From positions 1 through 33,541 of the forward strand of contig JAQBZH010000027.1 in assembly GCA_027622005.1 (NCBI GenBank): a stretch of 33,541 bases of DNA, read 5' to 3'. Position 1 is the stretch's first letter, and every line of letters starts with the position of its first letter. Source of the stretch: Bacteroidota bacterium. GTDB taxonomy: Bacteria; Bacteroidota; Rhodothermia; Rhodothermales; UBA10348. The translations under genes were made by a program, and so were the position numbers. The notes beneath the pieces were generated by a model. That model searched no databases, was not told where the DNA came from, and worked only from the letters and a program-made list of their open reading frames with translations. Shown here one piece after another: positions 1-33,541 of this stretch.

Positions 1-87
1 TTTTTTTCAACCCCAAGTTAGAATTAGGCCGTTCGCGCCGCGGTATCCACTTTATTTGTCACCCTGTCGACTTGTACCAATGCTCGT

Positions 88-113
88 CAAAGGGTATTCT
101 ACGCTACCCTTTG
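88..113. promoter_or_regulatory. Perfect inverted repeat upstream of the sigma-control cluster
   Basis: Arms CAAAGGGTA (88-96) and TACCCTTTG (105-113) are perfectly complementary over 9 bp around an 8-base loop. No T-tract follows on the + strand, so this is either an operator for the cluster starting at 176 or the terminator stem of an unseen upstream gene. The rest of 1-175 holds no credible coding sequence; it begins with a run of seven T. Confidence 0.4.
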
Positions 114-175
114 GGAAGCACCCGCAATAGCCGGGCGACTTTATCGATCTGTGTTATTCATTATTTGATAGATTA

Positions 176-586
176 GTGGAACAGCATTTCGGCAGACATA
201 TAGATGAATTGGAGGCAATCGTTTCATTTCTGGATCGAGTTTCAACCGAATTTGGGCTCGATTCAGGTGCAAAATTTGTCTTAAACATGGCCGTTGAGGA
301 ATTGTACACCAATATGGTCAAATACAATGGTGAAGGTGCTGACGATATCTTGATTGGAGTCGAATGTGACCAATCATCGCTTGTAATTCATCTGGTTGAT
401 TTCGACTCAAAACCTTTTGACTATTCAGAGCGAGAAGAGGTGGATATACACGCTTCTCTCCACGATCGCAAGCCCGGAGGGCTGGGAATCCATCTGGTTA
501 AGCGCTTCATGGATGAAGTGAATTATCAGTACAAAGATCGAAAAACCAGTATTAAGCTCGTAAAATTCCTTAAAACCAATGCTTGA
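176..586 (+). CDS. RsbW/SpoIIAB-like anti-sigma serine kinase (HATPase)
   Basis: A 136-residue GHKL ATPase of the anti-sigma serine-kinase type, predicted to be cytoplasmic. The N box is visible as AVEELYTNMVKY (about residues 40-51), a degenerate G1 box as DFDSKPFD (about 81-88), and the G2 box as GGLGIHLVKRFMDEV (about 101-115). In this family the protein binds a sigma factor or another target and phosphorylates a STAS antagonist. The neighbour starting at 579 is such a STAS protein, and the two genes overlap by 8 bases, so translational coupling is likely. The start is GTG at 176, the only early initiator in frame; no strong ribosome site is seen. The G1 box lacks the usual DxGxPFD glycine. 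The real target, the nearby ECF sigma factor or another protein, cannot be told from sequence. Confidence 0.85.
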   Translation: MEQHFGRHIDELEAIVSFLDRVSTEFGLDSGAKFVLNMAVEELYTNMVKYNGEGADDILIGVECDQSSLVIHLVDFDSKPFDYSEREEVDIHASLHDRKPGGLGIHLVKRFMDEVNYQYKDRKTSIKLVKFLKTNA

Positions 587-863
587 GATCGTACAAGATG
601 CCCCTGACTCGATTCGGTTGATTGGACGCCTAGACGCCGTCCAATCCGAGCGAGCATTTGCCGCTTTTGACTTGCTAGAGGGAGACTGTACCGTCCACTT
701 CGAACAGCTAGACTACATTTCGAGCGCCGGATTGAGTGTTTTGCTACACACTCAACAACGTCTGTCCAAAACGGGTGGGTCCATAAAACTTCGAGGACTG
801 AATCCTCATGTGAAGCAGGTATTTGAATACGCGGGGTTCAATACCATTTTTGATATGAGTTGA
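579..863 (+). CDS. STAS-domain anti-sigma factor antagonist (RsbV/SpoIIAA-like)
   Basis: A 94-residue single STAS domain. The loop YISSAGLSVLLH contains the conserved serine pair that the partner kinase phosphorylates in SpoIIAA/RsbV proteins, followed by the expected amphipathic helix. The length is close to that of SpoIIAA. Its ATG lies inside the end of the kinase gene (8-base overlap), so the two form a kinase/antagonist module. In the family model the dephosphorylated antagonist releases the kinase's target. The PP2C phosphatase that resets such switches is not in the window and may lie elsewhere. A 52-base gap separates it from the sigma factor. Confidence 0.88.
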   Translation: MLEIVQDAPDSIRLIGRLDAVQSERAFAAFDLLEGDCTVHFEQLDYISSAGLSVLLHTQQRLSKTGGSIKLRGLNPHVKQVFEYAGFNTIFDMS

Positions 864-901
864 GTTTCGTTTCCAACTTTCTGAATATCCAGTTGTATTT
901 C

Positions 902-908
902 AAGGGAG
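902..908 (+). promoter_or_regulatory. Ribosome binding site of the first ECF sigma gene
   Basis: AAGGGAG lies 7 bases before the ATG at 916, at normal spacing. It is one of the few clear Shine-Dalgarno sites in the window and fixes the start of the sigma gene. Confidence 0.6.
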
Positions 909-915
909 TGAAGTA

Positions 916-1464
916 ATGAGTGATGAACAAGATCGCCGGTTGGTTGATCGAACTCTCGCAGGAGATCGACAAGCATTCGGAGAACTGGTTAAACAGTATC
1001 AGATAGCCGTGTATACCGTGGCCTTTAATGTGCTGCGAAATACTAACGACGCCGAAGATGCAGCCCAATCGGCCTTTTTAAAGGCTTATGAACAATTGGG
1101 TACGTTTAATCATGAATTCAAGTTTTTTAGCTGGCTTTATCGAATCGCAGTTAACGAATCGATAAACGCTCGGAAAAAGAAGCGACCCATTACAGGTTTA
1201 GATGGTCCAGAGCCCGTTTCTTCGGAAAAAGCCGATGCGCTTATTCAAGAAAATGAGCTTGAAGACCAGGTCGATTCGGCACTGATGGATTTGAGCCCAG
1301 AGGACCGAGCGATAATCCTGTTAAGGCATTACCAAGACTTCTCTTATCCAGATATCGCGTATATCATGGATACCACCGAAGGCAAAATTAAGTCACGATT
1401 GTTTACAGCCCGACAGCGACTCAGAGGCATTTTTGAGAAACGGGGCATTACCGCACGAGCATGA
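916..1464 (+). CDS. RNA polymerase ECF-type sigma factor
   Basis: A 182-residue sigma-70 family protein of ECF size. Sigma2 covers about residues 10-80, with the core-binding segment DAEDAAQSAFLKAYEQL and the -10 recognition helix FFSWLYRIAVNESINARKKK. Sigma4 is at about 125-175, with LSPEDRAIILLRHYQDFSY followed by the helix-turn-helix IAYIMDTTEGKIKSRLFTAR. The stop overlaps the ATG of the membrane anti-sigma gene in an ATGA junction (1461-1464), the usual arrangement for an ECF sigma and its inhibitor. It should direct polymerase to a small regulon, perhaps including its own cluster; no target promoter could be assigned. Confidence 0.93.
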   Translation: MSDEQDRRLVDRTLAGDRQAFGELVKQYQIAVYTVAFNVLRNTNDAEDAAQSAFLKAYEQLGTFNHEFKFFSWLYRIAVNESINARKKKRPITGLDGPEPVSSEKADALIQENELEDQVDSALMDLSPEDRAIILLRHYQDFSYPDIAYIMDTTEGKIKSRLFTARQRLRGIFEKRGITARA

Positions 1465-2054
1465 ACGAAGAAGTAAGAGCCTTAATCGAAGGAGAAGTGG
1501 ATGGCGTAAACTCGCCAAGCGAGCGAATTCGGCTGATTGAAATTTGTGCTTCCGACCCTGCTGTTCAATTGGAATTGGACAAATCAATCGAAGTTGCCCA
1601 CCTCCTGCAACATATCGTTGCCAAGGAACCGTCAGCCAATTTTCATCACAAAGTGATGACTTCGCTGCCCCAGCGTCCTTCTTGGGCGCCACGGACTGTA
1701 TCCAGCCCATCTTGGCTGTCCCTTTTTAAACTTCCTCCGAAGCCGTCATTCGTACTTGCATACGGCTTTGCAGCAGGTTCGGTAATTATGTTTGCTTTGA
1801 TCTTTAGTTTTGCAGACCCTTCATACTCTGGTGAAACCAGCGGAATTTCTGGAACTATGGCGCCATCTTCTTCGACTATTTTTTCTGAAAATGTTGTAGG
1901 CGTAGACGGCGAAGACATAACAGTGACTGGGCAATTAGTCCAAGACCAGGTTATCGTCAGCATTTCTCCCGTTTTGAATGCGGAATCTACCATCGCCATT
2001 AAAATCGAAAACAAAGGATCGGTCGTTTTTGAAAAGGCATTTCAACCTAAGTAA
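1461..2054 (+). CDS. Membrane anti-sigma factor
   Basis: A 197-residue protein with a cytoplasmic N-terminal helical region (about 1-70), one transmembrane helix (about 97-118) and an extracytoplasmic C-terminal domain of about 80 residues rich in Ser/Thr/Gly and beta-prone. This layout and the 4-base overlap with the sigma gene identify it as the cognate membrane anti-sigma factor. The N-terminus resembles ECF anti-sigma domains (ALIEGEVDG) but has a single Cys, so it is not a zinc-binding HC2 type. The next gene encodes a PrsW-type protease; in Bacillus PrsW cuts the anti-sigma factor RsiW. This makes the protein the obvious candidate substrate. The substrate link is inference. Confidence 0.8.
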   Translation: MNEEVRALIEGEVDGVNSPSERIRLIEICASDPAVQLELDKSIEVAHLLQHIVAKEPSANFHHKVMTSLPQRPSWAPRTVSSPSWLSLFKLPPKPSFVLAYGFAAGSVIMFALIFSFADPSYSGETSGISGTMAPSSSTIFSENVVGVDGEDITVTGQLVQDQVIVSISPVLNAESTIAIKIENKGSVVFEKAFQPK

Positions 2055-2092
2055 AAACGAAACTTCGACTTAAACCGACGCTAGTTGTAAAC

Positions 2093-3100
2093 ATGTCCAT
2101 AGTCTTACATGTAGCTGTCAGCTTACTTCCTGTCGCTGTTTTCTTGTCGGCTTTGGTTTTTCTAGACAGCTATAAGCTAGTGCGTCCCAATGCGATAGCG
2201 GGGGCTTTGTTTGCCGGAGTTGTCGCTGCTGGAGCCGCGTATGTGGTAAATGGCTGGATGCTTGATGGATTGGACTTCTCTCGCGATCAATTTTCCCGTT
2301 ACATCGCGCCCGTATCAGAAGAAGCTTTAAAGTCGATTTGGATCGTGTTTTTGATTTGGAGGAACAGAATCGGTTTTACCGTTGATGCAGCAATAACCGG
2401 ATTTGCTATTGGAGCAGGGTTTGCCGTGGTCGAAAACCTGTACTTTTTAAATGCGGTCGATGCCGGCATACAGACGTGGGTAGTTCGTGGTTTTGGAACA
2501 GCTATTATGCACGGTGTCACGACTACCGTTTTTGCAATCCTGATTAAGACCTTCCAGACCGATCAGAAAAAGTTTGCTGGGGTTGCGATTTTTGGAGCAT
2601 TTTTAGCCGCGGTCCTTCTTCATTCTGCGTACAATCACTTTCCATTTCCCCCTTTGGTATCAACCGCCATCCTCGTAATGACTGCTCCTGTCCTAGTCAT
2701 GGTGGTATTCGCCCAAGGAGAAAAGCACACACGAGCCTGGCTAGGAACGGGGTTTGATACGGATCAAGAACTGCTCACTTTGCTGATGAGCGGGAATTTT
2801 TCTGACTCCCGCGTTGGCAGTTACTTGCTCACGTTAAAGGATCACTTTGCTGGAACGATTGTGGCCGATATGTTCTGCCTGATTCGAATAAAGGTGGAGT
2901 TGTCTATTCGAGCAAAAGGGCTACTAATGATGCGAGAGGCCGGATTCGAACCGCCTCCGGATGAATCGATCCAGGCGAAGTTCGCTGAACTTCAGTATCT
3001 AGAAAAGGCGATTGGCAAAACGGGAATGATGGCCATCGAACCCATCCACAAATGGTCAGACAAAGACCTGTGGCAATTGAATATGATTGACCAAGGATAG
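2093..3100 (+). CDS. PrsW-family intramembrane metalloprotease
   Basis: A 335-residue polytopic protein. PrsW-family signature motifs are present: EEALK (residues 76-80), ENLYF (114-118), a membrane His in MHGVTT (His140), and LLHSAYNH (His177, His182). The first about 210 residues form the hydrophobic core, matching the size of Bacillus PrsW. About 125 further residues form a soluble C-terminal extension with no recognised domain. The gene starts 38 bases after the anti-sigma gene, with no other gene between. In Bacillus subtilis PrsW performs site-1 cleavage of RsiW to free SigW. Placement directly after a sigma/anti-sigma pair makes the same role likely here. The gene ends in a short repeat array containing its stop codon. 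Confidence 0.88.
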   Translation: MSIVLHVAVSLLPVAVFLSALVFLDSYKLVRPNAIAGALFAGVVAAGAAYVVNGWMLDGLDFSRDQFSRYIAPVSEEALKSIWIVFLIWRNRIGFTVDAAITGFAIGAGFAVVENLYFLNAVDAGIQTWVVRGFGTAIMHGVTTTVFAILIKTFQTDQKKFAGVAIFGAFLAAVLLHSAYNHFPFPPLVSTAILVMTAPVLVMVVFAQGEKHTRAWLGTGFDTDQELLTLLMSGNFSDSRVGSYLLTLKDHFAGTIVADMFCLIRIKVELSIRAKGLLMMREAGFEPPPDESIQAKFAELQYLEKAIGKTGMMAIEPIHKWSDKDLWQLNMIDQG

Positions 3101-3135
3101 ATTGACGAGGAATAGATTGACCGGAATAGATTGAC
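3081..3135 (+). repeat. Short tandem repeat across the stop codon of the PrsW gene
   Basis: The unit ATAGATTGAC occurs exactly at 3097, 3112 and 3126, spaced 15 and 14 bases, with a variant ATATGATTGAC at 3081. The first exact copy contains the TAG stop (3098-3100), so the gene's last codons and stop have been copied in tandem into the intergenic region, most simply by replication slippage. Confidence 0.8.
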
Positions 3136-3155
3136 GAGGGTTAGTCGACCCCGTC
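3133..3155 (+). terminator. Possible weak terminator after the PrsW gene
   Basis: GACG-A-GGGT pairs with ACCC-CGTC around a 6-base loop (one bulged A). A T-run follows after 9 bases (3166-3170). It lies between convergent genes, where a terminator is expected, but the T-tract is distant. Confidence 0.3.
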
Positions 3156-3158
3156 CGA

Positions 3159-3494
3159 TCACATGTTTTTAAGAAGACGATTTTTTCGCTTACGTCGTAA
3201 AGAAGCCCCCATCGTAACGGCCGCGATCATTAATAAAGAGATGATCCAAATCCGTGAGTTAAACTCAGAGGCCTCAGTCGATGCTTTTGAGATCCCGATT
3301 AATACTTCACTACCCGCACCAGCGTCCTTTTTGGCGATCTCAGCCGCGGTAGGGCTGATGGGTGAAGTGTTGGTTGTGATGGATTGAACCATCTTGCCAG
3401 CGTGAGTCGAGTATACCGTCGCCAAATCAAAAGGCTTTATTAAAAGCACTAACAAAAAGGCAATGACGCCAAGTCCGGCAATTACGTTTTTCAT
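3159..3494 (-). CDS. Small two-helix membrane protein of unknown function
   Basis: A 111-residue protein that I do not recognise. It has an N-terminal hydrophobic helix (about residues 4-19), a polar Ser/Thr/Ala-rich middle (about 35-80), a second helix (about 82-98) and a strongly basic tail (RRKRKNRLLK). This predicts two membrane spans with the middle outside and both ends in the cytoplasm, or a cleaved signal plus a C-terminal anchor. It follows the SCO gene on the same strand after a 160-base gap with two palindromes, so it may have its own promoter. An open frame on the other strand exists but lacks such a coherent design. A link to nitrite reduction is only by position. Confidence 0.6.
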   Translation of the reverse strand: MKNVIAGLGVIAFLLVLLIKPFDLATVYSTHAGKMVQSITTNTSPISPTAAEIAKKDAGAGSEVLIGISKASTEASEFNSRIWIISLLMIAAVTMGASLRRKRKNRLLKNM

Positions 3495-3626
3495 TGAACC
3501 GTCTCAGATGGATGAACATCGCGGAAAAAACTCCGTCAGAAAGCATTGTACAAAATTGTTTTCAAAATTGCGAAGAACTAATGAAGGGGCTCGAATAAAT
3601 TACAATCGTAGCAGCGAAAAGTTGGA

Positions 3627-3639
3627 TTGTGAGTCACAA
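3627..3639. promoter_or_regulatory. Palindrome TTGTGA-G-TCACAA
   Basis: Perfect 6-bp arms sit around a single central G, about 133 bases upstream of the small membrane-protein start (which reads leftward) and 17 bases past the SCO stop. A second perfect palindrome, TAGGA-G-TCCTA (3648-3658), overlaps the SCO stop codon. They could be operators for the downstream gene. They do not have the spacing of a CRP/FNR site. Confidence 0.35.
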
Positions 3640-3655
3640 CCAGGAGTTAGGAGTC

Positions 3656-4255
3656 CTATTTCGCGTTTTCCAATAGTTCTTGGACGGCGCGGACGCTTTC
3701 AGCCGTCAAGTCGACAGCTATCCCGTTCTGTTGATGTACAATGACCCCTTCCTCGTTCAGAATCGTGATGATGTTGGAGTGCGCGAATTCACCATCCGGC
3801 ATTTTCTGATATCCGACGCCAAGCAAGGCTGCGATTTCGAGGATATCGTCGGGAGCGCCGGTTAAAAGATTCCAAGCGCTTTCTTCGAGGCCCATTTTTT
3901 CGGAATAAGCCGCCAATGTTGGCGGACTGTCTCGTTCGGGATCGATAGAAATGAGAACAAGCCCCACTTTGCCACCCGCTTGGCGCTCGATGTCCTTCAT
4001 GGCCGCTACGATTCTCGGACAGGACATTTCGCACGACGTATAGGTCATCGCCACGATCTGAATCCGACCAGCCAAGGCCTCCAAGGTCACTTCCGCGCCT
4101 GTTTGGTTGATCCACGTCGATTCAACTTGATAAATCGAATACTCACCCGCTAGCGGTGTATCCGATTCCAAGACCATCGGAGTTTCTACGTGTTCATGCG
4201 TGGGCTCGGTACACGAAGTTAGTAAAAAGGTCAAAATCACGATAAAACAGCGCAT
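3656..4255 (-). CDS. SCO1/SenC-family copper chaperone lipoprotein
   Basis: A 199-residue thioredoxin-fold protein. The chosen ATG (4255) gives a lipoprotein signal MRCFIVILTFLLTSC with the lipid-carrying Cys at residue 15; it lies one base from the stop of the upstream nirV-like gene. An in-frame start at 4309 would add 18 residues before the signal and is unlikely. The copper ligands CEMSC (Cys75, Cys79) and a distal His (about 159, in FAHSN) are present, as is the DPERDSP loop. SCO proteins deliver copper or reduce thiols for copper-centre assembly, classically CuA of cytochrome oxidase. Here its position after NirK suggests maturation of the reductase's copper sites in the periplasm. Confidence 0.9.
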   Translation of the reverse strand: MRCFIVILTFLLTSCTEPTHEHVETPMVLESDTPLAGEYSIYQVESTWINQTGAEVTLEALAGRIQIVAMTYTSCEMSCPRIVAAMKDIERQAGGKVGLVLISIDPERDSPPTLAAYSEKMGLEESAWNLLTGAPDDILEIAALLGVGYQKMPDGEFAHSNIITILNEEGVIVHQQNGIAVDLTAESVRAVQELLENAK

Positions 4256-4256
4256 A

Positions 4257-5075
4257 CTACATCGATCTAACGGTTCTGAACCCAAGGTTCGCCCCAGAGT
4301 ACGAAGCATTCACGCTGCCTCGAAAAGCAAATCGCATAAATGCGGCATAGTCTGTGAAATCAGACGCTCCAACAACGCCGCTTCCGCAAAACAGTTTGCG
4401 TTCAAGGTTCGCGTCAGCTCTCGATTCACCCGTGACTAAGGCAGAATTGAAGTTCAAAACCCATTCCCACACCAATCCGTGAAGGTCCCGAACGCCCCAA
4501 TAATTGGGCGAACTCTGCCCAACGTCTGGTAAAGGTTTGGGCGTGGGCTGGTTGGTTAGAATGAGGACCCGTTTTTCGAATCCAGGTTCATCCTTTCCGC
4601 GTGCCGACCGGGTGCCCGCTCCGGCCACGTATTCCCATTCCGCCACGGTCGGTAGTCTATTCCCTTTCCATTTAGCGTATGATTTGGCGGCAAACCACGA
4701 AACGTTCGTAACAGGCTCATTTGGGCCTAGTTTTCCGAGGTTCACATCGCCTGCCCAGTTGGCCAGATAGGTTGATTCGGCAAACAAAGGCGATATTTTG
4801 GAGCGCCGCCACTTTGGGTTTTGCGTGACGAAAGTCAAGAATTCAGCGTTGGTAACCGGATTTTCGTCTATGAAAAATGAGGGGACATCGACTCCGTCAA
4901 ATTTACCGCCGTTATCATATAGAGCCTTGTAAACACCAGACCCAACGAGCACCATTCCTTTGGGAACTACCGTTCTGGCCTTTTGTCGAGCAAAAAGGGA
5001 TGCTGACGGCAAAGCCGTCAGCATCCCTATCATCACCCACATCCCAATACGAGCTATGTGAACCGGGGGCGTCAA
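4257..5075 (-). CDS. nirV: NirV-like FGE-sulfatase-fold protein
   Basis: A 272-residue exported protein with an N-terminal hydrophobic signal (about residues 8-29, ending near SLFARQ). The formylglycine-generating-enzyme fold follows: MVLVGSGVY, FFIDENPVTNAEFLTF, PVTNVSWFAAKSYAKWKGNRLPTVAEWEY, NYWGVRDLHGLVWEWV and a terminal SGANLGFRTVRS. The gene is directly downstream of nirK with no spacer, the position of nirV in known nirK clusters. The region that carries the paired catalytic cysteines in true FGE enzymes reads AFMRFAFRGSVN here, with no Cys, so sulfatase-activating chemistry is not expected. NirV function is not established; a role in NirK maturation or electron delivery is inferred from context. 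Confidence 0.82.
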   Translation of the reverse strand: MTPPVHIARIGMWVMIGMLTALPSASLFARQKARTVVPKGMVLVGSGVYKALYDNGGKFDGVDVPSFFIDENPVTNAEFLTFVTQNPKWRRSKISPLFAESTYLANWAGDVNLGKLGPNEPVTNVSWFAAKSYAKWKGNRLPTVAEWEYVAGAGTRSARGKDEPGFEKRVLILTNQPTPKPLPDVGQSSPNYWGVRDLHGLVWEWVLNFNSALVTGESRADANLERKLFCGSGVVGASDFTDYAAFMRFAFRGSVNASYSGANLGFRTVRSM

Positions 5076-6500
5076 TTAATGGCCTGCCCTCACATTAGCT
5101 ACTTGACTTGGAGTCATTTCCGTTCCCTTGTTACCAAAGGAGTTCATGACGTACGTCAATACGTTGGCCACCTGTTCGTCCGAAAGCTTAACGCCGGGCA
5201 TAACCCCGTTGTAAGCAACGCCGTTGACTTCAATTGGACCTGACAACCCGTTAATTACGGCACCGGCCGCGCGGGCTGGGTCTGACATCAAGAAGTCAGA
5301 GCCTGCCAGTGGAGGAAATACGCCAGGGATTCCCTGCCCTGCTGCCTGGTGACAGGCTGCGCAGTTGGCTGCAAAAATGCGACCACCTTCGGCAATCCGC
5401 TCATCCATCGTTTTGGCCACAAATGCGTTTGGTGTACTGCCACTCAGACCTTGAATTCCACCACCTTCAGGCAAATACACGCTCTCCGCCTGGAGCCCCG
5501 AATAGATCTCTGGAACAGCATCCCCGGTAACCGTCAACATGGCCAAAGCGCCTTTGTTGAACGCTCGGAAAATCGAGTGATCTACGATGATAAAGGTGCC
5601 TGGAACATCAACCGTAAATTCCACAATGGACGATCCACCGGCAGGCACCAGCGTGGTCTGCACGTTCTTGTTTTGGACGGATCCACCTTCGGTGTTGACC
5701 AAGTCGAATATTTCGCCGATAACGTGAAATGAAGAAACCAGATTGGGGCCACCGTTTCCTATAAAAAGACGAATTTTGTCTCCGACTTTGGCGGTAAGGG
5801 CTTTGTCCCCAGTTGTGCTACCCACTGATCCATTAAATACAACGTAATCAGGTGTTTCAAGGATGGCTTTGCCCATATCAAACGGTTGTAGACCTGCTTC
5901 TCCATAAGCACCATGAGTGTAAAACTCACTCTGCATAACATAGTATTCCTGGTCGACGGGAGGCAGACCTTCTTTGGGCTCAACCAAAATCAACCCATAC
6001 ATCCCGTTGGCGATATGCATTCCAACTGGTGCCGTGGCGCAGTGGTAGACATACAATCCAGGATTGAGCGCCGCAAATGAGAATACGGTCCCTTTTCCGG
6101 GAGCAGTAAAGGAAGAAGCAGCTCCACCGCCAGGACCCGTAACTGCATGTAGGTCAATGTTATGTGGCATTTTGGAATCGGGGTGATTGTTCAGGTGAAA
6201 TTCCACCTGATCGCCTTCACGTACGCGAATAAATTTGCCAGGGACTTCACCCCCGAAGGTCCAAAACGTGTAATCGACGCCGTCTGCCAAGCGCCGCACG
6301 ACTTCAGTCGTTTCCAACTCAATAATAACTTTTGTTGGGTAATTGCGCGTAATTGGGCTAGGAACGGCGGGCGCATGAGTTAAAATGGCCTGTTCTTCTC
6401 CTTTTAACGTTTCAGACTGACAGCCTGGAAAAACGAAAAGAATCAACACTGTTGTCAGTGTTGCGAGACTATACTTGAAAGAGCCGAAAAAGTGGGTCAT
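5076..6500 (-). CDS. nirK: Copper nitrite reductase NirK with C-terminal cytochrome c domain
   Basis: A 474-residue periplasmic lipoprotein from the ATG at 6500, which places a lipobox before Cys27 (ILFVFPGC). A start at 6644 would add 48 non-signal residues. Two cupredoxin domains carry the full ligand set. Type 1 copper: His113, Cys154, His162, Met167. Type 2 copper: His118, His153, His308. Catalytic pair: Asp116 and His259. The last about 100 residues form a class I cytochrome c with haem motif CAACH (380-384) and a likely axial Met434. It reduces nitrite to nitric oxide; the fused haem domain probably receives electrons directly. The nirV-like and SCO genes follow immediately. I saw no FNR/NnrR-type TTGAT-N4-ATCAA box in the 196 bases upstream. 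Confidence 0.95.
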
Positions 6501-6696
6501 GATTTCGTCACAATATTTCTTGAAGCAATTGGTTGTTTGCAGGGTGCGAGGAGCCTTGCGTTCTACGGTCGATAAGACAACCAAAAAGTAACCAGACAGT
6601 AAAGCCTTTAATGAAATATTATCCCCTACCTGAATGGGAGACAAATCCCTCTAAGGTTGTGGGGGAAACCCTTATGGCATTGGGTGAATCGAGCGA

Positions 6697-7110
6697 GTGG
6701 ATTCTAAACTTAGATTTCAGCAAATTGAACGTATCTTTAATCACGAAGGCTTTAGTCGTTTTTTAAATAGGATTAACCCAATGACCTGGATTAAAAACGC
6801 CATAATTGATATAGTCGTGACGGTTGTCATATTGGCTTACACCTTGACTATGGCCGCATGGGGTTGGTGGATTATTGTCATTTACACCCCTTTGATGCTG
6901 CTCCTAAAAGTATTTGCTCTTTCAGGCGCGGCTGCAAACGTTCAAAGAAAATCAGATAGTGTACCAAGTTGGTTTTACCATGTACTCTACGGTTTGAACG
7001 TCGCACTATTGTTTTATGCGTCTTTCGTTTACGCAGCAATCGGCTGGGCAGCTATCTGGATCCTTTCGACAATCGTCGAAACTCAAAGCAAACCAAAGGC
7101 CAAGAAGTAA
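6697..7110 (+). CDS. Membrane protein of unknown function
   Basis: A 137-residue protein not recognised from sequence. It has about four hydrophobic helices (roughly residues 35-52, 55-75, 95-112 and 113-127), an amphipathic N-terminus and a lysine-rich tail (SKPKAKK) that should be cytoplasmic. The GTG at 6697 gives the longest form; an ATG at 6781 preceded by AGGA would drop the first 28 residues and is also plausible. It is divergent from nirK (196-base gap) and followed after 18 bases by the RqcH gene, so it is probably first in an operon with it. No functional link to NirK can be claimed. Confidence 0.65.
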   Translation: MDSKLRFQQIERIFNHEGFSRFLNRINPMTWIKNAIIDIVVTVVILAYTLTMAAWGWWIIVIYTPLMLLLKVFALSGAAANVQRKSDSVPSWFYHVLYGLNVALLFYASFVYAAIGWAAIWILSTIVETQSKPKAKK

Positions 7111-7128
7111 CCTTTTAATAAGCGCGTT

Positions 7129-8745
7129 GTGCTGACCAATTACTACACACTTCGCGCACTTATCGACGAGTGGGCACCGCGGCTTTCGCACTCAAGAGTC
7201 GTCGATTCTTACTCCCAGCACAAGGGGAGTCTAATTGTCGTTTTCGAAACACCAGAGGCTCAAAAGTGGTCGCTCAACGCGTCTGTTCAAGCACCGAATC
7301 GGCACTTATTTATGTATGCGGGGGTCAATCGGTCACGAAAAAATGTGGTAGATGTCTTTCCGATCCTCAGAAATCAAGAAGTTTCGGGACTAGAGGTGGC
7401 CGGTAGAGACCGATTGGTTTCGATCCGTTTTTTTTCGGGTGATGTTCTGCATCTTGCCATTTATGGCCCCACTGCCAATGTATTCCTAGTGGAGGCTGCT
7501 TCTAAACGAGTCTCGTCGTTTCGAGGATCTGCTCTGACTATACCGAAGCTCCGTCCGGCACCGCCCGAGCCGTCGGAATTTGAAATAGAAGCGCACCTTC
7601 GATCGGGCCAACCTCTAAAATCGCTTCTACCGCTTTTCCCGGCGACGCTGATCAATGAATTGTGGATCCGAGCAGGCGGAGCCGAGGATCCGCGACGAAT
7701 TTCGGGGGCGATCTCTGAAATAATAAATGAGCTAAATCGTCCACAGGCACTGGTGTATTGGTCGAACGATCGGATGCCGCTGTTTTCGACTATTAATCTG
7801 CATTCGATCGCCGCTGACTTTCAAACGGGCTCGTCAGAGGGAACGATTGAAAAATTCGATTCGGTCGACGAGGCAGTTTGTGTGTGCGCCCGGCGAAGGC
7901 TGGCTATCACCCGATTTTCAACACGATATGACCCGCTCCTCAAGGTTATTCAGGCGCGGTCAGAAACAGCCCGAAACAGGCTTGGTCGCGTAATCGCTGA
8001 ATTGAACAAGCCGAGTCGTTCGGAAACGCACGAGAACCTGGGTCACTTGCTGATGGCTCAACCACATATGTACCAACCGGGAAGCAAAGTAGCCGTCGTG
8101 TCAGATCTGATTTCCGGAGGAGTTGACGTGGAAATTTCCATGGATCCCCTGTTGTCGGCCATTGAAAATGCAACTCAATACTATGAAAAAGCAAAAGCTG
8201 CTAGGGCTGCCAGGGCGGTCTCAAAAGATCGGCTGCAAGCCCTTCAGAAAACGGCGACCGAACTGGAGAAACTGTTGGATGGGGCATTGAATTTGAAATC
8301 CGAAGAAGATGTGACTGCATTTGAGACTCAACATTCGTCATGGTTGAAAACGCTTCGATCAGGAAATGATTTTGAAGAGTCCATCCCTTATCGACGGTTC
8401 GTTTTGGAGGAAGGATATGAAGTTTGGGTTGGTAGAAATGCCAAACAAAATGACCAACTTACCCTTCACGATGCCCGAAAGTATGACTTATGGCTCCACG
8501 CGAGAGGAGTGGCCGGGTCTCATACGGTATTGAGACTTCGAGGGCGCGAGGATAAACCACCCCATCGCATTGTAGAACAGGCGGCAGCCATTGCGGCCTG
8601 GTTTAGCAAAGCCCGCCCTAGTGCGCTTGTCCCTGTTATAGTAGTGGAACGGAAATACGTCCGAAAACCGCGAAAGTCGTTGCCTGGTACGGTTGTGGTA
8701 GAACGCGAAAAGGTAATTCTGGTGGCGCCGAAGCTGCCCGAGTAG
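7129..8745 (+). CDS. NFACT-family ribosome quality control protein (RqcH/Rqc2-like)
   Basis: A 538-residue protein of the NFACT family (RqcH in Bacillus, Rqc2 in eukaryotes, older name fibronectin-binding protein). The N-terminal NFACT-N domain spans about residues 1-200 and includes the GRDR segment (about 91-94), corresponding to the Asp-Arg pair needed for tRNA-dependent tailing in this family. A helical/coiled-coil middle lies at about 250-400. The C-terminal NFACT-R domain (about 420-535) contains EVWVGRNAKQND and DLWLHARGVAGSH. RqcH binds stalled large ribosomal subunits and adds alanine tails to the nascent chain. The start is GTG 18 bases after the preceding gene. Confidence 0.9.
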   Translation: MLTNYYTLRALIDEWAPRLSHSRVVDSYSQHKGSLIVVFETPEAQKWSLNASVQAPNRHLFMYAGVNRSRKNVVDVFPILRNQEVSGLEVAGRDRLVSIRFFSGDVLHLAIYGPTANVFLVEAASKRVSSFRGSALTIPKLRPAPPEPSEFEIEAHLRSGQPLKSLLPLFPATLINELWIRAGGAEDPRRISGAISEIINELNRPQALVYWSNDRMPLFSTINLHSIAADFQTGSSEGTIEKFDSVDEAVCVCARRRLAITRFSTRYDPLLKVIQARSETARNRLGRVIAELNKPSRSETHENLGHLLMAQPHMYQPGSKVAVVSDLISGGVDVEISMDPLLSAIENATQYYEKAKAARAARAVSKDRLQALQKTATELEKLLDGALNLKSEEDVTAFETQHSSWLKTLRSGNDFEESIPYRRFVLEEGYEVWVGRNAKQNDQLTLHDARKYDLWLHARGVAGSHTVLRLRGREDKPPHRIVEQAAAIAAWFSKARPSALVPVIVVERKYVRKPRKSLPGTVVVEREKVILVAPKLPE

Positions 8746-8823
8746 CCAAACCAAGCGGGCTTCGTCAACATTTCCCTCAAATTATACGCTTCCGAGGTTT
8801 CCAACGGCCCCTGACGTTGTACA

Positions 8824-8839
8824 TTTAGCCTTCGCTAAA
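8824..8839 (+). promoter_or_regulatory. Hairpin in the leader of uppP
   Basis: TTTAGC and GCTAAA pair perfectly over 6 bp around the tetraloop CTTC, ending 14 bases before the chosen uppP ATG. It would sit where ribosomes load. Only a short A-run follows, so it is not a canonical terminator. Confidence 0.3.
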
Positions 8840-8853
8840 AATGAGTGCTCGAA

Positions 8854-9666
8854 ATGACTTGGTGGGAATCGATATTGTTAGGCTTGGTCCAGGGAATCAC
8901 CGAATTCCTGCCCGTTTCGTCTTCGGGACACCTTGTGCTGGTTGGGCACCTGCTTGGAGGCGGCACAGCTAACTCTGATGTTCTTTTTGAGGTGATGGTC
9001 CATTTTGGAACGATTTTGAGTGTGATGTGGGTTTATCGGACGCGGATACATGAACTGGTCGCCGGATTTACGAGGCGAGCCGTGCATCCTTCCACCCTGT
9101 CACTTTCGTATCAATCGGACGAACACTTTCGAATGGGTGTTCACATCCTAATTACGATGATTCCCACATTTGCGGTATATGCCATTTGGGGGAGCGCCAT
9201 CGAGGCCGCCTTTGATTCCCCAAGATTGGCAGCAGGCATGCTTCTGGTTACGGGGACTTTGCTCCTATTAACACGCTTGAGGAAGGCCCCGAATGGCTCC
9301 ATAACAGCCCCCAAAAGTTTTTTGATTGGTTGCGCGCAGGCTATAGCAATGGTGCCAGGCATTTCGCGTTCAGGTTCAACCATTTGCGCGGCCCTTTATC
9401 AAAATGTCGCGCCGGAAAAGGCAGCCGACTTTTCCTTTTTAATGTTAATTCCTGTCATTATTGGGGCCTCTATTTTTAAAGTGGCGGAAGCCTTAACCCA
9501 AACGGCGAGTGCGGATTGGGGAATCTTGCTGCTCGGAACCGTGGTAGCATTCGCTTCAGGCATCGTCGCCATTCGAATGGTGTTAAACTTTGTGCGCAAG
9601 GGCCGCCTGCAATACTTCGCGTTCTATTGTTTTCTAGCAGGCGGTATAGGACTCTACCTTTTATAG
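8854..9666 (+). CDS. uppP: Undecaprenyl-diphosphate phosphatase
   Basis: A 270-residue BacA/UppP integral membrane protein. It removes one phosphate from undecaprenyl diphosphate so that the lipid carrier can be reused in peptidoglycan and surface-polymer synthesis. The two signature motifs are intact: QGITEFLPVSSSGHL near the N-terminus and MVPGISRSGSTI in the middle, containing the catalytic Glu, Ser, His and Arg residues of the family. About eight hydrophobic segments are visible, and the length matches the family. The ATG at 8854 gives the usual start MTWWESILLG; a GTG at 8845 would add three residues. It stands between genes with no obvious pathway link. Confidence 0.96.
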   Translation: MTWWESILLGLVQGITEFLPVSSSGHLVLVGHLLGGGTANSDVLFEVMVHFGTILSVMWVYRTRIHELVAGFTRRAVHPSTLSLSYQSDEHFRMGVHILITMIPTFAVYAIWGSAIEAAFDSPRLAAGMLLVTGTLLLLTRLRKAPNGSITAPKSFLIGCAQAIAMVPGISRSGSTICAALYQNVAPEKAADFSFLMLIPVIIGASIFKVAEALTQTASADWGILLLGTVVAFASGIVAIRMVLNFVRKGRLQYFAFYCFLAGGIGLYLL

Positions 9667-9762
9667 CGTTGTCGTCCCCTGATAGGCTGCAGAAGGATTG
9701 TCTCATTTTGATAAAAACACCTTAAGATTCGCCTTCAGCGCCCGATAACGGTTGTGGACACC

Positions 9763-9779
9763 TTTCACACTATGTGAAA
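9763..9779. promoter_or_regulatory. 17-base palindrome upstream of the sigma-54 regulator
   Basis: Arms TTTCACA (9763-9769) and TGTGAAA (9773-9779) are perfect over 7 bp with a 3-base spacer CTA. It lies 52 bases before the regulator's ATG in a 165-base gap. The symmetry and position suggest an operator, possibly for autoregulation. No T-tract follows, so termination is less likely. Confidence 0.45.
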
Positions 9780-9831
9780 TGACTATCCAGGTTTAAAATC
9801 CAACCAACCGAACATTCAAGGGATTATTGCA

Positions 9832-11322
9832 ATGAAGTATCGCATCTTTGTAGTTGACGACGACCGGCACTACGCTCGTATGCTCAGCTACCGGCTTGAT
9901 AAAAATGCGAACTACCATGTAAAGGTATTTCACAGTGGCGATGAAGTGCTCAAAAGTCTGGACGAAAAGCCAGATTTGATGCTTTTGGACATTATGATGC
10001 CCGGCATTGACGGGGTCGAGGTGCTTCGCCAGGTCGTCACGCGGCATCCAGAAATACCGGTTATCATGGTTTCGGCTCAAGGCGTGATCGATACCGCAGT
10101 CGAAGCCATGAAAATTGGAGCTTACGACTATATCACCAAGGGCCAGGATGACCTGGTTAAGCTGGATTCGATTGTTCGGAACGTACTCGAAAAAGTATCA
10201 CTCGAAAGAGAAGTGGAAAACCTTCGTTCGGAAGTGAGCGAAAAGTACCAAGTTGGAGGAATGATAGGCGAATCACCTGCCATCACCAATGTCTATCGAA
10301 TGATCGAGAAAGCAACCCGTGGCGATTTGATGGTGGCCATTCAGGGCGAAAGTGGAACCGGTAAAGAGTTGGTAGCCAAAGCTATTCATTATGCTTCTGG
10401 TCGTAAACGCGGCCCGTTTGTGGTGGTTAACTGCGCTGCTATTCCTCGCGACCTGATGGAAAGCGAGTTTTTTGGGCATGAAAAAGGTTCGTTTACTGGT
10501 GCTTATGCCAGAAAAATCGGGAAATTCGAGCAAGCCGACGGCGGGACCATCTTCTTGGACGAAATTGGCGAACTTGATCTCGATCTGCAGGCAAAACTGC
10601 TAAGAGCCCTCCAAGAGGGAGAAATAACCCGAGTTGGAGGAAGCGATACCATCGATTTCAGCGCACGCGTTATCAGCGCGACCAATAAGGATGTGGTCCA
10701 AATGATTCGCCAACACAAATTTAGAGAAGACCTGTACTACCGCCTATTTCAGTTTCCGGTACCTTTACCGCCACTTCGTGAACGCGGACAGGACCTGTTA
10801 CTGTTATCAAACCACTTTTTCCGCGAGTTTACCAAGGCGCATCCCGAGTTTAAAGGGAAAAAGCTTTCAACTGAGGCTCGTAGAGCTATTGCGGCCCATT
10901 CTTGGCCTGGCAATATTCGCGAACTGAAAAGCGCCATCGAACGGGCCATCCTCTTGAGCGATTCAGCAGAAGTTGGAGCTGAAGATCTCATGATTACCGA
11001 CCTATCAGTCATATCGCCGTGGTCAGATCGTATGTCCTTGGCACAGGCTGCCGAAACTAGTTTCTCGGCACCTAGAGCAGAAAGAGCGCAACCCGAATCT
11101 CGTGCAGGAAATACACCTTCTTCCAGAGACGACGACCATGAAGATGAAATCTCCTTGGAAGACAGCGACGGGGGAATCGTATCGCTTGAAGATCTCAAAC
11201 AGCGCGCAGTTGAGCGTGCCTATCGGCTTTGCGATCACAACGTAGATCGTGCTGCAGTTGAACTTGGGATTGGTAGAGCAACCATGTATCGGTTACTGCG
11301 TAAATTCGACATGATGGAGTAA
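9832..11322 (+). CDS. Sigma-54-dependent response regulator (NtrC family)
   Basis: A 496-residue activator with three domains. The receiver (about 1-120) has acidic residues Asp9-11, phosphoacceptor Asp53 and the conserved Lys in YDYITK. The AAA+ domain (about 140-380) has Walker A GESGTGKE (about 171-178), Walker B GGTIFLDEIGEL and arginine-finger regions. A long acidic linker (about 395-445) leads to a C-terminal Fis-type helix-turn-helix (VDRAAVELGIGRATMYRLLRKF). The sigma-54 contact loop reads GSFTGA instead of the usual GAFTGA. The ribosome site AAGGGA lies 12 bases before the ATG. No histidine kinase is adjacent, so it is an orphan regulator. It activates transcription with RpoN; its targets are unknown. 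Confidence 0.95.
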   Translation: MKYRIFVVDDDRHYARMLSYRLDKNANYHVKVFHSGDEVLKSLDEKPDLMLLDIMMPGIDGVEVLRQVVTRHPEIPVIMVSAQGVIDTAVEAMKIGAYDYITKGQDDLVKLDSIVRNVLEKVSLEREVENLRSEVSEKYQVGGMIGESPAITNVYRMIEKATRGDLMVAIQGESGTGKELVAKAIHYASGRKRGPFVVVNCAAIPRDLMESEFFGHEKGSFTGAYARKIGKFEQADGGTIFLDEIGELDLDLQAKLLRALQEGEITRVGGSDTIDFSARVISATNKDVVQMIRQHKFREDLYYRLFQFPVPLPPLRERGQDLLLLSNHFFREFTKAHPEFKGKKLSTEARRAIAAHSWPGNIRELKSAIERAILLSDSAEVGAEDLMITDLSVISPWSDRMSLAQAAETSFSAPRAERAQPESRAGNTPSSRDDDHEDEISLEDSDGGIVSLEDLKQRAVERAYRLCDHNVDRAAVELGIGRATMYRLLRKFDMME

Positions 11323-11387
11323 AGTCCGAACTGAATCCCAGTTAAGTAGACTCCCTCGTTTCTAGACACTCAACTTGGGAGCGCTTC

Positions 11388-12203
11388 ATGCGACTGACCG
11401 AATACGAACGATCTGTTCAACGCGAAATCGAAAAATGGCAGCATGGCGATGCTTCGCTCGTGGCACAAGCCATGAACTGGGCGATGGCTCCCATGGACTG
11501 GGTCATTCAACGAGTGGTTCCGGACGAAATTATCGACCAAGTCGATGGCGCAATTTCAAAGTTTTTATCTCTCCTGAACGAGGGATCGGCGTGGACCTAC
11601 GACCCTTCGGAAGTCTTAAAGTCAGCCAAAAACAGGGGCGTTGATGTAAAAACCATCGCCGAGTTGCAAAGCGCAGATTTAGCCAAGCTGGATGGACTCG
11701 CGAAAAGCTATTTTTCAGAAAATGCGATATTGGCGGCTGTGGAAGGTGGCGGGACCGGGTTAGGAGGCGTTGTTCTTATCGCTGCAGACATCCCCTTACT
11801 TTTCGGTATTAATCTTCGACTCATCCAACAAATTGGGGCTGCATACGGATTTGATGTAAGCGGTCCTCAGTATGGACCACTCGTATTGTCCATTTTTAAT
11901 GTGGCAGCTTCTGGGTCCAGGGAATCAAAAAACGAATCTCTAAGGGAAATTACCGTCGCGGCTGCGGCCGTAGCGCACGCTTCGGACTACAAAGGGCGAG
12001 TAAGTGGTACCTTTCGCGACCAAAATCGTCACCTACCCCGAGAAATCGCAAAAAACATAGGCGGAAGGAAGATTGCCCAACTGATTCCGATCGCAGGAGC
12101 AGCCATTGGCGCCGGAATCAACTATTGGTTCACAACCGAAACCGCCGAAACCGCATTTATGCTGTTCCGTGCGCTGTATATTGAGAGGAAAGAGCGACTC
12201 TAG
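11388..12203 (+). CDS. EcsC family protein
   Basis: A 271-residue protein resembling the EcsC family. Recognisable features are the N-terminal helix LTEYERSVQREIEKWQ, the central glycine-rich hydrophobic stretch AILAAVEGGGTGLGGVVLIAADIPLLFGINLRLIQQIGAAYG (given here as its position, about residues 105-146), and a C-terminal hydrophobic segment at about 230-250 (IAGAAIGAGINYWF). GGGAG is not present, but GGGAG-like GGGAG is replaced by GGGAGC-type spacing: GGGAG at 11377-11381 precedes the ATG by 6 bases. EcsC is named from the Bacillus ecs operon and its biochemical role is not known. It is followed after 41 bases by der. Confidence 0.8.
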   Translation: MRLTEYERSVQREIEKWQHGDASLVAQAMNWAMAPMDWVIQRVVPDEIIDQVDGAISKFLSLLNEGSAWTYDPSEVLKSAKNRGVDVKTIAELQSADLAKLDGLAKSYFSENAILAAVEGGGTGLGGVVLIAADIPLLFGINLRLIQQIGAAYGFDVSGPQYGPLVLSIFNVAASGSRESKNESLREITVAAAAVAHASDYKGRVSGTFRDQNRHLPREIAKNIGGRKIAQLIPIAGAAIGAGINYWFTTETAETAFMLFRALYIERKERL

Positions 12204-12244
12204 CTCTATCACGGCCTCCGGGCTGAATCATCGTAAGTTTTCGA

Positions 12245-13546
12245 ATGCCACTTGTCGCTATTGTGGGACGCCCGAATGTGGGCAAGTCCACTTTTTTCAA
12301 CCGTCTCACCGAAGAACGCCAATCCATTGTTCACAACGAACCGGGAGTAACTCGGGATCGCATTTATGGTCATGTGGAATGGGGCGGACGGGTTTTCTCT
12401 ATTGTCGATACCGGCGGATTCGTGCCCAACTCGGCCGACCGTTTCGAAGCCGCAATCCGTGAGCAAGTTCATTTGGCCATCGAAGAAGCGGATTTGATCC
12501 TGTTCATAAACGATGTGACCACCGGTGTCACGGATCTCGACCAAGAGATGGCGTCCGTTCTGCGTAAGTCAGATCGGCCGGTGTTAGTGGTCGGTAATAA
12601 GGCCGACAACGAGGAACGCCGTTGGGACGCGCACGCCCTGTATGAACTCGGATTTGAACACGTCTACGCGCTGAGCTCCATCAATGGGATGGGCACTGGG
12701 GACCTTTTGGATGCCGTTGTAAAATTGTTGCCGGAAAGCGCACCTGAGGATCAAGACGAGCGCACCCGCATCGCTATCATTGGGAGGCCCAACGTGGGGA
12801 AATCATCCTTAACCAATGCTCTGCTGGGCAAGGAACGTTCGATCGTAACGGAAATTAGCGGTACCACGAGGGATTCAGTCGACTCGGTTCTCAAATATCA
12901 TGGACGCGAAGTGGTACTGGTTGATACAGCGGGTCTTAGAAAGCGAGCAAAAGTCAAAGAAAACGTTGAGTTCTACGCATATCTGCGTACGGAAAGAGCG
13001 ATTGAGACCTGCGACGTTGCGGTACTTCTGTTGGACGCTACCGAGCCTTTAGAATCCCAGGATATCAAGGTGCTCGCGCAAGCCGAGAAAATGAAGAAGG
13101 GCTTGGTTGTGGCCATCAACAAATGGGATTTGATCGAAAAGAACACCAATTCGGTCTTGGAATACGAAGCGATGGTTAAAGACCGCCTAAGGACTCTGGA
13201 CTATGTTCCGGTCATTACCATTTCGGCGTATACCAAACAGCGTGTCCACAAACTTCTTGACAAAGTTTTGCACGTCGAATCGGAACGCCACAAGCGGATT
13301 TCCACATCTGACCTCAATGAATTTCTGGCTACGGTTGTGGAGCGTCATGCTCCGCCCCTCTATAGAAATCAACGCGTAAAAATTAAGTACGTTACGCAGG
13401 TGCGGACCGCCCCACCGGTGTTCAATTTCTTTACGAACTACGCCAAGGGCGTCGCGGAGTCGTATCAACGATACCTCGAAAATCAGCTTCGTATTTGGTA
13501 TTCGTTTGAAGGTGTGCCTATTAAGATGGTCTTCAAACAGAAATAG
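12245..13546 (+). CDS. der: Ribosome-assembly GTPase Der (EngA)
   Basis: A 433-residue essential GTPase with two tandem G domains and a C-terminal KH-like domain. Both domains have the P-loop GRPNVGKS (residues 8-15 and about 180-187), G3 motifs DTGG and DTAG, and G4 motifs NKAD and NKWD. The KH-like region (about 345-433) contains the RNA-contact segment PPLYRNQRVKIKYVTQVRTAPP (about residues 371-392). Der acts in maturation of the 50S subunit. Length and motif order are standard. The gene is followed by a weak hairpin with a T-run. Confidence 0.97.
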   Translation: MPLVAIVGRPNVGKSTFFNRLTEERQSIVHNEPGVTRDRIYGHVEWGGRVFSIVDTGGFVPNSADRFEAAIREQVHLAIEEADLILFINDVTTGVTDLDQEMASVLRKSDRPVLVVGNKADNEERRWDAHALYELGFEHVYALSSINGMGTGDLLDAVVKLLPESAPEDQDERTRIAIIGRPNVGKSSLTNALLGKERSIVTEISGTTRDSVDSVLKYHGREVVLVDTAGLRKRAKVKENVEFYAYLRTERAIETCDVAVLLLDATEPLESQDIKVLAQAEKMKKGLVVAINKWDLIEKNTNSVLEYEAMVKDRLRTLDYVPVITISAYTKQRVHKLLDKVLHVESERHKRISTSDLNEFLATVVERHAPPLYRNQRVKIKYVTQVRTAPPVFNFFTNYAKGVAESYQRYLENQLRIWYSFEGVPIKMVFKQK

Positions 13547-13548
13547 GT

Positions 13549-13571
13549 CGCCTGCGAACGGGAGGCGTTTT
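13549..13571 (+). terminator. Possible weak terminator after der
   Basis: CGCCT (13549-13553) pairs with AGGCG (13563-13567) around a 9-base loop and is followed directly by TTTT. It begins just after the der stop codon. The stem is only 5 bp, so termination may be partial. Confidence 0.4.
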
Positions 13572-13676
13572 AATACCGCCTTGAATCGTTGTTGAATTAA
13601 ATTCGCTGCGAACGACTTGAGTTCAAATGTCCTATATTTAGACGCCCTGAATTTCGACCCAAGACCTTTTACTCCT

Positions 13677-14306
13677 ATGGCTGGAACCCCTGTAAATACC
13701 GCCCGGAAAAACGAGCGCACCCTCAATTTTTGGGAGAGAATGTATCTACCCGAAGTGTTTAAGGGTCTCGGTTACTCCTTCCGCAAAATGATCAGGGAGC
13801 CGATGTATACGTTTCAGTATCCAGAGGAGCAGTGGTACCCGCCCGATAGTTACCGCGGGCGTCCCGTATTAGTTGAAGAAGAAGGCAAACCGAGGTGCGT
13901 ATCCTGTAATCTGTGTGCGAGGGCTTGTCCACCTATGGCCATCTCCATGCAATCAAAAGAAATGGAAGGACCTAAGGAACGCGAGCCGGAGTGGTTTGAA
14001 ATTAATATGCTTCGCTGCATTTACTGTGGGTTCTGCGAGGAAGTGTGTCCGGAAGAAGCCATTGTGATGTCTAAAGAATATGATTTGACGTTCCAGAATC
14101 GGGATGAAGCCATTTTTGGAATGGAAAGACTCTTAGTGCCAAAAGAACGTCTGGCAGACCGTTTGGACTTCCTTCATACCCGTCAAAACCCTCAATTTGG
14201 GAATGAGACCTGGGATTATCAGCGATCCAATAACCGCCATTCGCTGAAAGACAGCGCCTTTTTAGCCGGCTTAGCCAGAGAGATGGATAGCCAGGAGAGT
14301 CACTAG
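13677..14306 (+). CDS. nuoI: NADH-quinone oxidoreductase subunit I (NuoI-like 2x4Fe-4S ferredoxin)
   Basis: A 209-residue protein with two [4Fe-4S] motifs, [12 protein letters not shown] and [12 protein letters not shown], separated by about 40 residues as in NuoI. It is preceded by an N-terminal region ([16 protein letters not shown], then [18 protein letters not shown]) typical of complex I subunit I, which holds clusters N6a and N6b on the peripheral arm. The ATG at 13677 is chosen; an upstream TTG at 13617 would add 20 residues. The C-terminal about 70 residues extend past the ferredoxin fold, a length seen in Bacteroidota NuoI. No other nuo gene is near, so it is a detached subunit or a second copy. 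Confidence 0.87.
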
Positions 14307-14314
14307 TCGAGTTA

Positions 14315-14344
14315 CGGAATGTTCGCTTTTATTAAAGCCTTCCG
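14315..14344 (+). terminator. Interrupted hairpin after the nuoI-like gene
   Basis: An inner perfect stem GCTTT/AAAGC (14325-14338, loop TATT) is enclosed by an outer stem CGGAA/TTCCG (14315-14319 and 14340-14344) with unequal internal bulges. No T-tract follows; it could be a weak terminator or a leader structure of the next gene. Confidence 0.3.
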
Positions 14345-14371
14345 CACCTGAGTCAAAAGATCAACTCGCCG

Positions 14372-14379
14372 AAGGAGGT
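14372..14379 (+). promoter_or_regulatory. Strong Shine-Dalgarno site
   Basis: AAGGAGGT, an almost full anti-16S complement, lies 5 bases before the ATG at 14385. It stands out because most genes in this window have weak or no such site, and it fixes the start of the next gene. Confidence 0.7.
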
Positions 14380-14384
14380 GTGTT

Positions 14385-14822
14385 ATGGAATCCAGGCGAA
14401 CGCTAATTATAGACCAATTATCCTTTTTACTGGATGAATTGGAGGCGCAACGGCCGTGGCTGAATCGAATACCCTCCATTCAGCTAGAAGCTAAACCCAT
14501 GGAAACTTCCCCCTCTCTTGTGGAGATGTATGCCCAAATGGCACGACGGGAATGGGAGGAGCATGTATCTGAGTTGTTAGGCCCTATAGATCCATTTTTG
14601 GGAAATACCACCCTCTCCGAGACTATTGATGCAATCCAGGAAGGACGGCGACAACTGGTCGAATATCTTCAGCAAATAGCGGAGGATGATTGGGAAGCGG
14701 CTGTTTCTGTACACGGGGCCAACGTTTCCGACTTTTCGTTTCAGATCACGCAATCGGATGGTACTTTCTTAAAGATGATCGCGGAACGACTCCACGAGAG
14801 TGTGATCAAGTTCAACTCGTAA
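14385..14822 (+). CDS. Helical hypothetical protein, possibly DinB-like
   Basis: A 145-residue protein, almost all helical by composition (LIIDQLSFLLDELEAQRPWL, MYAQMARREWEEHVSELLG, TIDAIQEGRRQLVEYLQQI). The pattern of a first helix followed by a Pro-rich turn and ME-x-SPSLVEMYAQM resembles the DinB/DUF664 four-helix fold, but the metal-binding histidines of that family are not evident, so the assignment is tentative. It has no signal peptide or membrane span. Translation should be strong given its ribosome site. It lies 31 bases before holA and may be co-transcribed with it. Confidence 0.65.
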   Translation: MESRRTLIIDQLSFLLDELEAQRPWLNRIPSIQLEAKPMETSPSLVEMYAQMARREWEEHVSELLGPIDPFLGNTTLSETIDAIQEGRRQLVEYLQQIAEDDWEAAVSVHGANVSDFSFQITQSDGTFLKMIAERLHESVIKFNS

Positions 14823-14853
14823 TACGCAACCCTCAATTAATTGGCCTAGAGAC

Positions 14854-15870
14854 TTGGCAGTTGCAAAATCTTATACCGATGTGTTGTCCGATTTCCAGGA
14901 TGGAAAGTTCGGTCCGTTGTATTTGCTCTACGGCGAGGAGCGCTATTTCATCGATCGGCTACAGGAAAAGCTTTTAGAAAAGGCGCTTGCTCCACACGAG
15001 AAGGACTTCAATCTAGATCTGTTGTATGGAAGCGAAGTGGATGCGCAACAGGCGCTGAGCGCCTGCCGGGCCTACCCCATGATGGCAAACCGGAGGGTCG
15101 TGGTCATCCGGGATTTCGACAAACTCAAGGACAATGCCATTTTTAAGGTGCTGGGTGATCAGTTCAATCCAGCATGCGTGGTATTCTTAGTGTGTTCCGG
15201 AAAACCCAATTTGAGTAAACATCCTTACCGAGCGTTGAAGGAAGGGGGGATCGCGATTGAGTTCAAAGCGCTCTATGCCAACCAAATGCCCGTGTGGATT
15301 AAACAATTGGCCAAAGAACAAGGCTTCTCGATAGATAACAAAGCAGTACAAATGCTTTCGGATTATGTCGGCGTGTCTCTTTCGGCAGTATCAGCGGAGT
15401 TAGGAAAACTGTCCGCATTTGTCGGAGATCGCAAAGTGCTAACGGCAGAGGATGTTGTACAGGCCAGTGGACAAACAAGGGAATACAATGTATTCGAATT
15501 GCAGCGAGTTGTCGGAGAAAACAGTTACGAAGACGCTATGCGGATCTCGGAACGATTGTTGCAGCAGTCCCCCTCGAGCAGTTCAGAGGCAAATCGAATC
15601 GTTTCTGTACTGACATCGTTCTTTATAAAGCTGTGGCAACTGACAGGATTGCAGAGTGCAAGGGCTCCCGAAAACGAAATGGCATCAGCCATTGGGGTTT
15701 CACCCTACATTTTAAAAGAGTATCTTAGCGCACTGCGTCGATTTGACAAAAAAGCCCTCGACAACGCTATTTCGTGCCTTTTGGCGGCGGATTACGAGTT
15801 GAAGGGAGGCAGCCTACGAAGTGATCGGTTGATACTCGACCTATTATTCCGTCGAATTTTAGCGTCCTGA
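14854..15870 (+). CDS. holA: DNA polymerase III subunit delta
   Basis: A 338-residue clamp-loader delta subunit. It shows the N-terminal FGPLYLLYGEERYFIDRLQEKL segment (about residues 19-40), the MMANRRVVVIRDFDKLK strand/helix, the middle domain helix SDYVGVSLSAVSAELGKLSAF and the C-terminal RLILDLLFRRIL helix typical of HolA. Delta opens the beta sliding clamp during loading. The start TTG at 14854 gives the usual distance to the first strand; a GTG at 14881 would also be in frame. Length matches the family. Confidence 0.92.
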   Translation: MAVAKSYTDVLSDFQDGKFGPLYLLYGEERYFIDRLQEKLLEKALAPHEKDFNLDLLYGSEVDAQQALSACRAYPMMANRRVVVIRDFDKLKDNAIFKVLGDQFNPACVVFLVCSGKPNLSKHPYRALKEGGIAIEFKALYANQMPVWIKQLAKEQGFSIDNKAVQMLSDYVGVSLSAVSAELGKLSAFVGDRKVLTAEDVVQASGQTREYNVFELQRVVGENSYEDAMRISERLLQQSPSSSSEANRIVSVLTSFFIKLWQLTGLQSARAPENEMASAIGVSPYILKEYLSALRRFDKKALDNAISCLLAADYELKGGSLRSDRLILDLLFRRILAS

Positions 15871-15928
15871 TGCCAAAACTGGGGTAATCTGGCTTAAACG
15901 AAGCCTGTTTACCGCGTTTTTGGTACAA

Positions 15929-15959
15929 AATTGTTCGAATTAACAATATCTGAACAATT
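15929..15959. promoter_or_regulatory. Clustered AACAAT half-sites upstream of the second ECF sigma gene
   Basis: AATTGTTC (15929-15936) and GAACAATT (15952-15959) are perfect 8-bp inverted arms, and an extra AACAAT (15942-15947) pairs with ATTGTT (15930-15935). The two AACAAT copies are 11 bp apart, one helical turn. The element lies 41-71 bases before the chosen start at 16000, where an operator is expected. Confidence 0.5.
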
Positions 15960-15999
15960 AAAAACGTTACTGTGGCCAAAGGTCACTGTAACGGACAAG

Positions 16000-16776
16000 A
16001 TGTCAGGACTACTAATCATCAATTCCGATCAGCTGCTACGATATACAGACGGGGTGGATCCCGCAGATTACCTAATTACTATGATTGACACCGAAACCGC
16101 AGGAAAGCTCAAGAAGCGTACGCTCACGGTGAAGGCGTCGGAATTTGGATTGATTGGTAACATCAATCCGAACAACCGGCATTTTGATGCACTCAGTCAA
16201 ATGAGTGACGAGGACCTCATGTCCCAGTTCCAAATGGGAACGGTTGAGGCTTTTGACATTTTGGTAAGCCGGTACAAAGATCCTCTTACCAACTACATTT
16301 ATCGTTTTCTAGGTGATATGAAGGAGTGCGAAGACCTCCTTCAAGAAACGTTTCTACGAGTTTACCGAAACAGGCATTCGTATCGCAGAATTGCCAAGTA
16401 CTCGACGTGGTTATACACCATTGCGGGTAACCTTGCACGATCTGAATACCGTAAACGCAAGCGTCGGCGTCTGTACTCTCTTCAGTCCGTTAATCGGGAC
16501 GATGAAGAGTACGAAGTCGAGATTCCAGACGAAACCTTTAGCCCGGATAAACACACCGAGTCTACCATTCAGGACTTCTTCATTCAGGAAGCGCTGCGTC
16601 AGATTCCAGAAGAGTTCAGGGAGGTTGTCGTTCTACGAGATGTGCAGCAGCTGGCCTACGAAGAAATCGCGGACATTACGGGTCTGCCTATGGGAACGGT
16701 AAAAAGCCGGATTAACCGGGGTCGTACGAAACTTCAGAGTTTGCTCAAGGAAGTGTACTCGCCGCTAAGCGACTAA
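16000..16776 (+). CDS. RNA polymerase ECF-type sigma factor with N-terminal extension
   Basis: A 258-residue sigma-70 family protein. The ECF core starts near MSDEDLMSQFQMG (16201, about residue 68) with sigma2 (ECEDLLQETFLRVYRN, YSTWLYTIAGNLARSEYRKRKRR) and sigma4 (LRQIPEEFREVVVLRDVQQL, YEEIADITGLPMGTVKSRINRGRTKL). About 67 residues before the core (SGLLIINSDQLLRY through IGNINPNNRHFD) are unusual. I chose the ATG at 16000 because the further TTG at 15931 lies within a set of inverted repeats; an ATG at 16201 would remove the extension. A strong terminator follows. The likely anti-sigma gene is 257 bases further on. Confidence 0.88.
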   Translation: MSGLLIINSDQLLRYTDGVDPADYLITMIDTETAGKLKKRTLTVKASEFGLIGNINPNNRHFDALSQMSDEDLMSQFQMGTVEAFDILVSRYKDPLTNYIYRFLGDMKECEDLLQETFLRVYRNRHSYRRIAKYSTWLYTIAGNLARSEYRKRKRRRLYSLQSVNRDDEEYEVEIPDETFSPDKHTESTIQDFFIQEALRQIPEEFREVVVLRDVQQLAYEEIADITGLPMGTVKSRINRGRTKLQSLLKEVYSPLSD

Positions 16777-16802
16777 TTTTAGACGGGAATATTTTTGACG
16801 TT

Positions 16803-16848
16803 GGGGGATCGGGTAATCTTTGATTACCCGATCCCCCTTCTTCGTTTT
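16803..16848 (+). terminator. Strong rho-independent terminator
   Basis: GGGGGATCGGGTAATC (16803-16818) and GATTACCCGATCCCCC (16822-16837) are perfectly complementary over 16 bp with a TTT loop, followed by the T-rich tail TTCTTCGTTTT. It ends the transcript of the second ECF sigma gene and, being symmetrical, might also act on the other strand. Confidence 0.92.
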
Positions 16849-17032
16849 ATAGCCCACTGGTTTGATGGAGGTGGGGGCTTTAGAGTCCACGCTGCCGCGG
16901 ACAGGTAGTTCATCGAAAAATGACAGGCAGGATATCGAGCAAAAACAGCCCAGTAATCAAAAATTAAGGGCATGAGAACCTTCCTCAATCACAAGTGTTG
17001 AGAAACAGTGCAGATTCACCTTCCAGTCGCGT

Positions 17033-17656
17033 ATGCCAGAAAGCTACTATTCTGATTATTCGGATCATTCGGACGAGCAGCTCGACGAGCTTCTTTGCGA
17101 ATACGTCGATGGAACTATGGACCCATCAGTTCGAGCTGCTTTTGAGGAGTACCTCGCAGCGAATCCTGAATTGGCCCAACATGCTCGTTGCCTGAGACAG
17201 ACTCGAACGCTGTTATGTTCGTACGGGTGTCGACATACAAAGGAGTTATCCCTGCAGGACCAAATAAAGCGACGGGTTGCCGGAGAGTTGTTTCGTAAAG
17301 ACCGTTCCGAAGCCGTTTTTGTTCAGCGCTTAGGAAGAGCCGCTATGTTAACTTCAAGCGTTAGTATGGTGCTGATTTTGGGAATGACGATTGGGCTTAC
17401 GGCCGTACGTCAGGTTCGTTTAAACGAGCCGACGGAGACAACCGGGAGCGAGACAGAAGATTCCATGACGATGCTCAAGGACGCCTATGCTCATTCAGCT
17501 TCACTTCCTTTGGAATGGAATCAGGACTTGATTAAATGGTCGCTTTTAGGGCCATCCAGAATCTTACCAGAAATCGACCTGGTCCCTATCGGATGGCGCG
17601 CCGCCACGGTGGACTCACTTCATCGCTCTAGTTTCAGGCTCGTTTCTACGCCGTAA
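17033..17656 (+). CDS. Membrane anti-sigma factor with zinc-finger-like N-terminus
   Basis: A 207-residue protein. Its N-terminal part (about 14-70) has the anti-sigma pattern LLCEYVDGTMDPSVRAAFEEYL and His50, Cys53, Cys62, Cys66, a loose version of the zinc-binding HC2 domain whose normal spacing is H-x3-C-x2-C. One transmembrane helix follows (about 103-125), then an extracytoplasmic tail of about 80 residues. It is the probable inhibitor of the ECF sigma factor encoded at 16000-16776. Unlike the first pair in this window, the two genes are not coupled: a strong terminator lies between. The 185 bases after the terminator hold no gene I can support; a bulged inverted repeat CTCAA-T-CAC/GTG-TTGAG lies at 16984-17002. 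Confidence 0.72.
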   Translation: MPESYYSDYSDHSDEQLDELLCEYVDGTMDPSVRAAFEEYLAANPELAQHARCLRQTRTLLCSYGCRHTKELSLQDQIKRRVAGELFRKDRSEAVFVQRLGRAAMLTSSVSMVLILGMTIGLTAVRQVRLNEPTETTGSETEDSMTMLKDAYAHSASLPLEWNQDLIKWSLLGPSRILPEIDLVPIGWRAATVDSLHRSSFRLVSTP

Positions 17657-17724
17657 TATTTGGATATCGGTTCAGATTCAATAGATTCCGAGTAGCGTTT
17701 GTATTTACCTACCCGGAGTTCATC

Positions 17725-20064
17725 ATGAAACGATCCCTATTTCTGGCTGTCCTTTTTCTATCTGGAATCCCATCATTTGGCCAATATGCGCTCCAATTCG
17801 GAGCCGCCACCGCAGCTGAGGAAGGCCGAATTTACGTGGGAGAGGGGCGAAACCTCATTCAGAATGGTTCCCTTTTCTCTTTCGAACAGGATGCCAATGG
17901 TCAATGGCAAATGGGCAAGCCCATCCAAGCTTCTGATTCCAAAAATGGAGGAAACGGATTTGGACGATCGGTCGCTTTATCGGGAAATACATTAGTTGTA
18001 GGCGCTCCTCTTACCAACTCCGTCTATGTGTTCGAGCGAACCGAGCAGGGTGAATGGGTTGAAACGGCCATTTTGCGGAACGGTGCTGAAGGATTAGGTA
18101 CCAAAGTTGACTCCGACGGTGCCCATATTCTAGCCGCTTCTACCGGTGGCCGAGATGGGATATCGGCCGTTTATTCCTGGAGCAAATCGGGTTCTACCTG
18201 GATTCCAGGCGCTGAATTAGTGACTTCTTCTGGAGAAGGAAGAACAGGCTGGGGAAACGCGTTGTCTTTGGCAGGTGGTTACGCGGCTGTAGGTTCACCT
18301 TTTGTAAATGGGAGCCGCGGAATGGTAGAGATATTTACGTATTCGAATGGACTTTGGAATGGCGCGGGAGCATTGGACTTTCCGGACTCTCGGGACGGCG
18401 ATGCATTTGGATCTGCCCTACTTATGGTTGGTGATCATTTGGTCGTTGGAATGCCGGGGCGTGATGTTCGAAAAGGCGGAGCTGCAATTTTCGATCGGGA
18501 CGATTCGGGGAAATATGGGTTCGATTTAAAACTCGAGCCTTTTGATTCGAAAGGAAACGAGCAATTTGGAACTGCCCTTGCCTTCGATGGAGCGGCGCTT
18601 TGGGTAGGAGCCCCCGGATATGGAGCTCAAAATGGTGCCGTTTATCAATTCGATATTAACCAGGTAACCATGCGAATGGGAGGAACGCGGCTGCTACAAC
18701 CCTTCAATCTGCAGTATCGAAGCGGTTTTGGGGGTTCACTATCCGTTGCCGGGAAAACCGCCGTGGTCGGGTCACAAGGACATGATAATTTTGAAGGAGC
18801 CGCATTTTCCTTCTCGTTGACCTCATCCGGATGGATGGGTCAGAATATTTTGTATAGCGATTCGGGTGTATTTACTTCGGTTACCGGAGATGCCGTCACC
18901 TGCGACGATCTCGATGCAGGTGGTTTCCCGTGCGAAGACGTCGATATGTTGTCCTTTCTTTCGCGATCAGACGTTGGTGCTGACCGAGGTATTCAAATGA
19001 ACGACGTTTGGGGTTGGACCGATCCGGAAACGGATATCGAATACGCCATTATTGGACGAACGGATGGAACCTCATTCGTTAGCCTGGCCGATCCGTCGAA
19101 CCCGATCTTTCTGGGTGATTTACCCTATACCGCTTCTGGACATCGCAGTCTACATCGCGATATGAAAGTGTATAAAAACTATGCTTACATCGTGGCCGAT
19201 GGCGCCGGGGCGCACCATATGCAGATTTTCGACCTGACTCAGCTCCGAGACGTTAAAAATGCACCGGCGGTTTTTAAAGAGACGGGTATCTACAAAGGGA
19301 TTTACAGTTCGCATAATCTCATTATCAATGAGGACAGTGGTTTCATATATGCGGTCGGAAGCGATTCTGGGGGAGAAAGTTGCGGAGGTGCACTCCACAT
19401 GATCGATTTGGCTGACCCGCTCGTGCCGGTTTTCGCCGGCTGTTTCAATGAACCGCGAACCGGAAGGGGAGGCTCCGGGGCGACGCATGATGCCCAATGC
19501 GTGAATTACCACGGCCCGGATGCCGATTATTCTGGACGGGAAATCTGCTTGAGTTCAAACGGAACCGCGCTATCCATTGCTGACGTCACGGATAAGAGTA
19601 ATCCCAAGTCTATATCCATCGCCGACTATCCGAGTGTAGCCTACGCACACCAAGGCTGGCTTACCGAGGATCAGCGCTTTTTCTATTTGAATGATGAAGG
19701 GGATGAATCGTCGGAATTGGTGGACGCCACTCGAACCATCATTTTCGATTTGACCGATTTGGATGAACCGGTGTTGTCTGGATTTTACATGGCCGATAAC
19801 AGCGCGATTGACCACAACCTGTACGTCAAAGGGAATTTGATGTATCAAACGAACTATCTGGCTGGTCTACGAATACTGGATATTACTGACCCGGAACATC
19901 CCGTAGAAGTGGCCTCATTTGACACCGTTCCGTATGGTCCGAATGACAATTCTCCGGTGTTGGGTGCCTGGAGCAACTATCCATACTTCAAAAGCGGGGT
20001 CATTGTGGTTACTTCCGGGCGCGAGGGTGTGTTCTTTCTAAAGAAAAAGGTGGTGGATATTTAA
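17725..20064 (+). CDS. Exported FG-GAP-like / choice-of-anchor B double propeller protein
   Basis: A 779-residue protein with a signal peptide (MKRSLFLAVLFLSGIPSFG, then Q). Residues about 25-385 contain at least six FG-GAP-like repeats, each with a GFG/QFG turn followed by a VVGAP/AVGSP strand (for example GFGRSVALSGNTLVVGAP and QFGTALAFDGAALWVGAP). The rest (about 400-779) matches choice-of-anchor B proteins with LVIVD-type repeats (FVSLADPSNPIFLGDL, LRILDITDPEHPVEVASF). Conserved polar sites shared with the next gene are Asp479, His530, THDAQC (His588), HQGW (His642) and DHNLY (His697), plus paired Cys. No C-terminal sorting domain or anchor is visible: it ends at VVDI after the last strand. 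It is probably secreted or periplasmic; ligand and activity are unknown. Confidence 0.88.
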   Translation: MKRSLFLAVLFLSGIPSFGQYALQFGAATAAEEGRIYVGEGRNLIQNGSLFSFEQDANGQWQMGKPIQASDSKNGGNGFGRSVALSGNTLVVGAPLTNSVYVFERTEQGEWVETAILRNGAEGLGTKVDSDGAHILAASTGGRDGISAVYSWSKSGSTWIPGAELVTSSGEGRTGWGNALSLAGGYAAVGSPFVNGSRGMVEIFTYSNGLWNGAGALDFPDSRDGDAFGSALLMVGDHLVVGMPGRDVRKGGAAIFDRDDSGKYGFDLKLEPFDSKGNEQFGTALAFDGAALWVGAPGYGAQNGAVYQFDINQVTMRMGGTRLLQPFNLQYRSGFGGSLSVAGKTAVVGSQGHDNFEGAAFSFSLTSSGWMGQNILYSDSGVFTSVTGDAVTCDDLDAGGFPCEDVDMLSFLSRSDVGADRGIQMNDVWGWTDPETDIEYAIIGRTDGTSFVSLADPSNPIFLGDLPYTASGHRSLHRDMKVYKNYAYIVADGAGAHHMQIFDLTQLRDVKNAPAVFKETGIYKGIYSSHNLIINEDSGFIYAVGSDSGGESCGGALHMIDLADPLVPVFAGCFNEPRTGRGGSGATHDAQCVNYHGPDADYSGREICLSSNGTALSIADVTDKSNPKSISIADYPSVAYAHQGWLTEDQRFFYLNDEGDESSELVDATRTIIFDLTDLDEPVLSGFYMADNSAIDHNLYVKGNLMYQTNYLAGLRILDITDPEHPVEVASFDTVPYGPNDNSPVLGAWSNYPYFKSGVIVVTSGREGVFFLKKKVVDI

Positions 20065-20068
20065 GATC

Positions 20069-20116
20069 ATGCGAACCGTTCTGGTAACTGGCTTTGGAGG
20101 TTCATTCATAGATTAA
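20069..20116 (+). other. 15-codon open frame resembling a Rossmann N-terminus
   Basis: An ATG four bases after the preceding stop opens MRTVLVTGFGGSFID and then stops. The TGFGGSFI segment looks like the nucleotide-binding start of NAD-dependent epimerases (VLVTGxxGFIG). It may be a remnant of a deleted gene or chance; no continuation is seen in other frames before 20205. Confidence 0.2.
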
Positions 20117-20204
20117 AAAGTGTCCGGGGATCATTCTTTCGTCCCGAATATTCCTGTTTATTAAACCTGATTTCATCGATCACTTCGTTTCTTGTGGGTT
20201 CACT

Positions 20205-22553
20205 ATGTACCTAATTCTTCTCGTTTCAAGTATTCTTTCCTTGGGGACTTCTCATCGTAGTGAACCAACTTCGATCGTTCGAGATGGGTACGGCACATCG
20301 ATCATCATGGTTGGGTCCGACATCTTAGTGTCCGAAGTAACGGGCTTTAGCACACCGGGGATGATTCATGTCCTAAGGGAAAATGATCGAGGTTCATGGG
20401 TAGTAGCACAATCGATTACATCGAAGGATGCCCAAGTCGGAGATCGATTTGGAACGCAGATGGCCTACTCAGATGGACATTTGGTGGTCAGCAGTCCCGG
20501 AGCCCTCGGCGGATTGGGAGCGGTTTACGTGTTTAGCAAGAATGTAGACGGTTTATGGGAGCAGTCCGGGCGTATTACTCCAAACAACGGCATTAATGAT
20601 GGGTTTGGGGCCTCCATTGCCATTTCGGGAGATTTGGTTGCCATTGGGGTACCCGAAGCGAATGCGAAAGCGGGACAAGTTTTGTTGTTTTCAGCTTCTC
20701 TTGATTGGGGATTGGTGACGTCGCTCAGCGGACCGACTGAAAGTGGGGCCGAATTTGGGCGCAGTCTTGCGGCGGGAGGAGGCTTGCTCGCCGTTGGATC
20801 GCCGGGGTATGCATCTAGCAAAGGGCGAGTCGACTTTTTTAGTTTAGGATCGGGACACGGGTCGGTCGGATCCATTGACGCCGATGCGGGGGAAGAAGAG
20901 CAAAGATTGGGAGGATCTATTTTCTTGTTTGATGGCAAGTTATATGCCGCCAATCCCAGGGCGAAACGAGGCCTTGGAATGGTATCTGTTTATGAAAATG
21001 CAAGAGGATCTTGGACGAAGAAATCCGACTTGACGATGCCATCCGAAGCTACCGGAACCGGTTTTTTCGGGGCATCGGTCACCCATACGGGAAACGAAAT
21101 ATGGGTCTCGGCACCGTTGGCTGACAGTTTTTCTGGGGCCGTATATCGATTCGACAATCGGTCTTATAAGCTCTTATCTGTGATCTCCAACAGTATTAAA
21201 GGCGGTCGTACACAATTTGGTAATTCGGTTTCGGTTGCAGGTGGTGTGGCCGCCGTAGGAATGCCCGGAAACGATTATGGATTGGGCTCGGCGGTCATCT
21301 ACAAGTTGGGAGATAACGGCAATTGGAACGAAGTTGCGACCTACAATCGGCCGGTGCCGGATTTACCCGCCGTTTCGGGTGGCGAAGTCGAATGTGAAGA
21401 CGGAAAGGCCAGCGGATATGCCTGCCAAAACGTGGATTTAGTGTCATTTATTCCACTAAGGGACCTGCACATGAATAGAGGCGTCCGTCTAAATGACGTC
21501 TGGGGGTGGACAGACGAAGAAACAGGGAGGGAATACGGCATTATTGGCCACATGGAGGCAGCCGTTTTTGTTGACGTAACTAATGTCAATCAACCCGTGG
21601 TTCTGGGCGAACTGCCCCGTACGCCGGGCTCTCCGGGTTCCACATGGCGCGACATGAAGGTTTTTAAAGATCACGCATTTATAGTCGCAGACGGTGCAGG
21701 TCAACACGGAATGCAGATATTTGACCTCCATCGTCTTCGGAATTGGTCGGGCAAATTTGAAATTTATGCGCCGGACGTGTTGTACACGAACATTGCCAGT
21801 GCTCATAATATTGTGATCAACGAAGCTACCGGATTCGCCTACACAGTTGGTAACAGTTCGGGTGGAGAAACGTGCGGGGGAGCTCTCCATATGATTGATA
21901 TCAACGATCCCATTCATCCCGTATTTAAGGGTTGTTTTAATGACCCCAAAACCGGAGGACAGGGGTCAGGAGCCACGCACGATGCCCAGTGCGTGACGTA
22001 TTCGGGGCCTGACGCTGACCACGTGGGTAAAGAGATTTGCGTGGGAGCCAACGGAACGGCCATTAGTGTGGCCGATGTGTCCGACAAGCAAAACCCCATC
22101 GCCATCAGTCAGGGGACTTACCCCAACTCGGCGTACGTGCACCAAGGATGGTTTACGGAAGATCACCGATATTTTTATCAAAACGACGAGGGCGACGAAA
22201 CGGGTGGGCTAACAGATAGAACTCGAACCATGATTTGGGACTTGACGGATCTGGATGAACCTGAAATGATAGCCGAGTACTTCGGAGACAGTAATTCAAC
22301 CGATCACAACTTGTATGTCAAGGGCGATTTCATGTACCAGACCAATAATGCGAGTGGATTTCGGGTCATTGACATTCGAAATCGTTCAAACCCGGTTGAG
22401 GTTGGGTTTTTCGACACGACGCCAGATGGAAAAAATGAGGCTGGATTCGATGGTACGTGGAGTAGCTATCCGTATTTCAAGTCCGGTGCGATTCTAGTGA
22501 CGTCCAGGCGGGAGGGCCTCTTCATTGTTCGTAAAAAGGAGCTTGATCTCTAG
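20205..22553 (+). CDS. Exported FG-GAP-like / choice-of-anchor B double propeller protein (paralog)
   Basis: A 782-residue paralog of the preceding gene with the same two-part layout: a signal-like N-terminus (MYLILLVSSILSLGTS), FG-GAP-like repeats to about residue 390 (GFGASIAISGDLVAIGVP, EFGRSLAAGGGLLAVGSP, QFGNSVSVAGGVAAVGMP) and a choice-of-anchor B half. The C-terminal halves are much more alike than the N-terminal halves, with near-identical blocks such as CGGALHMID, GATHDAQCV, HQGW-TED, DHNLYVKG and YPYFKSG. This indicates tandem duplication followed by faster change in the N-terminal propeller. It ends at KKELDL without a sorting tag. A 140-base gap separates the genes, so each may have its own promoter. 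Confidence 0.88.
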   Translation: MYLILLVSSILSLGTSHRSEPTSIVRDGYGTSIIMVGSDILVSEVTGFSTPGMIHVLRENDRGSWVVAQSITSKDAQVGDRFGTQMAYSDGHLVVSSPGALGGLGAVYVFSKNVDGLWEQSGRITPNNGINDGFGASIAISGDLVAIGVPEANAKAGQVLLFSASLDWGLVTSLSGPTESGAEFGRSLAAGGGLLAVGSPGYASSKGRVDFFSLGSGHGSVGSIDADAGEEEQRLGGSIFLFDGKLYAANPRAKRGLGMVSVYENARGSWTKKSDLTMPSEATGTGFFGASVTHTGNEIWVSAPLADSFSGAVYRFDNRSYKLLSVISNSIKGGRTQFGNSVSVAGGVAAVGMPGNDYGLGSAVIYKLGDNGNWNEVATYNRPVPDLPAVSGGEVECEDGKASGYACQNVDLVSFIPLRDLHMNRGVRLNDVWGWTDEETGREYGIIGHMEAAVFVDVTNVNQPVVLGELPRTPGSPGSTWRDMKVFKDHAFIVADGAGQHGMQIFDLHRLRNWSGKFEIYAPDVLYTNIASAHNIVINEATGFAYTVGNSSGGETCGGALHMIDINDPIHPVFKGCFNDPKTGGQGSGATHDAQCVTYSGPDADHVGKEICVGANGTAISVADVSDKQNPIAISQGTYPNSAYVHQGWFTEDHRYFYQNDEGDETGGLTDRTRTMIWDLTDLDEPEMIAEYFGDSNSTDHNLYVKGDFMYQTNNASGFRVIDIRNRSNPVEVGFFDTTPDGKNEAGFDGTWSSYPYFKSGAILVTSRREGLFIVRKKELDL

Positions 22554-22689
22554 CATAGCGGCGTATCAATTCGCGCAGTCTCAAAACTCGGTACCTTGAT
22601 GGCCAACGCTGGGGATCCTAATTTTCAGCACTTCTCACCAACGATGTAGCAGCTTTGGCATAAATGTCGAGGCGCACAGGTTTTACCCC

Positions 22690-23469
22690 ATGCAGCAGAT
22701 AGAAGCGTCAACAATGGCGACGCAGCGCGCCCCACTAACAGCGCAAATTTCCAGTCTACTCAAGGAAGTGGACGTGGCCCCGGTCGATTTCTTTGCCAAT
22801 ATCGTAATCGTCCCAAACACCCCCAGCAAAGCGGGTGGATTGATTTCAGCCGCGGTTTATAAGTCATTGTCGGAAATCAACTTTGATACGATCATTTCGA
22901 TCGCACCGAGTGGTATCGGCGATTTTAAGCGGATTACCGTTTGTAAGTTGGATCATTACATGTCTCCGCTGGGTGATGTACTCGTGGATGATCGCGTCCG
23001 CAATGAACTTTGCGACGAAGATGACGATATTTTTCTGGATGATACCGGGCATTTCAATATGACTGGTATCGATGTGCAATTACCGTTTCTTCAGAGCGTT
23101 ATCGAAGATTTTAAAGTTGTACCGTTGGTTATGGGCTCGGAAACGGTCGACTTTTGCAAAGAGTTGGGAAGCGCGATCCGAGAGATCATGTTTAACAGAA
23201 ATACGCTCACCGTGGTATGTGCGGACGTGTTGGAAGCCACGCCAAAAGGGTTGGAACTGTTCGAACTTGCTCTGAAAGAATTGAATGTGCCCAAGATGAT
23301 GACCCTGTTAAATCAGGAGAAGGAAATCGTAGTTCAAGGAAAAGGCGGCATTCTGGCAGCTTTGATTGCGGCTAACCACCGACGTTCTAATCGGGTACAC
23401 GTTTGCAAGCTCTCGGCGCCTAAAGAGGATTCACATGGATTCATCGGCGCACTCATAGGTCGCAGCTAA
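22690..23469 (+). CDS. Degenerate Memo/AmmeMemoRadiSam-B family protein
   Basis: A 259-residue protein with the Memo fold's landmarks in order: VPNTPSKAGGLISAAVY (residues 41-57) where the family has PHAGYxYSG, APSG (72-75) where it has GxSH, TGIDVQLPFLQ (125-135) where it has EHSxEVQLPFL, PLVMG (145-149), VVCADV (176-180) where it has SSDxSHY, and a glycine-rich GKGGILAALIAAN (217-229). The three histidines that ligate metal in Memo proteins are replaced at every position (Asn43, Gly75 and the 177-182 segment), so any catalysis must differ. It leads a tight operon; the next gene starts one base after its stop. Related non-catalytic Memo-like proteins may exist in this lineage. The function is unknown. 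Confidence 0.72.
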   Translation: MQQIEASTMATQRAPLTAQISSLLKEVDVAPVDFFANIVIVPNTPSKAGGLISAAVYKSLSEINFDTIISIAPSGIGDFKRITVCKLDHYMSPLGDVLVDDRVRNELCDEDDDIFLDDTGHFNMTGIDVQLPFLQSVIEDFKVVPLVMGSETVDFCKELGSAIREIMFNRNTLTVVCADVLEATPKGLELFELALKELNVPKMMTLLNQEKEIVVQGKGGILAALIAANHRRSNRVHVCKLSAPKEDSHGFIGALIGRS

Positions 23470-23470
23470 A

Positions 23471-24373
23471 ATGCGAAGTGCTCTAAGCGATTTTACGCTT
23501 GTAGGATCGGGTGCACTGGGCGCGGTCCTTGGCAGGTCACTGGTGCGCCAAGGGCTCCGACTCAACCAACTGGTGGTCCGTCGCAAGCAGTCCGCCCACA
23601 AACTCATTGACGAGTTGGGGCAGGGGGAAGTAGTTGAATTGAAAGACTGGACTGGTACCGATTCCAATTTGGTATTGATCGCAACTCTGGACGACCAGGT
23701 AGAGAACGTTTCCAATCATTTAGCTCAACGCGGTGGATGGCAAAACAAAGTCGTATTACACACCTCTGGAAGTCTAAATAAAGAAGCTTTGAAGTCATTG
23801 GCAGACAATGGCGCCTCCGTGGGCTCTTTTCATCCCCTGCAAAGTTTTGTCGGGACGGAAGATGGAACGGCGTTCAAGGGCATTACCATTGGAGTGGAAG
23901 GCGACCCTTTGGCGGTGGAAACGGCTCGTCAACTAGCAGATGCTCTTTTAGCCGATGCCGTCGAAATATCATCCGAAAACAAAGCTTTGTATCATGCTTC
24001 GGCCGTTTTAGCCGGAAATGCGGCCATCACGTTGTTGTCGGTGTCTGAGGAATTATGGGAGAAAGCAGCCGGTTCGGGGACGGGATTTTCGGCAACAATG
24101 GGACCGCTTTTAAAGACCAGCGTTCAAAACACGCTGACTTATGGCCCTCACGCGGCACTAACCGGTCCAATAGAACGGGGGGACGTAGGCACGCTCACAA
24201 TGCATTTTAAGGCCATTTCTACCCGTTTACCTCACTTATTGGCTTTTTACGGCTCGGTTACGACGGAAACGATTCATCTGGCTGTCCGTTCGGGTCGATT
24301 GTCGGCAGAAAAAGCAGTGGAATTATTGGACGTAATTAGTCTTTACGTAGTAGGAGAAGCTGCCTCCGAATGA
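23471..24373 (+). CDS. Rossmann-fold DUF2520 protein
   Basis: A 300-residue protein of the Rossmann-like plus DUF2520 family. The nucleotide-binding turn GSGALG is at residues 12-17 near the N-terminus, followed by VVRRKQSAHK, a strand NLVLIATLDDQVENVS, HTSGSLN and the family signature GSFHPLQSF (about 117-125). The C-terminal helical DUF2520 domain contains YHASAVLAGNAAITLLS. The overall architecture is like F420- or NADP-dependent and ketopantoate-type reductases, but no substrate is known. It starts one base after the Memo-like gene and overlaps the next gene by four bases, so the three are surely co-transcribed. Confidence 0.87.
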   Translation: MRSALSDFTLVGSGALGAVLGRSLVRQGLRLNQLVVRRKQSAHKLIDELGQGEVVELKDWTGTDSNLVLIATLDDQVENVSNHLAQRGGWQNKVVLHTSGSLNKEALKSLADNGASVGSFHPLQSFVGTEDGTAFKGITIGVEGDPLAVETARQLADALLADAVEISSENKALYHASAVLAGNAAITLLSVSEELWEKAAGSGTGFSATMGPLLKTSVQNTLTYGPHAALTGPIERGDVGTLTMHFKAISTRLPHLLAFYGSVTTETIHLAVRSGRLSAEKAVELLDVISLYVVGEAASE

Positions 24374-24840
24374 TTTCAATGAAACAAGAAAAAGAAGCGC
24401 TCGACCGGATCGTTCAGATTGTGGCGTCGGTTCCAAAGAACGATGCCCGGTTTCTGTCCGTGGCAACGATTATTGGCACGATGTTGAGGCGCGTACTTTC
24501 GGCTGAAAAGGCGCTAGAAGCGGCTTCAATTTCGCTTGCACAGCGCACAAAAATGGAGCACTTTCGCAACGAAACTTCTCGTATGATTGAGGTTTTAGGT
24601 GCAGAGATGCCGCAGCACATATCTCTCAGTACGGTGGTAGCTCTCGAAGAGCCGTCGTGGTGGTTTGCGCTATCCGAAACCACGCACGTATTGGAAGAAT
24701 GCGTAGAACAACTTTCCGGAATGGTTTCCAAACAGGAAAAGGGGTCAGCTGTAAGAGACCTGACGGCACAATGCGTTTCTCTTTTGCGTGACCACTATAA
24801 TGAGTATTTACTTGAAGCCCGAAATTGGATGGATGCGTAA
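24370..24840 (+). CDS. Helical protein of unknown function
   Basis: A 156-residue soluble, mainly helical protein that I do not recognise. Its ATG overlaps the DUF2520 stop (ATGA, 24370-24373); a second ATG at 24379 is also possible. Visible features are LDRIVQIVASVPKNDARFLSVATIIGTML (residues about 11-39), a Trp-rich stretch EEPSWWFALSETTHVLEECVEQL in the middle (about 93-115), and a C-terminal helix ending NWMDA. No signal peptide, membrane span or metal motif is seen. Translational coupling to DUF2520 implies a shared task or stoichiometry. Confidence 0.75.
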   Translation: MISMKQEKEALDRIVQIVASVPKNDARFLSVATIIGTMLRRVLSAEKALEAASISLAQRTKMEHFRNETSRMIEVLGAEMPQHISLSTVVALEEPSWWFALSETTHVLEECVEQLSGMVSKQEKGSAVRDLTAQCVSLLRDHYNEYLLEARNWMDA

Positions 24841-24899
24841 TCCGGAGCCGCCCACCTTCCATCGTCAGTCGAAAACATTTGAATTTTTTCACTAAGTCT

Positions 24900-25646
24900 A
24901 TGAATCCCTTACGTCAACTTTCGAAAATCTTTCTAATAGCCAGCATCCTGATGATTCCAGCTTCAGGTTGTGCATCCCAAGATTCCATGTCCAATTACTA
25001 CGCCATTGATACGAATGCCGGTCGCCTGGTGGTCAAATTATACGACGAGACCCCCATTCACCGGGATAACTTTATTAAGCTGGCAAATGACCAATTTTAT
25101 GATGGTACGAGCTTTCATCGGGTCATTGCCGGTTTTATGATTCAAGGTGGCGATCCCAACTCGAAAGATGATGATCCCTACAATGACGGCATGGGCGATC
25201 CTGGATATACCCTTCAGGCTGAAATCTTACCGGAATTGATAAACCGTCGGGGTGCTTTGGTAGCGGCCAGGCAAGGAGACCAGGTAAATCCAGAAAGACG
25301 ATCATCGGGATCGCAATTTTATGTGGTCCAAGGGCGTCCGATGCCGGAGGAAGCGCTTACCCAGTCTGAGGCTCAAATATCAATGACCATTGGACGTCCG
25401 TATAAGTACTCGGAAGCGCAACGTAATGTGTATACGACCTTGGGCGGTGCGCCGTGGCTCGATATGCAGTATAGCGTGTTTGGCGAATTGGTAGAGGGGT
25501 TTGACGTACTAGATAAAATTGGTGCAGCGCCGACCCCTGGAACGACTGGCCAAGGAGACCCACGGTTGCGGGATATGCCGCTCGAACGCATTCAAATGAC
25601 CGTGACCCGATTGGTTGACTACACTCCGCCGCCGCAGGGCAACTAA
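24900..25646 (+). CDS. Cyclophilin-type peptidyl-prolyl isomerase, lipoprotein
   Basis: A 248-residue protein with a lipoprotein signal ending LMIPASGC (lipid Cys24), followed by a cyclophilin domain. The ATG at 24900 is chosen because it begins the signal; an upstream ATG at 24825 would overlap the previous gene and spoil it. Cyclophilin landmarks are ETPIHRDNFIKL, YDGTSFHRVIAGFMIQGGDP with the catalytic-region Arg, GSQFYVVQG, and VFGELVEGFDVLDKI. Two insertions are present relative to short bacterial cyclophilins, one at DPGYTLQAEILPELINRRG and one before NVYTTLGGAPWLD. It should catalyse proline isomerisation of periplasmic or outer-membrane proteins. Confidence 0.93.
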   Translation: MNPLRQLSKIFLIASILMIPASGCASQDSMSNYYAIDTNAGRLVVKLYDETPIHRDNFIKLANDQFYDGTSFHRVIAGFMIQGGDPNSKDDDPYNDGMGDPGYTLQAEILPELINRRGALVAARQGDQVNPERRSSGSQFYVVQGRPMPEEALTQSEAQISMTIGRPYKYSEAQRNVYTTLGGAPWLDMQYSVFGELVEGFDVLDKIGAAPTPGTTGQGDPRLRDMPLERIQMTVTRLVDYTPPPQGN

Positions 25647-25664
25647 TATCACTAGGCAATTTTT

Positions 25665-27212
25665 ATGTCCAGAGAGTATTCCGAACAAGAAACCATTCGT
25701 CGAGATGCGCGGGCTCAGCTTGACGCTGCTGGATTTCAGCCGTACGGATATTCGTGGGATGTAACTCACCACGCCAAAGAAATTATGAACACGTTTGATG
25801 AGGAAAAGCATCAACGCGTGGACGGCGTGGCCAAAGAGCCATTCCAAGTTTCTGTTGCGGGTCGATTAATGTCCATGCGGATAATGGGGAAAGCGGCCTT
25901 TTTCAATTTGCAAGATGAGTCTGGTAGGATTCAGGTGTACATCACCCGAGACGATCTTCCGGAAGATTATTACAACTCGGTTTTTAAGAAACTGGTTGAC
26001 CTCGGCGACGTCATCGGGGTAACGGGATTTGTTTTCAAAACGCGGATGGGAGAAGTCTCTATCCATGCTGAGACGTTCGTGATCCTATCCAAATCGCTAC
26101 GTCCATTTCCGGTGGAAAAGGAGCACGATGGAGTAGTTTTCAACGAAATCACCGACAAAGAATTTCGCTATCGGCAGCGTTATGTGGATCTCGTAGTTCA
26201 TCCTGAAGTGCGTAAAACGTTTCGTCAGCGGGCTAAGATGATTACCAGTATTCGATCCTTTTTGGATTCGAGAGGGTATGTTGAAGTCGAGACGCCGGTG
26301 TTGCAGCCGATTTATGGTGGTGCCGCTGCGCGGCCGTTTACGACTCACCATAATGCGCTAGACATGAAGTTGTATTTGCGTATTGCGGACGAATTGTATC
26401 TAAAAAGGCTGATTGTAGGCGGTTTTGACGGAGTGTACGAGATTTCAAAGGACTTCCGTAACGAAGGCTTATCGCGTTTTCACAACCCTGAATTCACCAT
26501 GATGGAGCTGTACGTAGCGTACAAGGACTACAATTGGATGATGGATTTGGTTGAGGAGTTGGTCGAGTCCGTGGCAATTGCGCTTCATGGAAGTTCGCAG
26601 GTTCAGGTTGGGGATGAGACGATTTCCTTTGCACGGCCATGGAAACGAATTCCGATGTTCGAGGCGATTTCCGAAAAGACGGGAGAAGATCTGGCAGGAA
26701 AGTCGCGCGAAGAATTGGCCGCAATCGCCAAGAAACTGGGAGTACACGTAGACAAAACCATGGGTGCGGGCAAGATTATCGATGAGGTTTTCGGCGAGTT
26801 CGTTGAACCATCGATGATCCAGCCCACGTTTATTACGGATTACCCGGTTGAATTGAGCCCGCTGGCCAAACGGCATCGCTCTAAAGAAGGGTTGGTTGAG
26901 CGTTTTGAGGCTATTTGTAACGGTAAAGAGCTTTGCAATGCCTTTTCTGAGCTCAACGATCCGGACGATCAACGGGCGCGATTTGAGGAGCAGGTAGCTC
27001 TTGGGCTTCGAGGCGACACCGAAGCTATGCAGCTCGACGAAGACTATTTGCGGGCGCTGGAATATGGCATGCCTCCCACAGCTGGACTCGGCATTGGGAT
27101 TGATCGACTCGCCATGCTCATGACCAATTCGCGCTCGATCCGCGATGTCATTCTGTTTCCCCTTTTGCGCCCTGAAACCGACGAAGAGGCCGCTTCCGAA
27201 GCACATGAGTAA
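25665..27212 (+). CDS. lysS: Lysyl-tRNA synthetase, class II
   Basis: A 515-residue class IIb synthetase. An OB-fold anticodon-binding domain (about 60-155, containing [18 protein letters not shown]) is followed by the catalytic core with motif 1 ([20 protein letters not shown]), motif 2 ([20 protein letters not shown]) and motif 3 ([10 protein letters not shown]). It charges tRNA-Lys. The length and the helical insert near 320-370 fit Bacteroidota LysS. The stop codon overlaps the start of the downstream MFS gene by 8 bases, giving coupling. The opposite strand holds a long open frame across the 3' half that is only a codon-bias shadow. Confidence 0.97.
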
Positions 27213-28479
27213 TATCATCCCAGCCTCCGGTTACCTGGAACTGATTCGCAAGAATGCAGGGTTCAGGAGATTGTGGGTGGGAAATATAATATCCCTTTTC
27301 GGGGACTGGTTTAACACGATAGCCCTTTATGCGCTGATTTTGCAGCTAACGGGGTCCGAGTTTGCCTTAGGGGCGGTTTTCATCACCAAAATATTTCCGA
27401 TGGCCGTGGCTTCGCCGCTGGCCGGAGTATTGGTCGATCGTTTTGACCGACGCAAAGCGATGATCGTTTCGGATTTGCTCCGAGCCGTGATTGTTCTCGG
27501 ATTTCTTCTGGTAGATGAACCCGGAGAAATATATTTAATCTTCGTTTTGATCGCCTTGCAGGTGATTGTCGCCTCGGTTTTTCGTCCGGCGCAAATTGCT
27601 ACCATTCCGAACATTGTAGAGCGGAAAGACCTCGTCACGGCAAACACGATTATGTCGGCAACCTGGTCAATTATGATGGCAGTTGGAGCGGCAATCGGCG
27701 GGTTTGTCGCAGAAGTATTTGGGCTGCGAGCTGTGTTTATCCTGGACAGCCTGAGCTATTTGGTCTCCGCTTGGTTCATTTATCGGATAGCCGTCACCTC
27801 CGCGGCGGTCTTTGGACCCAAGCCGACCCTCATCCGGTCAGCTTTCTCCGAGATCAAAGAGGGGTGGCGCTTTATTCAGACCCATCCGGCCATTCGACGC
27901 ATGGCCACAGTCAAGGCCGTTTGGGCGATTGCCGGAGGTGGATTGGTGTATATGTTAGTGTTGGTCGGTGACCAAATGAATCCGGCCCACGCGGCCGCCT
28001 CGATTGGGAGTTTATATGCGGCCAGGGGACTCGGAACCGCAATTGGGCCCATTGCCGCTCGAAAGTTTGTTACGGATGAACGTTCATGGGCCACCGTGGT
28101 CGGCGTAGGAATTGCCTTTACCGGTGTGGGATATATCCTGGTAGGAATAGTGCCCTGGACCTGGGTCGTTATGCTACCCGTAATGCTAGCGCACATTGCT
28201 GGCGGATCCAATTGGGTGCTGTCCACGGTTCTATTGCAGCAACGATCGGCAGATAAATTTCGCGGAAGAGTGTTTGCAAACGAATGGCTGTTCGTTATGA
28301 CCACAGAAACGGTTTCCATTCTCGTTGCGAGTCTCGTTCTTGAAATGGGACTCTTTTCGCTACGAAACACGGTATTGATTTTCGGAATTATTTCGACCGT
28401 AAGTGGCCTAATTTGGCTAATGAAGGCCGTTCCTGCTGAAAAAGAGGATTATCTTCAGGGAAATGTGCCAGAATCGTAA
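27205..28479 (+). CDS. MFS transporter (EntS/MFS_3-like)
   Basis: A 424-residue protein of about 12 transmembrane helices in the enterobactin-exporter-like branch of the major facilitator superfamily. It shows [20 protein letters not shown] at the N-terminus and a motif A loop [21 protein letters not shown] between helices 2 and 3. The ATG at 27205 overlaps the lysS stop; an in-frame ATG at 27145 inside lysS would add 20 residues without the family start and is rejected. Substrate unknown; the family includes drug and siderophore exporters. Probably the last gene of the 22690-28479 operon. Confidence 0.9.
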
Positions 28480-28536
28480 AAACTGGCACTGAATTCGCGG
28501 AAGGGTAGGAAAATCTTTCTACTTCCTTCTTTCCGT

Positions 28537-31245
28537 ATGTCTCTGGACTCCTTGCTTCATTTTATTTCTTCGAATGCTACCGAGAATCGGGAAGATCCAG
28601 GCCTTGCTTTTGCGGAGGTATCTCCCGCGGGAACGATAATCGGCCTCAACCCATTTGGCCGGTTAGCTTGGGGATGGCGCGTGGGGACCATGCTTCCGAA
28701 AGATCTCCAAATAGCTCTGGAATGTTTGAAAGGGGATGAGCCGATAGAGTTACCGGTTACTCTAGGTGGCCTTCACCTTAAAGGATTGGCCAACGGAGCC
28801 GGGAAGGGTTGGTTTGTAATTGGGTATGAACCAGAATCTTTAACCCGGGAAACCGATCAAATCTCTTTCCGGGCCCTCATGGACCGCATCCCTCAACCCG
28901 CGGCCTGCATTAATATGGCGGGTCTGACCAAATACGTAAACGAGGCTATCGGAAGGGAATTCGGGCTCAGTCCTGCGAATATGATAGGACAGCCGACATT
29001 AGCCGAGTTGATTCATCCGGAAGATCGGTGGAAAATAGCCGAGTTGATGGAACTAGCAGCTAAAGACGGATCGTCACATGCGTCCGTTCGCTTTGGAAAA
29101 GCGGCTCGCATTGGGGTTCTCCATTTGGTAAAATCCGCCGGGGATGAATTTCAGGCCGTCATTCTGCCCATGGCTGAGGACGAGAATTTTGTTGACGGAT
29201 CTTACGTTCAAGATTCGATATTTCAGTCCTTCCTTGAGCAAGGTCCCATCGGCGTTCTGTATCTGGACACCGATTCCCGGGTAACGTTTGAGAACCACTA
29301 TTTCCGCGCACTGGTTGGAGAAGACGCCGAGTCTTCTTGGCTCGGGCTACGGCTTTCTGAAGCGTATCATCTGTCTCCAGAATCGGCTTTTCAAATTCAA
29401 CGCGCCATTGGACTGAGAAAATCGTCGGTATTGAATATCGACCTGCTGGATCCGATTTCACGGGTGGTCAATCGTCATGTAAAAATGCATGTTGCCGCCA
29501 TTGTTCACCCCGAAGGTCATTCTATCGGCGCAACACTGCTCGTCGAGGATCGAACAGAATGGGTCCGGCGCGAACGCGAACTCACACGGCTCGAGTTGTC
29601 CGAGAAAATGAAGAACGGGCTACGCGAAATGGCTACGAGCAATCCGGATCCTCAATCGTTTAGGGAGGCTGCTGTGGAGCTACTGGGCGATGCATTTGGA
29701 ACGTTTCGAACTACCTTGCTTGGACTTTCCGTTGGAAAGGACCGGATGGTAGAAGTCGCTTCTTGGTCCCGATATGCTGATTGCGATGCTCCAGAATCGA
29801 TTGAACGGGAAGATCTCGTTTACTTTGAAACGCTCAAAGGAGGTCAATTTTTACTACACGAAGACCTCGATGGCTATGGCATCTGCGACCGGCTGGAAGC
29901 CGCAAGCTGTTGGATTGCCCCCATTCAGGATAACGGACAGTTTGCGGGTTACTTGGTTTTAGCCTGGGATAAATCAGACCGCTCGCCCGATACAGATCGG
30001 ATGTCTTTCATAAACGATGTCGTGGGGTTGTTTGAATCACTCTATTCGTGGATTCAACTTGGCACCCGGTACAGAAATACCGTTTCTTCGATTGACGACG
30101 CCCTTTTTGGATTCAGCTTTTACAAGGACGGAACCAGGCGATACCACTTTGCTACTGAACAATTCGCTGTCCTGACAGGATACCTTCCCGCTCGTTTAAT
30201 GCAAGAAGGGGAAAGATCTGTGGATTGGGCCAGCCAGGTCGTCCATGAAGACGATGCAATGCTACTACGCACCCATCACTTGACGCTTCTGGAAGGGCAT
30301 GAAAGCCGCATTACGTACCGAATTTATCATGTGGATGGATCTATCCGGTGGCTGCGCGAACACGCAACCCCCAGTCAAGATGCGACTGGAATGACCGCTG
30401 TAAACGGCATTATTTCAGACGTTTCCGAGCAAAAAGCTGCTGAATTGGTGCTTTTACAGGCCAAAAAAGAAGCGGAAGCTTCAGATCGATCCAAAACGGC
30501 CTTCATTGCCACGCTAAGCCATGAAATACGAACGCCTCTTGGCGCGGTCCACGGGTTTGCCCAGCTACTTGAGAAGGAGATGGAAGAATTCGAAGAAGAG
30601 CTAGGGGCGGATATGCCCGAGCAGGTTCACGAATTTCTAGCTGCTATTTCTGAGCGCTCCCAAAAATTATTGTCTTTGGTTGATGATTTATTTGAGCTAT
30701 CCAACATCGAAATGGGGAAAGTGGCCATTTCCCAATCGGGTGTGGCGCTTCCACAGATTGTAAGAGCAGCCGTCGAGAAAGCCCGTTCTGGTGCTGTTCG
30801 CAAGGGACTCGAAATTCAATTCTCCGCCCACGAATCCGACCTAATTGTGCTTGGTGAGTCTAAGCGGATCGCCCAGGTATTTGACAATCTTTTGTCTAAT
30901 GCGGTCAAATTTACCGAAGTCGGACGAATTGAAGTGTCGGTAAAGACCCGAGGTGAATTTGCATTGGTTGAAGTGGCGGATACCGGAGTTGGTATTTCGG
31001 AGGACTATCTCGGCAACCTGTTCGACGCGTTTTCCCAAGAAGAAAATTGGCGCAATCGTAAATATGAGGGCACTGGACTAGGTCTTGCTCTTGCCCGGCG
31101 TTTAGTCGAACTCATGAACGGCCATATCGAAGTAGAAAGCGAGAAGGGCAAAGGATCTACCTTCAAAGTGAGTTTTCCACTCGTCAAAACTCATCGGGAG
31201 CAGCTGAATGCGCGTTTTTCTGAGCGTACTGCACGTTTCGAATAA
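28537..31245 (+). CDS. Multi-PAS sensor histidine kinase
   Basis: A 902-residue kinase without obvious membrane spans, so probably cytoplasmic. Order of domains: a short N-terminal PAS-like segment (about 15-90), PAS (about 105-190), PAS (about 225-335), a GAF-like region (about 355-500), a PAS_3 domain with PAC-type end (about 515-640, YRIYHVDGSIRWLREHA), HisKA with the phosphoacceptor His662 in LSHEIRTPL, and a HATPase domain with N box NLLSNAVKFTE, G1 DTGVGIS and G2 GTGLGLALARRL. No receiver domain is fused and no response regulator is adjacent. The 3' end overlaps the 3' end of queG on the other strand by 62 bases. Confidence 0.94.
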   Translation: MSLDSLLHFISSNATENREDPGLAFAEVSPAGTIIGLNPFGRLAWGWRVGTMLPKDLQIALECLKGDEPIELPVTLGGLHLKGLANGAGKGWFVIGYEPESLTRETDQISFRALMDRIPQPAACINMAGLTKYVNEAIGREFGLSPANMIGQPTLAELIHPEDRWKIAELMELAAKDGSSHASVRFGKAARIGVLHLVKSAGDEFQAVILPMAEDENFVDGSYVQDSIFQSFLEQGPIGVLYLDTDSRVTFENHYFRALVGEDAESSWLGLRLSEAYHLSPESAFQIQRAIGLRKSSVLNIDLLDPISRVVNRHVKMHVAAIVHPEGHSIGATLLVEDRTEWVRRERELTRLELSEKMKNGLREMATSNPDPQSFREAAVELLGDAFGTFRTTLLGLSVGKDRMVEVASWSRYADCDAPESIEREDLVYFETLKGGQFLLHEDLDGYGICDRLEAASCWIAPIQDNGQFAGYLVLAWDKSDRSPDTDRMSFINDVVGLFESLYSWIQLGTRYRNTVSSIDDALFGFSFYKDGTRRYHFATEQFAVLTGYLPARLMQEGERSVDWASQVVHEDDAMLLRTHHLTLLEGHESRITYRIYHVDGSIRWLREHATPSQDATGMTAVNGIISDVSEQKAAELVLLQAKKEAEASDRSKTAFIATLSHEIRTPLGAVHGFAQLLEKEMEEFEEELGADMPEQVHEFLAAISERSQKLLSLVDDLFELSNIEMGKVAISQSGVALPQIVRAAVEKARSGAVRKGLEIQFSAHESDLIVLGESKRIAQVFDNLLSNAVKFTEVGRIEVSVKTRGEFALVEVADTGVGISEDYLGNLFDAFSQEENWRNRKYEGTGLGLALARRLVELMNGHIEVESEKGKGSTFKVSFPLVKTHREQLNARFSERTARFE

Positions 31246-32155
31246 AACCCTCTAGTTTGGTCCTTTTTATAGCGCTTTTTCGAAACCGGGTACTGAATTC
31301 GTCCTGAGTTAGGTTGCCCCATACCTCTAGCTCCGTGTCCAAAACCCCATCTCGCGGTAGGTAGCGAGCCTCTTGAGATTCGGTTTTAAACTTATTCCAC
31401 GGGCAGACTTCCTGGCAGATATCACATCCAAAAATCCAAGATCCGTGGTCTTTGGTTATTTCCGGTAGAATATCAGCTCCGCGATGTTCAATAGTTGAAT
31501 AGGAAATGCAGAGGTTTGCGTCGACGACGTAAGGCTCGTAGATGGCGCCCGTCGGACAGGCGTCGAGGCATCGGGTACAAGATCCGCAGTGATCTAGTAC
31601 CGGGCGATCTGGCTCTAATTCGATGTCCACCACCAACTCGCCAATAAAAAACCAACTTCCGTGATCTTCCGAGATCAAATTGCTGTGTTTGCCAATCCAT
31701 CCGAGGCCAGATCTGGCTGCCCAAACCTTGTCCATCATTGGGGCCGAGTCAACAAAAGCCCGGCCGTTTACTCCGCCATAGCGATGGTCAAGCCATTCCA
31801 ATAGGGCCCGAAGCTTTTCCTTCATCACGAGATGATAGTCTTCGCCCCAGGCGTACCGACTTATGCGGCCGACGGACGGATCCTGCACGGCTTCAAAGGG
31901 ATGATAATAGCTCTGAATGACTGAAATAACGGAGCGGGCCCCATCTACCAGTTTTCGAGGATCTACTCTCTTTTCCAGGTGATTTTCCATCCACCCCATG
32001 GTCGCATGGTTTCCCCGGCCCAACCACTCTTCGATTCGCGATTTTTCATCCGTCAATTCAGCGGCGGGCGACACCCCGCAGGCTTGAAAACCGAGGTCCA
32101 ACGCCTTTTGCTTCAGCTCAAGGGTAAGTTCAGAAGTGGTTTGCAGATGGGGCAT
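31184..32155 (-). CDS. queG: Epoxyqueuosine reductase
   Basis: A 323-residue enzyme that reduces epoxyqueuosine to queuosine in tRNA, using cobalamin and two [4Fe-4S] clusters. Diagnostic segments are DSAPMMDKVWAARSGLGWIG with the catalytic Asp and cofactor pocket, HCGSCTRCLDACPTGAI, the single Cys in LCISYSTIEHRG, and FGCDICQEVCPWN; all eight cluster cysteines are present. The ATG at 32155 is chosen; the ATG at 32194 would add 13 residues before the usual start. It lacks the C-terminal HEAT-repeat extension of some QueG proteins. It lies 133 bases downstream of the OmpA-family gene on the same strand and overlaps the histidine kinase tail-to-tail. Confidence 0.95.
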   Translation of the reverse strand: MPHLQTTSELTLELKQKALDLGFQACGVSPAAELTDEKSRIEEWLGRGNHATMGWMENHLEKRVDPRKLVDGARSVISVIQSYYHPFEAVQDPSVGRISRYAWGEDYHLVMKEKLRALLEWLDHRYGGVNGRAFVDSAPMMDKVWAARSGLGWIGKHSNLISEDHGSWFFIGELVVDIELEPDRPVLDHCGSCTRCLDACPTGAIYEPYVVDANLCISYSTIEHRGADILPEITKDHGSWIFGCDICQEVCPWNKFKTESQEARYLPRDGVLDTELEVWGNLTQDEFSTRFRKSAIKRTKLEGFIRNVQYAQKNAHSAAPDEF

Positions 32156-32244
32156 AACAGGTCCGCGTTGGGGAATGGAAGTCCAACCGACCAATGCCTT
32201 ATGGGTTCGATCAAGGTATCAAGATCTTGGAAACGCCCTTTCTA

Positions 32245-32260
32245 GGACCGTGCCCGGTCC
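32245..32260. promoter_or_regulatory. GC-rich hairpin between the OmpA-family gene and queG
   Basis: GGACCG (32245-32250) and CGGTCC (32255-32260) are perfect 6-bp arms around the loop TGCC. On the minus strand it lies 29 bases past the OmpA-family stop and has no T-tract, so it may be an attenuating or RNA-stabilising stem and not a full terminator. Confidence 0.35.
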
Positions 32261-32288
32261 ATCCATCACCTGGATCGATGAAATGCGA

Positions 32289-33425
32289 TCAGGGATAACG
32301 GTAGAGCAGGGAGCAGTCAAACGGCACGGTGGCCACTTTATGATTTTCAACACAACCCTTACCGTCCTTTCCTTTTGGACAGACATCTGGGCCAATGTCA
32401 GCCTCGACGGTAAACCGTTCGGTTAACAATCCTGCACCGATGTAATAATTGTAAATCGCTTCAGCGCGCTGTCTGGCAATCCGAAGTGCGTAGATATCGG
32501 CATCGGTGCCACTGGCATATCCAATAATGGACACGCAACAGGTTGGATTAAGGCGCAGCGCCTCAATATTTTCGTCCAGGTCTTCGCGGGAAGATTTACT
32601 AAGGTCGATCGTGTTTGAAGCGAAGTAGACGCTATTCAGCTCTATCAACGTACAAACCCGAGGCGTACGCGGCAAAGGAGGATCGTAACCCGGCACCGCC
32701 AATGGAGGAGGAATGGGCGCTGGTGGTGGCGCCGCCTGTGGTGTCGTTCGGATACATCCACGAAGTCCCGCCATTATGAGCGAGGTATTGTGTGGATCAT
32801 AGTCATCCTCATTCCGCCAAACGTAGTTCAGGTCCCAACGATAGCTGACTTCAGCAAATGCCGACCAACAGCCGTTAAATGCAATGTCAACCCCGATCCC
32901 GAGTGGAAGGTGATACACCGAACGTTCCGGACCCGGGACTCCACGGCCCGGAAGGTCCACGTTGTTTTTACTATCCCGACTAAACAGGTCAGCGGTAGTA
33001 GCTCCAAACCCCGTAAAAACGTACGGCATAATGCGGCTTTTTGACCCCGGCCGAAGCGTCATTACCACTTCGGTTTCAAACATGAAAATGTGGCTGGTCA
33101 AGAATTCGTTCTGTCCCGTTCCTACGAGTTTACGGCCGTCTTTCGTGCTTAGGTTGGTCACTAGAGCCATACCCCGAAAGAAAAAGAGGTCCTTTTTTAA
33201 AGGGAATGAGCCTAAAAAAACGATGGCCGGGTCATGTTCGCGTACGAAATTGGACACGCCGCGAGGTTTTAGCAGGTCAATCGGGCCGTGAAACGTAAAA
33301 AGCCCCAATCCAACACCAATGTGGGCCTGAGAATCACGGAATTGGTTGCTTTGGGCATTCGCCGAAAGATGGGTCGCTGCTAAAAATAGCAGCAAGGCCA
33401 AGATGGAGCGTAAAATAGATCTCAT
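32289..33425 (-). CDS. OmpA-family outer-membrane protein
   Basis: A 378-residue protein with a signal peptide (MRSILRSILALLLFLAATHLSANA, cleaved before QS). Residues about 35-230 form a predicted outer-membrane beta-barrel (alternating strands such as AHIGVGLGLFTFHGPIDL and FAEVSYRWDLNYVW). A proline-rich linker (about 232-262) leads to a C-terminal OmpA-like peptidoglycan-binding domain (about 263-378) with VYFASNTIDLSKSSREDLDE, a GYASGTDADIYALRIARQRAEAI helix and the end pattern ENHKV. The domain has extra cysteines (CTL, TCC, VCPKGKDGKGC) that could form disulfides. It should anchor the outer membrane to the cell wall. Upstream sequence to the window end shows no further gene. Confidence 0.88.
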   Translation of the reverse strand: MRSILRSILALLLFLAATHLSANAQSNQFRDSQAHIGVGLGLFTFHGPIDLLKPRGVSNFVREHDPAIVFLGSFPLKKDLFFFRGMALVTNLSTKDGRKLVGTGQNEFLTSHIFMFETEVVMTLRPGSKSRIMPYVFTGFGATTADLFSRDSKNNVDLPGRGVPGPERSVYHLPLGIGVDIAFNGCWSAFAEVSYRWDLNYVWRNEDDYDPHNTSLIMAGLRGCIRTTPQAAPPPAPIPPPLAVPGYDPPLPRTPRVCTLIELNSVYFASNTIDLSKSSREDLDENIEALRLNPTCCVSIIGYASGTDADIYALRIARQRAEAIYNYYIGAGLLTERFTVEADIGPDVCPKGKDGKGCVENHKVATVPFDCSLLYRYP

Positions 33426-33541
33426 TCCAGAATGCGGGAAAACGGTCTGATTGAAGGATCCCTCACAGGTAGGGGCACTTGTTTGAGGTATCGTCCGCTT
33501 TAAGCATTCCTGAAATAAAAAAAAGGGGGGGCGCCCGCAGG
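33426..33541. other. Leader of the OmpA-family gene and window edge
   Basis: No coding sequence is supported here. Near the end there is a run of eight A followed by seven G and the palindrome GGGCGCCC. Such homopolymer runs are typical of assembly edges, so the last bases may be unreliable. Confidence 0.4.

Follow-up and report, generated by a model that had tools for sequence, protein, structure and literature searches.

A putative envelope-response operon joining partner-switching proteins, an ECF sigma factor and a PrsW protease in a Bacteroidota bacterium

The window analyzed here, a stretch of 33,541 nucleotides that is an entire contig, carries a cluster of five genes, a shortened version of an operon that recurs in several phyla and may serve an envelope response. 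In the proposed model, the PrsW protease would free an ECF sigma factor from its anti-sigma factor, and a kinase/STAS pair would act as a second, cytosolic input; this explanation, taken as a whole, has in our judgment about an even chance of being right. The genes present, how they are conserved and lost, the candidate promoter, the motif and the active-site residues can be read from the sequences themselves. If a partner switch is indeed linked to a sigma/PrsW pathway, it would be a new coupling of cytosolic phosphorylation to membrane proteolysis, and no description of the partner-switch/ECF/PrsW combination was found among the searchable papers.

Gene content of the cluster

The initial annotation described five genes on one strand, and open reading frame positions and profile matches bore out both the coordinates and the families (Table 1). 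The kinase and STAS genes overlap by 8 bp and ecf and the anti-sigma gene by 4 bp, and the remaining gaps measure 52 and 38 bp. The accompanying idea of a single transcript is only partly right, as a sigma-driven promoter probably lies between the STAS gene and ecf. Since the window is the whole contig, the sequence 5' of base 1 is missing.

Table 1. Features of the cluster and its surroundings in the window
Feature	Positions	Strand	Remarks
RsbW/SpoIIAB-like serine kinase (HATPase_c_2)	176..586	+	Profile match, E 7e-18
Single-domain STAS protein, anti-sigma-antagonist type (STAS_2)	579..863	+	Profile match, E 1e-11
Predicted ECF promoter, CCAACTT-N14-TGTANTT	873..900	+	Precedes ecf; constant spacing between its -35-like and -10-like elements
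ECF sigma factor	916..1464	+	Sigma-70 regions 2 and 4, E 3e-15 and 5e-13
Probable single-pass membrane anti-sigma factor	1461..2054	+	Weak NCBIfam anti-sigma matches, E about 1e-3
Juxtamembrane SGTM of the anti-sigma factor, candidate processing site	1848..1859	+	Residues 130-133
PrsW-protease, intramembrane glutamic-type	2093..3100	+	Pfam match, E 9e-21
111-aa protein with two hydrophobic segments	3159..3494	-	Convergent with prsW; conserved next to the cluster within the same family
Second match to the ECF promoter	3598..3625	-	Upstream of the 3159-3494 gene

The first two genes form a putative partner-switching module, with a STAS protein that has a conserved serine and a gene overlapping that of the kinase. 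The kinase is a partner-switch-type serine kinase with the ATP-binding N-box and G-box; E42 and N46 of the former and G101, G102 and G104 of the latter are invariant in 36 relatives, and D75 is conserved in 94%. Its scores of 33.7, 29.2 and 16.6 bits lie under the RsbW/SpoIIAB equivalog cut-offs (145, 155 and 135). Residues S48, S49 and G51 of the STAS protein are likewise invariant in 36 relatives, and S49 is presumably the phosphoserine, by comparison with SpoIIAA/RsbV. In many loci of relatives a SpoIIE-type phosphatase adjoins the kinase or PrsW, and in L059, L112 and L121 it is fused to the kinase. The genome of the window contains six SpoIIE genes, none of them within the window.

The third gene encodes a sigma factor with regions 2 and 4 only and is co-encoded with a probable membrane anti-sigma factor, as expected of an ECF/anti-sigma pair. 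The 1461-2054 protein gave no match in the Pfam profile search; its probable identity as the anti-sigma factor is drawn from position, weak profile matches, topology and continuity with another protein, X1, in relatives. A short cytosolic N-terminal domain is followed by one membrane helix and a periplasmic part; in L076 and some other loci, X1 carries a fused domain similar to this N-terminal one. Where ecf is present, the anti-sigma gene or a continuous anti-sigma-X1 frame comes next in nearly all loci.

The protease belongs to Pfam PF13367 (74.8 bits, cut-off 23.5). It reaches 26.9 bits against the NCBIfam equivalog NF033739 (cut-off 225), and is thus of the same superfamily but of another equivalog. 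Within the PrsW domain, at about residues 34-202, E76, E77, E114, H140 and H177 are invariant in 44 sequences; we take the conserved membrane-embedded Glu pair and His residues to be catalytic, after B. subtilis PrsW. A further conserved helical domain occupies the C-terminus (about residues 208-335). A PDB fold search with the PrsW model returned no match under E 0.001. PrsWs with the C-terminal domain are mostly located beside the cluster and those without it are not, although L062, L124, L198 and L200 have the C-domain PrsW without any cluster. The kinase is absent beside some C-domain PrsWs; therefore, the domain is not strictly tied to the kinase. L041 and L042 have kinase/STAS sequences attached to the C-terminus of PrsW; a domain fusion was considered, but the junctions differ and the sequences were read as deletion remnants.

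Conservation and loss of the cluster in relatives

Within the family, 10 further loci have the five-gene set intact and in the same order. In a sample of loci picked via PrsW itself, 32 loci from several phyla extend 8.5 kb or more upstream of a related PrsW, and 29 of these have the kinase gene ahead of it. The gene order is kept across phyla and is far beyond chance. The initial annotation named as a refutation that kinase/STAS be found mostly apart from the sigma/PrsW genes in relatives, and the relatives show the opposite: among 41 related genomes, mostly MAGs, the kinase and PrsW are present in all 12 that bear the ECF, and 23 lack all three.

In most relatives, two extra genes, X1 and X2, are located between the anti-sigma gene and prsW. 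The full operon has the order (GAF-SpoIIE phosphatase)-kinase-STAS-ECF-anti-sigma-X1-X2-PrsW and occurs in Rhodothermia, Balneolales, Ignavibacteria, KSB1, Krumholzibacteriota, Latescibacterota and Beta/Gammaproteobacteria. The X1 protein contains repeats and has a single N-terminal membrane helix. X2 is predicted to combine an HExxH peptidase, a TolB-like propeller and an outer-membrane barrel: 40 X2 proteins share H121, E122, H125 and E175 without exception, and the structure model contains a helical domain, a TolB-matching propeller and a roughly 16-stranded barrel. The lineage of the window is without X1-X2, and a search there for an X2 orthologue found none.

Some loci are without one part of the operon. 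L059 and L121 keep the phosphatase-kinase fusion, STAS, X1, X2 and PrsW; ecf is absent nearby, and no close ECF orthologue was found in either genome. L187 and L196 contain ecf-anti-sigma-X1-X2-prsW with no adjoining kinase/STAS. These two natural "deletion" variants pull the inputs apart, and the kinase/STAS pair and the sigma factor therefore seem to be separable inputs onto one membrane module.

Candidate promoter and juxtamembrane motif

Across related loci totalling 1.04 Mb, the pattern CCAACTT-N14-TGTA gave 34 matches, against 0 for the reversed control, and all 34 lie upstream of ecf, X1/anti-sigma-X1 or a gene for a third protein, Y. In 14 cluster genomes, the promoter pattern counts were 14 versus 1. 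The predicted promoter at 873-900 likely drives ecf, which would amount to autoregulation. Upstream of the kinase gene, CCAACTT was found in none of 37 loci, and these regions align poorly, with no common promoter. Three more matches in genome G002 (C2, C28 and C171) precede genes without the motif described below and are uncertain.

Elsewhere in the genome of the window, a promoter match precedes Y, which consists of a membrane helix and LSGTM. Y is N-terminally anchored, has a type IX secretion tail and is encoded far from the cluster. In the anti-sigma factor, X1 and Y, the sequence G[TSA][MIVL] is located about 9-17 residues past the membrane helix. It occurs in 23 of the 30 anti-sigma factors encoded as separate proteins (3.1 expected from shuffling), in 28 of 33 X1 proteins (1.5 expected) and in all 10 continuous anti-sigma-X1 frames (0.6 expected). 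All five near-full-length Y proteins carry it, with promoter scores clearly above background in three and weaker in two. A residue-for-residue match of the motif within genomes, between the anti-sigma factor and X1 or Y, was also considered and discarded; G013 has GSM in both, but the others disagree. The motif is a candidate PrsW processing site, and it could alternatively be a structural or binding site. To our knowledge, PrsW substrates beyond anti-sigma factors are largely unknown.

The convergent gene next to prsW is a possible sigma target, with AGKM in place of the GT motif in its product. The promoter match before it has only a degenerate counterpart in L041 and none in L027-L029.

Proposed mechanism and alternatives

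In the proposed mechanism, the single-pass anti-sigma factor would hold the ECF sigma factor until PrsW cuts it on the periplasmic side near G[TSA][MIVL], SGTM in the window, and so starts its destruction. The freed sigma factor would transcribe its own operon, namely ecf-anti-sigma-prsW in the window and also X1-X2-PrsW in relatives, together with other motif-bearing single-pass proteins such as Y. PrsW may also release those proteins, and would then be both switch and processing protease. Cleavage, its position and the target of the partner switch are the steps that we infer. The promoter sequence, the target genes and the candidate recognition motif are testable outputs.

The kinase/STAS pair would supply the second input, together with the SpoIIE-type phosphatase that relatives encode nearby or as a fusion. 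The initial annotation had suggested that phosphorylation and proteolysis both gate one sigma factor, or that the kinase/STAS pair regulates the protease or another target. Because of the ECF-less loci L059 and L121 and the kinase/STAS-less loci L187 and L196, the former proposal is too narrow and the latter is favoured. The partner switch would most likely act on PrsW, perhaps on its C-terminal domain, or on its proposed substrates the anti-sigma factor and X1, in preference to the kinase binding and holding the ECF. A more specific and tentative version is that a dedicated C-domain PrsW, switched by the GAF-phosphatase, kinase and STAS, cuts type II single-pass proteins bearing the motif (anti-sigma factor, X1 and the type IX-tailed Y); cleavage of the anti-sigma factor would scale expression of the whole set, and X1/X2 would provide its connection to the outer membrane.

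The genes may instead be neighbours only, with kinase and STAS serving an unrelated target and ECF/anti-sigma/X1/X2/PrsW forming an ordinary envelope-stress pathway. The missing ECF promoter before kinase/STAS, the sigma/X1/X2/PrsW set standing alone in L187 and L196, and the cluster-free PrsW of L198 and L200 agree with this. However, the genes are conserved together across several phyla and lost together inside the family, kinase/STAS stay with X1-X2-PrsW after ECF loss, and kinase, STAS, ECF and PrsW have pairwise distances that correlate at 0.77-0.90, without species-tree control. We consider this explanation unlikely.

Next in order, and also improbable, is that the kinase serves as a second anti-sigma factor for the ECF, freed by dephosphorylated STAS in parallel to the PrsW-cut membrane anti-sigma factor, in line with the main proposal of the initial annotation. 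L059 and L121 argue against it, with kinase/STAS retained in genomes without a close ECF, as does the membrane anti-sigma gene or anti-sigma-X1 frame already present after ecf nearly everywhere. RsbW and SpoIIAB contact sigma factors partly via region 3, and ECFs are without region 3. In its favour, nearly every cluster locus has kinase/STAS immediately before ecf, both proteins retain their catalytic and phosphorylation residues, and the Bordetella btr locus also pairs partner-switch genes with an ECF (PMC7498569).

Least probable is that X2, with its invariant residues and modelled domains, is the main site-1 protease of the full operon, a stress-activated outer-membrane peptidase cutting X1/anti-sigma with PrsW second and the window lineage reverted to PrsW alone, as this X2-less lineage still has SGTM in both the anti-sigma factor and Y, and the peptidase fold of X2 is based on a sub-threshold Pfam match and the motif.

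Comparison with known systems

The proposed release of the sigma factor by PrsW is closest to the sigma-W/RsiW/PrsW/RasP pathway of Bacillus subtilis, in which PrsW has the site-1 role on RsiW (PMC3498285): in both, an ECF sigma factor is paired with a membrane anti-sigma factor, and PrsW is the proposed first cutter. Here, however, prsW belongs to the sigma operon and its product has the extra C-terminal domain; a partner-switch pair is present, X1 and X2 are added in most relatives, and one motif is common to several proposed substrates. In E. coli RpoE/RseA/DegS/RseP, envelope stress is read out through a membrane anti-sigma factor that is cut in successive steps (PMC8103513), but the proteases are unrelated and there is no partner switch.

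RsbV/RsbW/RsbU and SpoIIAA/SpoIIAB/SpoIIE share with the present operon a HATPase_c_2 kinase, a single-domain STAS protein with a conserved serine and, in relatives, the SpoIIE-type phosphatase. In contrast, the operon has no SigB/SigF-type sigma factor, and its kinase falls under their equivalog cut-offs. The alphaproteobacterial EcfG/NepR/PhyR system places an ECF sigma factor under partner switching (PMC8103513), but through a sigma-mimic response regulator, and without STAS, SpoIIAB-like kinase or PrsW. The btr locus (BtrU/BtrV/BtrW, ECF BtrS and anti-sigma BtrA) likewise combines a partner switch and an ECF/anti-sigma pair in one locus; BtrA, however, is secreted and tied to type III secretion, and PrsW, X1 and X2 are absent from the btr gene table. 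As proposed for the present operon, the btr partner switch is not a simple sigma inhibitor (PMC7498569).

The cluster and its close relatives

The joining of kinase, STAS, ECF, anti-sigma and PrsW genes into one cluster (176-3100, plus strand) by the initial annotation is borne out by gene calls and profile searches, and the cluster is real and extends beyond what had been seen. The weakest of the five assignments is the putative anti-sigma factor, for which Pfam profile search gave no match and whose N-terminal domain is continuous in relatives with X1, a repeat protein. The window is a whole contig of a 2.79 Mb genome in 96 contigs and has a T-run at its start. Upstream of the kinase in close relatives is an rpoD-type gene, separated from it by a hairpin and a T-run. 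Genes named by eye as SCO1-like, sulfatase-modifying-factor-like and copper nitrite reductase-like adjoin the cluster (3656-6644, minus strand) and are kept beside it in L041.

Features of the cluster, extended promoter pattern and partial loci (L, PrsW-related loci; C94, another contig of the window's genome)
Feature	Position	Strand	Basis
Kinase (RsbW/SpoIIAB-like)	176-586	+	
STAS	579-863	+	
ECF sigma factor	916-1464	+	
Putative single-pass anti-sigma factor	1461-2054	+	Position, topology, two weak NCBIfam anti-sigma matches
PrsW	2093-3100	+	
Extended promoter pattern	873		
Extended promoter pattern	3625	-	
Extended promoter pattern	C94:7384		
Partial/deleted cluster	L041:7978-8908		
Partial/deleted cluster	L042:7978-8818		
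Partial/deleted cluster	L127:8982-9518		
Partial/deleted cluster	L030:3708-5594		

Among 41 related genomes, PrsW was found in 17, the kinase in 16 and the ECF factor in 12, and 23 genomes lacked all three. All 12 ECF-bearing genomes also carried kinase and PrsW; thus, kinase/STAS genes are not mostly apart from sigma/PrsW genes in relatives. The five-gene order was found at 7 loci (the window, L027, L028, L029, L036, L038 and L040). L031, L032, L037 and L039 additionally have X1 and X2, located after the anti-sigma gene and before prsW; the genome of the window lacks an X2 orthologue. L033-L035, L128 and L129 are consistent with the cluster, interrupted by contig ends. At the corresponding site beside rpoD, the cluster is partial or deleted in four relatives, differently in each; this could be gene loss under way or MAG assembly gaps.

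Distant phyla

Scanning a PrsW alignment against 84,980 genomes gave 381 relatives, of which 80 were examined; record titles place relatives in Rhodothermales, Balneolales, Ignavibacteriales, KSB1, Krumholzibacteriota, Latescibacterota, Gemmatimonad and Beta/Gammaproteobacteria. Among the 32 loci that extend 8.5 kb or more upstream of prsW, 29 have the kinase; L114 has STAS/ecf without a kinase match, and L062 and L124 have PrsW alone. Gemmatimonad loci are short or lack upstream sequence, so only X2-PrsW is visible there (L067, L101, L103). Functional residues of kinase, STAS and PrsW are retained among relatives. Many loci have a SpoIIE-type phosphatase beside the kinase or directly after prsW; in L059, L112 and L121, phosphatase and kinase form one fused protein. 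A second STAS protein lies immediately 3' of prsW at L082:6496-6849, L098:7972-8340, L104:9105-9446 and L108:4073-4414.

Two apparent inputs and a candidate promoter

Clusters L059 and L121 have neither ECF nor anti-sigma gene, the best ECF match in their genomes being 34% identical or absent. Adjacent kinase/STAS genes are missing from L187 and L196, which carry ecf, anti-sigma, X1, X2 and prsW. In the window's phylum, PrsWs with an extra C-terminal domain usually occur with X2 and ecf, which are absent within 1.5 kb of 30 PrsWs without that domain. Kinase/STAS and ECF therefore look like two inputs onto one membrane module. We infer both the target of the partner switch and cleavage by PrsW. 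Every component is of a known kind; no description of the combination, or of the motif/promoter set, was found in the openly licensed literature searched.

The STAS-ecf spacer contains TTTCCAACTTT in 4/4 closest loci. In 1.04 Mb (80 loci), CCAACTT-N14-TGTA has 34 matches versus 0 for the reversed pattern, lying upstream of ecf (20), X1 or anti-sigma-X1 (13) and Y (1), a distant single-pass protein. No CCAACTT was seen upstream of the kinase in 37 loci. Extended by NTT, the pattern has 14 matches versus 1 control in 14 cluster genomes; the window's genome has 3 matches.

X1, X2 and protein Y

In X1, low-complexity or repeat sequence follows an N-terminal membrane helix; the protein is continuous in frame with an anti-sigma N-terminal domain in Balneolales, Ignavibacteria and some Betaproteobacteria. 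In L094 and L112 a candidate promoter lies inside this frame, so X1 may there also be produced separately. X2 is a predicted active peptidase with invariant HExxH and downstream Glu; its predicted structure (mean pLDDT 87.8) combines a helical domain with a TolB-matching propeller and a barrel of some 16 strands.

Y (547 aa) starts about 60 bp downstream of the C94 site. Its N-terminal membrane helix is accompanied by LSGTM and by a type IX secretion tail. Near-full-length homologues in related genomes bear SGTM, SGSM or AGTM, with candidate promoter scores of 23.9 (G002), 16.3 (G004), 18.6 (G013) and a weak 13.1 (G018), against background up to about 12. In G004, which lacks the cluster, Y is interrupted by a stop codon; G003 retains just its first 72 residues. 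Most anti-sigma factors and X1 proteins carry the motif that these Y sequences share, G[TSA][MIVL], 9-17 residues past the membrane helix. PrsW is its likeliest reader, because the window's lineage lacks X2 yet keeps the motif.

Two large related proteins stand in tandem at 17725-22553, and the first of them has FG-GAP repeats. Elsewhere in the genome, Y is directly followed by a similar FG-GAP/LVIVD protein (L135:6066-8465). By eye, a second sigma-70-like gene (15931-16776) and the following 207-aa protein (17033-17656) read like another ECF/anti-sigma pair (15931-17656).
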